A program made the position numbers and the translations under genes. The notes under the pieces are model-generated. The model saw only the letters and a list, made by a program, of their open reading frames with translations, had not been told where the DNA came from and searched no databases. DNA of 64,000 nucleotides. Origin: Actinophytocola xinjiangensis. Lineage in GTDB: Bacteria; Actinomycetota; Actinomycetes; Mycobacteriales; Pseudonocardiaceae. The DNA is taken from the NCBI RefSeq assembly GCF_001921215.1, contig NZ_MSIF01000005.1, forward strand, positions 186,001 to 250,000. The letters are read 5' to 3'. Position 1 is the first letter of the stretch. Each line of letters begins with the position of its first letter. Positions 1 through 64,000 of this stretch are shown one piece after another.

Positions 1-212
1 ACTACGGTACATTCGTTCAGTGCTGAAGGGCTGATGTGCAGGGCGGCGGCCAATTTGCGCACCGTGGCAGGCCTCGTGGTCTGTCGTTCGGCGCGCTCGA
101 TGCGGGCGACCGTGTCGACGGCGACCCCGGCGGCGGACAACTGCTCCTGTGACAAATTCCGCGCCTTGCGAAACCTGGCGAGGTTGTCGGGCAGCGACCA
201 CGTGTCGGACAT
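1..212 (-). CDS. XRE-family helix-turn-helix regulator, 3' end cut by window edge
   Basis: This is the N-terminal 70 or so residues of a small DNA-binding protein that runs off the left edge. The translation opens MSDTWSLPDNLARFRKAR and continues with LSQEQLSAAG, VDTVARIERAER and TVRKLAAAL, which is the standard five-helix XRE/Cro-CI fold (recognition helix near residues 28-42). The ATG overlaps the stop of the upstream NUDIX gene by one base (TGATG), so the two are translationally coupled and probably form one operon. What it regulates is unknown. A palindrome just upstream of the NUDIX gene is a possible autoregulatory site. The C-terminus is outside the window, so a fused sensor domain cannot be excluded. 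Confidence 0.8.
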   Translation of the reverse strand, partial: MSDTWSLPDNLARFRKARNLSQEQLSAAGVAVDTVARIERAERQTTRPATVRKLAAALHISPSALNECTV

Positions 213-739
213 CAGCCGGTGGGTTTCCCGCGAACGCACAACGCGGTTCCGCCTGCGGCCAGAGCGTGGAGGGCGGCGGTGAGCCGGTCGGCGAGCACGG
301 GCGCGACCTTCGCCCGCACCTCCGAGGGCTCGCACAGTGCGGCTGACACGATCTCGGCCCCGAAGGTGAGCCGGCCGACGTCGGCGGGGTCGATGGTGCC
401 GGCGTCGAACAGGAACGCCATCCGCTCGGGCAGGCTGTCGCTCTCGGCCGGCACGTGGTCGACGACCAGCAGCCGACCGACGTCCCGGACGAGCCCGATC
501 TCCTCCCGGGTCTCACGGACAGCGGTCACCCACGGCGCCTCGTCGTCCTCGACCACACCGCCGGGGATCTCCCACCCGGCCTTGTACGACGGCTCCACCA
601 GCAACACCCGCCCGGAGGCATCGCGGATCACCACACCGGCGGACATGCGCTTCTGCGGCAACTGGCGCACGTACTCGTCGTGCGGCAGTAGCTCCAACTC
701 GGCCACGTACAGCGCTCCTCTGCTGTCGAAACGTCCCAT
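212..739 (-). CDS. NUDIX hydrolase
   Basis: A 175-residue NUDIX-superfamily pyrophosphohydrolase, acting on a nucleoside diphosphate linked to an unknown moiety. The NUDIX box is visible at residues 61-83: G, five residues, E67, seven residues, RE at 75-76, EE at 79-80 and G82, giving the metal-binding loop. A short beta-rich N-terminal extension (residues 1-34) precedes the domain. Its stop overlaps the ATG of the XRE regulator, so the pair looks like an enzyme-regulator operon. NUDIX specificity cannot be read from the box alone, and mutT-like, ADP-ribose or coenzyme substrates are all possible. The ATG at 739 is the only start that keeps the whole domain. Confidence 0.9.
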   Translation of the reverse strand: MGRFDSRGALYVAELELLPHDEYVRQLPQKRMSAGVVIRDASGRVLLVEPSYKAGWEIPGGVVEDDEAPWVTAVRETREEIGLVRDVGRLLVVDHVPAESDSLPERMAFLFDAGTIDPADVGRLTFGAEIVSAALCEPSEVRAKVAPVLADRLTAALHALAAGGTALCVRGKPTG

Positions 740-750
740 TGAGGCTACCT

Positions 751-762
751 AGCGTCGACGCT
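751..762. promoter_or_regulatory. perfect 12-bp palindrome upstream of the NUDIX-XRE operon
   Basis: AGCGTCGACGCT is fully self-complementary and lies 12-23 bases before the NUDIX ATG. A related inverted repeat (TCGACGC, 10 bases, GCGTCGA) lies at 879-902. Because the operon encodes an XRE regulator, an autoregulatory operator is plausible. A 12-bp palindrome in such GC-rich DNA can also arise by chance. Confidence 0.3.
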
Positions 763-1104
763 GGCGCATCTGTGCTTCTCGGGCAGGGAACGGCCTCCGA
801 TGCCACTCGACTGACTGGTATCAGGCGGTGTTTTCCCTGGTCGGCGTGGTCGATGCTGTGGTCATGATTGGCCAGACATCGACGCTCCTGCGCTGGCGTC
901 GAACGTGGGACCGTCACCAGCACGCCTACATCTCCCTCGGGGAACTGGTCTCGAAGGCGTTGTGCATGCACGTCGGCCGAACATCGTCGTTTGTCAATAA
1001 TTCCGCCAAGGCCGACCAGGCCATGACCAGCTGAACTTGGGCACGTATTAGGCACAACCAGCCGTAGAACGCCGGTCATGGTCGGACGCAGCTGGACGCA
1101 AGCG
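763..1104. other. intergenic stretch without a recognisable gene
   Basis: Between the NUDIX promoter region and the tRNA-Tyr terminator I find no reading frame with a recognisable domain. The longest candidate here (828-1034, plus strand) has no ribosome binding site that convinces and a composition unlike the neighbouring genes. The stretch is less GC-rich than its surroundings, so it may be decayed sequence. Confidence 0.4.
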
Positions 1105-1144
1105 AACGGCCCGGTGACCTGTTCTTGCTGGTCACCGGGCCGTT
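1105..1144 (-). terminator. hairpin terminator downstream of tRNA-Tyr
   Basis: A perfect 15-bp stem (AACGGCCCGGTGACC at 1105-1119 with its complement at 1130-1144) encloses a 10-base loop. It begins 10 bases past the 3' end of the minus-strand tRNA, the usual place for its transcript to end. There is no strong T-run, as is common in actinomycetes. Confidence 0.7.
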
Positions 1145-1154
1145 GGCGCTGGTG

Positions 1155-1235
1155 TGGCGGGTGAAGGGTTCGAACCTTCGTAGCTTTCGCGACAGATTTA
1201 CAGTCTGCTCCCTTTGACCGCTCGGGCAACCCGCC
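1155..1235 (-). tRNA. tRNA-Tyr (anticodon GUA)
   Basis: Read on the minus strand it starts GGCGGGTTGCCCGAGCGGTC and ends with GGTTCGAACC and ACCCGCC plus discriminator A. The anticodon loop CTGTAAA carries GTA, which decodes tyrosine UAC/UAU codons. A long variable arm between the anticodon and T stems makes it class II, as expected for bacterial tRNA-Tyr. CCA is not encoded and must be added after transcription. Confidence 0.96.
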
Positions 1236-1379
1236 GGGAGTGACCTGCCGTGGCCGGTCGAGGCGAAACCATACCCAACGCTTCTGGGCGTTGGCCAACC
1301 GGTACTCCTCTGGCGGTGGCGGGGCGGAGGTAGCATCCCGGCGGGGAGGCATGGGCTTCGACGTGGAGGTGCGAGTCAG

Positions 1380-1871
1380 GTGGCGGATCCGTCGTTCGAC
1401 GTGGTGAGCAAGGTTGACCGGCAGGAGGTCGACAACGCGCTCAACCAGGCGGCCAAGGAGCTGTCCACGCGGTTCGACTTCCGGGGGACCAACGCGTCGG
1501 TCAAGTGGGCCGGCGAGGAAGCCGTGACGGTCGAGGCCGAGACCGAGGAGCGGTGCCGGGCGGCCATCGACGTCTTCAAGGACAAGCTGGTCAAGCGGCA
1601 GATCTCGCTCAAGGCGTTCGACGTGGGCGACCCGGCCGCCTCCGGCAAGGTCTACAAGGTCACCGGGACGATCGTCCAGGGGATCTCCTCGGAGAAGGCC
1701 AAGGAGATCGCGAAGAAGATCCGGGACGAGGCACCCAAGGGCGTCCAGGCGCAGATCCAAGGGGACCAGCTGCGCGTCTCCGGCAAGAAGAAGGACCACC
1801 TGCAGGACGTGATCGCCCTGCTCAAGGGGTCCGACTTCGGGATCGCTCTGCAGTTCACGAACTATCGTTGA
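1380..1871 (+). CDS. YajQ-family nucleotide-binding protein
   Basis: A 163-residue protein matching YajQ over its full length. It opens [20 protein letters not shown], has an RFDFRGT motif near residue 31, and ends in a [12 protein letters not shown]-type C-terminus, both family signatures. YajQ proteins are small cytosolic RNA/nucleotide-binding proteins, and some members bind cyclic di-GMP and act with transcription factors. The actual ligand here is unknown. The start is GTG, preceded by GGAGG about 10 bases upstream. It stands alone between the divergently oriented tRNA-Tyr and rfbA, which follows 69 bases later in the same direction and may be co-transcribed. Confidence 0.93.
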
Positions 1872-1940
1872 GCGCGTGCGGTTAGCGTGTGCGGGTCGTA
1901 ACCGTCTAGTAACGGCGTCCTGCGCCGGGTTGGAAGGCTG

Positions 1941-2822
1941 ATGAAAGGGATCATCCTCGCGGGCGGGAGCGGCACCCGGCTGCACCCGATCACCCAGGCC
2001 GTGTCCAAGCAGCTGCTGCCCGTCTACGACAAGCCGATGATCTACTACCCGATGTCGGTGCTCATGCTGGCCGGCATCCGGGAGATCCTCATCATCTCCA
2101 CGCCCAACGACCTGCCCAACTTCCAGCGCCTGCTGGGCAGCGGCAACCAGTTCGGCGTCGAACTCTCCTACGCCGAACAGCCACAACCCAACGGGCTCGC
2201 CGAAGCCTTCATCATCGGCGAAAGCTTCGTCGGGGACGACGACGTCGCGCTCGTACTCGGCGACAACATCTTCTTCGGCGCCGACTTCGGCGCGGTCATG
2301 CAGGAATACGTGCACGGCATCGACGGGGCCGTGCTGTTCGGCTACCCCGTCAAGGACCCCCAGCGCTACGGCGTCGGCGAGGTCGACGCCACCGGACGAC
2401 TCGTGTCCATCGAGGAAAAACCGGTCAAACCACGCTCCAACCGGGCCATCACCGGGCTCTACTTCTACGACAACAACGTCGTCAAGATCGCCAAGGAGCT
2501 CAAGCCGTCACCTCGGGGTGAACTGGAGATCACCGACGTCAACCTGCACTACCTGCGGCAAGGACGCGCCCGGCTCCTCGACCTCGGGCGCGGATTCGCC
2601 TGGCTGGACACCGGAACACACGACTCGCTGCTCGAAGCCGGACAGTTCGTCCAAGTTCTCGAACACCGGACCGGGGTCCGGATCGCCTGCCTCGAAGAAA
2701 TCGCGCTCGACCGTGGGTTCATCGACGCGGACCAGTGCTTCGCCCTGGGCCGCAAACTGGCGAAGTCCGGGTACGGGGACTACGTGATGGCCATAGCCAA
2801 GGCCGCTGGGGCCACCGGGTAA
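1941..2822 (+). CDS. rfbA: glucose-1-phosphate thymidylyltransferase
   Basis: A 293-residue RmlA/RfbA enzyme that joins glucose-1-phosphate and dTTP to give dTDP-glucose, the first step to dTDP-rhamnose and other deoxysugars for wall polysaccharide linkers or glycosylated metabolites. The nucleotide-binding GGSGTRLHP motif is at residues 8-16, [10 protein letters not shown] at 23-32 and the metal-binding LGDN at 106-109. Length is normal for the family. The ATG has GGAAGG just upstream. No rmlB, C or D gene lies beside it, so this may be a stand-alone housekeeping copy. A degenerate repeat region follows before the convergent htpX. Confidence 0.95.
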
Positions 2823-3224
2823 CGCCCGGTTGTCCACAGCCACCCCGCTCGTCGCCCAGAACTGTCGGTGGTGCTCGGTAGACTGGAAAACGGGGGGATC
2901 CCCCGGGGCCTGACCAGGCGAAACCGTGGAACTGCCGGGCCTGGCGTCCCAGGCCTGACATCCCAGCCTGGCATTCCGGTTGGCCTCCCGGGGGTGACAT
3001 CCCAGCCTGGCGTCCCGGGGTTGGCCTCCCGGGGGTGACATTCCAGCCTGGCGTCCCGGGGGTGACATCCCGGGGTTGGCATCCCGTGGGCGTGAGGTTC
3101 GGTGTCGGGCCGGTGCATCTGCTGCCGGCGCCGGCCGAGATCCGCTGGGGCGCTGGGGGAGGCCGGAGTCGTCGGTGTGAGGACGTCCCGGTGGGCGGGG
3201 GCGGGAGCCGGGGCGACGGCGTGG
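2823..3224. other. convergent intergenic region rich in short repeats
   Basis: This roughly 400-base gap between the ends of rfbA and htpX holds no convincing gene. Open frames here translate as repetitive Pro-Gly-Arg-rich peptides with no domain. It contains a GGGGGATCCCCC palindrome near 2893-2904 and the tandem repeat array listed separately. Confidence 0.6.
2980..3061. repeat. two tandem 41-bp direct repeats with degenerate flanking copies
   Basis: Copy one (2980-3020) and copy two (3021-3061) are head to tail and differ at one base. Each contains GGGGGTGACAT followed by CCAGCCTGGCGTCCCGGGG. Partial copies extend left to about 2941 and right to about 3095. The repeated sub-motif TGACATcCC recurs at least four times. 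The array sits between two convergent genes. Confidence 0.85.
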
Positions 3225-4088
3225 TCAGAAGCCTCGGCGGGCCATTTCCTCCAGGCGGCGGATGCGGTCGGCCATGGGCGGGTGGGTCGAGAACATTCTG
3301 GCCACGCGCTCGCCGGGGCGGAACGGGTTGGCGATCATCAGGTGGGACTGGGAGACGACCTTCGGTTCGGGGGCCAGTGGGGCTCGGGCCGTGCCGTACT
3401 CGAGTTTGCGTAGGGCCGAGGCCAAACCGATGGGGTCGCCGGTGAGTTCGGCGCCGGACTGGTCGGCCTGGTACTCGCGGGAGCGGCTGACGGCCATCTG
3501 GACCACGCCGGCGGCGATCGGGCCGAGCAGCGCCAGCAGCAACATCGCCAGGGGGTTGGGGCGGTTCTCGCCGGAGCCGCCGAACATGCCGGCGAACATG
3601 GCCATGTTGGCCAGGACGCTGATGACGCTGGCCAGCGCGCCGGCGACGCACGAGATCAGGATGTCGCGGTTGTAGACGTGGGACAGCTCGTGGCCCAGCA
3701 CGGCCCGCAGTTCCCGGTGGTCCAGGAGTTCCAGGATGCCTGTCGTGCAGCAGACCGCGGCGTTGCGCGGGTTGCGGCCGGTGGCGAACGCGTTCGGGGC
3801 CTGGGTCGGACTGACGTACAGCCTGGGCATGGGCTGGCGGGCCGAGGTGGCCAGCTCACGCACGATCCGGTACATCTCCGGCTGCTCGGCCTGCGACACC
3901 GGGCGCGCGTGCATCGCCCGCAGGGCGAGTTTGTCGGAGTTGAAGTAGGCGTAGCCGTTCATCAGCAGCGCCAGGCCGAGGCCGACGAACAGTGCGGTGC
4001 GACCGAACAGGGAGCTGATCAGGATGATCAGCGCACTCATCCCGCCCAGCAGTAAGGCCGTCTTCAGCCCGTTGTAGTGCTTGTGCAC
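3225..4088 (-). CDS. htpX: HtpX-like membrane zinc metalloprotease (M48)
   Basis: A 287-residue integral membrane protease of the M48B family, which degrades misfolded membrane proteins. Two transmembrane segments lie at about residues 10-28 and 30-47, and two more flank residues 150-200. The zinc motif HELSH is at 133-137, and SREYQAD follows near 205-211 with the third zinc ligand. The C-terminal STHPP motif is typical of HtpX. The start is GTG, with GGAGGG about 10 bases upstream. It stands alone between a convergent repeat region and the SIP gene. Confidence 0.94.
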
Positions 4089-4180
4089 CCTGGTGCCCTC
4101 CGTCAGCTCCAGCGAACAACTCCCTTGGCCTACAACGTCCTTGGGCCGTCCGGAGTTCCACTTTGGGCTGAATGCGCAGG

Positions 4181-4942
4181 TCAGATGCCGGTTTCGCCGC
4201 GTCGCCAGTACGTGGTGGGGCGGACCTGGCGGCGGTCGAGGCCTCGGTCGTCGAGCAGGTGGGCACGGAGGGTGACCATCGCGGTGCGTTCGCCGGCCAG
4301 CCAGGCGTCGACTCGGCCGTCGGGCAGGTCGGCGGCGGCCACGGCGGCGGCCAGGGTGACGCCCTGGGCGCGGTGGACCCAGGTGACCGGGACCGGCAGC
4401 GGCTGTTCCTCGGTGGCGTCGTCGACCTCGACGAACACCCTGGTGACGGCGTCGCCGGGGAGGGCGTCGAGGATCGCGGCGATGGCGGGCAGCGCGGTCT
4501 CGTCGCCGGCGAGCAGGTACCAGTCGGCGGTCGGGTCCGGCTGGTAGGCGGGGGACGGGCCCACGAGGATCAGCTCGTCGCCGGGCGCGGCGTGTTTGGC
4601 CCAGTCCGACGCCGGGCCGGGCGCGTCGTGCAGGACGAAGTCGACGTCGAGCTCGTGGGTGTCGGCGTCGTACCGGCGGACGGTGTACGTCCTGGTCAGC
4701 GGCCTCACCGTGGACCAGCGGGCGCGTGCGTCGGCCAGCGTGTCTGGCAGGGTGACGCCCTCGGGGTAGAAGTAGAGCATCACGTTCTGGTCGGTGCCGG
4801 CGTAGTCGAACCCGGCGAGCGTGTCGCCGCCGACGGTGACCCGGGTGAGCCGGGGCGTGACCTGGTCGACGCGCAGGACCGGCACGCGCCAGAGCCCGGT
4901 CTCCTGGCGGCGGGATCGCCTGCGCACTGCGTTGGTACTCAT
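4181..4942 (-). CDS. siderophore-interacting FAD-binding reductase (SIP family)
   Basis: A 253-residue flavoprotein of the SIP/ViuB family, which reduces ferric siderophores in the cytosol to release iron. The N-terminal FAD-binding barrel includes [13 protein letters not shown] near residue 90, the flavin contact motif. An NAD(P)H-binding half follows ([16 protein letters not shown], near residue 147). The C-terminus ends YWRRGETG, a SIP family hallmark. I chose the ATG at 4942 because the upstream part of the open frame overlaps the divergent VOC gene and matches nothing. No siderophore uptake genes lie nearby. Confidence 0.9.
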
Positions 4943-4981
4943 CGCCGCTATCTTCCCACCGACGACCGGGAGGTGATTCCT

Positions 4982-5305
4982 GTGGACCTGTACACCGTCA
5001 TCACGGTGAGCGACCGCCAGCGGGCCCTCGACTGGTACGGCGTGTTCTTCGGCCGGCCCGCCGACGAGGTCATCGGCGAGGAACACCTGTGGCACGTCGG
5101 CGAGAACGCCTACGTCGTCATCGACGACCGCCGCACCGGGCGCGCGACCCTCACCCTCGGGGTCACCGACCTCGACGACATCCTGGGGCGCCTGGCCGCC
5201 GCCGGCATCACCCACGACCCGGTCGAGACCTACGGCAACGGTGTGCGCCACGTCGACATCCTCGACCCGGACGGCAACAGCCTCTCACTCGCCCAGGCGA
5301 CGTGA
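4982..5305 (+). CDS. VOC (glyoxalase/bleomycin-resistance) superfamily protein
   Basis: A 107-residue single-module vicinal oxygen chelate protein. The beta-alpha-beta-beta-beta pattern runs from [18 protein letters not shown] to [16 protein letters not shown], the last being the usual VOC ending that carries a metal-ligand position. Substrate is unknown; members bind metals, antibiotics or small metabolites as dimers. The start is GTG at 4982, with GGGAGG about 8 bases upstream. An in-frame GTG at 4973 overlaps that site and is less likely. Its 3' end overlaps the convergent EamA transporter by 21 bases. Confidence 0.85.
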
Positions 5306-6187
5306 CCGCGACAGCCACACCCCCGCCAACACGCCCGCGACCCCGGCGACCGTCCACGCCGGCAGCGTCTCCCCCAACACCACGAACCCCAGCCCCACCG
5401 ACGCCACCGGCACCAGATAGGTGACGACCGACGCCCCCACCGCGCCCTCGGACCTGATCAGCGCGTAGTTGACCACGAACGCCAGCCCGGTCCCGACCAC
5501 GCCGAGCACCGCCAGCGCCGCCCACGGCCCCGGCGCCCAGCCCGGCACCCCGGCCGTGTCCAGCGGCAACGCCAGCGCCGTGAGCCCACTGGCCGCCACG
5601 AGCTGGCCCGCCGACAGCACCGTGGGGCTGAGGTCCCGAGGCGCGAGGAACCGGCTCAGGTACTGGTAGCTCAGGCCGTAGCTGACCGCGGCGAGCAGGC
5701 AGTACAGGGCCCCGAGCGTGTCGATCGCCCCGGCCGACCACGGCGCGAAGATCGCCAGGGCGCCGCCGAACCCCAACACCAGACCGGCGACCCGCCGACC
5801 CGCGAGGCGCACCCGGCCGAACAGCAGCGTCCACAACGGGGTGGTCGCGTTCAGCGCCCCCGCCACCCCCGAGTCCACCCGCGTCTCCCCCACGGCGAAC
5901 AGCAGGTACGGCACGGCGTTGGCCACCAGCGCCGCGACCACCAGGTGCCCCCAGACCCCCACCCCGCGCGGCAACCGCTCCCGCCGCACCGCCACCACGA
6001 CCAGCAGCACCAGCGCGCCGAGCACCATCCGCGCCACGGTCAGCTGAACCGGGCTGAACGCCCCCAACGCCACTTTGATCCACAGAAAGTTGGATCCCCA
6101 GATCAACGCCAGCCCGGCAACCAGCACCCCGCCTGCCGACCTCACCTCAATCCCGCTCCGCACGGTCGCCCGCTCGACGATCGCCAT
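5285..6187 (-). CDS. EamA/DMT-family transporter
   Basis: A 300-residue inner-membrane protein with about ten transmembrane helices arranged as two EamA repeats (about residues 18-145 and 158-292). It starts with the usual GLALIWGSNFLWIKVAL helix, and the second half contains LAFVVNYALIRSEGA and a VLGETLPAWTVAG helix typical of drug/metabolite exporters such as RhaT or YdcZ relatives. The substrate cannot be predicted. It converges on the VOC gene with a 21-base overlap of the coding ends. The ATG at 6187 precedes a short polar N-terminus and keeps all helices. Confidence 0.9.
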   Translation of the reverse strand: MAIVERATVRSGIEVRSAGGVLVAGLALIWGSNFLWIKVALGAFSPVQLTVARMVLGALVLLVVVAVRRERLPRGVGVWGHLVVAALVANAVPYLLFAVGETRVDSGVAGALNATTPLWTLLFGRVRLAGRRVAGLVLGFGGALAIFAPWSAGAIDTLGALYCLLAAVSYGLSYQYLSRFLAPRDLSPTVLSAGQLVAASGLTALALPLDTAGVPGWAPGPWAALAVLGVVGTGLAFVVNYALIRSEGAVGASVVTYLVPVASVGLGFVVLGETLPAWTVAGVAGVLAGVWLSRSRRLGE

Positions 6188-6259
6188 GCTGCACCGCGAC
6201 CACCCGAGTCGCCCCTTCCCGCGGCAGTCTCCTGCGATTCGTGGCCTGGTCTGCCACGG

Positions 6260-6832
6260 TCAGGCCCAGCAGCGCAGTAACAGGTCCAGGGCCGCCCCAG
6301 AGGTGGTCAACAGTGTGGCGCGCGGCCAGGGTGGCGTCTCGGGTACCTCGCTCCACGTCGGGTGCGTGACAGCACACAGGTACGGGGCCTTCCCTGCTTG
6401 CGCGGCCTGGTCGTCCACTCGGACCAGGACGTCGTCGCAGGCTTCGCAGGCGAGCCAGGCGGTGAGGTCCTTCCCGTGAAGCGGATGGCCAGAGCTGATC
6501 TCGGCCGCCAGTTCACGTTCCACGACGCGGCTGAAGTCGGTGCCCTCGATCACTCGCCACGGCTGGTCCTCCAGGTCGGGGTCGGGGCACCAACGCAGGT
6601 CCCCGCGGACCCGGTCGACCACACCCCAGGCTCTCGCGAGGGCCATGAGGCGGTCCCGGTCCTTTCCCGCCACGGGAACGTGTCGGTCGGACAGGACGCT
6701 GGACAGGATCTCGATCGCCAGGCCCTGCTCCGCGTGGTCCCAGTAGTCCACCGGATCACCGACGTGCGCGGTGGGCAGCAGCCGCGACAGGAAGACGATC
6801 TCGTCGCGCTCGGCGGGCTGCCCCCGGGTCAC
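6260..6832 (-). CDS. hypothetical protein, about 190 residues
   Basis: I do not recognise the family. The protein is soluble, acidic and Trp-rich (WRVIEG, WLACEACDDVLV, HPTWSEVPETPPW) with a helical first half (DYWDHAEQGLAIEILSSVL). That first half faintly resembles small immunity-type proteins, but this is only an impression. The start is uncertain: GTG at 6832 (VTRGQPAERDEIVF) gives a compact protein, though no strong ribosome binding site is visible. It lies 94 bases downstream of the dimethylargininase gene on the same strand. Codon composition matches the neighbourhood, so it is probably a real gene. Confidence 0.6.
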   Translation of the reverse strand: MTRGQPAERDEIVFLSRLLPTAHVGDPVDYWDHAEQGLAIEILSSVLSDRHVPVAGKDRDRLMALARAWGVVDRVRGDLRWCPDPDLEDQPWRVIEGTDFSRVVERELAAEISSGHPLHGKDLTAWLACEACDDVLVRVDDQAAQAGKAPYLCAVTHPTWSEVPETPPWPRATLLTTSGAALDLLLRCWA

Positions 6833-6926
6833 GCGCCGCAGGTTACCCGCCTGTCCGGCTGAGGCGAACCGGCTGCGGGAGGTGAAGCGACCCGTCGGCA
6901 CGGTCTCAGCGGGACGTCGTCGCCGG

Positions 6927-7760
6927 TCACACGGAGTTGTCGACCTGGTTCCTGATCTCGAGCGTGCAGCACTTCGGGCCGCCGCCGGCCTTGCGCAGCT
7001 CGGCGATGTCCAGGAATGTCGGCTCGTAGCCGTCGGCGATGAGGCGGTCGGCCAGGTGGGTGGCTTCCAGCGGCAGCACGACGTTGCGGCCGTCGGACAC
7101 GGCGTTGAGGGCGAAGCACTCGGCGTCGGCCTGGGTGGCGATGATCGCGTCGGGGAACAGGTGGCGCAGGACCTGCTGGGAGCCGGGGCTGAACGCCTCC
7201 GGGTAGTAGGCGACGTGGCCCGGTGACAGGACGCACAGGGCCGTGTCGAGGTGGTAGTAGCGGGGGTCGACCAGCTGCAACGAGACCACCGGGACGCCCA
7301 GGATCTCCTGGGCCTCGGCGTGCGCGGCCGGGTCGGTGCGGAAACCGGTGCCGGCCAGCAGGACCTCACCCGTCCAGGTGAAATCGCCCTCGGCCTCGTT
7401 GGTTCGGGTGGGCATGAACACGTCGCGGAAGCCGTGGTCGACGAACCAGCGGCGGTAGTGGTCGGCCTCGGGTGCCCGTTGCGGCGCCCGGAAGCGGGCG
7501 CCCAGGACGCGGCCGCCGACGACGGTGCCCGAGTTGGCGGCGAACACCATGTCCGGCAGGCCGGGCACCGGCTCGACGAAGTCCACCCGGTGGCCCCACC
7601 GGCGGTAGGTGTCGGCCAGTTCGGTCCACTCCTTGACCGCGACCTCGGCGTTCACCGGCTGGGTCGGGTCCATCCACGGGTTGATGGCGTACTCGACAGC
7701 GAAGTACCTCGGCTCGCACATCAGGTAGTGGCGCCTGGTTGACACGCGGGCTTCCGTCAT
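6927..7760 (-). CDS. ddaH: dimethylargininase (DDAH-type amidinotransferase fold)
   Basis: A 277-residue guanidino-group hydrolase of the amidinotransferase superfamily, predicted to hydrolyse N-omega-methylated arginine to citrulline and methylamine; arginine-deiminase-like activity is an alternative. Visible family features are DMVFAANSGTVV near residue 69, the EGDFTW motif near 124, YYHLDTALCVL near 168 with the catalytic His, and GGGPKCCTLEIRNQ at the C-terminus with the nucleophilic Cys (264 or 265). Length is typical. A divergent Lrp/AsnC regulator starts about 65 bases upstream, which suggests amino-acid-responsive control. Confidence 0.88.
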   Translation of the reverse strand: MTEARVSTRRHYLMCEPRYFAVEYAINPWMDPTQPVNAEVAVKEWTELADTYRRWGHRVDFVEPVPGLPDMVFAANSGTVVGGRVLGARFRAPQRAPEADHYRRWFVDHGFRDVFMPTRTNEAEGDFTWTGEVLLAGTGFRTDPAAHAEAQEILGVPVVSLQLVDPRYYHLDTALCVLSPGHVAYYPEAFSPGSQQVLRHLFPDAIIATQADAECFALNAVSDGRNVVLPLEATHLADRLIADGYEPTFLDIAELRKAGGGPKCCTLEIRNQVDNSV

Positions 7761-7825
7761 GATTCAACGGTAAATCTCGATGGGACCAGCGATCAATGTC
7801 GTACAGGCACCTCAACGGCGGCATT

Positions 7826-8284
7826 ATGTTGCGTATGGACACCTTGGATCAGCGAATCATTTCGCGACTCGTCGCCGACGCACGTTCTTCGTACTCCGAG
7901 ATCGGGAAGGCGGTCGGTTTGTCCGCCCCGGCGGTCAAGCGGCGGGTCGACCGGCTGCTGGACACCGGCGTCCTGCGCGGGTTCACCGCGGTGGTCGATC
8001 CGGAGGCCCTCGGCTGGGGCACGGAGGCGTTCGTCGAGGTGCACTGTATGGGCAATGTCACCCCCGACCGGATCCGGGCGCGGCTGATCCCGTTACCCGA
8101 GGTCGTGGCGGCCTACAGCGTCACAGGGGCGGCCGACGCGATCGTGCATCTGCGGGCCGCCAGCATCCACCACCTGGAGGACGCGTTGGAGCGGCTGCGG
8201 GCCGTCGACATGATCGACCGGACGGTGTCGACCGTGGTGCTTTCGCGGCTGCTCGACCGGCCGCCGGCCCCCGAGGTCGCCTGA
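7826..8284 (+). CDS. Lrp/AsnC-family transcriptional regulator
   Basis: A roughly 150-residue feast/famine regulator. An N-terminal winged helix-turn-helix (LDQRIISRLVADARSSYSEI, then GLSAPAVKRRVDRLLDTGVL) is followed by a RAM ligand-binding domain (VEVHCMGNV, AAYSVTGAADAIVHL, VSTVVLSRLLDRPP). It is divergent from the dimethylargininase gene and probably controls it in response to arginine or a related amino acid; that link is inferred from position. The start is ambiguous: ATG at 7796, 7826 or 7835 are all in frame. I prefer 7826 or 7835 because Lrp proteins normally begin right before LDxxD. Confidence 0.88.
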   Translation: MLRMDTLDQRIISRLVADARSSYSEIGKAVGLSAPAVKRRVDRLLDTGVLRGFTAVVDPEALGWGTEAFVEVHCMGNVTPDRIRARLIPLPEVVAAYSVTGAADAIVHLRAASIHHLEDALERLRAVDMIDRTVSTVVLSRLLDRPPAPEVA

Positions 8285-8467
8285 CCTACGATCTGTTGCG
8301 TCGGCGAAGCCGTGGTGCGCGCCACCCCATCCCTCCCCTCTCAGACTCTGGGAGATCTGACTGTGATGTGGGACGCGAATACGCTGTAGACCAGGGAAAC
8401 TCCACCAGCGGCACAGCTAGGCTCGATTGGGGGGCACGTAGCCGTGCGAGAGAGGGATCACCACACC

Positions 8468-10374
8468 ATGGACACCAGCGTGAACGGGGGCAACGGCCAA
8501 CCGGGGAGTTCCAGGCCGACCCAGGTCACGAAGCTCGACCGGGTCGTGATCAGGTTCGCCGGGGACTCCGGTGACGGTATGCAGTTGACCGGTGACCGGT
8601 TCACCTCGGAGGCGGCGGCGTTCGGGAACGACCTGGCGACGTTGCCGAACTTCCCGGCCGAGATCCGCGCGCCAGCGGGCACCCTGCCGGGTGTCTCCAG
8701 CTTCCAGCTGCACTTCGCGGACTACGACATCCTCACGCCGGGTGACCGGCCGGACGTGCTGGTCGCGATGAACCCGGCGGCGCTCAAGGCCAACATCGCC
8801 GACCTGCCCGTCGGCGGCACGGTCATCGTCAACACCGACGAGTTCTCCAAGCGGAACCTCACCAAGGTCGGGTACGAGGTCAACCCGCTGGAGGACGACT
8901 CGCTCGCCAGCTTCCAGGTCTTCGACGTCCAGATGGCCACCCTCACCCAGGGCGCGCTCAAGGAGACCGGGCTGTCGAAGAAGGACGCCGAGCGCTGCAA
9001 GAACATGTTCGCGCTCGGTCTGCTGTCGTGGATGTACCACCGGCCGACCGAGGGCACCGAGCGGTTCCTGCGGGAGAAGTTCGCCCGCAAACCCGACATC
9101 GCCGAGGCGAACGTGCTGGCCTTCCGCGCCGGCTGGAACTACGGCGAGACCACCGAGGCGTTCGCCACGACCTACGAGGTGCCGCCGGCCGCGTTCCCGC
9201 CCGGCAACTACCGGCAGATCACCGGCAACGCCGCGCTGGCCTACGGGATCGTCGCCGCCGGCCAGTGCTCCGGGCTGCCGATCCTGCTGGGCAGCTACCC
9301 GATCACCCCGGCCTCGGACATCCTGCACGAGCTGTCCCGGCACAAGAACTTCAACATCACGACCATGCAGGCCGAGGACGAGATCGCCGGCGTCGGCGCC
9401 GCCCTCGGCGCCGCCTACGGCGGGTCACTCGGCGTGACCACGACGTCCGGGCCGGGCATCGCGCTCAAGTCCGAGACGATCGGGCTCGCGGTCATGTCGG
9501 AGCTGCCGCTGCTGGTGATCGACGTGCAGCGCGGCGGTCCGTCGACCGGGCTGCCGACCAAGACCGAGCAGGCCGACCTGCTGCAGGCCATGTACGGGCG
9601 CAACGGCGAGTCGCCGGTGCCGATCATCGCCCCCCAGTCCCCCGGCGACTGCTTCGCCGCGGTGCTGGAGGCGACCAGGATCGCGCTGACCTACCGCACG
9701 CCGGTGCTGCTGCTGTCCGACGGCGCGATCGCCAACGGCTCCGAACCGTGGCTGATCCCCAACGCCGACGACCTGCCCGACCTGCGGGTCACCTTCGCCA
9801 CCGAACCCAACGCGCTCGACGGGTCCGACGAGCACTGGCCCTATGTGCGGGACACCGAGACGCTGGCCCGGCAGTGGGCCATCCCGGGCACCGCCGGGCT
9901 GCAACACCGGATCGGCGGGCTGGAGAAGGCCGACGGCAAGGGCAACATCTCCTACGACCCCGACAACCACGACCGGATGACCCGCATCCGCCAGGCCAAG
10001 GTCGACGGGATCACGGTCGACGACATGGTCGTCGACGACCCGTCGGGCGACGCGCGGCTGCTGGTGCTGGGGTGGGGTTCGACGTTCGGGCCGATCGGCG
10101 CCGCGTGCCGTCGGGTCCGGGCGCAGGGGCACAAGGTCGCCCAGGCGCACCTGCGCCACCTCAACCCGTTCCCGGCCAACCTGGGTGACGTGCTGCGGTC
10201 CTACGACCGGGTCGTCATCCCGGAGATGAACCTGGGGCAGCTGGCGCTGTTGCTGCGCGGCCGGTTCCTGGTGGACGCGGTGTCCTACAACAAGGTCGCC
10301 GGTCTCCCGTTCAAGGCCGAGGAGCTCCAGCACGTCCTCACCACACACCTGAACGAACTGGAAGGAGTCCCGGC

Positions 10375-10378
<4 letters not shown>
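8468..10378 (+). CDS. korA: 2-oxoacid:acceptor oxidoreductase subunit alpha
   Basis: A 636-residue fused gamma-alpha subunit of 2-oxoglutarate (2-oxoacid):ferredoxin oxidoreductase, which oxidatively decarboxylates a 2-oxoacid to acyl-CoA with reduction of ferredoxin. The gamma domain opens with VVIRFAGDSGDGMQLTGDRF (about residues 22-41). The alpha half contains GSYPITPASDILHEL and EDEIAGVGAALGAAYGG, the pyrimidine-binding region, and a C-terminal domain (LLVLGWGSTFGPI, HLNPFPANLGDVL). I chose ATG 8468 over the GTG at 8444 because a GAGAGAGG purine run lies 10-12 bases before it. It overlaps korB by four bases (ATGA). Together with KorB it forms the oxygen-tolerant actinobacterial KorAB used in the TCA cycle. 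Confidence 0.95.
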
Positions 10379-11427
<1,049 letters not shown>

Positions 11428-11430
11428 CGG

Positions 11431-12141
11431 CTACTTGGCCGCAGCCTTCTTCTTGTGGTTCCAGGCGGCGAAGCCGGCGTTCTCGGCATCGGCCGGGGTC
11501 TTGAACCAGACGTCGGCCTTCGTCCGCCCGAAGTAGGGCGACTCGGCCGTGTGGAACAGCTTCGACGAGCGCTTGCCCTTGACGGTGTACTCATCGCCAG
11601 GGGCGGCGCCGTCAGCCAACGGCTTGGCCGAACCAGGACCGAACGGGCCCTCGTCCGCCGACGCCGCGGCCGGCTCCGCCTTCGTCGCCTCAGCGGCCGG
11701 CTTCTCCGCCGCGGCGGGCTTCTCGACAGCGGGCTTCTCGACGGCGACCTCAGCGACCTCGGTGGCCGGCTCGTCGGCGGCGGCGAGGTCGGCCGTGGCC
11801 TTCTCGTCGTCCAGCCGGTTCATCGCCGGATCCGACGCCTTGCCGTCCGACTCGACCACGGGCTCGTCGGCGACCTCGGCCTTCGCGACCTCGGCCTTCG
11901 CGGGCTCGGGCTCGGTGGCCGGCTCGGCCGGGGACTCGGATGACTTTTCGGCCGTTGCCTCGGCGGACGCCTCGGTCACCGGCTTGTCGACAGGCTCGTC
12001 CGCCGACTTCTCGGTAGGCTCGTCGGCAGGCGCCTCCGTTGCCTCGGCCGGCGTCACCGCCGGCTCTGCCGTCCTCGTTGGCGACGTGACCTGCGATTCC
12101 TGCTTCGTGCGCGTGCCGAACAGCCGCTTGAACCACTTCAC
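11431..12141 (-). CDS. Ala/Glu-rich protein with a C-terminal 'sunset'-like domain
   Basis: A 236-residue protein with a basic N-terminus (MKWFKRLFGTRTKQ), a long low-complexity stretch of Ala, Glu, Pro and Thr (residues about 20-165, with repeats such as VEKPAVEKPAAAEKPAAE) and a compact C-terminal domain of about 50 residues. That domain contains EYTVKGKRSSKLFH, SPYFGRTKADVWF and DAENAGF, resembling the short domain called 'sunset' in some actinobacterial proteins. The same domain ends the next protein upstream. Function is unknown. The start is GTG with a strong AGGAGG 8 bases upstream. No signal peptide or membrane span is evident. Confidence 0.85.
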   Translation of the reverse strand: MKWFKRLFGTRTKQESQVTSPTRTAEPAVTPAEATEAPADEPTEKSADEPVDKPVTEASAEATAEKSSESPAEPATEPEPAKAEVAKAEVADEPVVESDGKASDPAMNRLDDEKATADLAAADEPATEVAEVAVEKPAVEKPAAAEKPAAEATKAEPAAASADEGPFGPGSAKPLADGAAPGDEYTVKGKRSSKLFHTAESPYFGRTKADVWFKTPADAENAGFAAWNHKKKAAAK

Positions 12142-12248
12142 GGCGTCTGCCTCCTAGCGAGTAACGGTCTCAAGGCTATGGGTAGGGATCACCGGATTGG
12201 CGAGAACAATAGGGCAACGACCAACCGCCCCGGTCTCCGGCGTCACAC

Positions 12249-13826
12249 TTAACCCACCTGCCGGAAACCGGCCCGCTCCGCGTCGGCCGCCGAGAGGAAC
12301 CAGACCTCGGCCATCGTCCGCTCGTAACTGTCCGACTCCTGGGTGCAGTAGCGCATCGCGCTGGCGCTCGCCTTGACCGTGTACTCCGGCGACGGCGCGG
12401 TCCCGCCGGGGCCCGGCATCGCCGAACCCGGGCCGAACGGGCCACGGCCGGCGGTGGGGGCCGGGGCCTGGGCCGAAGCCCGAGCAGGGGCTGGGGTCGC
12501 CGTGCGCACCCGGTGCGGGGGCGGCGGAACCGGCGGCCCGTCGCCGGCCGGCACGATCGGCTCGAACAGCGCCCGGGGCGCCTCGTTCGCGCTCTGGGCA
12601 GCCGCCGGCTCGACGGTCGTGGTGGACGCGGCCGGGCCCGGCGCGGACGCCGGGGTCGAGGTCTGCACCCCGAACGGCGTTCGGCTCGGCGGCTTGGACG
12701 GCACGCGCTTGGGCAACGTGTTCTTTGGCGGCTCGGCTTGGACGGTGACCCCCGGCATGTTCTTGGGCTCCTCGGCACCCGGTGTGCTGTGATCGCCGGC
12801 GGCGCCATGCCGCCCGCTCGCGGACACCGCCTCGTCCTGGACATCGTCGGTGGTCTCGGCGGTGTGTGCGGGCACGACCTCAGTCCGGTCGTGCGCGCCG
12901 TGGTCCGACCCGGTCGCCGGTGGCGCGGGGGTCGGTGCCAGCACGGAGGTTACCTCCGGGTCCTGGCTCAACTGGTGCTTCGACTCGCCGGAAGCGTCAA
13001 GTTCTGCGAGAATGCCGCGTTCGTCGACGCCGCCGTCGCTGTCGTCAAGGTCGTCGACCAGCGCGTGGGCCGGCCCCGACGTGTCCGACTCGTCCAGCTG
13101 ACGGATCAGCTCACCGGGGATCGGGTGGGTGCGCTGGGAGAACACCGTGCCGCCGTTGTCACCGTCCCTGTCAGTGTCCCTGTCACCGTCCCTGTCAGTG
13201 CCCCGGTCGGCGTCCCGGGCGGCCTCGGGGGCGACCAGTTCGGTCGCCGGCTCGATGTCGTCGACCAGACGCGAGTCGACCGGTTCCGCCGGCACCTGCG
13301 GCAGCACGGTCGTCGCCGCCGGGGAGTTCTCGTCGCGGCGCTGCGGGTCGTCGAACCAGCCGCGGTCCTTCTTGCCGGCCGGCACCTCCGGCGGCGCCTC
13401 CAGCGTGGACGTGCCGGACACGTTGATGTACTGGGTGGCCGTCGCCCGGGGGCCGTCGGACAGCTCGGTGTCGATCTCCGGCGGCGCCGTCACGGTCCCC
13501 GACCGCGACCCGGCCATGGCGTAGGCCCTCGTCAGCGGAGCCTCGTCGGACTCGGCCGGCTCCAGCTCACGGTCGTTGCCGACGAGCAGGCGACGCGGGT
13601 CGAAGTCCTCCTCGTCGTGCTGGCGGCGCGACCCGACCGGCGAGAGCGACCGGGACGAGGACTGCCCCGAGGAGGCCGGCGACTGCCGGCGCGCCCGCGC
13701 GGTCAGCTCCGCCTCCAGCTCACCGACCCGCCGCCGGGCGGGCAGGGCGACCAGCGCCCAGCACAGCACGGCCCCGAGCAGGAAGGCCAGCGAACTCCAC
13801 AACCAGACCTGCCCAAAGATCGGCAT
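12249..13826 (-). CDS. membrane-anchored protein with disordered middle and 'sunset'-like C-terminus
   Basis: A 525-residue protein. A single N-terminal membrane helix (MPIFGQVWLWSSLAFLLGAVLCWALVALPARRR, residues 1-29) is followed by a short coiled-coil-like ARRRVGELEAELTARAR and about 400 disordered acidic and Pro-rich residues. These include an Asp-rich repeat (DRGTDRDGDRDTDRDGD). The last 65 residues contain GPFGPGSAMPGPGGTA, EYTVKASASAMRY, ERTMAEVWFL and DAERAGF, homologous to the end of the 236-residue neighbour. I chose the ATG at 13826, which has GGAGGGAGA upstream, over one 36 bases earlier. The topology suggests an inner-membrane protein with a large cytosolic tail. Function is unknown. 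Confidence 0.85.
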   Translation of the reverse strand: MPIFGQVWLWSSLAFLLGAVLCWALVALPARRRVGELEAELTARARRQSPASSGQSSSRSLSPVGSRRQHDEEDFDPRRLLVGNDRELEPAESDEAPLTRAYAMAGSRSGTVTAPPEIDTELSDGPRATATQYINVSGTSTLEAPPEVPAGKKDRGWFDDPQRRDENSPAATTVLPQVPAEPVDSRLVDDIEPATELVAPEAARDADRGTDRDGDRDTDRDGDNGGTVFSQRTHPIPGELIRQLDESDTSGPAHALVDDLDDSDGGVDERGILAELDASGESKHQLSQDPEVTSVLAPTPAPPATGSDHGAHDRTEVVPAHTAETTDDVQDEAVSASGRHGAAGDHSTPGAEEPKNMPGVTVQAEPPKNTLPKRVPSKPPSRTPFGVQTSTPASAPGPAASTTTVEPAAAQSANEAPRALFEPIVPAGDGPPVPPPPHRVRTATPAPARASAQAPAPTAGRGPFGPGSAMPGPGGTAPSPEYTVKASASAMRYCTQESDSYERTMAEVWFLSAADAERAGFRQVG

Positions 13827-13922
13827 GGGCCGTCTCCCTCCGCGCGCGCACCCCGGGCGCATTTCCAGGGTGCTCAGGCTACTGCGACCGGCCCGCCACC
13901 GTGCCCAGCAGGGTGAATTCGC

Positions 13923-14966
13923 TCAATGTGTCCGGTCGACAACGAAGCGTGCCAGCATGTCCAGGGCGTCGCGCGCCGGACAGTCCGGCACCGACACCAG
14001 CTCCGCCCGCGCCCGGTCGGCGTACCCGGTGAGCGTCTGCACCGCCTGCTCCAACGCCGGCGACTTGCGCAGCAGCGTCAACGCCTCCTCGACGGCGGCG
14101 TCGTCGCCGATCGGGCCGCCGAGCAGCTCACGCAGCCGGGGATCCGGGTCGTGGGTGTGGTCGGGGGACAGCGCGTAGAGCATCGGCAGGGTCAGCACGC
14201 CCTCGCGCAGGTCGGTGCCCGGGGTCTTGCCGGACTCGTCGGCCGGGGAGGCGATGTCGATGATGTCGTCGGAGATCTGGAACGCGGTGCCGATCAGATC
14301 GCCGTAGCGCTGCAACGCGGACGTGCACTCCTCGGACGCGCCGGAGAACATGCCGCCGTAGCGGCCGGCGGTGGCGATCAGCGACCCGGTCTTCTGGCCG
14401 ATGACCGTCAGGTAGTGGTCGACCGGGTCGTCGCCGGACAGCGGGCCGACACTCTCCCGCATCTGCCCGGTGACCAGCACGCTCATCGTCTCGGCGATGA
14501 TCCGGGCGGCGTCCATGCCCAGATCGGCGACCAGACCCGACGCGTGGGCGAACAGGAAGTCGCCGGTGAGGATCGCGATCGTGTTGTCCCAGCGGGCGTT
14601 CACGCTCGCCGAGCCGCGCCGCATGGTCGCCTCGTCCATCACGTCGTCGTGGTAGAGCGTGGCCAGGTGCACCAGCTCCACCGACGCGGCCGCGGTGATC
14701 ACGTGCTCGGTGACCTCGCCACCGACCTTGGCCGCCAGCAGCGTGAACAGCGGCCGGAAGCGTTTGCCACCCGCCTTGACCAGGTGGGTCGCCGCGTCGT
14801 TGACGAACGCGATGTCGCTGTGCACGACCTGGGTGAGCATGCCCTCGACCCGGGCCAGCCCGTCGGTGACGTCCGCGACGAGAGCGGGGTCGGCGTTGTC
14901 GAGGCCGAGCGAGGCGGGCAGCCGTGGCAGGGCCTGGTCTGGTATCACGTCGGCATCGCTCCCCAC
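13923..14966 (-). CDS. long-chain polyprenyl diphosphate synthase (GrcC/IspB type)
   Basis: A 347-residue all-helical isoprenyl chain elongase that condenses isopentenyl diphosphate units to an all-trans C30-C50 polyprenyl diphosphate, used for menaquinone tails. The first Asp-rich motif is in LYHDDVMDEATMRRG, the second in FQISDDIIDI, with GKRFRPLFTLL upstream for allylic substrate binding. The GTG at 14966 has GGGGAG 5 bases upstream; the longer open frame continues into nuoN shadow and is not coding. It lies directly downstream of the nuo operon and its terminator, on the same strand, consistent with a role in supplying the quinone that complex I reduces. Product chain length cannot be read from sequence. 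Confidence 0.92.
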   Translation of the reverse strand: MGSDADVIPDQALPRLPASLGLDNADPALVADVTDGLARVEGMLTQVVHSDIAFVNDAATHLVKAGGKRFRPLFTLLAAKVGGEVTEHVITAAASVELVHLATLYHDDVMDEATMRRGSASVNARWDNTIAILTGDFLFAHASGLVADLGMDAARIIAETMSVLVTGQMRESVGPLSGDDPVDHYLTVIGQKTGSLIATAGRYGGMFSGASEECTSALQRYGDLIGTAFQISDDIIDIASPADESGKTPGTDLREGVLTLPMLYALSPDHTHDPDPRLRELLGGPIGDDAAVEEALTLLRKSPALEQAVQTLTGYADRARAELVSVPDCPARDALDMLARFVVDRTH

Positions 14967-15020
14967 TCGAACTCCCCTGGATACCAAGCCTAATGTCCGT
15001 TCGGTGAACACACCCCACGT

Positions 15021-15060
15021 AGGGCGGCCCCGGGTGGCGATGCTCACCCGGGGCCGCCCT
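15021..15060 (-). terminator. strong hairpin terminator at the end of the nuo operon
   Basis: A perfect 16-bp GC stem (AGGGCGGCCCCGGGTG at 15021-15036, complement at 15045-15060) with an 8-base loop lies 17 bases past the nuoN stop. It separates nuoN from the polyprenyl synthase gene. Confidence 0.85.
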
Positions 15061-15076
15061 GTGCGGAAGATCCTCG

Positions 15077-16693
15077 TTACCGCAGCGCGAACGTGCCGGC
15101 GTCGGCCCAGTCGAGGGCGAAGGCCGGGACCAGGCCCAGCAGCAGCGTCACCACGACGCCCAGGGTGATCGCCGCGGTGGTGAACGCGCCGGGCACGGTC
15201 ACCGTCGGGCCGTCGGGGGCCGGCTCGCTGAAGTACATCAGCACGATCACCCGCAGGTAGAAGAACGCCGCCACCGCCGAGGCGATCAGCGCCACGACCA
15301 CCAGCGGGGCCATGCCGTCGGACAGCGCCGCCGAGAACACCACGAACTTGCCGATGAACCCGGACGTCAACGGTATGCCGGCCATCGCGAGCAGCAGGAA
15401 CGCGAACACCCCGGCCACCAGCGGCGAGCGTTTCGCCAGCCCCGCCCACTGCGACAGATGGGTCGCCTCGCCGTCGGCGTCGCGGACCAGCGAGACCACG
15501 CCGAACGCGGCGAGCGTGGTGAAGCCGTAGGTCAGCAGGTAGAACAGCGTCGAGGACAGGCCGTCCTCGTTGAGCACGATCGCGCCGACCATCATGAAGC
15601 CGGCGTGCGCGATCGACGAGTAGGCGATCATCCGCTTGATGTCGGTCTGGGTCAGGCCGAGCACCGCGCCGATGACCATCGACACGATCGCCACACCCCA
15701 CAGCACGCCGCGCCACTCCCACTGCGTCGACTCCAGGCCGACCTGGAGCACCCGCAGGATCGCGCCGAACGCGGCGACCTTCGTACAGGCCGCCATGAAC
15801 GCCGTGATCGGGGTCGGCGCGCCCTGGTAGACGTCCGGTGTCCAGGCGTGGAACGGGCCGACCGAGCCCTTGAACAGCAGGCCGACGATCAGCAGTGCCA
15901 TGCCGGCGAACAGCAGCGTGTCCGAGCGGTCCGAGCCGGCGGCGGCGTTGGCGATGTCGGCCAGGCGCACCGAGCCGGCGTAGCCGTAGAGCAGGGCCAG
16001 GCCGTAGAGGAAGAACGCCGAGGCGAACGCACCGAGCAGGAAGTACTTGACCGCCGCCTCCTGGGAGAGCAGCCGGCGCCGGCGGGCCAGGCCACACATC
16101 AGGTACAGCGGCAGGCTCAGCACCTCGAGCGCGACGAACATCGTCAGCAGGTCGTTGGCCGCGCAGAAGGTCATCATGCCGCCGAGCGCGAACAGCGTCA
16201 GCGGGAAGACCTCGGTCTGCATCTGGAAGCGGGCCGCGTCGCGGCGGTGCGGCTGGGCGCCGAGCCGCTGCTCGCGGTCCTGCTTGGTGCCGGGGCGCAC
16301 GGCGGCCTGGGCGACCAGCGCGCCGCCCGGCTCGACCGAACGGTCGGCGATCATCAGCACCGCGCCCAGCGCGAGCGCCAGCAGCGTGCCCCACAGGAAC
16401 AGCGCCGGCCGGTCGATGGCCAGCGAGTCGGACAGGGTCAGCTCACCCTCGGCCGGCGCGTCGGACAGGTACAGCGCCATCGCCGCACCGGCGCCGACCA
16501 CGGCCAGCAGCGTGAGGAACACCTGGGCGCTCCACCGCTGGTGCCGGGGCAGGAACGCCTCCAGCAGCACGCCGATGCAGGCCGCGCCGATGATGATCAG
16601 CAGCGGCATGATCGCGCCGTAGTTGATCGGCGCCAGCGTCTCCTTGTCGGGCGGGTCCTGCGCGAGCAGGAGGACCGACGTCAGTGCGGACAA
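15077..16693 (-). CDS. nuoN: NADH-quinone oxidoreductase subunit N
   Basis: A 538-residue antiporter-like membrane subunit of complex I with about 14 transmembrane helices. The Mrp-type proton-translocating core includes EVFPLTLFALGGMMTF, ALEVLSLPLYLMCGLAR (conserved Glu in TM5), LLFKGSVGPFHAWTPDVYQGAPTP (conserved Lys in TM7) and TQTDIKRMIAYSSIAHAGFM. The start is TTG at 16693, one base after the nuoM stop. A GGAGG 8 bases upstream supports it, and no other start gives the right N-terminus. It is the last gene of the operon. Confidence 0.96.
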   Translation of the reverse strand: MSALTSVLLLAQDPPDKETLAPINYGAIMPLLIIIGAACIGVLLEAFLPRHQRWSAQVFLTLLAVVGAGAAMALYLSDAPAEGELTLSDSLAIDRPALFLWGTLLALALGAVLMIADRSVEPGGALVAQAAVRPGTKQDREQRLGAQPHRRDAARFQMQTEVFPLTLFALGGMMTFCAANDLLTMFVALEVLSLPLYLMCGLARRRRLLSQEAAVKYFLLGAFASAFFLYGLALLYGYAGSVRLADIANAAAGSDRSDTLLFAGMALLIVGLLFKGSVGPFHAWTPDVYQGAPTPITAFMAACTKVAAFGAILRVLQVGLESTQWEWRGVLWGVAIVSMVIGAVLGLTQTDIKRMIAYSSIAHAGFMMVGAIVLNEDGLSSTLFYLLTYGFTTLAAFGVVSLVRDADGEATHLSQWAGLAKRSPLVAGVFAFLLLAMAGIPLTSGFIGKFVVFSAALSDGMAPLVVVALIASAVAAFFYLRVIVLMYFSEPAPDGPTVTVPGAFTTAAITLGVVVTLLLGLVPAFALDWADAGTFALR

Positions 16694-16694
16694 C

Positions 16695-18269
16695 TCAGTT
16701 GCCTCCGTCCGAGATACCGACCGACTGGAGTGTTGCGTCGACCGACGGGGTGACCACGTCGATCACCGGCGCCGGGTAGAACCCGAGCCCGATGACCAGG
16801 ACCACCAGCGGGGCCAACACCAACTTCTCCCTGCCGTTCAGGTCGAAGATCGCCTTGCGCGCGCCGACCTCCGGGGCGAGCGCGGTACCCGGCCCGCCGG
16901 CCACGTTGACCAGCGCGCTGCCACGCACCGGGCCGTGGAAGATCCGCTGGTAGAGCCACAGCACGTAGAGCGCGGCGAGGACCATGCCGATCGTGGCCAG
17001 GATCGTGTACACCGGCTCCGGGCCGTAGGCGCCGATCAGCACCAGGAACTCGCTGATGAACGAGTTGGTGCCGGGGAGCGACAGCGTGGACAGCCCGGCG
17101 AGCAGGAACACGCCGGCCAGCGCCGGGGTGATCTTGGCCAGGCCGCCGTAGTCCGAGATCAGCGAGGAGCCGCCGCGGGCGATGACCATGCCGATCACCA
17201 GGATCAGCATGCCGGTCGAGATCGAGTGGTTGACCATGTAGGTCACCGCGCCGACCTCGGCCTGGGCGGTGAACGCGAACACGCCGATCGCGATGAAGCC
17301 GAAGTGCGCGATCGAGACGTAGGCGATGAACCGCTTCATGTCCCGCTGCATGGTCGCCAGCAGCGCGCCGTAGAGCACGCCCGCGACACCCATCACCAGC
17401 ACCAGCGGCGCCAGCTCGACGGCCGCGTCGGGGGTCATCGGCAGCAGGTAGCGCAGGAAACCGAACGTGCCGACCTTGTCCAGGATGCCGACCAGCAGCA
17501 CCGCGACACCGATCGGCGCCTCGGCGGCGGCGTCGGGCAGCCACGTGTGCAGCGGCACCAGCGGCGCCTTCACCGCAAACGCGAGGAAGAAGCCGAGGAA
17601 GATCCAGATCTGGTTGGACAGCGGCGCGTTCGACACGACCTCGACCAGCGTCGCCCAGTCGAAGGTGCCCTTGCCCAGCTCGTCGGAGGCCAGCGAGTAC
17701 GCGCCGATCGCGGAGGCCAGCATGATCAGGCCGCCGAGGAACGAGTACAGGAAGAACTTGACCGCCGCGTACTGCCGCCGGGCCCCGCCGTAGTTCCCGA
17801 TCAGGAAGTACATCGGGATCAGCATGATCTCGAACAGCACGTAGAACAGGAACACGTCGGTCGCGGCGAACACGCCGATGGTGATCGCCTGCTGGAGCAG
17901 GATCAGCGACAGGAACCCGCCGGCGGTGCGCTGCGCCGGCAGCTTCTCCGCCCAGCCGAAGCCGATCACCAGCGGCACCAGCAGCGCGGTGACCGCCACC
18001 ATCACCAGCGCGATGCCGTCCACGCCGAAGGCGATGTGCACGCCGAAGGCCGGGATCCAGTCCAGCGAGAAGTGCTGCTGGAACCGCTCGGCCGACGGGT
18101 CGTAGTCGATCCACGCCACGACCGCGACCGCCAGCTCGACCAGCGCGAAACCCAACGCCGTCTGCTTGGCGAGCTTGTCGTTGTCACGCAGCAGCGCCAC
18201 CACGATGGCGCCGGCCAGCGGGATCAGCAGAAGCGCGACGAGCAGCGCCGCGCCGGAACTCGAGGTCAT
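16695..18269 (-). CDS. nuoM: NADH-quinone oxidoreductase subunit M
   Basis: A 524-residue antiporter-like membrane subunit of complex I with about 14 helices. Family signatures include FEIMLIPMYFLIGNYGGARRQYAAVKFFLYSF, the TM7 stretch FAVKAPLVPLHTWLPDAAAEAP, and QRDMKRFIAYVSIAHFGF. It pumps protons in the distal part of the membrane arm together with NuoL and NuoN. The start ATG overlaps the nuoL stop by one base (TGATG). Length is normal. Confidence 0.97.
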   Translation of the reverse strand: MTSSSGAALLVALLLIPLAGAIVVALLRDNDKLAKQTALGFALVELAVAVVAWIDYDPSAERFQQHFSLDWIPAFGVHIAFGVDGIALVMVAVTALLVPLVIGFGWAEKLPAQRTAGGFLSLILLQQAITIGVFAATDVFLFYVLFEIMLIPMYFLIGNYGGARRQYAAVKFFLYSFLGGLIMLASAIGAYSLASDELGKGTFDWATLVEVVSNAPLSNQIWIFLGFFLAFAVKAPLVPLHTWLPDAAAEAPIGVAVLLVGILDKVGTFGFLRYLLPMTPDAAVELAPLVLVMGVAGVLYGALLATMQRDMKRFIAYVSIAHFGFIAIGVFAFTAQAEVGAVTYMVNHSISTGMLILVIGMVIARGGSSLISDYGGLAKITPALAGVFLLAGLSTLSLPGTNSFISEFLVLIGAYGPEPVYTILATIGMVLAALYVLWLYQRIFHGPVRGSALVNVAGGPGTALAPEVGARKAIFDLNGREKLVLAPLVVLVIGLGFYPAPVIDVVTPSVDATLQSVGISDGGN

Positions 18270-20239
18270 CAGGCGTACCTCACTGCAAGGAATGCGACCA
18301 GGATCAGGACCGTGCCGCCGAGGATGGAGGCCGCGTAGGAGCGGACGAAGCCGGTCTGCATCCGGCGCAGCCTCCCGGAGCTGCCGCCGAGCGCGGCGGC
18401 GATGCCGTTCACCAGCCCGTCAACTCCCTTGTTGTCCACGTAGACCAGCGCCCGCGCGAGCCAGGTGCCCGGCTTGGCGACCAGGGCCTCGTTGAGGGCG
18501 TTGCCGTACAGGTCCTTCCTGGCCGCGCGGACCGGGAAGGACACCGGGTCGGGCTTGACCACCGGCACGTCGCGCCGGCCGACGACCAGCCAGGCGATCA
18601 GCACGCCCAGCAGCGACAGCGCCACCGTCAACCACGGCACCAGCGAGTGCGGGATGACCGTGTGCTCGGCCTCGGCGAGCGTGCCCAGCGAGGGCGAGAG
18701 CCATTCGGCGAGGGTGTCGCCGCTGGCGAAGAACCAGCCGGCGGCCACCGAACCGATCGCCAGGACGACCATCGGCGCGGTCATCACCACCGGCGACTCG
18801 TGCGGGTGGAAGTCCCGGCCGTCCTCGCTCTTGAGCTCCTTCCAGCGCTGCTTGCCGAAGAAGGTCATCAGCATCAGCCTGGTCATGTAGAACGCGGTCA
18901 GCCCAGCCGCGATCAGTGCCGCGCCGCCGAAGACCCAGCCGCGCCAGCCCTCCTCGCCGAAGGCCGCCTCGATGATCGCGTCCTTGGAGAAGAAGCCGGA
19001 GAACGGCGGGATGCCGATCAGCGCCAGGTAGCCCAGGCCGAAGGTGGCGAACGTGACCGGCATGATCTTGGCCAGTCCGCCGTACTTGCGCATGTCGACC
19101 TCGTCGTTCATGGCGTGCATGACCGACCCGGCGCCGAGGAACAACCCGGCCTTGAAGAAGCCGTGGGTGAGCAGGTGCATGATGCCCAGCGCGAACCCGA
19201 ACGGTCCGAGACCCACGGCCAGCATCATGTAGCCGATCTGGCTGACCGTGGAGTACGCGAGCACTTTCTTGATGTCGTCGTAGGCGCAGCCGATGATCGC
19301 CCCGATGAGCAGCGTCAGCGCGCCGATGATGACCACGACCAGCCGGCCGTCCTCGCTGGCCATGTAGATCGGGTTGGACCGGGCGACCAGGTACACGCCG
19401 GCGGTGACCATCGTCGCCGCGTGGATCAGGGCCGAGACCGGGGTCGGGCCCTCCATTGCGTCGGGCAACCACGCCTGGAGCGGGAACTGGCCGGACTTGC
19501 CGCACGCGCCGAGCAGCAGCAACAGCGTCAGCGCGGTGATCGTGGCGCCGGAGAGCTGGTCGATGCCGGCGAAGACCTCGGTGTACTGGGTCGTGCCCAG
19601 CTCGGCGAACATGATGAAGATCGCCAGTGCCAGGCCGACGTCGCCGACCCGGTTCATCAGGAAGGCCTTCTTGGCCGCGGTCGCCGCCGACGGGCGGTTG
19701 GTGTACCACCCGATCAGCAGGTACGAGGCGAGACCGACGCCCTCCCAGCCCAGGTACAGGGTCACGAACCCGTTGCCCAGCACCAGGATCAGCATCGCGG
19801 CGACGAACAGGTTGAAGTACCCGAAGAAGCGCCGGCGGTCGGGGTCGTCGGCCATGTAGCCGATCGAGTAGATGTGGATCAGCGCGCCGACACCGGTGAT
19901 CAGCAGCACGAAGCTGATCGACAGCGGGTCGATCCGCAGCCCGAACTCGACCTGGAGCTGCTCGACCGGGATCCAGTCGAACAGCGACACGTTCTGTACG
20001 CGCTCGCCCTCGGCCATGCCGGTGGAGGAGAAGAACAGCATCAGGCCGTAGACGAACGACGCCACCACGGTCAGGGTGCCGAGCAGGTGCCCCCACGCGT
20101 TGGTGGCCTTCCCGCCGAGCAGCAGCACGGCGGCGCCGGCCAGCGGGAACAGGACCAGCAGCCAGGCCGAACCGGCGAGGCCACCGGACACCTCGGTTAC
20201 CTCGGCGACCTGCTGCGCCGCCAAGTGAGTAGCAGTCAC
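18269..20239 (-). CDS. nuoL: NADH-quinone oxidoreductase subunit L
   Basis: A 656-residue membrane subunit, the most distal antiporter-like module of complex I, with about 16 helices and a lateral helix near the C-terminus. Signatures are IYSIGYMADDPDRRRFFGYFNLFV, the conserved GWEGVGLASYLLIGWYTNRPSA, CGKSGQFPLQAWLPDAMEGPTPVSALIHAATMV and DDIKKVLAYSTVSQIGYMML. The start is GTG, 10 bases after the nuoK stop. Length is typical of actinobacterial NuoL. Confidence 0.97.
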   Translation of the reverse strand: MTATHLAAQQVAEVTEVSGGLAGSAWLLVLFPLAGAAVLLLGGKATNAWGHLLGTLTVVASFVYGLMLFFSSTGMAEGERVQNVSLFDWIPVEQLQVEFGLRIDPLSISFVLLITGVGALIHIYSIGYMADDPDRRRFFGYFNLFVAAMLILVLGNGFVTLYLGWEGVGLASYLLIGWYTNRPSAATAAKKAFLMNRVGDVGLALAIFIMFAELGTTQYTEVFAGIDQLSGATITALTLLLLLGACGKSGQFPLQAWLPDAMEGPTPVSALIHAATMVTAGVYLVARSNPIYMASEDGRLVVVIIGALTLLIGAIIGCAYDDIKKVLAYSTVSQIGYMMLAVGLGPFGFALGIMHLLTHGFFKAGLFLGAGSVMHAMNDEVDMRKYGGLAKIMPVTFATFGLGYLALIGIPPFSGFFSKDAIIEAAFGEEGWRGWVFGGAALIAAGLTAFYMTRLMLMTFFGKQRWKELKSEDGRDFHPHESPVVMTAPMVVLAIGSVAAGWFFASGDTLAEWLSPSLGTLAEAEHTVIPHSLVPWLTVALSLLGVLIAWLVVGRRDVPVVKPDPVSFPVRAARKDLYGNALNEALVAKPGTWLARALVYVDNKGVDGLVNGIAAALGGSSGRLRRMQTGFVRSYAASILGGTVLILVAFLAVRYA

Positions 20240-20249
20240 GGCCTTCCCC

Positions 20250-20549
20250 TCAGTACTTCAGCAGGTTGGAGTCGTCGACCGAGGCCGAACGGCGGGTACG
20301 GAAGATCGCCATGATGATCGCGAGGCCGACGACGACCTCCGCCGCGGCGACGACCATCACGAAGAACGCCATGATCTGCCCGTCGAGCGAGCCGTTGATC
20401 CGCGCGAACGTGACCAGCGTCAGGTTCACCGCGTTGAGCATCAGCTCGATGCACATGAACACCACGATGGCGTTGCGCCGCACCAGAACCCCGACCGCGC
20501 CGATCGTGAACAGCAGCGCGGACAGGAGTAGGTAGACGGTCGGCGTCAT
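20250..20549 (-). CDS. nuoK: NADH-quinone oxidoreductase subunit K
   Basis: A 99-residue subunit with three transmembrane helices. [38 protein letters not shown] (with the buried Glu of the proton channel) and [19 protein letters not shown] (second conserved Glu) are all present. It overlaps nuoJ by four bases. Confidence 0.97.
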
Positions 20550-21394
20550 GACTGGTCCCCTTCGCTGGCGGAGGGATTGAGCGCGCGGGAGTCGGCGCCC
20601 GGCGTGGTGCCGGCGACGGCCCTGCGCTCCTCCTCGAACTCGTCGACGGCGGCCGAGTCGATGAGCCGCGAGAGCGACTCGGGCGCGACCGAGCCGTCGG
20701 GCAGCAGGGCCGGGGTGGCCACCGAGCTGGCGGTGGCGAACACACCGGGGCCGGGCAGCGGCGAGGGCCGGGCGTACTCGCCGCGGAAGCGGGCCTCGAC
20801 CATCTCGCGCTGGGTCTTGCGGCCCCTGGTCTGCCGGTCGACGTAGCCGAGCAGCATCGCGCCGACGGCGGCGGTGATCAGCAGTGCGGAGGTCAGCTCG
20901 AAGGCGAACAGCCAGTCGGTGAAGATCGACCGGCCGATGTTCTCCACGTTGCCAGGGCCGCCGTTGGCGTCGCTGCCCTGCAGGCCGACCGGGGTGACGT
21001 CGGACAGCGAGCGGTAGAGCGCGCCGACGAACAGGACGGCCAGGCCGATCCCGAGGATCGTGGCGGCCAGCCGCTGGCCGCGCAGCACCTCGACGACCGA
21101 GTCGGAGGAGTCACGACCGACGAGCATCAGCACGAACAGGAACAGCATCATGATCGCGCCGGTGTAGACGATGATCTGCACGAAGCCGAGGAACGGCGCC
21201 TGCTGGACCATGTACGTCACGCCGAGGCTGAGCATCGTCAGCACCAGGAACAGTGCCGAGTGCACGGCGTTCTTGGCGAAGATCATGCCCAGGGCGCCGA
21301 GCAGCGCGAGCGGGCCGAGGACCCAGAACGAGATGGCCTCGCCGGTGGACATGGTGTTCTCCACGCCCTGCGCGAGTACCAGTGCGCTGTTCAC
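20546..21394 (-). CDS. nuoJ: NADH-quinone oxidoreductase subunit J
   Basis: A 282-residue subunit with five transmembrane helices in the first 190 residues, including [20 protein letters not shown] and [22 protein letters not shown] soluble tail of about 90 residues (from about 190: [20 protein letters not shown]) follows, which is common in actinobacteria and absent in E. coli. I chose GTG at 21394, inside the nuoI stop (GTGA), with GGGGGAGG 4 bases upstream; the ATG-like longer frame lacks a site. Confidence 0.95.
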
Positions 21395-21939
21395 TTGACC
21401 TCCCCCTTGACCGGGTCGGGGTAGCCCCACTTCCTGGCCAGGCGCGGCGCGTCGACGTAGTAGTCCTGCTCGTCGTCACCCAGGCGCATGGGGTGCGGCG
21501 GCTGCTCCATGCCCTTGAGCAGCGGGGCGAGCAGGTCCTCCTTGGTCCAGATCAGGTCCTGCCGGTTGTCGTTGGCGATCTCGTACTCGTGGATCATCGT
21601 CAACGAGCGGGTCGGGCAGGCCTCGATGCACAGGCCGCAGCCGATGCAGCGCAGGTAGTTGATCTGGTAGTCCGCGCCGTAGCGCTCACCCGGGGAGTAG
21701 CGGGCCTCCTCGGTGTTGTCGCCGCCCTCCACGAAGATCGCGTCCGCCGGGCAGGCCCACGCGCACAGTTCGCAGCCGACGCACTTCTCCAGCCCGTCCG
21801 GGTGCCGGTTGAGCTGGTGGCGGCCGTGGTACCTGGGCGCGGCCGGCGCCCCGGCCTCCGGGTACTCCTCGGTGACGACCTTGCGGAACATCGTCGAGAA
21901 GGTGAGCCCGAAGCCCTTGAACGGATCAAACATCCCCAT
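21391..21939 (-). CDS. nuoI: NADH-quinone oxidoreductase subunit I
   Basis: A 182-residue peripheral-arm ferredoxin subunit (TYKY). It carries two [4Fe-4S] motifs, [12 protein letters not shown] and [12 protein letters not shown], that hold clusters N6a and N6b and pass electrons on to NuoB. The N-terminal [20 protein letters not shown] amphipathic helix docks it to the membrane arm. The C-terminal 40 residues are an actinobacterial extension. It starts inside the end of nuoH (14-base overlap). Confidence 0.97.
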
Positions 21940-23251
21940 CGGTGGACTCCTTCTCGGAGTTGGGTTCCTCGGCGCCCGCGCCGACCCTGGCCGGCCGGCG
22001 GCGGGAGCCCCGGGCGCGCACCGCCTTGCGCTTGGGCGCGGACGGTACTTCCAGGTCCAGCGGTGGGACCGGGTAGCCGCTGCCGGTGAGCGTCACCTGG
22101 TCGGGCTCCTCGACGCTGCGGCCCCGGTCGAACACGAAGCTGATGCCGATGAGCACGAGGATGACGATGCCGCCGTAGGTGAGGATCTGGCCGGTGCTGA
22201 CCTCGGAGTCGGTGCGGATCGCGCGCAGTCCGGCGATCAGCACGATCCACACCAGGTTCAGCGGGACCAGGACCTTCCAGCCGATCCGCATGAACTGGTC
22301 GTAGCGGAACCGGGGCAGCGTGGAGCGCAGCCAGATGAAGCAGAACAGCACCGCGAAGGTCTTGGCGAAGAACCAGAGGACCGGCCACCAGCCGCTGTTG
22401 AAGTAGTTGTCCCCGATCAGCGAGATCGGCCACGGGGCCATGTAGCCGCCGAGGAACAGCGTGGTGGCGAACATGGAGACGATGACCATGTTCACGTACT
22501 CGGCGAGGAAGAACAGCGCGAACTTCATCGAGCTGTACTCGGTGTGGAACCCGCCGACCAGCTCGGACTCGGCCTCGGGAAGGTCGAACGGCGCCCGGTT
22601 GGTCTCACCGACCATGGACACCATGTAGATCAGGAAGCTGAACGGCAACAGGTAGAAGAACCATCCTGTTTCCTGGGCCGCCACGATGTCCCCGGTGGAC
22701 AGCGACTGCGCGTAGAGCACGACGCCGACGATCGACAGACCCATCGCGATCTCGTAGGAGATCATCTGCGCGGCCGAGCGCAGACCGCCCAGCAGCGGGT
22801 AGGGCGAGCCGGAGGACCAGCCGGCGAGCACGATGCCGTAGATCCCGAAGCCGGCGCCGGCCAGCACCAGCAGCACGCCGACCGGCAGGTCGACCAGTTG
22901 CAGGACCGTGCGCTCACCGAAGATCGACACCTCGGGCCCGAAGGGCATCACCGAGAACGACAGCATCGCCGGGATCACCACGATGACCGGGGCCAGGAAG
23001 TACACCTTCCGGTCCGCGCCCTCCGGGATGATCTGCTCCTTGAACGGGAGCTTGATCGCGTCGGCGACGGACTGGAGGTAGCCGCCGGGGCCGACCCGGT
23101 TGGGGCCGGGCCGCTGCTGGAAGCGGCCGATCAGCTTGCGCTCCCAGACGATCATGAACACGGTCAGGATGGGCCCCATCAGGAGCAGCACCACGACCTT
23201 GATCAGGATCAGCCAGAGCGGGTCATCCGCCAGGAGCTCGGCCCGCGTCAT
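21926..23251 (-). CDS. nuoH: NADH-quinone oxidoreductase subunit H
   Basis: A 441-residue membrane subunit that joins the peripheral and membrane arms and forms part of the quinone chamber. About eight transmembrane helices are present. Conserved segments include [94 protein letters not shown] and [16 protein letters not shown] charged C-terminal tail of about 60 residues ([17 protein letters not shown]) extends beyond the usual end, as in other actinobacteria. The quinone site it shares would normally be completed by NuoB and NuoD, and nuoD is not in this operon. Confidence 0.97.
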
Positions 23252-25731
23252 TGTTGCGCCTCCCCGGAATCGCCCGGCTCGACGGTGACCACGGACCCGT
23301 GGCCGGCGCCGAGTGTGGCGCTCACCGTCGACTCGCCGGAGTTGGCGGGCAGCCAGACGACGCCGTCCGGCAGGTCCGCGTGCTCGACCGGCAGGGTGAT
23401 CGCACCGCGCTCGGTCCTGACCGTGACGAGCCCGTTGAGTCCGGCGCTGGCCGCCGTCGAGGCCGACAGGCGGGCCACGACCGCGCGAGCGGTGCCGGCC
23501 AGGTTCGGCTCGTCGGCCTGCAACGTGCCGTTGTCCAGCAGCTGGTGCCAGGTCGCGAGCAGTGCCTGGCCGTCCTCGGGCGTGGTCGCCGGCGGCACCG
23601 GGACGTCCGGCGCCAGCGAGGCCGGCCTGGTCACCGGCAGCCGGGCCAGGTCACCGGCGGCGGCGGCCGGGGTCTGGGTGAACAGGTCGACGTCCATCTC
23701 GACGCCGAGGGTGTCCAGCACCCGGCAGTCCGACAGCGACCCCGGGCTCTCGATGGTCTCGCCGAACTCGCGGCGGCGACCCTCCCAGTTGAGGAAGCTG
23801 CCGGCCTTCTCGACGACCGGGGCCACCGGGAGCACCACGTCGGCGCGCTCGGTCACCAGGCTCGTCCGCTGCTCCAGGCTGACCACGAACCCGGCCTGCT
23901 CGATCGCCTTGACGGCCAGGTCCGGGTCGGGCAGGTCGCCCGGGTCCACCCCACCGACCAGCAGGCCGGAAAGCCCACCGGCGGCGGCCGCGGCGACGAT
24001 CCCGGCGGTGTCCCGGCCGGTGGCCGCCGGCAGCGCGCCGGCCTCCAGCCCCCAGGTGCGCTCCACCTCGGCGCGGGCGTTGGCGTCGACGACCATCCGG
24101 CCGCCGGGCAGCAACGTCGGCACCGCGCCGGCCTCCAGCGCGCCGCGCTCACCGGCCCGGCGCGGGATCCAGGCGATCCGCGCCCCGGTGGTCTCGGCGA
24201 GCTTGGTCAGCGCGGTGAACAGGCCGGGGATCCCGGCGGCGCGCTCGCCGACCAGGATCACCGCGCCCGGGTTGCCCAGGGCGGTGGTGACGTCGGGCGC
24301 GTGGCCGGCCAGGCCGTCCACCGCCGCCGCCTCCGCACCGGGCGGGCAGGCCAGCAGCGTGCCCACGGCCGGCTTGTCCACGCCGTTGGGCCGGATCGTC
24401 TTGTGCACCGCGGGTGTCGTCCACTGTCCGATGTGGAACACCTGGGTCCTGCCCCGGCGGGCCGCCTTGCGCAGCCGCAGGAACACGATCGGCGACTCCT
24501 CCTCGGGGTCGAGGGCGACGCAGAGCACCGCCGGCGCCGACTCGATCGCCCGGAACGTCACCCCCGTCTCCGGGGTGGTGCCCACGACCGAGGTGGTGAG
24601 GAAGTCCAGCTCCTCGGCAGAGTGCGGCCGGGCCCGGAAGTCGATGTCGTTGGTGCGCAACGCGAGCCGGGCGAACTTGGCGTAGGCGTAGGCGTCCTCG
24701 ACGGTCAGCCGGCCGCCGGTCAGCACGCCGACGCCCTTGCTGTCGCGGGCCTTCGCCAGGCCCTCGGCGGCCACGCGCAGCGCGTTGGTCCACGACGTCT
24801 CGACCAGCTCACCGGTGTCGGTGTCCCGGACCAGCGGGCGGGTGATCCGCTCGCCGGAGGTCACGTACCGGAAGGCGAACCGGCCCTTGTCGCAGATCCA
24901 CTCCTCGTTGACCTCGGGGTCCTCGGCGGCGAGCTTGCGCATCACCTTGCCGCGCCGCCAGTCGGTGCGCTCCGCGCAGCCCGACGAGCAGTGCTCGCAC
25001 ACCCCCGGGGTGGACACCAGGTCGAACGGGCGCGACCGGAACCGGTAGGCGGCGCTGGTCAGCGCGCCGACCGGGCAGATCTGGATGGTGTTGCCGGAGA
25101 AGTAGCTCTGGAACGGCGAGTCCTGCGCGATGCCGATCTGCTGCTGCGCGCCGCGCTCCAGCAGGTCGATGAACGGGTCACCGGCGATCTGGTCGGAGAA
25201 GCGGGTGCAGCGCTGGCAGAGCACGCACCGCTCGCGGTCCAGCAGCACCTGCGTGGACACCGGGATCGGCTTGGGGAAGGTCCGCTTGGCCTCGACGAAC
25301 CGGGAGTCGGTCCGGCCGTGGGCCATCGCCTGGTTCTGCAGCGGGCACTCGCCGCCCTTGTCGCAGACCGGGCAGTCCAGCGGGTGGTTGATGAGCAGCA
25401 GCTCCATCACACCCTGCTGGGCCTTGTCGGCCACCGGCGAGGTCCGCTGGGTCTTCACCACCATGCCGTCGGCGACGGTCATCGTGCAGGAGGCCTGCGG
25501 CTTGGGCATCGGCCGGCCACCCATCTCGACCTCGACCAGGCACTGGCGGCAGGCGCCGGCCGGGTCGAGCAGCGGGTGGTCGCAGAACCGGGGGATGACC
25601 GTGCCGAGCCGCTCCGCGGTGCGGATCAGCAGCTCGCCCTTGGGGGCGATGACCTCGACCCCGTCGATGGTCAGCCGGACGTGCCCCTCGGGTACGGGGG
25701 CCGCCTCCGGCTTTTCTTCGATCGCTGTCAT
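23248..25731 (-). CDS. nuoG: NADH-quinone oxidoreductase subunit G
   Basis: An 827-residue peripheral-arm iron-sulfur subunit. A [2Fe-2S] domain comes first ([20 protein letters not shown]), followed by the HxxxC and CxxC cluster region ([19 protein letters not shown]) and a further set ([24 protein letters not shown]). A molybdopterin-oxidoreductase-like domain begins with [19 protein letters not shown]; that domain is catalytically dead in complex I. The ATG at 25731 overlaps the nuoF stop (ATGA); the longer open frame runs through nuoF and is a shadow. Electrons pass from NuoF/E through it to NuoI. Confidence 0.96.
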
Positions 25732-27050
25732 GCGTGCGCTCCCGCAAGTGCTGGCTTCGCCGCGCCGTCGCGACCGGCGTTGCGGTCGCACAGGGCGAGG
25801 AACTCGTCCCGGAAGTACTGGATGCCGCTGACGATCGGGCTCACCGCGCCGTCGCCCAGCGCGCAGAACGCCCGGCCGAGGACGTTGTCGCAGATGTCGA
25901 GCAGCGTGTCGATGTCGGACTCGGTGCCGTGCCCGTCGACCATCCGCTCCAGGATTCCCGCGAGCCAGTAGGTGCCCTCCCGGCAGGGAGTGCACTTGCC
26001 GCAGGACTCGTGCTCGTAGAACTGGGTCCACTTCATCACGGCCCACGGGACCGACACGGTCTCGTTGAACACCATGACCGCCGTCGTGCCCAGCATCGAG
26101 CCGGCCTCGGCGGCGCCCTCGAAGTCCAGCGGGACGTCCAGGTGCTCGGCGGTGAACAGCGGCGTCGACGAGCCGCCCGGCGTCCAGAACTTCAGCGGGA
26201 CGCCGTCCTTCATGCCACCGGCCAGCTCCAGCAGCTCGCGCAGCGTGGTGCCCAGCGGCGCCTCGTACTGGCCTGGCTTCTCGACGTGGCCGGAGATCGA
26301 GTAGATCTTCGGGCCGGGCGAGCGCTCGGAACCCATGGCGCGGAACCAGTCCGACCCGCCGTTGACGATGAACGGCACGCTGGCGATGGTCTCGACGTTG
26401 TTCACCGTGGTCGGCGCGGCGTAGAGACCGGCGGCGGCCGGGAACGGCGGCTTGAGCCGCGGCTGGCCGCGACGGCCCTCCAGCGAGTCGAGCAGCGCGG
26501 TCTCCTCGCCGCAGATGTAGGCGCCGGCGCCGGCGTGCACCGTGATCTCCAGGTCGAACCCGGAGTCGAGGATGTTCTCGCCGAGGTAGCCGGCCTCGCG
26601 GGCCTCACGCACGGCGGCGTTGAGCCGGCGGATGCAGTGCAGCGCCTCGCCGCGCACGTAGATGAAGCACCGGTGCGCGCGCATCGCGTAGGCGGCGATC
26701 ACGCAGCCCTCGATCAGCGAGTGCGGGTCGGCCATCATCAGCGGGATGTCCTTGCAGGTCCCCGGCTCGCCCTCGTCGGCGTTGATCACCAGGTAGTGCG
26801 GCTTGTCCTCGTTGGGCGGCATGAACGACCACTTCACGCCGGCCGGGAAGCCCGCGCCGCCGCGCCCGCGCAGGCCGGCGTCCTTGACCAGCGCGACGAG
26901 CTGCTCGGGGGTCCCGGTCAGTGCCCTGCGCAGCGCGGTGTAGCCCTCGAGCTGCTCGTAGGTCGCCAGGCGCCAGGAGTTCGGCGAGAGCCAGCGCTTG
27001 GTCAGCACCGGGGTCACCGGGTCGGTCGGCTGTGGTTCGGTCGTGGTCAC
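25728..27050 (-). CDS. nuoF: NADH-quinone oxidoreductase subunit F
   Basis: A 440-residue NADH- and FMN-binding subunit where electrons enter complex [16 protein letters not shown] is the NADH-binding glycine-rich loop, [12 protein letters not shown] the FMN-binding motif, [22 protein letters not shown] a second flavin/NADH segment, and [12 protein letters not shown] near residue 350 holds the N3 [4Fe-4S] cluster. The start is GTG within the nuoE stop (GTGA). Confidence 0.97.
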
Positions 27051-27790
27051 TTCTTCTCGACCTCCGGAAGCGCCGGCGGGGTCTCCGGCATCGTCGGGGC
27101 GGTCCAGCCGTTGTCGGCCGCCAGCTGGGCGCCGCGCAGGGTCTCCACCGCCGCCGACGGGCCGTCCACGCCGGCGCGGTAGGTGGCCTCGTCCTCGGGG
27201 AAGAACCCGGCCAGCTCCAGCTCGACGTCACGCAGGCTGGTCAGCGGGGCGCCCCGGGTGGGGGCCGGCTTCTCGCCCCGGCGCAGCGCGTCCACCAGCT
27301 CCACCGCCGACTCGGGCGTCTGGTTGTCGTAGTACTCGTAGTTGACCTGGAGCACCGGGCCGAGGTCGCAGGCGGCGAGGCACTCGGCGTGCTCCAGGGT
27401 GATCGAGCCCTGCTCGCCGGGGGTGCCGGCGGTGTCCTCGTGCTTGAGCGGCGCGCCCTCCTCGCCGAGGTGCTCGGCGAGCCGGCGGTAGATCGCGTCG
27501 CCGCCGAGGACCGCGCACAGGGTGTTGGTGCACACGCTGACCAGGTGCTCGCCGCAGGGCTTGCGCTTGTACATCGTGTAGAACGTCACGACCGCGCTGA
27601 CCTCGGCGTTGGACAGGCTCAGCTGCTCGGCGCAGAACTGGACGCCGGCCTGGCTGACGTGCCCCTCGACCGACTGCACGAGGTGCAGCATCGGCAGCAG
27701 CGCCGAGCGGGACTCGGGGTAGCGGCCGATGAGCTCGCCCGCCTTGGCCACGATGTCCGGCCCGAACACCGACACGTCCGGGGTGGTCAT
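27047..27790 (-). CDS. nuoE: NADH-quinone oxidoreductase subunit E
   Basis: A 247-residue thioredoxin-fold [2Fe-2S] subunit that partners NuoF. The helical N-terminal part (IGRYPESRSALLPMLHLVQSVEGHVS) is followed by the cluster motif CTNTLCAVLGG and CLAACDLGP. The last 70 residues are a poorly conserved Pro/Glu-rich tail. Its ATG overlaps the nuoC stop in one ATGA. In other actinobacteria nuoD lies exactly between these two genes. Here there is no room for it, although both nuoC and nuoE look complete. Confidence 0.95.
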   Translation of the reverse strand: MTTPDVSVFGPDIVAKAGELIGRYPESRSALLPMLHLVQSVEGHVSQAGVQFCAEQLSLSNAEVSAVVTFYTMYKRKPCGEHLVSVCTNTLCAVLGGDAIYRRLAEHLGEEGAPLKHEDTAGTPGEQGSITLEHAECLAACDLGPVLQVNYEYYDNQTPESAVELVDALRRGEKPAPTRGAPLTSLRDVELELAGFFPEDEATYRAGVDGPSAAVETLRGAQLAADNGWTAPTMPETPPALPEVEKK

Positions 27791-28659
27791 GAGTACGCCC
27801 TCCGCTGGTCTGGTGGCGGAATCTCCGCGCCCTTGTACTCCACCGGGATGCCGCCCAGCGGGTAGTCCTTGCGCTGCGGGAAGCCGTCCCAGTCGTCGGG
27901 CATGAGGATCCTGGTGAGCGCCGGGTGGCCGTCGTAGATGATGCCGAACATGTCCCAGGCCTCACGCTCCTGCCAGTCGGCGGTCGGGTAGACCGCGACG
28001 ACCGACGGGCAGTGCGGGTGGCCACCGTCCTGAGCGGACCAGTCGCAGGCGACCTCGAGGCGGATGCGCCGGCGGTAGGTCATCGACGTCAGGTGGTAGA
28101 CGGAGTGGATCCGCTGGGCGACGTCCTCGCCGTAGTCCACTCCGGACACCGACGTGCACATCTCGAAGCGCAGCGCCGGGTCGTCGCGCAGCAGTTGGCA
28201 CAGCGCCACGAGGTGTTCCGGGCGGACGTAGTAGGTGATCTCGCCCCGGTCCACGGTGACCTGCTGGATCGCCTCGGGTGAGACGCCCTGCTCGCGCATG
28301 GAGGCGAGCACCTGGTCGGTGAACTCGTCGAACCAGCCGCCGTAGGGCCGTTCGGCGGGCGGGGCGACGTGCGCGGCCAGGCGCAGGCCGCCGAAGCCGG
28401 AGGTGTCACCGGAGCCGGAGACACCGAACATGCCCCGGCGCTGCTTGCCGGCGACCACCGGCTCGGTGGGCCGCTCCGGCTGCCGCGCGGCCTCGGGCTC
28501 GGTGCCCGGGCGCTGCTCGACCTCGCCCGGCCGTTCCGCGCTGGAGCCTTCGCCGCCCGGCTCCGGCACGGTGATCGGCTCCGTGGGGGTCGGCTCGGTG
28601 GGGGTCGGCTCGGTGGGGGTCGGCTCGCTGGGCTTGTTCTCGTCAGCCATGTCGGTCAC
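27787..28659 (-). CDS. nuoC: NADH-quinone oxidoreductase subunit C
   Basis: A 290-residue peripheral-arm subunit. The C-terminal 190 residues are the conserved 30-kDa domain ([75 protein letters not shown]). The N-terminal 90 residues are Pro/Thr/Glu-rich and contain a tandem peptide repeat encoded by a 15-bp DNA repeat. It is not a NuoCD fusion: it ends at the normal NuoC position ([10 protein letters not shown]). The ATG overlaps the nuoB stop by four bases. Confidence 0.95.
28578..28622. repeat. 15-bp tandem repeat inside nuoC
   Basis: A GGGGGTCGGCTCGGT unit is present about three times head to tail, the last copy with one change. It encodes a Thr-Pro-Thr-Glu-Pro peptide repeat near the NuoC N-terminus. 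Such units vary in number by replication slippage without breaking the frame. Boundaries are given to within a few bases. Confidence 0.75.
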
Positions 28660-29204
28660 TTCTTCGCGAACTTGATGGAGGACGCGATCATCTCGGTGCG
28701 GTCACCGCGCTCGGCCCGCAGCGCGGCGCGCCGGGCGTTGATCGGCTCGTCGGAGATCTTCGCGTGCAGCTTGAGGATGGCGTCGAGCAGCATCTCCGGG
28801 CGGGGCGGGCAGCCGGGCAGGTACATGTCGACCGGCACGACGTGGTCGACGCCCTGGACCACCGCGTAGTTGTTGAACATGCCGCCGGAGGAGGCGCACA
28901 CGCCCATGGCGAGCACCCACTTGGGCTCGGCCATCTGGTCGTAGATCTGGCGCAGGACCGGGGCCATCTTGTTGGTCACCCGGCCGGCGACGATCATCAG
29001 GTCGGCCTGCCGGGGGGTCGCGGAGAACCGTTCCATGCCGAACCGCGCGAGGTCGTAGCGCGGACCACCGGTGGTCATCATCTCGATCGCGCAACAGGCC
29101 AGACCGAAGGTCGCCGGCCACAGTGAGTTCTTCCGGCCCCAGTTCACCAGCTTCTCCAAGCTGGCCAACAGGATTCCGTTGGGGAGCTTCTCCTCAAGTC
29201 CCAT
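28656..29204 (-). CDS. nuoB: NADH-quinone oxidoreductase subunit B
   Basis: A 182-residue subunit that carries the terminal [4Fe-4S] cluster N2, the direct electron donor to quinone. [13 protein letters not shown] (Cys 37 and 38), [14 protein letters not shown] and [15 protein letters not shown] supply the four cluster cysteines. It normally contacts NuoD across the quinone pocket. It starts 16 bases after the nuoA stop. Confidence 0.97.
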
Positions 29205-29220
29205 GTCGACTCGCCTCCCG

Positions 29221-29643
29221 TCAGTTCCAGTCGAGGCCGCCGCGCCGCCAGACGTAGGCGTACGCGAAGCCGAGGGTCGAGATGAACAGGACGATCTCGA
29301 TCAGCCCGAAGAAGCCGAGCGCGTCGGCGGAGACCGCGAACGGGTAGAGGAAGACCATCTCGATGTCGAACAGGATGAACAGCATCGCGGTCAGGTAGTA
29401 GGCCACCGGGATGCGCCCACCGCCGGCCACCGGTTGCGGTGACGGTTCGATGCCGCACTCGTAGGCCTGGAACTTCGCGCGGTTGTAGCGCCGCGGCCCG
29501 ACCAGGGGGCCGAGCAACGCGGAGAACAGCGCGAATCCGGCCGCGAGAACGAAGAGCAGCAACAGGGGGAGGTAACTCCCCAGTCCCGATGAGACGTTGT
29601 CGCCCTGTGCTACGGATGTGCCGACAGCTGCGAGTACTGACAC
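29221..29643 (-). CDS. nuoA: NADH-quinone oxidoreductase subunit A
   Basis: A 140-residue three-helix membrane subunit and the first gene of the operon. [44 protein letters not shown] (conserved acidic residues) and [28 protein letters not shown] match the family. The loop [15 protein letters not shown] bears the conserved Cys switch region. I chose GTG at 29643 because AAAGGA lies 8 bases upstream; the open frame extends further but crosses the promoter region. Confidence 0.94.
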
Positions 29644-29706
29644 CTTCGCCGTCCTTTCCCGCTCCTCAGTCGGGCACCCTATGGGGTGGTCATCCCGTGG
29701 CCGCTG

Positions 29707-29722
29707 GTTAGGCACACCTAAC
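29707..29722. promoter_or_regulatory. iron-box-like palindrome upstream of nuoA
   Basis: GTTAGGCACACCTAAC is a 6-bp inverted repeat around a 4-base spacer, about 65 bases before the nuoA start. By my count the 19-mer ending in its CCTAA matches 14 of 19 positions of the DtxR/IdeR consensus TTAGGTTAGGCTAACCTAA. This makes iron-responsive control of the iron-rich complex I possible but not established. Confidence 0.35.
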
Positions 29723-29738
29723 TTGAGCTGGCCGTAGC

Positions 29739-29758
29739 CTTGTGAAAATCTTCACAAG
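29739..29758. promoter_or_regulatory. Rex operator, proximal copy
   Basis: CTTGTGAAAATCTTCACAAG matches the Rex operator consensus TTGTGAA-N4-TTCACAA at every defined base. Rex is a repressor that leaves DNA when NADH rises relative to NAD+. In Streptomyces it controls nuo and cyd genes. The half-sites also fit a CRP-type TGTGA-N6-TCACA pattern, so a CRP-family protein is a less specific alternative. Confidence 0.85.
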
Positions 29759-29762
29759 CTGT

Positions 29763-29782
29763 CTTGTGAAGCGCTTCACAAG
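29763..29782. promoter_or_regulatory. Rex operator, distal copy
   Basis: CTTGTGAAGCGCTTCACAAG is a perfect 20-bp palindrome and again an exact TTGTGAA-N4-TTCACAA Rex site. Its centre is 24 bp from the proximal copy and about 130 bp before nuoA. Two exact copies suggest tight or cooperative repression of the nuo promoter. Confidence 0.85.
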
Positions 29783-29834
29783 ATTCGGGGCATAGTGTAG
29801 GGCTCGCCGCCGACGCCCTGCCAAGCAGATCCCC

Positions 29835-31064
29835 CTACGCGGTGGGCAGTTCCCGCAGGCCGCGCAACGGCGAACAGGCGATCGGCACCCACACCAGCGC
29901 CAGGCCGACGGCCCCCGCCCACAACGCCGCCCGCACCCCCGCCACCTCCCCCAGCAGACCCGCCCCGCCAGCGCCAAGGGCCAGCGCCCCGGTCAGCAGG
30001 AACCGGAAGGTCGCGTTCATCCGGCCCAGCAACCGGTCGGGCGTCACCCGCTGACGAAAACTGGTGGTCAGGACGTTGTCCACGCCGACCTTCGTCACCA
30101 CCGCCAACCAGCACGCGGCCACCCACCACACCGTCGCGGCCGTGACCAACGGCACGCAGAAACCCAGCGGCGCGACGGTGATCCCGGCCACCAGCAGCAC
30201 CCGGCCACCGCCGAACCGGGCGGCCAGCCGGCGCGCCACCAGCGACCCGACCAGCGCGCCAACTCCCCCGCCGGCCAGCCACAGCCCCAGCACCGACGCG
30301 CCGAGCCCGAGCTCGGTCACCACCAGCACCGGCATCATCGTCACCACCAGCGCCAGCGCCAGGTTGGTCAACGCCCCGGCCAGCGCGAGCGCCCGCAACA
30401 CCGGATGCCCCGCGACGAACCGCACGCCCTCGCCGACCTCGCGCCACAGCCCCGCCCGCGCCACCGCCGGGACGTCCTCGCGGTGCCGCATCCGGGTGAT
30501 CAGCACGGCCGAGACCAGGTAGCTCGCCGCGTCCACGGCCACCGCCGCCGGCGCGGCCAGGGCCGCCACCAGGTAGCCGGCCACCCCCCGCCCGGCGATC
30601 GTGTTCACCCCGTCCAGGCTGACCAGCGACGCGTTGGCCGCCACCAGGTTCTCCCGGCCGACCAGGTGCGGCAGGTAGGCCTGGCTGGCGACGTCGAAGA
30701 ACACCGTGCCGACGCCCGTGAGCAGAACCACGGCGTAGAGCTGGGTGATGGTCAACACGCCCGCCGCCCAGGCCACCGGCACCGAACCGAACAGCACCGC
30801 GCGAACCAGGTCGGCCACGATCAGCACGCGGCGGCGGCGCAGCCGGTCGGTCCACGCCCCGGCCGGCAGCCCGACCAGCAGGAACGCGACGGTCGCCAGC
30901 GCGCCGAGCAGGCCGACCTGCCCCGGGGTGGCGTCCAGCGAGGTGATCGCCACCAGCGGGACGGCGACGTAGCTGATCGCGGTGCCCAGCCGGCTCACGG
31001 CGGTCGCCGCGAACAGGTAACGGAAATCGGCGTTGGCGGCAAGAACGGGTATGGGAACGGACAT
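29835..31064 (-). CDS. MFS transporter (enterobactin-exporter/multidrug-like)
   Basis: A roughly 409-residue major facilitator with about 12 helices. NADFRYLFAATAVSRLGTAISYVAVPLVAI opens helix 1, and LPAGAWTDRLRRRRVLIVADLVRA is the loop 2-3 motif A variant typical of the MFS_3/EntS group. LRALALAGALTNLALALVVTMMPVLV follows in the second half. Substrate is unknown. I chose ATG 31064 because a longer start at 31124 would overlap the divergent regulator and the palindrome between them. The gene is divergent from an ArsR-like regulator, a common drug-exporter arrangement. Confidence 0.88.
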   Translation of the reverse strand: MSVPIPVLAANADFRYLFAATAVSRLGTAISYVAVPLVAITSLDATPGQVGLLGALATVAFLLVGLPAGAWTDRLRRRRVLIVADLVRAVLFGSVPVAWAAGVLTITQLYAVVLLTGVGTVFFDVASQAYLPHLVGRENLVAANASLVSLDGVNTIAGRGVAGYLVAALAAPAAVAVDAASYLVSAVLITRMRHREDVPAVARAGLWREVGEGVRFVAGHPVLRALALAGALTNLALALVVTMMPVLVVTELGLGASVLGLWLAGGGVGALVGSLVARRLAARFGGGRVLLVAGITVAPLGFCVPLVTAATVWWVAACWLAVVTKVGVDNVLTTSFRQRVTPDRLLGRMNATFRFLLTGALALGAGGAGLLGEVAGVRAALWAGAVGLALVWVPIACSPLRGLRELPTA

Positions 31065-31100
31065 GCCGACACGCTGTCGGCGAACGGCGGTTGCCTCGAC

Positions 31101-31122
31101 GGATTCAACTGTGGCTGAATCC
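31101..31122. promoter_or_regulatory. palindromic operator candidate between MFS gene and regulator
   Basis: GGATTCA, eight bases, then TGAATCC form a perfect 7-bp inverted repeat. It ends one base before the regulator ATG and lies 37 bases before the MFS ATG. This is the natural place for the ArsR-like protein to repress both divergent genes. Confidence 0.55.
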
Positions 31123-31123
31123 A

Positions 31124-32089
31124 ATGGTGCTGGAACTGAAGTTCACCACCCTGGACCTCGGTTACACGCGGTTCGCGTTCTCCCCGCTGTGGGAGGTGAT
31201 CGCCTCGGTCCGGGTCCTCAAGGGCGGCGGACACCCGCTGCACCAGCCGTGGGTCGACCAGGTGCGCCCGCGCCTGCTCGGCTTCGACTGGGGGCTGCTC
31301 GGCGATCTCGTACCGGTGCCGACCAGGGTCATCCCCGGGTTCGTCGCTCCCCCGCCGACGACCCCGGTGCCGGACCTGACGGTCGAGCTGGCGACGCTGC
31401 TGGCCACGCCGGTCGAGGTGGTGGCCGCCGAGCTGGAGCGGATCCCGGAGATCCGCACGCCCAGGACCGCCGGGCTGACCGACCCGCGCGGCCTGGCCCG
31501 GTTGTGCGACGTGATCGCCGAGTACTGGGCGCTGGCGCTGGAGCCGTTCTGGCCCAGGATCGTCTCCCTGCAGGAGGGCGACATCCTGCACCGGGCGCGG
31601 CGGATGGCCACCGGCGGCGCGGCGGCCCTGTTCGCCGACCTGGAACCGCAGGTCAGATGGGCCGACGACCGGCTGCGGCTGGCGCACCGGCACGTGTCGG
31701 GCCAGCGTGGGCTGCGCGGCCAGGGGCTGCTGCTGGTGCCGTCGGTGTTCGTCTGGCCGAGGATCTTCTCGATCACCGTGCCGGGCTGGCAGCCGACGCT
31801 GCGCTACCCGCCCCGGGGCATCGCGACGCTGTGGGAGACCAGGCGACCGGCCGGGTCACCGGCGCTGGCCGGGGTGCTCGGCGCGTCCCGGGCGTGGCTG
31901 CTCGCCGAGCTGGACACGCCGGCGTCGACCTCGGAGCTGGCGGTGCGCACGGGCCTGGCGGCCGGCGGGGTGTCGGCGCACCTGACGACGCTGCGCGCGG
32001 CCGGGCTGGTCTCGGCGCACCGCACCGGCCGGTACGTGCTCTACGCGAGGACCGCCGTGGGCGAGTCGCTGGTGGCGGCCAGTTCGTGA
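31124..32089 (+). CDS. ArsR-like winged-helix regulator with DUF5937-type N-terminus
   Basis: A 321-residue protein. The first 240 residues resemble the DUF5937 module found in actinomycete regulators (VLELKFTTLDLGYTRFAFSPLWEV opening, LLVPSVFVWPRIFSI near residue 202). The last 75 are an ArsR winged helix (RAWLLAELDTPASTSELAVR, then VSAHLTTLRAAGLVSAHRTGRYVLYAR). The N-terminal part may sense the ligand. I chose ATG at 31124, since the family begins with a short VLELKF strand and the earlier ATG at 31091 sits upstream of the palindrome. It probably represses the divergent MFS gene and itself. Confidence 0.87.
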   Translation: MVLELKFTTLDLGYTRFAFSPLWEVIASVRVLKGGGHPLHQPWVDQVRPRLLGFDWGLLGDLVPVPTRVIPGFVAPPPTTPVPDLTVELATLLATPVEVVAAELERIPEIRTPRTAGLTDPRGLARLCDVIAEYWALALEPFWPRIVSLQEGDILHRARRMATGGAAALFADLEPQVRWADDRLRLAHRHVSGQRGLRGQGLLLVPSVFVWPRIFSITVPGWQPTLRYPPRGIATLWETRRPAGSPALAGVLGASRAWLLAELDTPASTSELAVRTGLAAGGVSAHLTTLRAAGLVSAHRTGRYVLYARTAVGESLVAASS

Positions 32090-32095
32090 GACACG

Positions 32096-32130
32096 GAACG
32101 GGCGCCCGGCCGGTGGCCGGACGCCCGTTC
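32096..32130. terminator. bidirectional hairpin terminator
   Basis: GAACGGGCGCCCGGCC pairs with GGCCGGACGCCCGTTC, 15 of 16 positions plus one wobble, around a 3-base loop. It lies 6 bases after the regulator stop and 24 bases past the convergent Bax-inhibitor gene end, so it can serve both. Confidence 0.8.
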
Positions 32131-32154
32131 GCGGGGTTGTTCTGGTTGCGATCG

Positions 32155-32958
32155 TCACTCGCTCTGCAAGTAGTACAGCAGGCGCAGGATCTCCAGGTAG
32201 AGCCAGACGAGCGTGGTCATCAGGCCGAACGCGATGTACCAGGCGAACTTCGACGGGGTGCCGGTGCGGATCATCTGGTCCGCCATGTCGAAGTCGAGCA
32301 GGAAGTTGAACGCGGCGATACCGATGAACACGATGCTGATGATGATCGCCAGCGCGCCACCGTCACGGATGCCCATGTTGACACCCAGCATCGACATGAT
32401 CAGGTTGATCAGCATCAGGCCGGCGGCACCGACGGTGGCGCCGATGATCCACTTGGTCAGCTTCGGGGTGACCTTGACCGCGCCGGTCTTGTAGACCACG
32501 AGCATGGTGATGAACACCAGGGCAGTGCCCAGGATGGCCTGCAGGGCGATGCCCTCGACGAACATCTCGAACACGCCGGTGATGGCGCCGAGGAACACAC
32601 CCTCGGCGGCCGAGTAGGCGAGCACGAGGGCGGCGTTCGGGGTCTTCTTGAAGATGATGACCAGCGACAGGACCAGGCCGACGATCATCCCGCCGATCAT
32701 CGGCGGCCACGGGCTGATGGACTCGCTGAGCACGGCGACGGCCGTGATGATGCCGGTGATGAGGGCGAGGCCCAGGGTCATCGCGGTCTTGGTGACCACG
32801 TCGTCCACGGTCATGGGGCGGTCACCGGTGGTCGGCGGCGCCGGATAGCCCCCGTATCCCGACGTGTCCGCCTGCGGCTGGGTCTGGAAGCCCGCGTAGC
32901 CGCCGCCGAACCCGCCCTGCGGCAAGTTCCGGAACGCGGGATTACTGGTAGAACGCAC
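32155..32958 (-). CDS. Bax inhibitor-1/YccA-family membrane protein
   Basis: A 267-residue membrane protein with a disordered Gly/Gln/Pro-rich N-terminus (residues 1-48) and seven predicted helices. SAAEGVFLGAITGVFEMFVEGIALQAILGTALVFITML and the C-terminal FALGW-like region (DFDMADQMIRTGTPSKFAWYIAFGLMTTLVWLYLEILRLL) are typical of BI-1 proteins, which act as pH-sensitive ion or calcium leak channels or interact with membrane proteases. Its cellular role here is unknown. It stands alone; the ATG at 32958 gives the full cytosolic tail. Confidence 0.92.
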   Translation of the reverse strand: MRSTSNPAFRNLPQGGFGGGYAGFQTQPQADTSGYGGYPAPPTTGDRPMTVDDVVTKTAMTLGLALITGIITAVAVLSESISPWPPMIGGMIVGLVLSLVIIFKKTPNAALVLAYSAAEGVFLGAITGVFEMFVEGIALQAILGTALVFITMLVVYKTGAVKVTPKLTKWIIGATVGAAGLMLINLIMSMLGVNMGIRDGGALAIIISIVFIGIAAFNFLLDFDMADQMIRTGTPSKFAWYIAFGLMTTLVWLYLEILRLLYYLQSE

Positions 32959-33259
32959 CTGTTCCTCCTGGGCCTGATGGCTCCTGCACCGGATTCAACG
33001 ACCAACCATGCCGGCCAGTTCCCGGTGGGTAAAACGGACTTTACTCGCCGATGCCGCATCGTTACCCGGCCCCCGGGGCCAACCCGTTCGCGGCCTGGCC
33101 AAGAGTAGACGTTTCGGGCACCGATCGGCGGTATCTCGCCCGAAATCGTGACCACGCACCCGGCCGCGCGTCCCACGATCCGGCTACTACCCTCCCCTAA
33201 CCTCTACTCAGAGCGATCACAGACGGCTACACCGCCCACCCGGTGGCGGGAGGTTACGG
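32959..33259. other. divergent promoter region
   Basis: These 301 bases separate the Bax-inhibitor gene and the deacetylase-like gene, which point away from each other, so both promoters must lie here. I see no open frame with a domain and no convincing operator. A GCGGGAGG ribosome binding site for the right-hand gene sits at the end (about 33246-33253). Confidence 0.5.
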
Positions 33260-34399
33260 ATGAGCACGGCGACAGAGCGTGACTGGGACCCTCGCCCGCG
33301 ACGCCGCTGGGAGTCGATCACGCTCGGGGTCGCGCTGCTCGTGACGTTCCTGATCCTGGTCAGCCTGGGCACCGTCGACCCCGCCGGCGAGCCCGACGAC
33401 CGGCCCGACGCGCGGGGCACCGTGAGCAAGCCGTCGTGGATGCGACCGCTCGCGGAGGGTGAGAAACCACCCCAGTTCGTGCTGTTCTCCTTCGACGGCG
33501 CCGGGTCACACGCGCACTGGGAACGGATCCTGCCGCTGGCCGAGAAGTCCGGCGCCAAGGTCACCGGGTTCCTGTCCGGGATCTACCTGCTGCCCGACAC
33601 CCGGCGCGGCGAGTACACCGGCCCCGGACGTGCGCCTGGCCGGGCGGCGATCAGCTTCGGCGGGTCCGACGACCAGGTCAGCGTGCGGATCGAGGACCTC
33701 AACGCGGCCACCGCCGCCGGCCACGAACTGGGGACGCACTACAACGGGCACTTCTGCGCGGGCAACGAGCCCAGCGCCGGGACGTGGACCGCCGAACAGT
33801 GGCGGTCCGAACTGGACCAGTTCTTCGGGTTCGTGCGGGACGCGGCCGGGCGAGGACTGCGCATCGCCGAGAACGAGATCCGCGGCGGGCGGGCGCCCTG
33901 CCTCGAAGGGTCGTTCCCCGCCCTCGCGCCCGCCATGGCCGCCCACGGATTGACCTACGACTCCAGCCGGACCTCCGAGGGGATCGTGTGGCCGTCACTG
34001 GAGAAGGGGATCTGGATCTTCCCGGTGCCGGAGGTGCGGGTGCCCGGACTGGACGGACAGTCGGTGGTGATGCAGGACTACAACCTGTGGTACGCGATGA
34101 ACGGGGCCAGGGAGGAACCCTCCCGGGACGCCGAGTTCACTGAGATCACGTTGGACACCTACCGGGCGGCCTATCAGGCCGCCCGGAACACCAATCGGGC
34201 GCCGTTGACCGTGGGAACGCATTTCAACGACTGGTCCGGCGGGGCGTTCAGTATGGCCACCGAGCGGTTCATGGGGGAGGTTTGCGGGCGGGACGAGACC
34301 GTGTGCGCCACCTATTCGCAGGTCGTCGAGTGGATGTCGCTCCAGGATCCCGCTGTGTTGTCCCGTTTCCAGTCCATGCCCGCCGCCCAGGTCAGTTAG
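33260..34399 (+). CDS. membrane-anchored polysaccharide deacetylase-like protein
   Basis: A 379-residue protein. A cytosolic basic N-terminus (RDWDPRPRRRWE) precedes one membrane helix at about residues 20-38 (SITLGVALLVTFLILVSLG) and an extracellular domain. FVLFSFDGAGSHAHWERILPLAEKSGAKVTGFLSGIYLLP corresponds to the NodB-fold first strand with its Asp (FSFDGAG), and GHELGTHYNGHFC supplies the paired histidines. The standard TFDDG motif is altered to SFDGAG, so activity on wall polymers is likely but not certain. ATG 33260 has GGGAGG 7 bases upstream. Confidence 0.75.
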   Translation: MSTATERDWDPRPRRRWESITLGVALLVTFLILVSLGTVDPAGEPDDRPDARGTVSKPSWMRPLAEGEKPPQFVLFSFDGAGSHAHWERILPLAEKSGAKVTGFLSGIYLLPDTRRGEYTGPGRAPGRAAISFGGSDDQVSVRIEDLNAATAAGHELGTHYNGHFCAGNEPSAGTWTAEQWRSELDQFFGFVRDAAGRGLRIAENEIRGGRAPCLEGSFPALAPAMAAHGLTYDSSRTSEGIVWPSLEKGIWIFPVPEVRVPGLDGQSVVMQDYNLWYAMNGAREEPSRDAEFTEITLDTYRAAYQAARNTNRAPLTVGTHFNDWSGGAFSMATERFMGEVCGRDETVCATYSQVVEWMSLQDPAVLSRFQSMPAAQVS

Positions 34400-34463
34400 T
34401 TTCGCCAGGCCATGGCCGCGTTGCCAAGCCACGGCCCGGTTCGCGCTGCCTTCACGGTCGTGG

Positions 34464-35393
34464 TCACGGGGTTGTGGTGAGGCGGGATCTCAGCCAGGTT
34501 GTCGCCACTGTCGCCTGGCGGCGTTGGAATTCTCTTACCGTGGGAATTCCCGGAGGGTCCGGCAGGAGGCCGTAGTAGCTGAACATTCCGGCCAGGCCCG
34601 CCAGGGCGACGGTCACGGCGTCGGGGTCGGCGGTCGCCGCCAGTGGAGAGGTTCGCCAGACGTCCGCCGGTTCCGGGCCACCCTGCAGGGCCAGGCAGGG
34701 CAGCATGAACAGCAGGTCCAGCCAGGGCTGACCGGTGCCGGCGTGGGGCCAGTCGACGAAGACGACCCTGTCCGCGGTGATGAGGATGTTGTCGGCGCGC
34801 AGGTCGCCGTGGACCAGGTGGTGGCCCTGGGTGGCGTCCTCCCAGCGCTGTTCCAGGGTGGCCAGGCGGGTCAGGTTCTCCCGGGGCCAGGGTGGGAGGT
34901 GGCGGACCAGCTCCGGGGAGTCGAGCAGGAACTGCCAGCCTGCGCAGGGAGAGAGGGGCGGCAGCGACGGTGGGGCCGGGACGTGGCCGAGGGTGACCAC
35001 CGCCTGGTGGACCCGCGTCCACTCCCGCTCCTGCCACGGGAGAGCGGGGTGGCTGCCGTCGACGTCGGTGAACAGCAGGGCCGTCCAGGCGTCGGGCAGG
35101 GTGGCCGACCACAGGAGTCGGGGGGCCGGGGTCGACGCGGGCAGGGTGGCGGCTGTCCGCGCCTCCCTGCGGTGCAGTGCCACCGTGTCGGCGTTGTGGG
35201 TGGCGGTGGCCGCCTTGGCGAACACCCGTTCGCCGTTGGCCAGGGTCAGGCGGGCGGCCAGGCCCGGGGAGAAACCGCCTGGTTGGGTGCGGGCCTCGAC
35301 GACCTCGCCGCCGGCGGCGTCGCTGATCGCCGTCCGTACGTGTGCGGGCAGTTGGTCCCAGTGGAGCCGGTTGCCGCCCTCGCCCTGTATCAC
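34464..35393 (-). CDS. aminoglycoside phosphotransferase-family protein
   Basis: A 309-residue APH-type kinase. GERVFAKAATATHNADTVALHRREA holds the ATP-binding lysine and the conserved helix Glu. LVHGDLRADNILIT near residue 205 is the Brenner catalytic loop (HGDxxxxN), and VFVDWPHAGTGQPWLDLLF supplies the metal-binding Asp. Many such proteins phosphorylate small metabolites such as choline or macrolides; resistance is not implied. The start is GTG 35393, without a clear ribosome binding site. The longer frame overlaps the divergent SDR gene and is unlikely. Confidence 0.82.
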   Translation of the reverse strand: MIQGEGGNRLHWDQLPAHVRTAISDAAGGEVVEARTQPGGFSPGLAARLTLANGERVFAKAATATHNADTVALHRREARTAATLPASTPAPRLLWSATLPDAWTALLFTDVDGSHPALPWQEREWTRVHQAVVTLGHVPAPPSLPPLSPCAGWQFLLDSPELVRHLPPWPRENLTRLATLEQRWEDATQGHHLVHGDLRADNILITADRVVFVDWPHAGTGQPWLDLLFMLPCLALQGGPEPADVWRTSPLAATADPDAVTVALAGLAGMFSYYGLLPDPPGIPTVREFQRRQATVATTWLRSRLTTTP

Positions 35394-35457
35394 GGGCCGA
35401 TTGTGAGGTGCCGTGCCATGCTGTGCACCGGGTTTTCCGACGGGAGGGGACGACGTC

Positions 35458-37452
35458 GTGACCACCTACCTCGTCACCGGGGCCACCGGGCTCATCGGTC
35501 GGCGCGTCGTCGGGGAGTTGCTGGCCAGGGCGGACACCGAACGGGTCTGGCTGCTGGTCAGGGAACGGTCACGGGAACGCCTGGCCGACGCCGCCCTCGC
35601 CTGGCCCAACGTCGAGTTGATCTCACCGCTGACCGGGGACGTCCGCCAGCCCAACGCCGGGGTCGACGAGGAACGGCTGACGGAGCTGACCGGGGTCGTC
35701 GACCACCTCGTCCACCTGGCCGCGCTCTACGACATCGCGGCCGACGACGACGTGAGCATCGCCGCGAACGTCGACGGGACACGGCACGTCATCGACCTCG
35801 CGGCGACCGTCGGGGCCGGGTGTCTGCACCACGTGTCGTCCGTGGCGGTCGCCGGGGACCACCGGGGGCGGTTCACCGAGGACATGTTCGACGCCGGGCA
35901 ACGGCTGGTCACCGCCTACCACCGGACGAAGTTCGAGTCCGAGCGGCTGGTCCGCACCCAGACCGACGTGCCGTGGCGGGTGTACCGGCCGTCGGTCGTC
36001 GTCGGGGACTCGGTGACCGGGGAGATGGACAAGGTCGACGGGCCCTACTACTTCTTCGCCGCGTTGAGTCGGCTCGCGCGGCTGCCGGGGGTGCCGTTCG
36101 TGTTCCCCGACATCGGGGACACCAACATCGTGCCGGTCGACTACGTCGCCGCCGCCATGGCGGCGCTGATCAGCACACCGGGGCTGGACGGGCGGGCGTT
36201 CCACCTGGTCAACCCCGAACCGCAGCCGGTGCGGGCGGTGTACGACGCGTTCGCCAGGGCCGCCGGGGCGCCGGTGGCGACCGCCGAGCTCGACCGTCGG
36301 CTCACCGGGCCGCTGGTCGGGCTGGCGCGCCTGGCCGAACACGTCCCGGGCGTGACGATCGCCAGGGACGCGGTGCTCGACCGGCTCGGCATCCCGCCGA
36401 TCGTGCTGTCGACGCTGACCTTCCACCCCCGGTTCGACGCCACCGGGACCCGCCTCGCGCTGGCCGGCTCCGGTGTCGCCGTGCCGCCGCTCGACGAGTA
36501 CGCCGCCGTGCTGTGGCGCTACTGGCGGGAGCACCTCGACCCGTTCCGCGCCCGCCGCGACAGCCGGCGCGGGTCGCTCGACGGCCGGCGGGTGGTGATC
36601 ACCGGGGCGTCGTCGGGCATCGGCCGGGCCACCGCGTTCCAGGTCGCGGCCGCCGGTGGGGTGCCGCTGCTGGTGGCGCGCCGCGCCGAGGAACTGGCGC
36701 GGGTGCGGGCGGAGATCGTCGCCGCCGGCGGGCAGGCGTTCGAGTACCCGTGCGACCTCACCGACGACGAGTCGGTGACCAAGACCGTCGAACGGATGCT
36801 GGTCGAACAGCCCGCCGTGGACATGCTGGTCAACAACGCCGGCCGGTCGATCCGACGTTCCGTCCAGCTGTCCTACGACCGGATGCACGACTACGAGCGC
36901 GCGATGGCCATCAACTACTTCGGCGCGGTGCGGATGATCCTCGCGCTGCTGCCGCACATGATCGAACGGCGGTTCGGGCACGTGGTGAACGTGTCGTCGA
37001 TCGGGGTGCAGGGCATCGCGCCCCGGTTCTCCGCCTATGTCGCGTCCAAGGCCGCGCTGGACTACTTCAGCCGGATCGTCGCCGCCGAGACCCACGGGGC
37101 CGGGATCACGTTCACCACCGTGCACATGCCGCTGGTGCGCACCCCGATGATCCGCCCCACCACGCTCTACGACGCGTTCCCCGCCAGGTCGCCGGAGCAG
37201 GCCGCCGAGCTGGTGATGGCCGCGCTGCGGCGGCGACCCAAGCACGTCGGCACGCCGACCGGGCAGTTGATCTCCGCCGCGTACACCGTCGCGCCCGGGC
37301 TCGTCGACGCCATCGCCTACCAGGGTTACCGGATCTTTCCCGACTCCACGGCCGCCGGCGGTACCGGCCGGGTGAAGCTGGGAAAGGGCGATCGGCACCT
37401 CGGCGCGGCGGCCACCGCACTCGCCCGCCTCACCCGAGGCTTCCACTGGTAA
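35458..37452 (+). CDS. two-domain SDR oxidoreductase (fatty acyl-CoA reductase-like)
   Basis: A 664-residue protein with two Rossmann domains. The N-terminal extended-SDR/thioester-reductase-like part starts TYLVTGATGLIGRRVVGELL (GATGLIG at 8-14) and includes VDHLVHLAALYDIAA and AYHRTKFESERLVR. A classical SDR domain begins near residue 378 (VVITGASSGIGRATAFQ) and carries NNAG, NVSSIG and the catalytic YVASK near residue 527. This order matches mycobacterial AcrA1/Rv3391-type multifunctional enzymes that reduce fatty acyl-CoA to aldehyde or alcohol; the substrate here is inferred. GTG 35458 has GGGAGGGG 8-12 bases upstream. Confidence 0.88.
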   Translation: MTTYLVTGATGLIGRRVVGELLARADTERVWLLVRERSRERLADAALAWPNVELISPLTGDVRQPNAGVDEERLTELTGVVDHLVHLAALYDIAADDDVSIAANVDGTRHVIDLAATVGAGCLHHVSSVAVAGDHRGRFTEDMFDAGQRLVTAYHRTKFESERLVRTQTDVPWRVYRPSVVVGDSVTGEMDKVDGPYYFFAALSRLARLPGVPFVFPDIGDTNIVPVDYVAAAMAALISTPGLDGRAFHLVNPEPQPVRAVYDAFARAAGAPVATAELDRRLTGPLVGLARLAEHVPGVTIARDAVLDRLGIPPIVLSTLTFHPRFDATGTRLALAGSGVAVPPLDEYAAVLWRYWREHLDPFRARRDSRRGSLDGRRVVITGASSGIGRATAFQVAAAGGVPLLVARRAEELARVRAEIVAAGGQAFEYPCDLTDDESVTKTVERMLVEQPAVDMLVNNAGRSIRRSVQLSYDRMHDYERAMAINYFGAVRMILALLPHMIERRFGHVVNVSSIGVQGIAPRFSAYVASKAALDYFSRIVAAETHGAGITFTTVHMPLVRTPMIRPTTLYDAFPARSPEQAAELVMAALRRRPKHVGTPTGQLISAAYTVAPGLVDAIAYQGYRIFPDSTAAGGTGRVKLGKGDRHLGAAATALARLTRGFHW

Positions 37453-37525
37453 ACCTGTCTACTGTGGACTTTTAGGGTGAATCCGAACTGTTGCGACCGG
37501 TGGCGGGCCGAGTACGGTCACCACC

Positions 37526-38389
37526 ATGGGCACCGTCGATGATCGTGATCCGGCCACCGCGGACGTGACCTTCGCCGTGGTGCGCCATGGCTTCGACCGG
37601 TCCGCCGTCCGCCAACACCTCACCGGCCTCGCCGCGCGCACCGACCAGGCCGAGGCCGATCGCGCCGAGGCGCGGGCCCAGACCGCCGAGCTCCAGGGCG
37701 AACTGGAGATCGCCCGGCGGGAGATCTCCGCCCTGACCGAACGCCTCGACTCCCTCGGCTCCCCTGACGGCGCCGACGCCGCACGCACCCTGGAGATCGC
37801 GAGGTCACAGGCCGCCGACGTCACCGCCCGCGCCAAGGCGGCGGCCGAGGACACCTGGTCGGCGGCCGAGCAGGCGTCGGCCGCGCTGCGCGAGCGCTAC
37901 CAGACGCTGTTGGGCGAACTGGAGAGCCAGCACCGGGAACTGCGCGAGACCCACCAGTCGATCATGCACTCGGCCCACACCCAGGCCGAGGAGTTGACCA
38001 CCGTCGCCCAACGCCGCCGCCGCGAACTCGACGACGAGGCCGAACGCGACCGGATCACCATCGACCGCGAGTTCACCGAGCTGATGGCGGCCAAACGGGA
38101 GTCGCTGGAGCGTGAGCTCGCGCAGCGACGGGCGGCGTGCGACAACGAGATCGCCGAGAAACTGCGGGCGGCGGACGAGGAGGCCGCGCGGCGGGTCGAC
38201 GCGGTGACCGAGCAGGTCAACCGGTTGACCGGGATTCGCAACCAGCTGTCCGAGCATCTGCGGGAGACCCGGGACCTGGTGGAGCGGAGTGCGTCGATCC
38301 TGGATCCGGCTGATCGGGACGGGGGGACGGACGCCGCTGAGGAGGAGGTCCCTCCTCAGCGGGGCCAGAGGTCTCCCGCCAAGCGTTGA
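37526..38389 (+). CDS. DivIVA-like coiled-coil protein
   Basis: A 287-residue acidic, largely helical protein. The N-terminal FAVVRHGFDRSAVRQHLTGLA (residues 13-33) resembles the DivIVA/GpsB membrane-curvature domain. A long coiled coil with Glu/Arg/Ala heptads follows (residues about 35-260, for example AEDTWSAAEQASAALRERYQ), with a short disordered tail. It may be a cytoskeletal or polar-growth factor; relation to a specific Wag31-type protein is not established. It stands alone downstream of the SDR gene, with its own ATG. Confidence 0.78.
   Translation: MGTVDDRDPATADVTFAVVRHGFDRSAVRQHLTGLAARTDQAEADRAEARAQTAELQGELEIARREISALTERLDSLGSPDGADAARTLEIARSQAADVTARAKAAAEDTWSAAEQASAALRERYQTLLGELESQHRELRETHQSIMHSAHTQAEELTTVAQRRRRELDDEAERDRITIDREFTELMAAKRESLERELAQRRAACDNEIAEKLRAADEEAARRVDAVTEQVNRLTGIRNQLSEHLRETRDLVERSASILDPADRDGGTDAAEEEVPPQRGQRSPAKR
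38334..38362 (+). terminator. hairpin inside the 3' end of the coiled-coil gene
   Basis: A perfect 12-bp stem (CCGCTGAGGAGG with CCTCCTCAGCGG) encloses a 5-base loop. It lies within the last 20 codons of the coiled-coil gene, 27 bases before its stop, where it could end or attenuate its transcript. No T-run follows. Confidence 0.45.
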
Positions 38390-38398
38390 CCGACTCCG

Positions 38399-38815
38399 CT
38401 AGGCCATGCCGTAGACGCGGTTCACCTGGATGGTCAGGACGATGCGGTTCTCGCGGACCATCGCGGTTCGGTAGTCGTCCCAGTCGGGGTGGGGGCCGGC
38501 GATGGCGGTGTAGAGGTCGATCAGTTCGGTGACCACGGGGTCGTCGGGGGCGGCGGCCACGGGGCTGAGGGTGGCGTCGCCCTCGGCGACCACGTAGGCG
38601 CGGAAGTCGGGGGCGGTGGCGTACAGGCTCACGCGCGGGTCGCGGCGGAGGTTGGCGGTTTTGGCCAGGCCGTCCCGGATGGAGACGCGGATGCGGCGGG
38701 TGTCCTGGTCGTAGGTGTAGCTGACGTTCGACAGCTGCGGGCGACCGTCACGCTTGAGCGCCACCACCACGCCGTGGCGGTTGTCGGCCAGTACCTTCAG
38801 TAGGCGATCTTCCAT
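38399..38815 (-). CDS. PPOX-class F420-dependent oxidoreductase
   Basis: A 138-residue flavin-reductase-like beta-barrel protein. LLKVLADNRHGVVVALKRDGRPQLSNVSYTYD is the opening of the split-barrel PPOX/FDOR-B group. IRVSIRDGLAKTANLRRDPRVSLYA binds the cofactor phosphate, and the protein ends in NRVYGMA. Such enzymes use F420 or FMN to reduce small molecules; the substrate is unknown. It converges on the coiled-coil gene, 9 bases apart. Confidence 0.9.
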   Translation of the reverse strand: MEDRLLKVLADNRHGVVVALKRDGRPQLSNVSYTYDQDTRRIRVSIRDGLAKTANLRRDPRVSLYATAPDFRAYVVAEGDATLSPVAAAPDDPVVTELIDLYTAIAGPHPDWDDYRTAMVRENRIVLTIQVNRVYGMA

Positions 38816-38849
38816 GTCGGTGATTGTCCGACATGCGGCATGGTGGAGG

Positions 38850-39647
38850 TCAAGCCGGCGTCACCGAAGCGCGGGCGCAGGTCGCGAGGATCAGGGAGGC
38901 CACCTGCTCCGGCTCGTCGACCATCGGGACGTGGCCGCAGCGGTGGAGCCACACGTGTCGGGCCCGGGGTAACAGCTCCGCCGCCCTGGCGGCCTGGCGG
39001 GGCCACAGGATCCGGTCGCGGGTGCCCCACGCGACCGTCACGGGGACCGTGGGTTGCGGGCTGTCATAGACGTAGTCGCGGGCCGCGTCGGCGACCTCGT
39101 CGAACGCCGGGGACGCGACCATCGACGCCAGGTCGGCCAGCATCGTCTCCTCGGACATCTTCGACGGGTGGCCGTAGAGCAGGCTGGCGCCGGCCAGTCT
39201 GGGGTACTTCCAGTGGAGCAGGCGGGTGCCGCCGGGGAGTGTGCCGCCGCGTCGAATCATCGTCAGGACGCGCAGGGCCCATGCCCGGTCGCGGGGGGTC
39301 CAGAAGCCGCCGGGGGACAGTGCCGTCGCCGACCTGACCAGGTCGCGGGAGGCCAGCTCCAGGCTCAGGACACCGCCCAGGGAGTTGCCGGCGACGTGGG
39401 GGCGGTCCAGGCCCAGTTCGGTGAAGAACTCGGCGATGGTTTCGACGGCGGCGGGCATGTCGTAGCCCCGGCCGGGGGGTAACGCGGGCGACGCTCCGAA
39501 GCCGGGCAGGTCGACGGCGATCACGTCGTGGTCGGTGGCCAGCCGGTCGAGCACGGGCTGCCACGCCTGCCAGCGGTGGCCGATGCCGTGCAGCAGCACC
39601 AGCGGCTCCCCGGTCCCCCGACGGTCGTATGCGATCTCGATGGCCAT
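38850..39647 (-). CDS. alpha/beta hydrolase
   Basis: A 265-residue alpha/beta-hydrolase fold enzyme. LVLLHGIGHRWQAW supplies the oxyanion HG motif, and VAGNSLGGVLSLELA the nucleophile elbow (Ser in GNSLG, near residue 109). WGTRDRILWP contains the acid Asp and LHRCGHVPMVDEPEQV the catalytic His. Substrate is unknown; esterase, lactonase or C-C hydrolase are all possible. It follows the PPOX gene on the same strand with a 34-base gap, so the two might be co-transcribed. Confidence 0.9.
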   Translation of the reverse strand: MAIEIAYDRRGTGEPLVLLHGIGHRWQAWQPVLDRLATDHDVIAVDLPGFGASPALPPGRGYDMPAAVETIAEFFTELGLDRPHVAGNSLGGVLSLELASRDLVRSATALSPGGFWTPRDRAWALRVLTMIRRGGTLPGGTRLLHWKYPRLAGASLLYGHPSKMSEETMLADLASMVASPAFDEVADAARDYVYDSPQPTVPVTVAWGTRDRILWPRQAARAAELLPRARHVWLHRCGHVPMVDEPEQVASLILATCARASVTPA

Positions 39648-39739
39648 GCGTGCCGCCTCTCGTCCGGAGGCTACATGTTACCGCGATTCACACATAACTC
39701 CACGCCTGCACACCATGCGCATGGTTCCCGCTGGTCAGC

Positions 39740-39772
39740 GGCGCGCCCCCGAAGGTGCTTCGGGGGCGCGCC
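39740..39772 (-). terminator. hairpin terminator between the UAA tRNA and the hydrolase gene
   Basis: A perfect 15-bp stem (GGCGCGCCCCCGAAG with its complement) with a 3-base loop. It lies about 100 bases downstream of the minus-strand tRNA and about 90 bases upstream of the hydrolase start, so it probably ends the tRNA transcript. Confidence 0.65.
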
Positions 39773-39870
39773 GTAAATGCCGGCTAATGGCGTCCGAAAT
39801 GTCGCCACGCTGCGTATCAAATCAAGTGCGAACAGTCGCGAAGTGATCACAGACAATTAGCAGCTCTCTG

Positions 39871-39944
39871 TGCCCCCGACCGGATTCGAACCGGCACTCC
39901 ACCCCTTTTAAGGGGGCTGCCTCTGCCAGTTGGGCTACGGGGGC
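39871..39944 (-). tRNA. tRNA with anticodon UAA and short variable loop
   Basis: Minus strand, 74 bases. The acceptor stem GCCCCCG/CGGGGGC is followed by TAGCCCAACTGGCAGA, an anticodon arm GCCCC-CTTAAAA-GGGGT with TAA at positions 34-36, a five-base variable loop GGAGT, a T arm GCCGG-TTCGAAT-CCGGT and discriminator A. UAA reads the leucine codon UUA, but bacterial tRNA-Leu normally has a long variable arm (class II, as in Streptomyces bldA) and this one is class I. The D arm has one mismatch (C13-A22). No CCA is encoded. Structure is clear; amino-acid identity is not. Confidence 0.8.
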
Positions 39945-40091
39945 AGCCGCAGCCTAGAGCGCGATCACCTGGCCACGAACGGGTTTTCGCGAACTTGGGT
40001 CCGCTGGCCCAATCGTGGATACGCCATTTAGCTCTACCACGACAGGGTTCGGTAAGGCTACCGGGTGCGCCTGGAGACCCGTAACCCGGAA

Positions 40092-41411
40092 TTAGCCCTT
40101 GGACACCCGGTCGAACTCGGCCCGCGGATTGTTGATCTGGCCCATCGAGATGACCTCACGCCGTAAGAGGCCACTCAGTAACCAGTCGGCTACTACCCGG
40201 AATTTTCGGTTGAACGTCGGCACCCTGGCCACGTGGTACCCGCGGTGCATCGCCCAGGCGAGGAAACCCTTGGCCTTGCGGTTGTAGACGTCCGCCACAC
40301 CCTTGTGCAGGCCAAGACTCGCCACCGAGCCGACGTTCTCGTGGTAGTACGGCTTGGGCTCCTGGTCGCGCAGCACCGCGATGATGTTCCTGGCCAGCAG
40401 GTTCGCCTGCCGCACCGCGTGCTGGGCGTTCGGCGCGCACAGCGCGCCCGGGTCCTCCTCGGTGCGCGACAGGTCCGGCACCGCCGCGATGTCACCGGCG
40501 GTCCACGCGTCCGGCACGTCCTCGACCCGCAACGTCGCCGTCGCCCGCAGGCGGCCGCGGTCGTCGGTGGGCAGGTCCGAGGACGCGAGCACCGGGTTGG
40601 CCTTCACGCCCGCGGTCCAGACGATCGTGTCGCTGTCGAACTCGGTGCCGTCCGAGAGCATCACGTGCCCGTCCTCGAACGACTTGGCCAGAGTGGACAG
40701 GTACACCTCGATGCCGCGCCGCTCCAGTTGCAGCACCGTGTACACGCCCAGGCTCTCCCGCACCTCCGGCAGGATCCGCCCGGCCGCCTCCACCAGCACC
40801 CAGCGCAGGTCCGCCGGCTCGATGTTGTCGTAGTAGCGCGTGGCGAAACGCGCCATGTCCTCCAGCTCGGCCAGCGCCTCGATGCCGGCGAACCCGCCGC
40901 CGACGAACGTGAACGTCAGGTACTTGCGCCGCAGCTCCGGGTCGACCGTGCTGCTCGCCGCGTCCAGCCTGGACATCACGTGGTTGCGCAGGAAGATCGC
41001 CTCGCCGATCGTCTTGAACGAGATGCCCTGCTCGGCCAGCCCGGGAATGGGCATCAGCCTGGCCACCGACCCGAGCGCCACGACCAGCACGTCGTACTCG
41101 ACCGTCTCGCGGTGGCCGTCGGGCGCCTCGATGGCGACCGTGCGCGCGGCGTGGTCGATGCCGGTGACCCTGGCGGTCAGCACGTGGCAGCGCTTGAGCG
41201 TCTTGCGCAGTGGCACCACCACGTGCCGTGGTTCGATCGCGCCGGCCGCCGCCTCCGGCAGGAACGGCTGGTAGGTCATGTGTGGCTGCGGGTCGATGAC
41301 GGTCACGGACGCCTCGCCGCCGCGCAGTTTGCGCTGCAACCCGAGCGCCGTGTACAGCCCGACGTAGCCTCCGCCGAGGATCAGGATCCGCTTCGTCTTC
41401 CCTCGCCCCAT
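40092..41411 (-). CDS. ndh: type II NADH dehydrogenase (NDH-2)
   Basis: A 439-residue single-subunit flavoprotein that oxidises NADH and reduces menaquinone without pumping protons. The FAD-binding GGGYVG is at residues 13-18. QPHMTYQPFLPEAAAG is a conserved flavin/quinone region, VGGGFAGIEALAELEDM the NADH-binding Rossmann motif, and TIVWTAGVKANPV and WTAGDIAAVPD complete the fold. The C-terminal helix region (VPTFNRKFRVVADWLLSGLL) would bind the membrane. ATG 41411 has GGAAGC just before it. It overlaps the upstream membrane-protein gene by 31 bases. It can take over NADH oxidation if complex I is inactive. Confidence 0.95.
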   Translation of the reverse strand: MGRGKTKRILILGGGYVGLYTALGLQRKLRGGEASVTVIDPQPHMTYQPFLPEAAAGAIEPRHVVVPLRKTLKRCHVLTARVTGIDHAARTVAIEAPDGHRETVEYDVLVVALGSVARLMPIPGLAEQGISFKTIGEAIFLRNHVMSRLDAASSTVDPELRRKYLTFTFVGGGFAGIEALAELEDMARFATRYYDNIEPADLRWVLVEAAGRILPEVRESLGVYTVLQLERRGIEVYLSTLAKSFEDGHVMLSDGTEFDSDTIVWTAGVKANPVLASSDLPTDDRGRLRATATLRVEDVPDAWTAGDIAAVPDLSRTEEDPGALCAPNAQHAVRQANLLARNIIAVLRDQEPKPYYHENVGSVASLGLHKGVADVYNRKAKGFLAWAMHRGYHVARVPTFNRKFRVVADWLLSGLLRREVISMGQINNPRAEFDRVSKG

Positions 41412-41983
41412 GCTTCCATGGTGGCACCCGGGCCGGCCGAACGCCCGTCGCCCCGGGTGTGAGCATGCTCGCGCCACGGACCCAGCGCCACCAGCGCGAT
41501 CACCACCAGCCCGACCAGCGCGAACACCTCCACCACGACCGGAACACGACCCGTCGGCAGGACCGCGGCGACCCCTGCCAGGACGAACGTCACACCCTGC
41601 ACGGCCAGCACCCGCAGCGCCGGGCGGCGCAGGGCCACCAGGTGCAGCCGGCCGTGCACCGGGAGTATCCCGGCCAGGCCGCAGCTGACGTGGAACAGGT
41701 GCACGGCCGGAATCATCGCGAGGACCGCCGGGCGCAGCGGGTCGTCGCCGGAGAGCACGACCGTCACGGCGGCGCCGACGATCGCCGCCGCCGGCGCCGG
41801 GGAGGCCGGCGCGTACACCGACCCGGCCACGGCCAGGCCGACGAGCACCGCCAGGCCGACCACCGGACGTTCCAGCAGCGGGATCCCCAGGATCGCCGCC
41901 CCGCTGACCGCGACCGCCACCCGCAGCCACCACGCCGACACACCCCGTCCGACGGGCACCGGGGGGTTCATCGGCGGGTTCAC
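41381..41983 (-). CDS. hypothetical six-helix membrane protein
   Basis: A 200-residue protein. After a Pro-rich start (VNPPMNPPVPVGRGV) come about six hydrophobic helices (for example WWLRVAVAVSGAAILGIPLL, VLVGLAVAGSVYA, AAIVGAAVTVVL, LAMIPAVHLFHVSCGLAGILP), then a polar tail. I do not recognise the family. The start is GTG 41983, which overlaps the DUF58 stop (GTGA) and has GGGGAG about 7 bases upstream. Its end overlaps ndh. It lies between the MoxR-DUF58 pair and ndh, so it is probably translated with them. Confidence 0.75.
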   Translation of the reverse strand: MNPPMNPPVPVGRGVSAWWLRVAVAVSGAAILGIPLLERPVVGLAVLVGLAVAGSVYAPASPAPAAAIVGAAVTVVLSGDDPLRPAVLAMIPAVHLFHVSCGLAGILPVHGRLHLVALRRPALRVLAVQGVTFVLAGVAAVLPTGRVPVVVEVFALVGLVVIALVALGPWREHAHTRGDGRSAGPGATMEAWGEGRRSGS

Positions 41984-43340
41984 CGGCGGACTCCCCGGCG
42001 GGCTTCCCGGTGCCGGCGGAGCAGGCCGATCGACGCGGCGGCGTCGCGGCGCAGGACCAGGACGCCCTGGTCGGCGAGGGCGGCCAGGCGCATCCGCTGC
42101 TCGGCCAGCAGGATCGTGCGCACCGCGTCGCCCCACGGCGTCGCGGTGTCGGCCAGCAGGCCCTCGGGCAGGACGTCGATCGCGATCACCAGGTTGCCGC
42201 GCCGGGCGGCCCTGGCGGTGAGGTCGACCAGGGAGTCGACCAGGAACGGGGAGAGCACGATGACCGTCGCGCCCAGCGGCACCTGCCCGGCGCGCAGCAC
42301 CGGCTCGCCGCCGCCGGTGACCCGCTCGCCGGAGCGGACCAGGGCGTGCCGGACCAGCTCCAGCTGCCGGCGCCCCGACCCGACCGGCACCCCGAGCCGG
42401 GCGTTGACCAGGTCGACGTAGCTGACCCGGTCGCCCTGCCGCAGGAACGCCGCGGCCAGCGAGGCCGCCGCCCGCACACCGAGGTCGAGACTGCCGCCCC
42501 GTCGCGCGTCCGGCCGCTGCCCGAGCTCCGACCAGCGCGCGAGATCGGTGTCCACGTCGACGGTGGTGTCCAGGGCGAGGACCAGGTCGGCGTCGGCCTC
42601 GGCGTACCGCTCGCGGACGTGCAGGGTGCCGGGGACCAGCGCGCCGCCCCGGGCGGCGGCGGCCCGCAGCGAGACCCGCCAGTCGATCCGCCGCAGCCGG
42701 TCGCCCTGCTGGAAGGGTCGGATGTCGCGCAGTTCCATGCCGTCGCCCGGCCGCCGCGACCGGTGCGCCCCGACCAGCCCGGCCGCGCGCGGCGGCAACG
42801 AGGCCCCCGGCAGCGGCTCGATCGGGGGCAGCACCGTGTGCTGCGCGACGCGCCCGACGACCGGCCCGTACACGAACAGCCCGTCGTCGCTGGCCAGGAG
42901 GTGGTCGGCCCGCAGGTACTCCGACCTCCCCCAGTGCCCCCAGCGGATCCGCGCCCGCAACGCCCCGGCGGCGGCCGGCAGCAGATGCACCGGCCCGACA
43001 CCGGAACGCCCGGTGACCGGCAGCCGGACGGCCGTGAACGCCGCCCCGTCACCGGGCCGGACCTCGACGGTGACGGTTCCGGTGCCCCCGGAGTCGACCG
43101 TCTCCGCGTGCCGGACCGGCGTGACGGTGGGGCTGCCCGACGGGCGGGGTGTGATCAGCCCACTGACGAGCAGCGGCACACCGATGAGGACGAGCGGAAG
43201 CTGGTGCAACACGGTCCCGGCCACGACCAGCGCGAAACCGGCGCCCAGTGCCCTGACCAGTGTGTCCGTCGGCCGCCAGCCCGTGTGCCGAACCAGGCGC
43301 CGGCCGACCAGCCACTGGCGCACGCGCGCGCCGGGAGCGG

Positions 43341-43344
<4 letters not shown>
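41980..43344 (-). CDS. DUF58 domain-containing protein
   Basis: A 454-residue protein with two N-terminal membrane helices (LVRALGAGFALVVAGTVLHQLPLVLIGVPLLVSGLI, about residues 28-65), then a cytosolic or surface domain. The DUF58 core (PGDGMELRDIRPFQQGDRLRRIDWRVSLRA) is near residue 205. A following von Willebrand A-like fold starts with DADLVLALDTTVDVD, a partial MIDAS. These proteins are almost always encoded beside MoxR ATPases, which are thought to act as chaperones for them. GTG 43344 overlaps the moxR stop (GTGA). Confidence 0.9.
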
Positions 43345-44311
<967 letters not shown>

Positions 44312-44315
<4 letters not shown>

Positions 44316-44776
44316 GTCTCCTCCAACCGCCGCATCATGGCGGCGAACGTCGTCGGGTGCGGTAGCCGGGCGTCGGGCGCGGTCAGCAGGTCGTGCAGGT
44401 CCGCGCCGAGCACCTCCCGCGCCAGGGGGTCGTCCAGGTCGTCGATGTTCTCCTTGCGCCGCACCATGTCCAGCGCGATCCGCCGCAACCGGGGGCGGAT
44501 CCGGGTGTCGAACCGGTGGCGGTCCCCCGCAGCCTGGGCGAGCCGGCCGGCCAGCGACGCGGCGTGCAGGCTGACCCCGGCGCCCGGCCGATCCGGCTCG
44601 GGCGTCCAGTCCACATCGAACACGTCGGACACCAGGGCCACGACCACCGCCACCGCACCCACCGGCAACGCCACCAGCACCGCCCACACCACCGGCATCC
44701 CGGCCGCGAAATGCGCCCCGACCACGACCAGCAACGCGACGAAGGCCCCCAACAGTCCCGCCCGTAACCGGCTCAT
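44312..44776 (-). CDS. small membrane protein of the moxR operon
   Basis: A 154-residue protein with two membrane helices (LRAGLLGAFVALLVVVGAHFAAG and VVWAVLVALPVGAVAVVVALVSDVFDV) and a cytosolic helical domain (RIRPRLRRIALDMVRRKENIDD). I do not recognise the family, though proteins of this size and topology are common upstream of moxR in actinobacteria. Both ends overlap neighbours by four bases, so it is translated as part of the operon. Confidence 0.8.
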
Positions 44777-45474
44777 GTGGGGGTCCGCAGGTCGTGGAGG
44801 ACCTGTTCCAGTGCCCTGCCGGCGGCGTCGACGTCGTCCGGGGTGAGGGTGGGGGTCGGGGAGAACCGCGCGCGTTGGTAGAGGGTGCGCAGGTGGTTGA
44901 GGGCCGTCTCGTCGGGGGTCAGGGTGGCCAGCAGCAGCGCGGTGAACTCGGTGGAGGTCTGGCTGGGGCCGCGGACCGCGCCCTCGTGTTCTGCGGCTTT
45001 CTCCAGGGCCAGCCAGGCGGCGATGACGGCGTCGTCGGGCGGGGTGTCGGCCCGGCGGGTGGTCAGGTGGTGGTGGGCCAGTTCCGCGGCCTCGCGCAGG
45101 CGGGTTCGGACGACCTCGCCGGAGACCGGTTCGCCGGCCGGCGCCGGGGCGGGGCGGCGGCGGGGCAGGGCACGCAGGACCAGCAGGGCCAGGCCGGCGA
45201 CGATCAGGAGCACGACCACGCTCAGGGTGAGGACCGCCGCGGTCTCGGCGGCGCCGGAGTCCGCGGGGATGTCCTTGGGGGGACGGAAGGTCTCGGTGGA
45301 GGTGGGGAGGTCCCGGGTGGTCGTCGGCGCCTCGACGCGCTCGGGGTCGCGGGGGTCGGTGGGGATGGCGGTCAGTCCCCTGGCGGAGATGACGGCGAGC
45401 AGCAGCAGGCCGCAGACGACGACCAGCGCTGGAACTCGATACCCCCTCATCGCCCCCAGGATGCCCGAGTTCAT
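44773..45474 (-). CDS. DUF4129 domain-containing membrane protein
   Basis: A 233-residue protein with two membrane segments (VPALVVVCGLLLLAVISARGL and AVLTLSVVVLLIVAGLALLVLRAL), an external Pro/Thr-rich stretch between them, and a C-terminal cytosolic helical DUF4129 domain (TRLREAAELAHHHL, AAWLALEKAAEHEG, TEFTALLLATL). DUF4129 is found in transglutaminase-like TgpA systems and as a separate protein in moxR operons. No transglutaminase gene is present here. ATG 45474 or 45450 could start it, and neither has a clear ribosome binding site. Confidence 0.82.
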   Translation of the reverse strand: MNSGILGAMRGYRVPALVVVCGLLLLAVISARGLTAIPTDPRDPERVEAPTTTRDLPTSTETFRPPKDIPADSGAAETAAVLTLSVVVLLIVAGLALLVLRALPRRRPAPAPAGEPVSGEVVRTRLREAAELAHHHLTTRRADTPPDDAVIAAWLALEKAAEHEGAVRGPSQTSTEFTALLLATLTPDETALNHLRTLYQRARFSPTPTLTPDDVDAAGRALEQVLHDLRTPT

Positions 45475-45483
45475 GGCCGAGAG

Positions 45484-46170
45484 CTAGGGAAGGCCGGCGG
45501 CGTGCTTGGCGTCGCGGAGAACGTTCTCGACCATCGCCGGGGTCAGTCGTCCGGTGAAGGTGTTCTGTTGGCTGACGTGGAAGCAGCCGAACAGGGACAG
45601 CCCGTCGAGGTCGACGCGGACACCGTGGCCGAACCTGGGTCGGGGTTTCGGGATGGTCCAGCCGGCGGCGGCCAGCACGGGAAGCAGGGCCTGCCAGCCG
45701 AACGCGCCCAGCACCACGATCGACCGCAGCGTCGGGGCCAGCAGTTCCAGTTCGCGGGCCAGCCAGGGGCGGCAGTTGTCGCGTTCCTGGGGCGTGGGCT
45801 TGTTCCGCGGTGGCGCGCACTTGACCGGGGCCGTCACGCGCACGCCGTGGAGCTCCAGGCCGTCGTCGATGCTCGTGGCCGTCGGCTGGGAGGCGAGGCC
45901 CACTTCGTACAGGGCGGCGTAGAGCACGTCGCCGGAGCGGTCGCCGGTGAACATGCGGCCGGTGCGGTTGGCGCCGTGGGCGGCGGGAGCCAGGCCGACG
46001 ATCGCCATCGCCGCATCGGGTGGGCCGAAGCCCGGGACGGGGCGACCCCAGTACGTCTGGTCAGCGAAAGCGGCGCGCTTCACTCGGGCCACCTCCTCCC
46101 GCCACTCGACCAGGCGAGGGCAGCGGCGACACTCGGTGACCGCGCGATCCAGGGAAACCAACTCCGACAC
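45484..46170 (-). CDS. uracil-DNA glycosylase, family 5-like (UdgB)
   Basis: A 228-residue Fe-S uracil-DNA glycosylase. The first cysteine pair is CRRCPRL (residues 14-17), and the second set is VKCAPPRNKPTPQERDNC. The motif A loop GLAPAAHGANRTGRMFTGDRSG and the motif near the C-terminus (FHVSQQNTFTGRLTP) match family 5 (UdgB), which removes uracil and other deaminated bases without the usual catalytic Asp. Its end lies 9 bases before the DUF4129 start, so it may head the operon. It is divergent from the S10 peptidase gene by 31 bases. Confidence 0.9.
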   Translation of the reverse strand: MSELVSLDRAVTECRRCPRLVEWREEVARVKRAAFADQTYWGRPVPGFGPPDAAMAIVGLAPAAHGANRTGRMFTGDRSGDVLYAALYEVGLASQPTATSIDDGLELHGVRVTAPVKCAPPRNKPTPQERDNCRPWLARELELLAPTLRSIVVLGAFGWQALLPVLAAAGWTIPKPRPRFGHGVRVDLDGLSLFGCFHVSQQNTFTGRLTPAMVENVLRDAKHAAGLP

Positions 46171-46201
46171 GACCCCGATTCAACACGTATCGTGCCGACC
46201 C

Positions 46202-47671
46202 ATGGATGCCGATCCCCAGACGCCCGCCGAGACCAGGCCAGCCGAGCCGACCGACGACCTGGTTTCCACCTCGCACAGCATCACGATCAAGCGCCGGAAA
46301 CTGAACTACACGGCCACCGCCGGCCGGATCGTGCTGCGCCGGGAGGTGATCACCGACGGCCGGTTCGACGGGCACCTGCCCAAGGCCGAGGTCTTCCTCA
46401 CCGCGTACACAGTGGACGGTGCGGACCCGACGACGCGACCGGTGACGTTCGCGTTCAACGGCGGGCCGGGGTCCTCCAGCGTGTGGCTGCACCTGGGGCT
46501 GCTCGGGCCACGGCGCGTGGTCTCCGGCGACGCCGGGGAGCTGGCACCGCCGCCGTACGGGATCGTCGACAACGCCGAAACCCTGCTGCGGCACAGTGAC
46601 CTCGTGTTCATCGACCCGGTCGCCACCGGGTACTCGCGGGCCGCGCACGGCGAGAAGCCGGGCGAGTTCCTCGGGTTCCAGGGCGACCTGGAGTCGGTCG
46701 GCGAGGTGATCCGGCTGTGGACCACGCGCAACGGCCGGTGGCTCTCGCCGAAGTTCCTCGCCGGCGAGTCCTACGGCACCACCCGGGCCAGCGCACTGGC
46801 CAACCACCTGCAGACGCGGTACGGCCTGTACCTCAACGGGATCATGCTGATCTCCGCGGTGCTGGACTTCGCCACGCTGAACTTCACCGACGGCAACGAC
46901 CTGCCCTACCCGCTGTTCCTGCCGACCTACGCGGCCATCGCCCACTACCACGGTCTGCACGGCGACCGCCCGCTGCGCGAGGTGCTCGACGAGGCCGAGG
47001 AGTTCGCCGCCGCCGACTACCCGCTGGCGCTCAGCCGAGGCAGCCGTCTGTCCACTGAGGATCGTGAGCGGACGGTGGCCAGGATCGCCGAGCTGACCGG
47101 GCTGTCTGCCGACTACGTGGACAGAGTGGACCTGCGGATCGAGCACGTCCGGTTCTACACCGAACTGTTGCGCCACCGCCGCCTGGTCGTCGGGCGCCTC
47201 GACGGCCGGTTCACCGGCTGGACCGCAGACTCCGGCCTGGAACACATGGACGACGACCCGTCCTCCTCGGCGATCATGGGCGCCTACACCGCCGCGCTCA
47301 ACCACTACCTGCACGCCGAACTCGACTACCCCAACGACCTTCCCTACGAGGTCCTCAGCTCCTCGGCGCACCAGGCCTGGTCCTACAAGGAGTTCGAGAA
47401 CTCGCCGGTGACCGTCACCGACCGGCTGGCCGCCGCCATGCGCGCCAACCCGCACCTGCGGGTGCACGTCGCCTACGGCTACCACGACGGCGCGACCCCC
47501 TACTACGCCGCCGAGCACACCCTGGCCCACCTGCGCATCCCCGACGAGCTGCGGGCCAACATCGAGGGCGCCTACTACGAGGCGGGACACATGATGTACG
47601 TGCACGAGCCGTCGCGGATCCGGCAGGCGGCCGACCTCGGGGCGTTCGTCGAGTCGGCGTCCCACCGGTGA
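46202..47671 (+). CDS. S10-family serine carboxypeptidase-like protein
   Basis: A 489-residue peptidase of the S10 family, without a detectable signal peptide. FNGGPGSSSVWLHLGLLGPRR is the substrate carboxylate-binding loop (residues 86-105). Nucleophile Ser190 lies in GESYGTTRA, the acid in YHDGATPYY and the catalytic His in YEAGHMMYVHE. All three are present, so it is probably active, removing C-terminal residues from peptides. ATG 46202 is the natural start, since upstream frame overlaps the divergent UDG gene. Confidence 0.92.
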   Translation: MDADPQTPAETRPAEPTDDLVSTSHSITIKRRKLNYTATAGRIVLRREVITDGRFDGHLPKAEVFLTAYTVDGADPTTRPVTFAFNGGPGSSSVWLHLGLLGPRRVVSGDAGELAPPPYGIVDNAETLLRHSDLVFIDPVATGYSRAAHGEKPGEFLGFQGDLESVGEVIRLWTTRNGRWLSPKFLAGESYGTTRASALANHLQTRYGLYLNGIMLISAVLDFATLNFTDGNDLPYPLFLPTYAAIAHYHGLHGDRPLREVLDEAEEFAAADYPLALSRGSRLSTEDRERTVARIAELTGLSADYVDRVDLRIEHVRFYTELLRHRRLVVGRLDGRFTGWTADSGLEHMDDDPSSSAIMGAYTAALNHYLHAELDYPNDLPYEVLSSSAHQAWSYKEFENSPVTVTDRLAAAMRANPHLRVHVAYGYHDGATPYYAAEHTLAHLRIPDELRANIEGAYYEAGHMMYVHEPSRIRQAADLGAFVESASHR

Positions 47672-47710
47672 ATGCTCACGATCGGGTCACGGTCGTTCCG
47701 CCGTCGGCCC

Positions 47711-47730
47711 GGTGAACGTTAGCGTTCACC
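47711..47730. promoter_or_regulatory. inverted repeat upstream of the surface protein gene
   Basis: GGTGAACG, TTAG, CGTTCACC form a perfect 8-bp palindrome around four bases, 95 bases upstream of the surface protein ATG. It could be an operator or the stem of a short hairpin. It does not have the GAAC-N4-GTTC spacing of an actinobacterial LexA box. Confidence 0.4.
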
Positions 47731-47824
47731 GACACACGACCGGCGGCTCGCGTACCCGTGCCGCCACCGTGGCGCGGGGACCGCAGGCCCGGGTACGTCC
47801 GCCCTGACTTCCTGGGGGTACAGG

Positions 47825-49513
47825 ATGTCCTGGGGTTCCTCCCTGTCCAGAATCGGCCTGGTCGCCGTCGCGGCGGCCATCGGGCTCGGTCCGGCGGTCG
47901 CCACGGCGACCGCCGAGCCGACACCGACCGAGACCACCACACCAACCGAGACCACCACACCGACCGAGACCCAGACACCGCCCGGGACGACCGACACGTC
48001 GACTCCGCCGGGCACCACGTCCGAGTCCCCGGAGCCGACGACGAGCGCGCCGGCCGCGCCCGCGCCGAAGCAGGCCGCCGACCTGGAGGTCCGGGTCGAC
48101 TTCGACCAGGACCGCTACCGCACCGGCGAGACCATGTCCATCCGGTTCGAGGTGGTCAACCACGGAACGGCGCCCCAGGGCGTCTCGGTCTGGCAACCCT
48201 GGTCCGGTGAGAACCGGATCAGCACCGACTACGAGAGCTGGGGCCGGTTCACCGACGGCGTCGACATCCCGGCCGGCGGCAGCGTCGCGGTCACCGTGAC
48301 CGGCCGGTCCGCCATCGCCGGCGCCACCGTCGGCGTGCTGGACGGCATCCTGTTCCCGTCCGGCGGCGGGGACCAGCTCGGCGAGTTCCACCACGAGGTG
48401 CCGATCACCCCGACCTACGGCCGCCTCGGCGGCATCGCCTACGGCGACGAGAACGGCAACGCCCGGTTCGACGCCGGCGAAGCCCTCGCCGGGGTCACGG
48501 TGACCCTGTCGAACTCCTACGTCAACGACGACCTGTACACCACGACCACCGGCGCGGACGGCTCGTTCAGCCTCGCCGGCCTGCCGACCGTGCGGATGTT
48601 CCTGTCCGCGCAGGCCCCCGACGGCTGGCAGATCGGTTACCGCATGGTGACCGTCGCGGAGGAGAACGACGACCTGCTGCTGCGGGCCACCCGCCCGCTG
48701 ACCGGGCTGTCGGTCTCCCTGGAGTTCACCCAGGACACCTACCGGCCGGGTGACCTGGCGTCGGTGCGGATCTCGCTGGTCAACCGGAGCGGCCGGGACC
48801 TCGTGGGCATCGTCGCCAACTGCAACCGGGCCGGCAACAGCCACTCCCTCACCGGCCGGACCGCCGGCTGGGGCGCGCTCACCGGGGACGGCGTCACCAT
48901 CCCCGCCCGGTCAACGCTCGACCTCACCGTGACCGAGACGGTCCCGCAGGCCGCCTTCGGCACCGGCAGGGTCACCGTGGCCTGCGACTTCTCCTACCCG
49001 GGGGTCGAGGGCGACAACCCCAGCGACGGCGACTGGGCGCGGGTGCCCGGCGGCCTGGGCACCGTCACCGGCGACGTCCGCCACGGCGAGCAGGGTGTCG
49101 CGGGCGTGCGGCTGGTGCTGGTCACCGACGACCGCTGCCCGATCCTGGGCACCACCACCAGCGACGCCCAGGGCCGGTTCACCTTCACCGAGGTCCCGGC
49201 CGGCGAGCACCAGCTGTACATCTTCCCGCCGAAGGGCTGGACGGTGTCGGGCCAGAACCCGACCCGGCTCGGGGTGCAGGCCGACGCGACCTCCAGGCTG
49301 GGGCTGTCGGTCGCCCCGGGGTCGTCCTCGGCCGCGCCGAAGCTCCCAGCCCAGCCCCGGGACTGCGACGCCGCCCCGGCTCCCCGGCCGCGACCCGCCC
49401 CGGCCGGCCTGGCCTCCACCGGCGCGAACGTCGGCGGCCTGCTGGTGTTCGGGCTCGGCGCGCTGACCGTCGGCATCGCGGGCATCCGCCTGACCCGCCG
49501 CCGCGCCAGCTGA
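47825..49513 (+). CDS. sortase-anchored SdrB-like surface protein (LASTG)
   Basis: A 562-residue exported protein. A signal peptide (residues 1-30, GLVAVAAAIGLGPAVATATA) is followed by a Thr/Pro-rich spacer (TPTETTTPTETTTPTETQT) and Ig-like domains including two CnaB/SdrD-B types (LGGIAYGDENGNARFDAGEALAGVTV and TGDVRHGEQGVAGVRLVLV). The C-terminus has LASTG (529-533), a hydrophobic helix and RRR, the signal for a class E-type sortase that recognises LAxTG. It would be covalently linked to the wall as a surface protein of unknown ligand. No sortase gene is in the window. ATG 47825 has GGGGG upstream. Confidence 0.9.
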   Translation: MSWGSSLSRIGLVAVAAAIGLGPAVATATAEPTPTETTTPTETTTPTETQTPPGTTDTSTPPGTTSESPEPTTSAPAAPAPKQAADLEVRVDFDQDRYRTGETMSIRFEVVNHGTAPQGVSVWQPWSGENRISTDYESWGRFTDGVDIPAGGSVAVTVTGRSAIAGATVGVLDGILFPSGGGDQLGEFHHEVPITPTYGRLGGIAYGDENGNARFDAGEALAGVTVTLSNSYVNDDLYTTTTGADGSFSLAGLPTVRMFLSAQAPDGWQIGYRMVTVAEENDDLLLRATRPLTGLSVSLEFTQDTYRPGDLASVRISLVNRSGRDLVGIVANCNRAGNSHSLTGRTAGWGALTGDGVTIPARSTLDLTVTETVPQAAFGTGRVTVACDFSYPGVEGDNPSDGDWARVPGGLGTVTGDVRHGEQGVAGVRLVLVTDDRCPILGTTTSDAQGRFTFTEVPAGEHQLYIFPPKGWTVSGQNPTRLGVQADATSRLGLSVAPGSSSAAPKLPAQPRDCDAAPAPRPRPAPAGLASTGANVGGLLVFGLGALTVGIAGIRLTRRRAS

Positions 49514-49520
49514 CCCAACG

Positions 49521-49560
49521 ACAACGGGGCCCCGCGCCGGCTGGCGCGGGGCCCCATTGT
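49521..49560. terminator. bidirectional hairpin terminator
   Basis: ACAACGGGGCCCCGCGCC pairs with GGCGCGGGGCCCCATTGT (17 of 18 plus one wobble) around a 4-base loop. It lies 8 bases after the surface protein stop and 13 bases beyond the end of the convergent subtilisin gene. Confidence 0.9.
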
Positions 49561-49572
49561 CTGCCAGGAAAC

Positions 49573-51297
49573 TCAGCGGAGGAACTGACCACCACGGGTC
49601 ACCGCGGCCCAGGCGTCGACGCCGCCGTTGCCGTAGAACCCGTTGTACTCCGGCGTGCCATCGCACGTCGCCGTGTAGCTCGCGTCGCGACCCTCGTCCA
49701 GGTAGTCGACGGTGCGCGGGACCGGGCAGGCGATCGGGTGGGCGGTGCCCTCCAGCACGGCCCGCACCTTCGCCGGCTTCATCGTCACGTTGCGGCCCTG
49801 GTACTTGCCGAACTCGCTGACGATCAGCGCCGCCACACCGGAGGCGTGCGGCGAGGCCATCGAGGTGCCCTGCAGGAACTGGTAGTACCCGCAGACGCCG
49901 GCCTTGCAGTCCTTCTGCACGCCCGCCGCCTCACCGTCGGGGGTGATGTTCCCGTCGGCGTCGACGGCACCCTCGGCGATGGCGACGTTCTTCGGGTACG
50001 TCGAGAGGATCAGGTTCTCGTTGGCGCCGAACCACGGCGTGCCGAAGTAGTCGCGGAAGTAGCCGCCCGGCGCGGACACCGAGGTCTGCTCGGTGCCGTA
50101 GCTGGAGTAGTCCGCCTTGGCCTGCGACGGGCCGAAGGCCGCGACAGTGATCGCGTTCGGGCCGTCCACCGGCATCGACTTGCAGGTGTCGTTGTCGATC
50201 ACACGCGGGTGCGCGTTGCCGGCCGGGAAGTTCGGGCTGCCCAGGTCGTCCTGCGGGTCGCCGGTGTCCTCGTGGCCGTTGCCCAGCGACACGATCTGGG
50301 TGACGCCCTTGCTGTGCGCGTAGCTCATCGCCCGGGTCATCGCCGTGATGATGGTGCGCTGCTGGGCGGCCTGCTCGGGGCTGTCGGCCGGGTTGTCCAG
50401 GCAGTTGTAGCGCCACGGGTCGACGTAGAAGGACATGTTGACCACGTCCAGGCCGGAGTCACCGGCGTAGGTCAGCGCGTCGACGACCGGCTGCAGGAAG
50501 AAGTAGCCGGAGTCCTGGCCGCCACGGATGTTCACGATGCTCACGTTCGGCGCGACACCGGACACGCCCATGCCGTTGGCCGCCGCGGCGATGGTGCCGG
50601 CGACGTGCGTGCCGTGGCCGCCGTCGTCCCAGTTGGCCGGGTCGACACAGCCGCGGAACTCACACGGCCCGTCAACCTCCTCGCCGTTCTCGTCGTAGGG
50701 CATGTCCCGGGTGAAGTTGCGCGACAGCGCGGCGTCGAAGTTCGGCGCGATGTCCGGGTGGCTGCCGTCGACGCCGGTGTCCAGCACGCCGACCTTGACC
50801 TTGCGGTTGCCCGGCTGCTCGGTGCGCGCCATGTCCGAACGCACCGAGGTCAGGCCCCACAGCTGCGAGTCCAGCGGGTCCATACCGGTCTTCTTGGCGG
50901 CCTTGGCCGAGCGCGCCTTGCCGGTCGCGCCCTTCCGGTTCTCCTTCTCCACCACCGAGTCCTTCGGCGCCTGGCGGCCGGAGGGGGCCTTGCCGACGAC
51001 CGCGACCCGGCTGGCGGCCAGAACGTCCTGGGTGGACGCGAGCCGCTGGGTGAACCCGTTCTCCGGCGCGGAGACGGTCAGCAGCCCGGCGGCGGCGTTG
51101 CTGCGCAACACCTTCCCGCCGGCCGCGCGCACCGCACTCTGCACCTGCGCCACACTCGAACCGTCGGCGGCGAGCACGTTGTACTCGACCACCTTGCCGC
51201 TCAGCTCCGGCTGGGCGACGGCCGTCGGCGTCGCCACCGCCGTGACACCGGCGAACACCGGCACGGCGAGCAACGCCAACACTGTCCTGCGTTTCAC
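49573..51297 (-). CDS. secreted subtilisin-like serine protease (S8)
   Basis: A 574-residue secreted protease. A signal peptide (MKRRTVLALLAVPVFAGVTAVATPTAVA, residues 1-28) is followed by an inhibitor-I9-like propeptide (VEYNVLAADGSSVAQVQSAVRAAGGKVL) and a basic linker. The S8 domain has Asp173 in VGVLDTGVDGSH, His228 in GGHGTHVAGT and Ser479 in GTSMASPHASG, so it appears active. Several cysteine pairs (CEFRGC, CKAGVC) suggest disulfides outside the cell. It lies 48 bases downstream of the peptide transporter operon on the same strand, which fits a role in making peptides for uptake. Confidence 0.94.
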   Translation of the reverse strand: MKRRTVLALLAVPVFAGVTAVATPTAVAQPELSGKVVEYNVLAADGSSVAQVQSAVRAAGGKVLRSNAAAGLLTVSAPENGFTQRLASTQDVLAASRVAVVGKAPSGRQAPKDSVVEKENRKGATGKARSAKAAKKTGMDPLDSQLWGLTSVRSDMARTEQPGNRKVKVGVLDTGVDGSHPDIAPNFDAALSRNFTRDMPYDENGEEVDGPCEFRGCVDPANWDDGGHGTHVAGTIAAAANGMGVSGVAPNVSIVNIRGGQDSGYFFLQPVVDALTYAGDSGLDVVNMSFYVDPWRYNCLDNPADSPEQAAQQRTIITAMTRAMSYAHSKGVTQIVSLGNGHEDTGDPQDDLGSPNFPAGNAHPRVIDNDTCKSMPVDGPNAITVAAFGPSQAKADYSSYGTEQTSVSAPGGYFRDYFGTPWFGANENLILSTYPKNVAIAEGAVDADGNITPDGEAAGVQKDCKAGVCGYYQFLQGTSMASPHASGVAALIVSEFGKYQGRNVTMKPAKVRAVLEGTAHPIACPVPRTVDYLDEGRDASYTATCDGTPEYNGFYGNGGVDAWAAVTRGGQFLR

Positions 51298-51345
51298 GCG
51301 GTTTTCCTCCTCGCTACCTGATGCCTGACTGCCCCATGGCCCCGA

Positions 51346-52353
51346 TCAGGGCACTACCGACTTCTCCTGCGCGAAGTGGCACGCGCTGAGCTGTCCACCC
51401 GTGCGCACCGTCAACTCAGGCTCCTCCTCGGCGCAGATATCCTGCGCCTTCCAACACCTCGTGCGGAACCGACACCCCGACGGCGGGTCGACCGGGCTCG
51501 GCACGTCACCCTCCAGGCGGATGACCTGCCGCTGTCCACGCAGGGTGGGATCAGCCACCGGGACCGCCGAGAGCAACGCCTGGGTGTACGGGTGGGTGGG
51601 CCGGGTGTAGATCTCCTCCTCGGTGCCGATCTCGACGACCTTGCCGAGGTACATCACGGCCACCCGGTCGGACAGGTGCCGCACCACCGACAGGTCGTGC
51701 GCGATGAACACGTAGGACAGCCCGAACTCGTTCTGCAGATCGCCCAGCAGGTTCATCACCTGCGCCTGGATCGAGACGTCCAAAGCGGACACCGGCTCGT
51801 CGCAGATGATCACCTCGGGCTTGAGCGCGAGCGCGCGGGCGATGCCGATGCGCTGGCGCTGGCCGCCGGAGAACTGGTGCGGGTAGCGGTTGATGTGCTC
51901 GGGGTTGAGCCCGACCACCTCCAGCAGCTCCCGCACCCGCGTCGCCCGCTCACCCTTGGGCGCGACCTCCGGGTGGATCTCGAACGGCTCGCCGATGATG
52001 TCGCCGACGGTCATCCTCGGGTTCAGCGAGGTGTACGGGTCCTGCAACACGATCTGGATGCTGCGCCGCAGCTTGCGCAGTTCGCTGCCGCGCATCCGGA
52101 AGATGTCGCGGCCCTGGAACTTCGCCGTCCCACTGGTCGGCGGCTCCAGCCGCATCAGCACCTGGGCCAGCGTCGACTTGCCGCAGCCGGACTCGCCGAC
52201 CACGCCCAGGGTCTCGCCGCGCCGCAGGTCGAACGACACCCCGTCCACCGCCCTGACCTGGCCGACGGTGTGCTTGAACAGCACGCCGACCCGGACCGGG
52301 AAGTGCTTGACCAGGTCGACGACCTCCAGGATCGGCTCTCCCGCCTCAGACAC
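51346..52353 (-). CDS. dppF: peptide ABC transporter ATPase (DppF/OppF type)
   Basis: A 335-residue ABC ATPase. Walker A is GESGCGKST at 53-61, the signature is [32 protein letters not shown] with Walker B, and the C-terminal oligopeptide domain ([19 protein letters not shown]) carries the conserved cysteines. I chose GTG 52353, since it overlaps the dppD stop and has GGAG upstream. It energises the DppBC permease together with DppD. Confidence 0.94.
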
Positions 52354-53377
52354 CGCCGACCATCTCCTCCGCGAAGTGACACCTGCTCGTCCGGCCAAGG
52401 CCCAGCCGATACTCGGCCGGAACCTCGGTCCGGCACCGGTCCTGCGCCATCGCGCACCGGGGGTGGAACGGACAACCCGGTGGGATGGCCAGCAGGCTCG
52501 GCGGCAGGCCCTTGATCGTCTTGAGCTCGTGGCCCTTGAGGTCGAGCCGGGGCAGCGACTCCATCAGCGCCGCGGTGTACGGGTGACCGGGCCTGCGGTA
52601 GAGCGACACGGCGTCGGCGTACTCGACGATCCGCCCCGCGTACATCACCGCGATCCGGTCGGCGACCTCGGCGACCACGCCGAGGTCGTGGGTGATCAGG
52701 ATCAGCCCCATCCGCCGCTCGGTCTGGATCTCCTTGAGCAGGTCCATGATCTGGGCCTGCACGGTGACGTCCAGCGCCGTGGTCGGCTCGTCGGCGATCA
52801 GCACCTCCGGGTCCAGTGCCAGCGACATCGCGATCATCGCGCGCTGGCGCATCCCCCCGGAGAACTCGTGCGGGTACTGGCGCACCCGGCGGGCCGCGTT
52901 GGGGATGCGCACCAGGTCCAGCAGCGCGATCGCGCGCTTGCGGGCCTCCTGGCGGGACATCCCCAGCCGCACCCGCAGCTGCTCCTCGATCTGGAACCCC
53001 ACGGTGTAGACGGGGTTCAGCGCCGACAACGCGTCCTGGAAGATCATCGCGATGCCCTCGGCGCGCACGTCGGAACGCCGCTGGGCGGAGACCTTCAGCA
53101 GGTCCTCGCCGTGGTAGCGGATCTCGCCGCCGGTCACCGCCGCCGGCGGCTCGTCGAGGATGCCCATGACCGCCTGGGCCGTCACGCTCTTGCCGGAGCC
53201 GGACTCGCCGAGCACCGCGAGGGTCTCCCCGGCGTCGACGTGGTAGCTGACCCCGTTGAGTACCTTGGCCACCCCGTCCCGGGTGCGGAACTCGACGTAC
53301 AGGTCGTCCACCTCGAGCAGGGGCGCGTCCGGTACGACCCCGGTGTCCTCGGTCTCACCTATGGACTGTGCCGACAT
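52346..53377 (-). CDS. dppD: peptide ABC transporter ATPase (DppD/OppD type)
   Basis: A 343-residue ABC ATPase. Walker A is GESGSGKS at 57-64; the signature [32 protein letters not shown] covers LSGGQ and Walker B. The C-terminal domain contains [17 protein letters not shown], the usual OppD/DppD cysteine motif. It overlaps dppF by eight bases and follows dppC by four bases. Confidence 0.94.
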
Positions 53378-53381
53378 TCGG

Positions 53382-54344
53382 CTACCTCAACTTCGGATCG
53401 AGAGCGTCGCGGACCGCGTCACCGAGCATCACGAACGCCAGGACGGTGATCGTCAGGATGCCGGCGGGGAACAGCAACAGGTGCGGTGCGACCCGGATGT
53501 AGTTGCGCGCGTCGGAGATCATCACGCCCCAGGACACCGCCGGGTCCCGCAGCCCGATACCCAGGAACGACAGCGTCGCCTCGACCGCGATGAACGAGCC
53601 GAGCAGGATCGTGGCGTACACCAGGATCGGGGCCAGGCAGTTGGGCAGCATGTGCCGGAAGATGATCCGCCACGCGCTCGCGCCCAGCGCCCGCGCCGCC
53701 TTCACGTAGTCCTGCTGCTTGGCCGAGATCGCCGCCGAACGCATGATGCGCATGGCGACCGGCCAGGACAGCAGCGACAGCGCGAAGACCACCATCATCA
53801 CCAGGGCGAACGCGCTGTCCACTCCGCTGGAGCGGAACGCGTTGAGGATGATGATCGCGCCGAGCACGAACGGCAGGCCGAAGAAGACCTCCGCGACCCG
53901 GGACAGGAACCCGTCCACCGCGCCACCGAAGTAGCCGGCGAGCAGGCCGATCACCGCGCCGATGACCACGGTGAACACCGCGGCGCCGACACCGACCAGC
54001 AGCGACCAGCGGGTGCCGTAGACCGCGCGGGCGAAGATGTCCTGGCCCTGCACGTCGTAGCCGAACAGCGCGTCCGAGGACGGGGTCTGCCGGGAGCGGC
54101 TCAGGTCGCGGTGGTTGGGATCGGCCGAGGTGAACCACTCCGGGAAGACCGCCACCACGATCAGGAACAGGATGATCACCGACGCGATGATGAACAGCGG
54201 CCGGCGGCGCAGGTCGCCCCACGCGTCCGACCACAGGCTGCGCGGCTTGCCCTTCTTGCCGGTGCCGCCGCCGTCGGCGTGTTCGAGGGCCGTGACGTAC
54301 GAGCCGCCGGAGTCCGCCTGGGCGGCGATCGTCGGGTCAGTCAT
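53382..54344 (-). CDS. dppC: peptide ABC transporter permease (DppC/OppC type)
   Basis: A 320-residue permease with six helices after a polar N-terminus (residues 1-45). LVGVGAAVFTVVIGAVIGLLAGYFGG opens the transport core, and YVKAARALGASAWRIIFRHMLPNCL is the EAA loop that contacts the ATPase. It overlaps dppB by eight bases. Confidence 0.93.
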   Translation of the reverse strand: MTDPTIAAQADSGGSYVTALEHADGGGTGKKGKPRSLWSDAWGDLRRRPLFIIASVIILFLIVVAVFPEWFTSADPNHRDLSRSRQTPSSDALFGYDVQGQDIFARAVYGTRWSLLVGVGAAVFTVVIGAVIGLLAGYFGGAVDGFLSRVAEVFFGLPFVLGAIIILNAFRSSGVDSAFALVMMVVFALSLLSWPVAMRIMRSAAISAKQQDYVKAARALGASAWRIIFRHMLPNCLAPILVYATILLGSFIAVEATLSFLGIGLRDPAVSWGVMISDARNYIRVAPHLLLFPAGILTITVLAFVMLGDAVRDALDPKLR

Positions 54345-55263
54345 AGCGGATCCTCGGGTCGAGAACGGCGTAGAGCAGGTCGATGATCAGGTTCACCAGG
54401 AGGAAGACGATCACCAGCAGCACGACGACGCCGGTGACCGTGACGCCCTCCTTGTTCAGGATGGAGTCGTAGATCAGGCCGCCGATCCCGGGAATGCCGA
54501 AGATGCCCTCGGTGACGATCGCGCCGCCCATCAGGTTGCCCAGGTCGGTGCCGAGGAACGTGAGCACCGGGATGGCGGAGTTGCGCAGCAGGTGCACGCC
54601 GACGATCCGGCGTTTGGGCTGGCCCTTGGCCAGCGCGGTGCGCATGAAGTCCGCGCGTCTGTTCTCCGCGATCGACGTTCTGGTCAGTCTGGAGACATAG
54701 GCCATCGACAGACTGCCGAGCACGAACCCGGGCATGATCAGCTCGCCCCAGGTCGCCTCGGAGGACACCGTCGCCGGGAACCAGCCGAGTTCGAGCCCGA
54801 AGACGATCTGGAGCAGGAAGCCGGTGACGAACGTCGGGATGGAGATCAGGAACAGGGTGGACACCAGAACCAGGTTGTCCACGAAACCCCGGCCGCGCAG
54901 GCCGGTCAGGATGCCCGCGGCGATACCGATGACGGCCTCGATCGCCACGGCGATGACCGCCAGCTGGATCGACACCGGGTAGCGCAGGGCGATGAGGTCA
55001 CCGACCGCGAGCCCGGAGAAGGTCTCGCCGAAGTCGCCCTGGAGCAGATTGCCCAGGTAGAGGAAGTACTGGACGAAGACCGTCTCGTCCATGTTGTACT
55101 TGTCGGTCATCATGGCGACGAAGGCGGGGTTGCACGGCCGTTCGCCGCACATGCCGGCGAACGGGTCGCCCGGCACCGCCCAGACCATGACGTAGATGAG
55201 GAAGGTCGTCCCGACGAACACCGGGATCAGCTGCAGCAGCCGCCGCAGCACATAGCGGCCCAT
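54337..55263 (-). CDS. dppB: peptide ABC transporter permease (DppB/OppB type)
   Basis: A 308-residue permease with six helices. MGRYVLRRLLQLIPVFVGTTFLIYVMVWAVPGDPF is the usual N-terminus, and DFMRTALAKGQPKRRIVGVHLLRNSAIPVLTFLGTDLG is the EAA loop. The periplasmic loop CGERPCN is Cys-bearing as in family members. I chose ATG 55263 (GGGAG 9 bases upstream) over the ATG 39 bases earlier, which lies inside the preceding hairpin. Confidence 0.93.
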   Translation of the reverse strand: MGRYVLRRLLQLIPVFVGTTFLIYVMVWAVPGDPFAGMCGERPCNPAFVAMMTDKYNMDETVFVQYFLYLGNLLQGDFGETFSGLAVGDLIALRYPVSIQLAVIAVAIEAVIGIAAGILTGLRGRGFVDNLVLVSTLFLISIPTFVTGFLLQIVFGLELGWFPATVSSEATWGELIMPGFVLGSLSMAYVSRLTRTSIAENRRADFMRTALAKGQPKRRIVGVHLLRNSAIPVLTFLGTDLGNLMGGAIVTEGIFGIPGIGGLIYDSILNKEGVTVTGVVVLLVIVFLLVNLIIDLLYAVLDPRIRYD

Positions 55264-55290
55264 GGATGGAATCTCCCTTGATCGCCCAGC

Positions 55291-55325
55291 GGGCTGGTCC
55301 ACCGGGGTCTCCGGTGGACCAGCCC
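55291..55325 (-). terminator. hairpin between the binding-protein gene and dppB
   Basis: A perfect 15-bp stem (GGGCTGGTCCACCGG with its complement) and a 5-base loop lie in the 76-base gap after the binding-protein stop. In this position such hairpins partly stop transcription or protect the upstream message, so the binding protein is made in excess over the membrane subunits. Confidence 0.75.
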
Positions 55326-55339
55326 GAGAGTGCTACGTA

Positions 55340-57001
55340 TCAGGCGATCTCGACGTAGGACAGGTCAAGCTCACGGTCCGGCGTCATCCGGACGTTCTTG
55401 AGGTTGGTCGACCAGCCGAACTGCGAGGGGTTGTCCCACAGCGGGATGGCCGGCATGTCCTGCGCGATCATCGTCTCGGCCTCGTGGTAAAGCGCGTAGG
55501 CCTCTTCCTCGGAGGCCGCACTGTCGGCCTCGGCCAGCTTCGCGTCGACCGCCGGGTTGCTGTAACCGTTGTCGTTCGACGAGCCACCGGTGCGGTAGAT
55601 CGGGTTGAGGAAGTTCTCCACCAGCGGGTAGTCGGCCAGCCAGCCGGAGCGGTAGATCTGGGTCATCTCGCGGGCGTTGATCTTCTCCCGGATCTCACCG
55701 AAGGACTGCACCGGAACGAACTTGCACGCCACGCCCAGGGTGTTGGTGATCTGACCGCAGGCGGCGTCCACCCACTCCTTGTGCCCACCGTCGGCGTTCG
55801 AGGTGATCTCGACGGTGCCGGTGAAGCCGGACTTGTCGAACAGCTTCTTGGCTTCCTCGGCGTTGAACTCGCACAGCTCACCGCAGGCACCCGGCTCCCA
55901 GCCCGGCACCTTCGACGACGCGTAGCCGGTGGCCGGCTTGCGGTTGCCCTCGAAGATCGTCTTGGTGATCTCCTCGCGGTTGATCGCCATCGAGATCGCC
56001 TGGCGGAAGTCCACGCTCTTGTACTTCGGGTCGTAGAGCGGGAAGGACATCGACTGGAGCGAGAGGATCTCGGCGCTGGAGGAACGGCCCTCCAGGTCGG
56101 TCTGCCAGATGTTGCCGGCCAGGGCCGAGGGCGGCATGGTGTCGAGGAAGTCGAGCTTGTTGTCCACGACCATGGCGTACGCGGCGTCGGCGCTCTCCGG
56201 GAAGGAGAACTTGACGTTCTTCACCTTGCCCTTGTCGTCGCCCTTGTACTCGTCGAAACGCTCGACCAGCACCTCCTGGCCCGGCACGCGGGAGACGAAC
56301 TTCCACGGGCCGTTGCCGACCGGGGTCTCCTCGAACTTCGCCGGGTCGGCGAAGAACGAGTCGGGCAGCGGCGAGTAGGTCGGGTAGCCGAGCTTGACCC
56401 GGAAGATCGGGTGCGGCGCGGAGAAGGTCACCTTGAAGGTGAGGTCGTCGATGACCTCAAGACCCGACATCTCCTTGGCCGGGGGCGTCGGGGCCGGCTT
56501 CGGGCCCTCCGCGCCGTCCGGGTCAGGCAGGTTGACCTGGTCGAAACCGGCGACCTGCATGAAGAAGCTCGCGCCCTGCTGGCCGTTGGGGCCGTAGGCG
56601 GTGTAGTTCCAGGCGTCGACGTAGTTCTTCGCCTTGACGGGGGTGCCGTCGTGGAACGTCCAGCCGTCCTTGAGCTTGAACGTCATCTCCTTGCCGTCGT
56701 CGGACACCGCGATGTCCTCGGCGTGGGCGTTGCGCGGTTCGCTCGTGACCGGGTCGTAGTCGACCAGGCCGGTGAACATCGCGTCGACGATCTTGCCGCC
56801 ACCGGTCTCGGTGGTGTTGCCGGGAACCAGCGGGTTCTCCGGCTCAGTGCCGAACACACTGACCGTGCCGGTGTCGTTCTTGTTGTTGCCGGCGCCGCCC
56901 GCACCGTCGCCATCGCCTGAGTCGTCACCGCCACAGCTCGTGATGACGAGCGCCGTCGCGACGGGCATCACCACAGCGGCCATCCAGCGCGGTCTACGCA
57001 T
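55340..57001 (-). CDS. peptide ABC transporter substrate-binding lipoprotein
   Basis: A 553-residue extracytoplasmic solute-binding protein of the family 5 (DppA/OppA) type. The lipobox is ALVITSCGG near residue 24, so it is lipid-anchored. LKDGWTFHDGTPVKAKNYVDAWNY is the family signature. It lacks the N-terminal part of a larger lobe only in that the first ATG is replaced by 57001, which has GGAGGAG about 8 bases upstream. It binds di- or oligopeptides (or a similar cargo) and delivers them to DppBC. The gene leads the operon, with a hairpin after it. Confidence 0.93.
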   Translation of the reverse strand: MRRPRWMAAVVMPVATALVITSCGGDDSGDGDGAGGAGNNKNDTGTVSVFGTEPENPLVPGNTTETGGGKIVDAMFTGLVDYDPVTSEPRNAHAEDIAVSDDGKEMTFKLKDGWTFHDGTPVKAKNYVDAWNYTAYGPNGQQGASFFMQVAGFDQVNLPDPDGAEGPKPAPTPPAKEMSGLEVIDDLTFKVTFSAPHPIFRVKLGYPTYSPLPDSFFADPAKFEETPVGNGPWKFVSRVPGQEVLVERFDEYKGDDKGKVKNVKFSFPESADAAYAMVVDNKLDFLDTMPPSALAGNIWQTDLEGRSSSAEILSLQSMSFPLYDPKYKSVDFRQAISMAINREEITKTIFEGNRKPATGYASSKVPGWEPGACGELCEFNAEEAKKLFDKSGFTGTVEITSNADGGHKEWVDAACGQITNTLGVACKFVPVQSFGEIREKINAREMTQIYRSGWLADYPLVENFLNPIYRTGGSSNDNGYSNPAVDAKLAEADSAASEEEAYALYHEAETMIAQDMPAIPLWDNPSQFGWSTNLKNVRMTPDRELDLSYVEIA

Positions 57002-57071
57002 CTGGTCTCTCCTCCAGTCACCCTTCACGGATTGGGCGGGTCGCCGTCGAACCCGTGGCCGAGGACATGCG

Positions 57072-57131
57072 CGCCCCCGGAATGTGAGGGGACGTTAACG
57101 GTGCGGATGACCCATCTCACCCCCGGGGGCG
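57072..57131. promoter_or_regulatory. interrupted inverted repeat upstream of the peptide transporter
   Basis: CGCCCCCGG-AAT-GTGAG at 57072-57088 is mirrored by CTCAC-CC-CCGGGGGCG at 57116-57131, with a CGTTAACG palindrome (57093-57100) in the spacer. It lies 70-130 bases before the binding-protein ATG, so it overlaps the probable promoter region. Confidence 0.35.
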
Positions 57132-57217
57132 TCACAAAGCAGTCACAATCGGGCGCCTCCGGCACCAGGGAAACGCTGGGGAATTGCCCGGTGACCGCGC
57201 GCGACCAAATGGCCCGC

Positions 57218-58171
57218 TTATAGGAGAGAAAGGGCTATCCCGTCAAGGATGTCGTGTTCACTTACCAGTATTCCGTTGATGCCGGCCCGTTCGGCGAGGT
57301 TGTCGGCGAGCACCTGGGTGATCAGCGCCCCGCCACCGATCACGTCCACCCGACCGGGATGGATCGCCCCGATGGCACCACGTTCGGCCCGGCTGGCGCC
57401 GAGCAGCCGCCCGGCGACCGACGCGATCTCGTTGTCGGACAAGCGGGACAGGTGGGTGCGCTCGGAGTCGTAGGCGGGCAGATCCTGTGCCACGGCCGAG
57501 AGCGTGGTGATCGTGCCGGCCACCCCGATCCAGGTTCGCGTGCCAGCCACCGGAACCCGCTCGAAGGCCCGCGCCAGCGTCGCCTCCGCGAACTCCCGCC
57601 CGGCGGCGATCTCCTCGCTCGTCGGCGGGTCGCCGCGCAGGCAGCGTTCGGTGATCCGCACACAGCCGATGTCGGTCGACAGCGCACCGGTGACCTCCGC
57701 GCGCCGCCCGTCCCAGGTTCCGGTGACCACCTCGGTCGAGCCGCCGCCGATGTCGGTCACCACGAACGGACCGTCCTGCGGTTCGAGGTCGCCGACCGCG
57801 CCGGTGAACGACAACCGCGCCTCCTCGTCACCGCTGATCACCTCGGCCTCCACGCCCAGCACGGCCCGCGTCATGTCGAAGAACTCGTCGCGGTTGCCGG
57901 CGTCGCGGGTGGCCGAGGTGGCGACCATGCGCACCCGCTCGACACCCTTGCGCCGGCAGACCGCGGTGTAGTCGGCGAGCGCGTCCCTGGTGCGGGCCAA
58001 CGCCGCCGGGGCGAGCCGACCGGTCGCGTCGACCCCCTCGCCCAGCCGCACGATCCGCATCTCGCGGTGCACGTCACGCAGCGAACGGTGGCCGTCGTCG
58101 TGCTCGGTCACGTCGGCCACCAACAGACGGATGGAGTTCGTCCCGCAGTCGATCGCTGCAATCCTCGGCAT
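57218..58171 (-). CDS. Ppx/GppA-family phosphatase (exopolyphosphatase)
   Basis: A 317-residue ASKHA-fold phosphatase. RIAAIDCGTNSIRLLVADV opens the first lobe, SATRDAGNRDEF and VVTDIGGGSTEVVTG (phosphate 2) are conserved, and WIGVAGTITTLSA and RVDVIGGGALI follow. This is the short Ppx (Rv1026-type) that hydrolyses polyphosphate or pppGpp and sits in the same order in mycobacteria. ATG 58171 is the start; the longer frame crosses a Pro/Arg-rich non-coding section. Confidence 0.92.
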   Translation of the reverse strand: MPRIAAIDCGTNSIRLLVADVTEHDDGHRSLRDVHREMRIVRLGEGVDATGRLAPAALARTRDALADYTAVCRRKGVERVRMVATSATRDAGNRDEFFDMTRAVLGVEAEVISGDEEARLSFTGAVGDLEPQDGPFVVTDIGGGSTEVVTGTWDGRRAEVTGALSTDIGCVRITERCLRGDPPTSEEIAAGREFAEATLARAFERVPVAGTRTWIGVAGTITTLSAVAQDLPAYDSERTHLSRLSDNEIASVAGRLLGASRAERGAIGAIHPGRVDVIGGGALITQVLADNLAERAGINGILVSEHDILDGIALSLL

Positions 58172-58211
58172 GCCGACGAGCCTAGTGACCCGGCCGGCCC
58201 ACCGACCGCGC

Positions 58212-59489
58212 TCAGCAGGGCCGTGTCGTGGTGGTGGTCGTGGTGGTCGTGGTCGTGGTCGTCTCGCCGGCCGAGGTCTGCTCACCGGCGATCGTGGACG
58301 ACACACCCGAGCCCGCCGCGCCGGTCGTCTGCGCCCCGGTCGTGCTGTCGGCGCCGTCGGTCAGGTCCGGCCCGGCGGTGGTGGTCGTGGTGGTCGGCGT
58401 CGTGCACGGCGCCGTGGTCTGCGTCGGCCTGGTCAAGGTGGTCGACGAGCCACCGTTGCCGGGCACCTCGGTGCGGCCCGGGGCCGTGGTGGTGGTCGTG
58501 GTCGAGCCGCCCGTGCCCGGCGTGCCACCGCCACCGCCACCGCCGCCGCCCGGGGTGGTCGCCCCGCCACCCGGCTTGGGGTTCTGCTGGGGCGGCGGGC
58601 CGCCGACCGTCGAGGGCGGGCCCATGGCCTGCACGTCCGGCGAGATCGGCTCGTTGGGCAGCACCGGCGTGCCGTTGCGGTAGGCGTTGGCCCACAGGAT
58701 CACGGTGGCGACGTAGGTGTCGGAGTGGTTGTAGCGGAACACCGCCGTCGCGACGTCCTGCGAGTTCGACAGGTCCATGCCGCCCGAGCACAGGTACTTG
58801 CCGGCGCCGAGGGTGGCGTCCCAGATGTTGTGCGGGTTCGCCACGCCGTCGTTGTTGCCGTCCGAGGCGTAGCCGCGCCACGTCGACGGGATGAACTGCA
58901 TCGGCCCGACCGCGCGGTCCCAGCGGTCGTCGCCGTCGAGCCGGCCGTTGTCGGTGTCGCGGATCGCGGCGAAACCGCCGCCGTTGAGCACCGGGCCGTA
59001 GATCCGCGGGACGGTGTTGCCCTGGCTGTCGGCCTTGCCGCCGCGCGCGTGGTGCGACTCGATGCGGCCGATGCTGGCCAGCAGCGACCAGTGCACCTTG
59101 CAGTTGGGCTGGTCGGCGGCGAGCCGGTCGGCGGCGTTGCGGTAGGCCTCCAGCATGTTGCCCGGAATGCCCTGGCTGGTGTTGGGCAGATCGTTGTCGG
59201 CGGCCAGACGGAGCAACCGGTCCAGGTCGTCGGCGCTCTTGAGCACCTCGTCGCCGAGCGTGCCGTCGCCGCGTTCGCCGTTGGCGCTGTCGTCCGGGTC
59301 GGTCATGCCGAACAGGCCACCGCCGACCGCCTGCCCCGGCTCGATCCCGGCCGCGAAGCTCATCGGCTCGCCCGCCACCGCGGCGGCGGCGAGCAGCACC
59401 GTACTGGTGGCCGCGGCGACCCTGCGACGGCGCCGGTTGGCCCGGCGCTCCTCCTTCTCGACGGATCTCCGTTTCTGTGCCGCACTCAC
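58212..59489 (-). CDS. SLT-type lytic transglycosylase with Thr-rich tail
   Basis: A 425-residue exported wall hydrolase. After a short basic N-terminus (KRRSVEKEERRANRRRRR) a signal-anchor helix (VAAATSTVLLAAAAVAG) leads to a lytic transglycosylase domain (VHWSLLASIGRIESHHARGG, then WDRAVGPMQFIPSTWRGYASD; Glu of RIESHH is the catalytic acid). About 120 residues of Gly/Pro/Thr-rich tail follow, with nine Gly in a row and a run of 13 Thr, ending TTRPC. GTG 59489 has GAAGGGG about 9 bases upstream. It is related to the LpqU-like enzyme at 62844-63707. Confidence 0.9.
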   Translation of the reverse strand: MSAAQKRRSVEKEERRANRRRRRVAAATSTVLLAAAAVAGEPMSFAAGIEPGQAVGGGLFGMTDPDDSANGERGDGTLGDEVLKSADDLDRLLRLAADNDLPNTSQGIPGNMLEAYRNAADRLAADQPNCKVHWSLLASIGRIESHHARGGKADSQGNTVPRIYGPVLNGGGFAAIRDTDNGRLDGDDRWDRAVGPMQFIPSTWRGYASDGNNDGVANPHNIWDATLGAGKYLCSGGMDLSNSQDVATAVFRYNHSDTYVATVILWANAYRNGTPVLPNEPISPDVQAMGPPSTVGGPPPQQNPKPGGGATTPGGGGGGGGGTPGTGGSTTTTTTAPGRTEVPGNGGSSTTLTRPTQTTAPCTTPTTTTTTAGPDLTDGADSTTGAQTTGAAGSGVSSTIAGEQTSAGETTTTTTTTTTTTTRPC

Positions 59490-59590
59490 CAGAACGAACC
59501 CCTTCGTTGACCGAGCACGCGTTCGCGGACCCCACCGATCGCAGCCGGTGCGTGTTCGTACGCCGCCTGCCACGGTCTCACGAACATCAT

Positions 59591-59618
59591 GTCAATAAAA
59601 GAGTCAACGTGGAGTCAA
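59591..59618. promoter_or_regulatory. triple TTGAC direct repeats upstream of the transglycosylase
   Basis: On the minus strand TTGACT, TTGACT and TTGACA recur at 11- and 12-base intervals, about 100 bases before the transglycosylase start. Direct repeats at this spacing are typical binding sites of OmpR-type response regulators (MtrA controls wall hydrolases in actinobacteria). One TTGACA could instead be a -35 element. Confidence 0.4.
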
Positions 59619-59679
59619 GACGATCGTCCTGGTGCCATTCAGCGAAACACGGCCGCCGAATGGGAAATACGGGAACGGA

Positions 59680-60168
59680 TCAGCGCGCGCAGTCGCCGGC
59701 CGGCCAGTCGGCCGCCAACGCCGCCAACGCCTCGTCGCCGAACGGGTTGACCCCCGGCCCCACCGCCAGCGCGTGCGCGACATGCACGTGCAGGCACTTC
59801 ACCCGCCCCGGCATGCCACCCGCGCTCACCTCGGTACCCAGCGGCTCGATCGCGTCCCGCTGCGCCAGATACGAGCGGTGCGCGGCCAGATAGGCCGCCG
59901 CCAGATCCTCGTCGGTGGCCAGCCGGTCGGTCATCTCCCGCATCAACCCGCTCGCCTCCAGCCGGCTGACCAGCGACGTCAACCGGGGACACGTGAGGTA
60001 GTAGAGCGTCGGGAACGGCGTGCCGTCCTCCAGCCGGGGACTGGTCTGCACCACCGACGGGTGCCCGCTCGGACAGCGGGCGGCGACCGCGCGCACCGCC
60101 CTCGGCGGCCGGCCGAGCTGACGGGCGACCACCTCCCGGTCGGACTCGGTGACGGGCGGAAGGCTCAT
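59680..60168 (-). CDS. DUF501-family protein
   Basis: A 162-residue protein of the DUF501 family (Rv1025-type). The family block VARQLGRPPRAVRAVAARCPSGHPSVVQTSPRLEDGTPFPTLYYLTCPRLT is intact and the C-terminal GRVKCLHVHVAHAL contains the conserved Cys/His pair, suggesting a metal site; function is unknown. Its ATG overlaps the ftsB stop (ATGA). This eno-ftsB-DUF501-ppx order is conserved in mycobacteria. Confidence 0.94.
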   Translation of the reverse strand: MSLPPVTESDREVVARQLGRPPRAVRAVAARCPSGHPSVVQTSPRLEDGTPFPTLYYLTCPRLTSLVSRLEASGLMREMTDRLATDEDLAAAYLAAHRSYLAQRDAIEPLGTEVSAGGMPGRVKCLHVHVAHALAVGPGVNPFGDEALAALAADWPAGDCAR

Positions 60169-60725
60169 TGATCGGACACCGCGTTCCACAACGTGAGGTA
60201 CCAGGACTCGTCGGCGACCGGCTGCTCCGGATCGCCGCCCTGCTTGTCGGCCGAGTCCCCGGGAAGCTCGACCATGTACGGGGTCTCCCCCGGCATCACG
60301 TACCGCAGCCGACGCCGGGCCTCGGCCACCACCTCCGCCGGGTCCGCCAACTGCGCCTTGCGCCGCTCCAACGCCTCGACCTGGGCCCGCAGCTCCGCCT
60401 GGCGCTCCTCCTGGAGCTGCACCTCGTCCCGCTGGGACAGGTAGGTCCGCAACGGGACGGCGACGGTCAGCGCGAGCGCGCACACCACGATCGCCAACAC
60501 CGCGGCCCGGCGCGTGGTGGACAACCCGAACGCGGCCGCCGCCCGGATCGTGCGGCCGCGCCGCTCCGGCGCACGCTCCCGCCCCGGCGTCACCGGCCGG
60601 GCGGGACGCCCGTCCTTGGGACGGGTGCGGCGGACGCTGTGTGGCCGTTGACCCGACCGGTCGGCGCGGGCACCGGTGGCCCCGGTGCCGCGCCGCCGGC
60701 CGCGTTCGCTCTCGCGTCCGGCCAT
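60165..60725 (-). CDS. ftsB: septum formation initiator FtsB (DivIC)
   Basis: A 186-residue bitopic division protein. A long basic, disordered cytosolic N-terminus (residues 1-70) is followed by one membrane helix (AVLAIVVCALALTVAVPLRTYLSQ) and a short extracellular coiled coil (RDEVQLQEERQAELRAQVEALERRKAQLAD) with the DPAEVVAEARRRLRYVMPGE block. It forms a complex with FtsQ and FtsL at the septum. The gene starts three bases after eno ends, which is normal in actinobacteria. Confidence 0.92.
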   Translation of the reverse strand: MAGRESERGRRRGTGATGARADRSGQRPHSVRRTRPKDGRPARPVTPGRERAPERRGRTIRAAAAFGLSTTRRAAVLAIVVCALALTVAVPLRTYLSQRDEVQLQEERQAELRAQVEALERRKAQLADPAEVVAEARRRLRYVMPGETPYMVELPGDSADKQGGDPEQPVADESWYLTLWNAVSDQ

Positions 60726-60728
60726 CCG

Positions 60729-62843
<2,115 letters not shown>

Positions 62844-62847
<4 letters not shown>

Positions 62848-63707
62848 CTGGCGTTGGCCGCCTTGGCGTAGGCGTCGGCGCCGCTGAAGACGTTCTGGCC
62901 GTAGTCGACCGAGCGGTTGTAGGTCAGCACCGCCTGCCACCAGCCGTTGGCCGTCGACAGGTCGCCGCCGCTGGCGCACAGGTAGCGGGCGGCCGCCAAC
63001 GCCGCGTCGTTGACGTTCTGCGGGTCGGGGTCCTGGCCGTCGCCGTTGGCCCGGGTGCCCCAGCGGTCCCAGGTCGTCGGCAGGAACTGCATCGAGCCGA
63101 CCGCGCGGTCCCAGGTCACGTCGCCGTCCAGGACGCCGCCGTCGGTGTCCGGGATGGCCCGCACGCCCGGCGACCCGTCCAGCGGAATGCCGATGATCGG
63201 CGGCGTCAGCCGGCCGTCGTCGCCGATGTCCGAGCCGTTGTAGCGGCCGTGGTGGGACTCGACGCGGCCGACGCCGGCGAGCGTCGACCAGCTCAGGTTG
63301 CAGTCCGGGGCGGTGTCGCGCACCGCCAGCTCCGCCTCGGCGTAGGCCACCAGCACCGGCAGCGGGATCTGGGTCCGGTCCGACAGCGTCGCCGCCCAGT
63401 CCCGCACCGCCGCGGTCGTCGGGCGGGTCGCGGTCCGCTCGGCACCCGGCGCGACGGCCGCCGCCGTCGGCACCGCGCTGCCCGGGTCGGGCGCCAGCTC
63501 GGGCACCTCGAAACCGGGCACCGGCGGCGGCGTCGCCCGGTCGGATCGGTCCAGCCAGCTGACCACCACGACCGTCGCCGCGACCAGGGCGGCGACGGTC
63601 AGCAGCAGCGGACCGAGCACCCGCCGCCGGCGCTGCGGCGGGGGACCCGGCCGGTCGTCGGCCTCTGGTGGCGGCGTGGTCGAGGGCGGGGTCGGGGAAA
63701 CGGCCAC
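62844..63707 (-). CDS. LpqU-like lytic transglycosylase
   Basis: A 287-residue membrane-anchored wall hydrolase. After a Pro-rich N-terminus comes one membrane helix (VLGPLLLTVAALVAATVVVVSWL, residues 30-52), a linker, and an SLT-type domain (LSWSTLAGVGRVESHHGRYNG, catalytic Glu; VTWDRAVGSMQFLPTTWDRWG). It shares motifs with the transglycosylase at 58212-59489. It occupies the place of lpqU upstream of eno in mycobacteria. It lacks a lipobox, so it is not a lipoprotein here. Confidence 0.9.
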
Positions 63708-63760
63708 GGCCCCAGGTTACGTATCCCGGCCAGCCCCCGTGAGGGCCTCCCGCAACCCGT

Positions 63761-64000
63761 TCACTCCAGCACAGGCAACGGCGGCGGCGTGGCCGCCGGC
63801 TCACGCTCCAACGTCTCCAACGCCAGCCGCACCGCCTCCGTCAGCTGCGGGTCCCGGCCGTGCGCGTGGTCCTGCGGGGTCATCAGCACCTCGACGTCCG
63901 GGTCGACGCCGTGATTCTCCACACCCCACCCCGGGCCACGCAGCCACGTCGCGTACTTCGGCTGGGTCACCAGCGTCCCGTCGACCAGGTGGTAGCGCAT
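63761..64000 (-). CDS. C-terminus of an S41/tricorn-type protease, 5' end outside window
   Basis: The last 79 or so residues of a larger protein. RYHLVDGTLVTQPKYATWL, GWGVENHGVDPDVEVLMTPQDH and DPQLTEAVRLALETLE are the C-terminal part of the catalytic domain of tricorn-like S41 peptidases, which degrade cytosolic peptides. VENHGVDPD is a family hallmark. The gene begins beyond the right edge, so completeness cannot be judged. Confidence 0.82.
   Translation of the reverse strand: MRYHLVDGTLVTQPKYATWLRGPGWGVENHGVDPDVEVLMTPQDHAHGRDPQLTEAVRLALETLEREPAATPPPLPVLE

What the first reader, a model, noticed from the sequence alone, without database searches (positions are those of the whole stretch)
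27787..27790. Complex I operon without nuoD
The nuo operon reads A-B-C-E-F-G-H-I-J-K-L-M-N. The stop of nuoC and the start of nuoE share one ATGA, leaving no room for nuoD, which encodes a roughly 430-residue subunit that forms most of the quinone pocket. nuoC is not a NuoCD fusion, and no NuoD-like protein is encoded elsewhere in the window. If nuoD had been flanked by ATGA overlaps on both sides, as most junctions in this operon are, recombination between the two 4-base repeats would remove it exactly and leave this junction. Either nuoD lives elsewhere, a second complex I supplies it, the complex is defective, or the assembly dropped a segment.
Basis: partly seen in the sequence, partly recalled or inferred. 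Interest (0 to 1): 0.8.

Follow-up and report, generated by a model that had tools for sequence, protein, structure and literature searches.

The report
Complex I gene nuoD moved elsewhere
This actinobacterium's respiratory complex I operon really has lost its nuoD gene, but an intact, unusually divergent nuoD sits alone about 100,000 bases away on the same chromosome piece, so the enzyme is probably complete and the case is a relocated or replaced gene rather than a missing subunit.

Summary
In detail: in the window the complex I operon runs nuoA-B-C-E-F-G-H-I-J-K-L-M-N with nuoC and nuoE sharing ATGA. But NuoD is not missing. The same contig carries one intact nuoD ~100.5 kb away (G000:C45:315173-316516, minus strand), a lone gene between a cytochrome P450 and a divergent protein-kinase gene. 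The genome is an Actinophytocola (Pseudonocardiaceae). All 5 congeners held have nuoD between nuoC and nuoE, and nuoA-F stand together in 84 of 85 loci (the other is cut by its contig end). The loss is therefore a derived, in-frame deletion: nuoD's probable old start codon, overlapping nuoC's stop, now opens nuoE 48-55 codons inside the reading frame that all 5 congeners use, so nuoE's N-terminal extension went too. The ectopic NuoD keeps the quinone-site His and Tyr, but is only 76-78% identical to congeners (86-92% among themselves), and its synonymous divergence is at the between-genus level. A nuoD from another Pseudonocardiaceae genus that replaced the native one is favoured; a moved native copy that evolved fast is not excluded (AU p = 0.31). 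Mildly unusual genome biology, largely explained.

The parts
29221..29715 (-). nuoA (start codon uncertain)
   Evidence: NF005922 176.5 bits, cut-off 155
28656..29204 (-). nuoB
   Evidence: NF005012 255.4 bits, cut-off 116; 93-96% identical to congeners
27787..28659 (-). nuoC, unfused
   Evidence: NF005856 372.9 bits, cut-off 224
27787..27790 (-). nuoC stop / nuoE start overlap (ATGA): deletion scar where nuoD stands in relatives
   Evidence: sequence; comparison with 5 congeners
27047..27790 (-). nuoE, lacking the 48-55-codon N-terminal part of congeners
   Evidence: NF005721 317.1 bits, cut-off 308
25728..27050 (-). nuoF
   Evidence: TIGR01959 622.3 bits, cut-off 558.65
23248..25743 (-). nuoG (start chosen by me)
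   Evidence: NF005895 1306 bits, cut-off 802
21926..23251 (-). nuoH
   Evidence: NF004743 619 bits, cut-off 494
21391..21939 (-). nuoI
   Evidence: NF004537 295.5 bits, cut-off 163
20546..21430 (-). nuoJ (start uncertain)
   Evidence: NF005165 374.4 bits, cut-off 192
20250..20549 (-). nuoK
   Evidence: 97.2% identical on average to nuoK of 5 congeners, between nuoJ and nuoL
18269..20239 (-). nuoL (start uncertain)
   Evidence: NF005141 784 bits, cut-off 556
16695..18269 (-). nuoM
   Evidence: NF004500 598.9 bits, cut-off 550
15077..16693 (-). nuoN
   Evidence: NF004441 768.5 bits, cut-off 477

Best explanation
An Actinophytocola lineage carries its only nuoD as a lone gene about 100 kb from the rest of the complex I operon. 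Shown: the operon lacks nuoD, the ectopic gene is intact and single in this assembly, and relatives keep nuoD in place. Inferred: an ectopic nuoD, most likely acquired from another genus of the Pseudonocardiaceae, made the native copy redundant; the native copy was then lost by an in-frame deletion that joined nuoD's old start codon to an internal codon of nuoE. Inferred too: the ectopic gene is transcribed on its own (TACCAT 6 nt before the ATG suggests a leaderless message; a stable stem-loop follows the stop), and its product assembles with the operon's 13 subunits into an ordinary NADH:quinone oxidoreductase.
For: One full NuoD at C45 (366 bits PF00346; NF004739 559 bits vs cut-off 360, TIGR01962 550 vs 459). 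nuoC and nuoD neighbours in 5 of 5 congeners. nuoA-F together in 84 of 85 loci (80 named plus 5 congeners, 2 of them the same genomes; L118 starts at a contig end). Junction comparison. G000 NuoD vs congeners 75.7-77.9%, congener-congener 86.0-92.1%. nuoD mean dS: G000-congener 0.379, congener-congener 0.291, congener-other genera 0.368; for nuoB, E and F G000-congener dS is at or below about the within-genus level (15 other-genus loci picked by me). NuoB-C-E-F tree puts G000 in Actinophytocola (SH-aLRT 100), the quick NuoD tree outside it. Both His of HPS-HG and the Tyr of RMDY kept. Stem-loop -28.2 kcal/mol, z -4.5.
Against: The AU test does not reject NuoD of G000 grouping with its genus (delta lnL 9.04, p 0.311), so outside origin is not proven; the NuoD branch is long (0.41), which makes its place unsure. 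No donor: in 390 family genomes only 3 besides itself pass E 1e-238, at 78-79%; the highest identity in the capped list was 80%. GC3 of the ectopic gene (0.975) lies in the range of the operon (0.86-0.99) and of congener nuoD (0.956-0.977), so composition shows no transfer. nuoC dS is also raised (0.397 vs 0.350). The scan found no sigma-70-like promoter and no U-tailed terminator. No transposase or integrase in 25 neighbouring frames scanned. No genome with a native plus a lone extra nuoD was seen. No expression or activity data.
Confidence: 0.6

Rival explanations
1. The ectopic nuoD is the native gene, copied or moved within the genome, that then evolved unusually fast; the operon copy was deleted.
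For: AU test does not exclude it (p 0.311). Some acceleration is real on any reading: end branch 0.41 against a median of 0.054; 15 departures at 217 near-invariant columns, against 0-1 in the 5 congeners and at most 5 in 74 other family rows when each is left out in turn. GC3 is native-like.
Against: Synonymous divergence is raised as well, to the between-genus level, which faster protein change alone does not explain. It shares 0 of 2 residues diagnostic for the 5 congeners (very few positions). It is no closer to congeners than to other genera. No nuoC or nuoE remnant seen in its flanks.
Confidence: 0.3
2. Complex I is defective in this organism and the ectopic nuoD is a leftover.
For: Loss of operon co-expression; 15 departures at near-invariant columns, as many as rows from outside the family show (5-14); dN/dS against congeners 0.40-0.45, above the 0.18-0.32 among congeners.
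Against: Open frame without a stop, well above both NuoD cut-offs; key residues kept; dN/dS still under 0.5; the other subunits are intact, and 10 of the 13 computed show a divergence ratio of 0.88-1.28.
Confidence: 0.06
3. Assembly artefact: a segment was misplaced or dropped.
For: Draft genome of 72 contigs; no reads available to me.
Against: The junction is in frame with a new neat start and lies inside a 442-kb contig; the ectopic gene differs by over 20% from every congener copy and has its own flanks. A misplaced segment would look like the genus copy.
Confidence: 0.02

Closest known systems
Canonical 14-gene nuo operon (nuoA-N) of Pseudonocardiaceae such as Actinophytocola oryzae and A. 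algeriensis
   Same: Same subunits, same order for the 13 genes present, several overlapping start/stop codons
   Different: nuoD gone from the operon; nuoE shortened at its N terminus; nuoD alone 100 kb away
Bacterial NuoD with solved structure (8e9g_D, NADH-quinone oxidoreductase subunit D, best match at 615 bits)
   Same: Homology over residues 86-488, HPS-HG and RMDY motifs, C-terminal end DPVMGGVDR
   Different: Longest end branch among the family rows; substitutions such as GPQHPSTHG to GPIHPSSHG
Xenologous gene displacement / mosaic operons (concept recalled, 41 papers hold both search terms, 8 were listed, none was read)
   Same: One subunit of a conserved operon replaced by a gene of different descent
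   Different: Here the replacement is not in situ but at a distant place, with loss of the resident gene; the different descent is not proven

Membership tests
NuoD (complex I 49-kDa subunit) | Passes curated NuoD equivalog models over full length | tested here: met
   NF004739 559 bits (cut-off 360), TIGR01962 550 bits (cut-off 459), residues 87-488
NuoD (complex I 49-kDa subunit) | Quinone-ligating His and Tyr (Thermus Nqo4 His38, Tyr87; role recalled) | tested here: met
   HPSSHG and RMDY aligned to chain 2fug_4
NuoD (complex I 49-kDa subunit) | Assembles in complex I with its partner subunits | not testable with these tools
   needs biochemistry
Canonical nuo operon | nuoD between nuoC and nuoE | tested here: not met
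   Shared ATGA at 27787-27790; relatives have nuoD there
Xenologous replacement | Gene tree places it outside the host genus with significance | tested here: inconclusive
   Outside in the free tree, AU p 0.311; dS at between-genus level

The most novel reading that the evidence does not exclude
A core subunit of a 14-part respiratory enzyme was replaced by a foreign or fast-evolving ectopic copy under its own, possibly leaderless, promoter, so that the NuoD level became an independent control on complex I assembly, and the altered NuoD changed the quinone pocket.
Probability: 0.1. Interest if true: 0.5.

Novelty: new variant of a known kind. Interest (0 to 1): 0.3.

Why it matters
It is a clean natural case of one core subunit leaving a conserved operon in a single lineage, with the deletion scar still readable. 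It can test whether a normally co-expressed complex tolerates an uncoupled and divergent core subunit, and it warns that a 'missing' subunit in an operon should be sought in the whole genome before a complex is called defective.

Tried and rejected
Second complex I as supplier: the only other PF00346 hit (C23, 71 bits) is in a 1050-codon frame that also matches NuoC weakly, so I take it for a hydrogenase-type fused C/D subunit (not profiled further).

Ectopic copy derived from a second nuo operon: two family genomes (G048, G080) have a second NuoD at 64-66% and two NuoC, but the G000 NuoD is nearer to the main family copies, so it is not of that type. G104's second hit is a fragment of 200 residues (82% to the C-terminal part) that ends at the edge of a 3,350-base contig, so it is no evidence for a lone extra nuoD.

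Empty-site test at the destination: the best congener match of the neighbouring P450 is 64% in G005 (36-39% for the other listed matches). Of 22 proteins of the G000 region sent against that stretch of G005, nuoD and P450 included, only the P450 hit, so no empty site could be compared. Kinase flank: many paralogs, uninformative.

Divergence ratio: nuoK 2.79 (99 aa, few changes), nuoD 1.98, nuoA 1.69 (start uncertain), the other 10 computed 0.88-1.28; nuoN not computed, only 1 usable congener row. So nuoD is not the highest ratio. My first count of near-invariant columns left only G000 out of the definition, which favours the other rows; one search repeats it leaving out each row in turn.

A GACC x GACC repeat for the deletion was my first reading; one search shows that only 1 of 5 congeners (L155) has GACC there, so I no longer name the repeat.

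Papers: searches were seen as listings only; two searches returned none. No paper was read.

Full report
On the minus strand the window carries nuoA-B-C-E-F-G-H-I-J-K-L-M-N. nuoC (27787-28659) and nuoE (27047-27790) share ATGA at 27787-27790. NuoC is not fused to NuoD. The window is G000:C45:186001-250000 of a 9.5-Mb, 72-contig genome, 99.26% complete.

nuoD is elsewhere. A search of the whole genome with PF00346 gave two places. One, C45:315176-316036 (the part that the profile covers), is a full NuoD above both curated cut-offs, with an ATG at C45:316516 (my reading). It lies about 100.5 kb from nuoC on the same contig and strand. The other, C23:541056-541493 (71 bits), lies in a 1050-codon frame that also matches NuoC weakly; I take it for a formate-hydrogenlyase-type large subunit. 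So this assembly has one true nuoD, a lone gene between a P450 and a divergent protein-kinase gene. Further out lie ordinary chromosomal genes (for example moeA, a mogA-like gene, a nucleotidyl transferase); no transposase or integrase was among 25 frames scanned.

The host.

The arrangement is derived. nuoC and nuoD are neighbours in 5 of 5 congeners. Of 85 loci (80 named, 5 congener; two genomes are in both sets), 84 have nuoA-F in a row, and in the other the contig begins just before nuoD. nuoC and nuoE both lie in the fetched stretch (about 1.5 kb each side) around nuoD in 26 of 26 loci of the family search and 28 of 28 of the class search; at least 10 of the 26 are genomes of the named set. 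These loci were chosen by NuoD score, not by neighbours, and they are the best-scoring ones only. In the 390 family genomes held, 3 besides G000 pass E 1e-238, at 78-79%.

The scar. In three congeners (L155, L156, L158) nuoC's stop overlaps nuoD's start as ATGA or GTGA; in two there is a spacer. In 5 of 5 congeners nuoE's frame is open for 48-55 codons upstream of the point where the window's nuoE begins, from a likely start codon and with a shared sequence (YGGS..GxGETH). The window reads TACTC ATG ACC ACC CCG GAC: a start codon in the place of nuoD's, joined in frame to the nuoE codons after that extension. One deletion of nuoD plus the extension gives this. An exact removal of nuoD alone would need an ancestor without the extension; since G000 groups inside the genus, that costs an extra step but is not excluded. 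The repeat used cannot be told: at the join the congeners read GAGACCACC, GAGTCCACC, GAGGCCACC, GGGACGCCC and GCCATGCCG.

Origin of the ectopic gene. NuoB, E and F of G000 are about as close to congeners as congeners are to each other; NuoC is somewhat less so (78.1 vs 82.9%), NuoD far less (77.2 vs 88.5%). Its closest matches are in other genera (80% at most). The quick NuoD tree puts it outside the genus on a branch of 0.41 (median end branch 0.054), but a tree that holds it with the genus is not rejected (p-AU 0.311). Mean synonymous divergence to congeners (0.379) is at the level between genera (0.368) and above that within the genus (0.291), while nuoB, E and F show no such rise and nuoC a smaller one. 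Outside the family identities fall to 60-70% in the matches listed, so the source is within or near the Pseudonocardiaceae. I favour transfer from another genus of the family, about 2:1 over a moved native copy that evolved fast. Composition is uninformative.

Is it functional? The frame is intact, dN/dS to congeners is 0.40-0.45 (0.18-0.32 among congeners), and the residues that ligate quinone in Thermus (roles recalled) are kept. Yet it departs at 15 of 217 near-invariant columns, where, each row left out in turn, congeners depart at 0 or 1, the 74 other family rows at 5 or fewer, and the 6 rows from outside the family at 5-14. Three of the 15 are in the N-terminal stretch near residue 32, two of these being gaps. 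I read this as relaxed or shifted constraint, not decay.

Expression, inferred. TACCAT six bases before the ATG would fit an actinobacterial -10 box and a leaderless message (my reading of the sequence printed; box type recalled); the sigma-70 scan found nothing. A stem-loop of -28.2 kcal/mol (z -4.5) follows the stop. I saw no remnant of nuoC or nuoE in the flanks: one search gave only short matches of E 7e-5 or weaker, and the best lies outside the nuo genes.

The finding is a relocated and probably replaced subunit gene: real, explained in outline, and of modest interest.

Noticed in passing
L003:14755-16238 (G000:C45:316754-318237): The protein-kinase gene divergent from the ectopic nuoD seems frame-shifted in a run of C near L003:15280: a pseudogene or a sequencing error.
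   Followed up: partly
G000:C23 about 541-543 kb (L004): Second PF00346 hit in a frame that also matches NuoC weakly: looks like a formate-hydrogenlyase/Hyc-type membrane complex.
   Followed up: partly
L154-L158, nuoE: NuoE of 5 Actinophytocola congeners has an N-terminal extension of 48-55 codons with a shared YGGS..GETH sequence, absent from the window's NuoE and variable in the family loci looked at.
   Followed up: partly
G048 and G080 (family genomes, group g44): Two NuoD and two NuoC per genome, the second NuoD at 64-66% to the query: probably a second complex I operon.
   Followed up: partly
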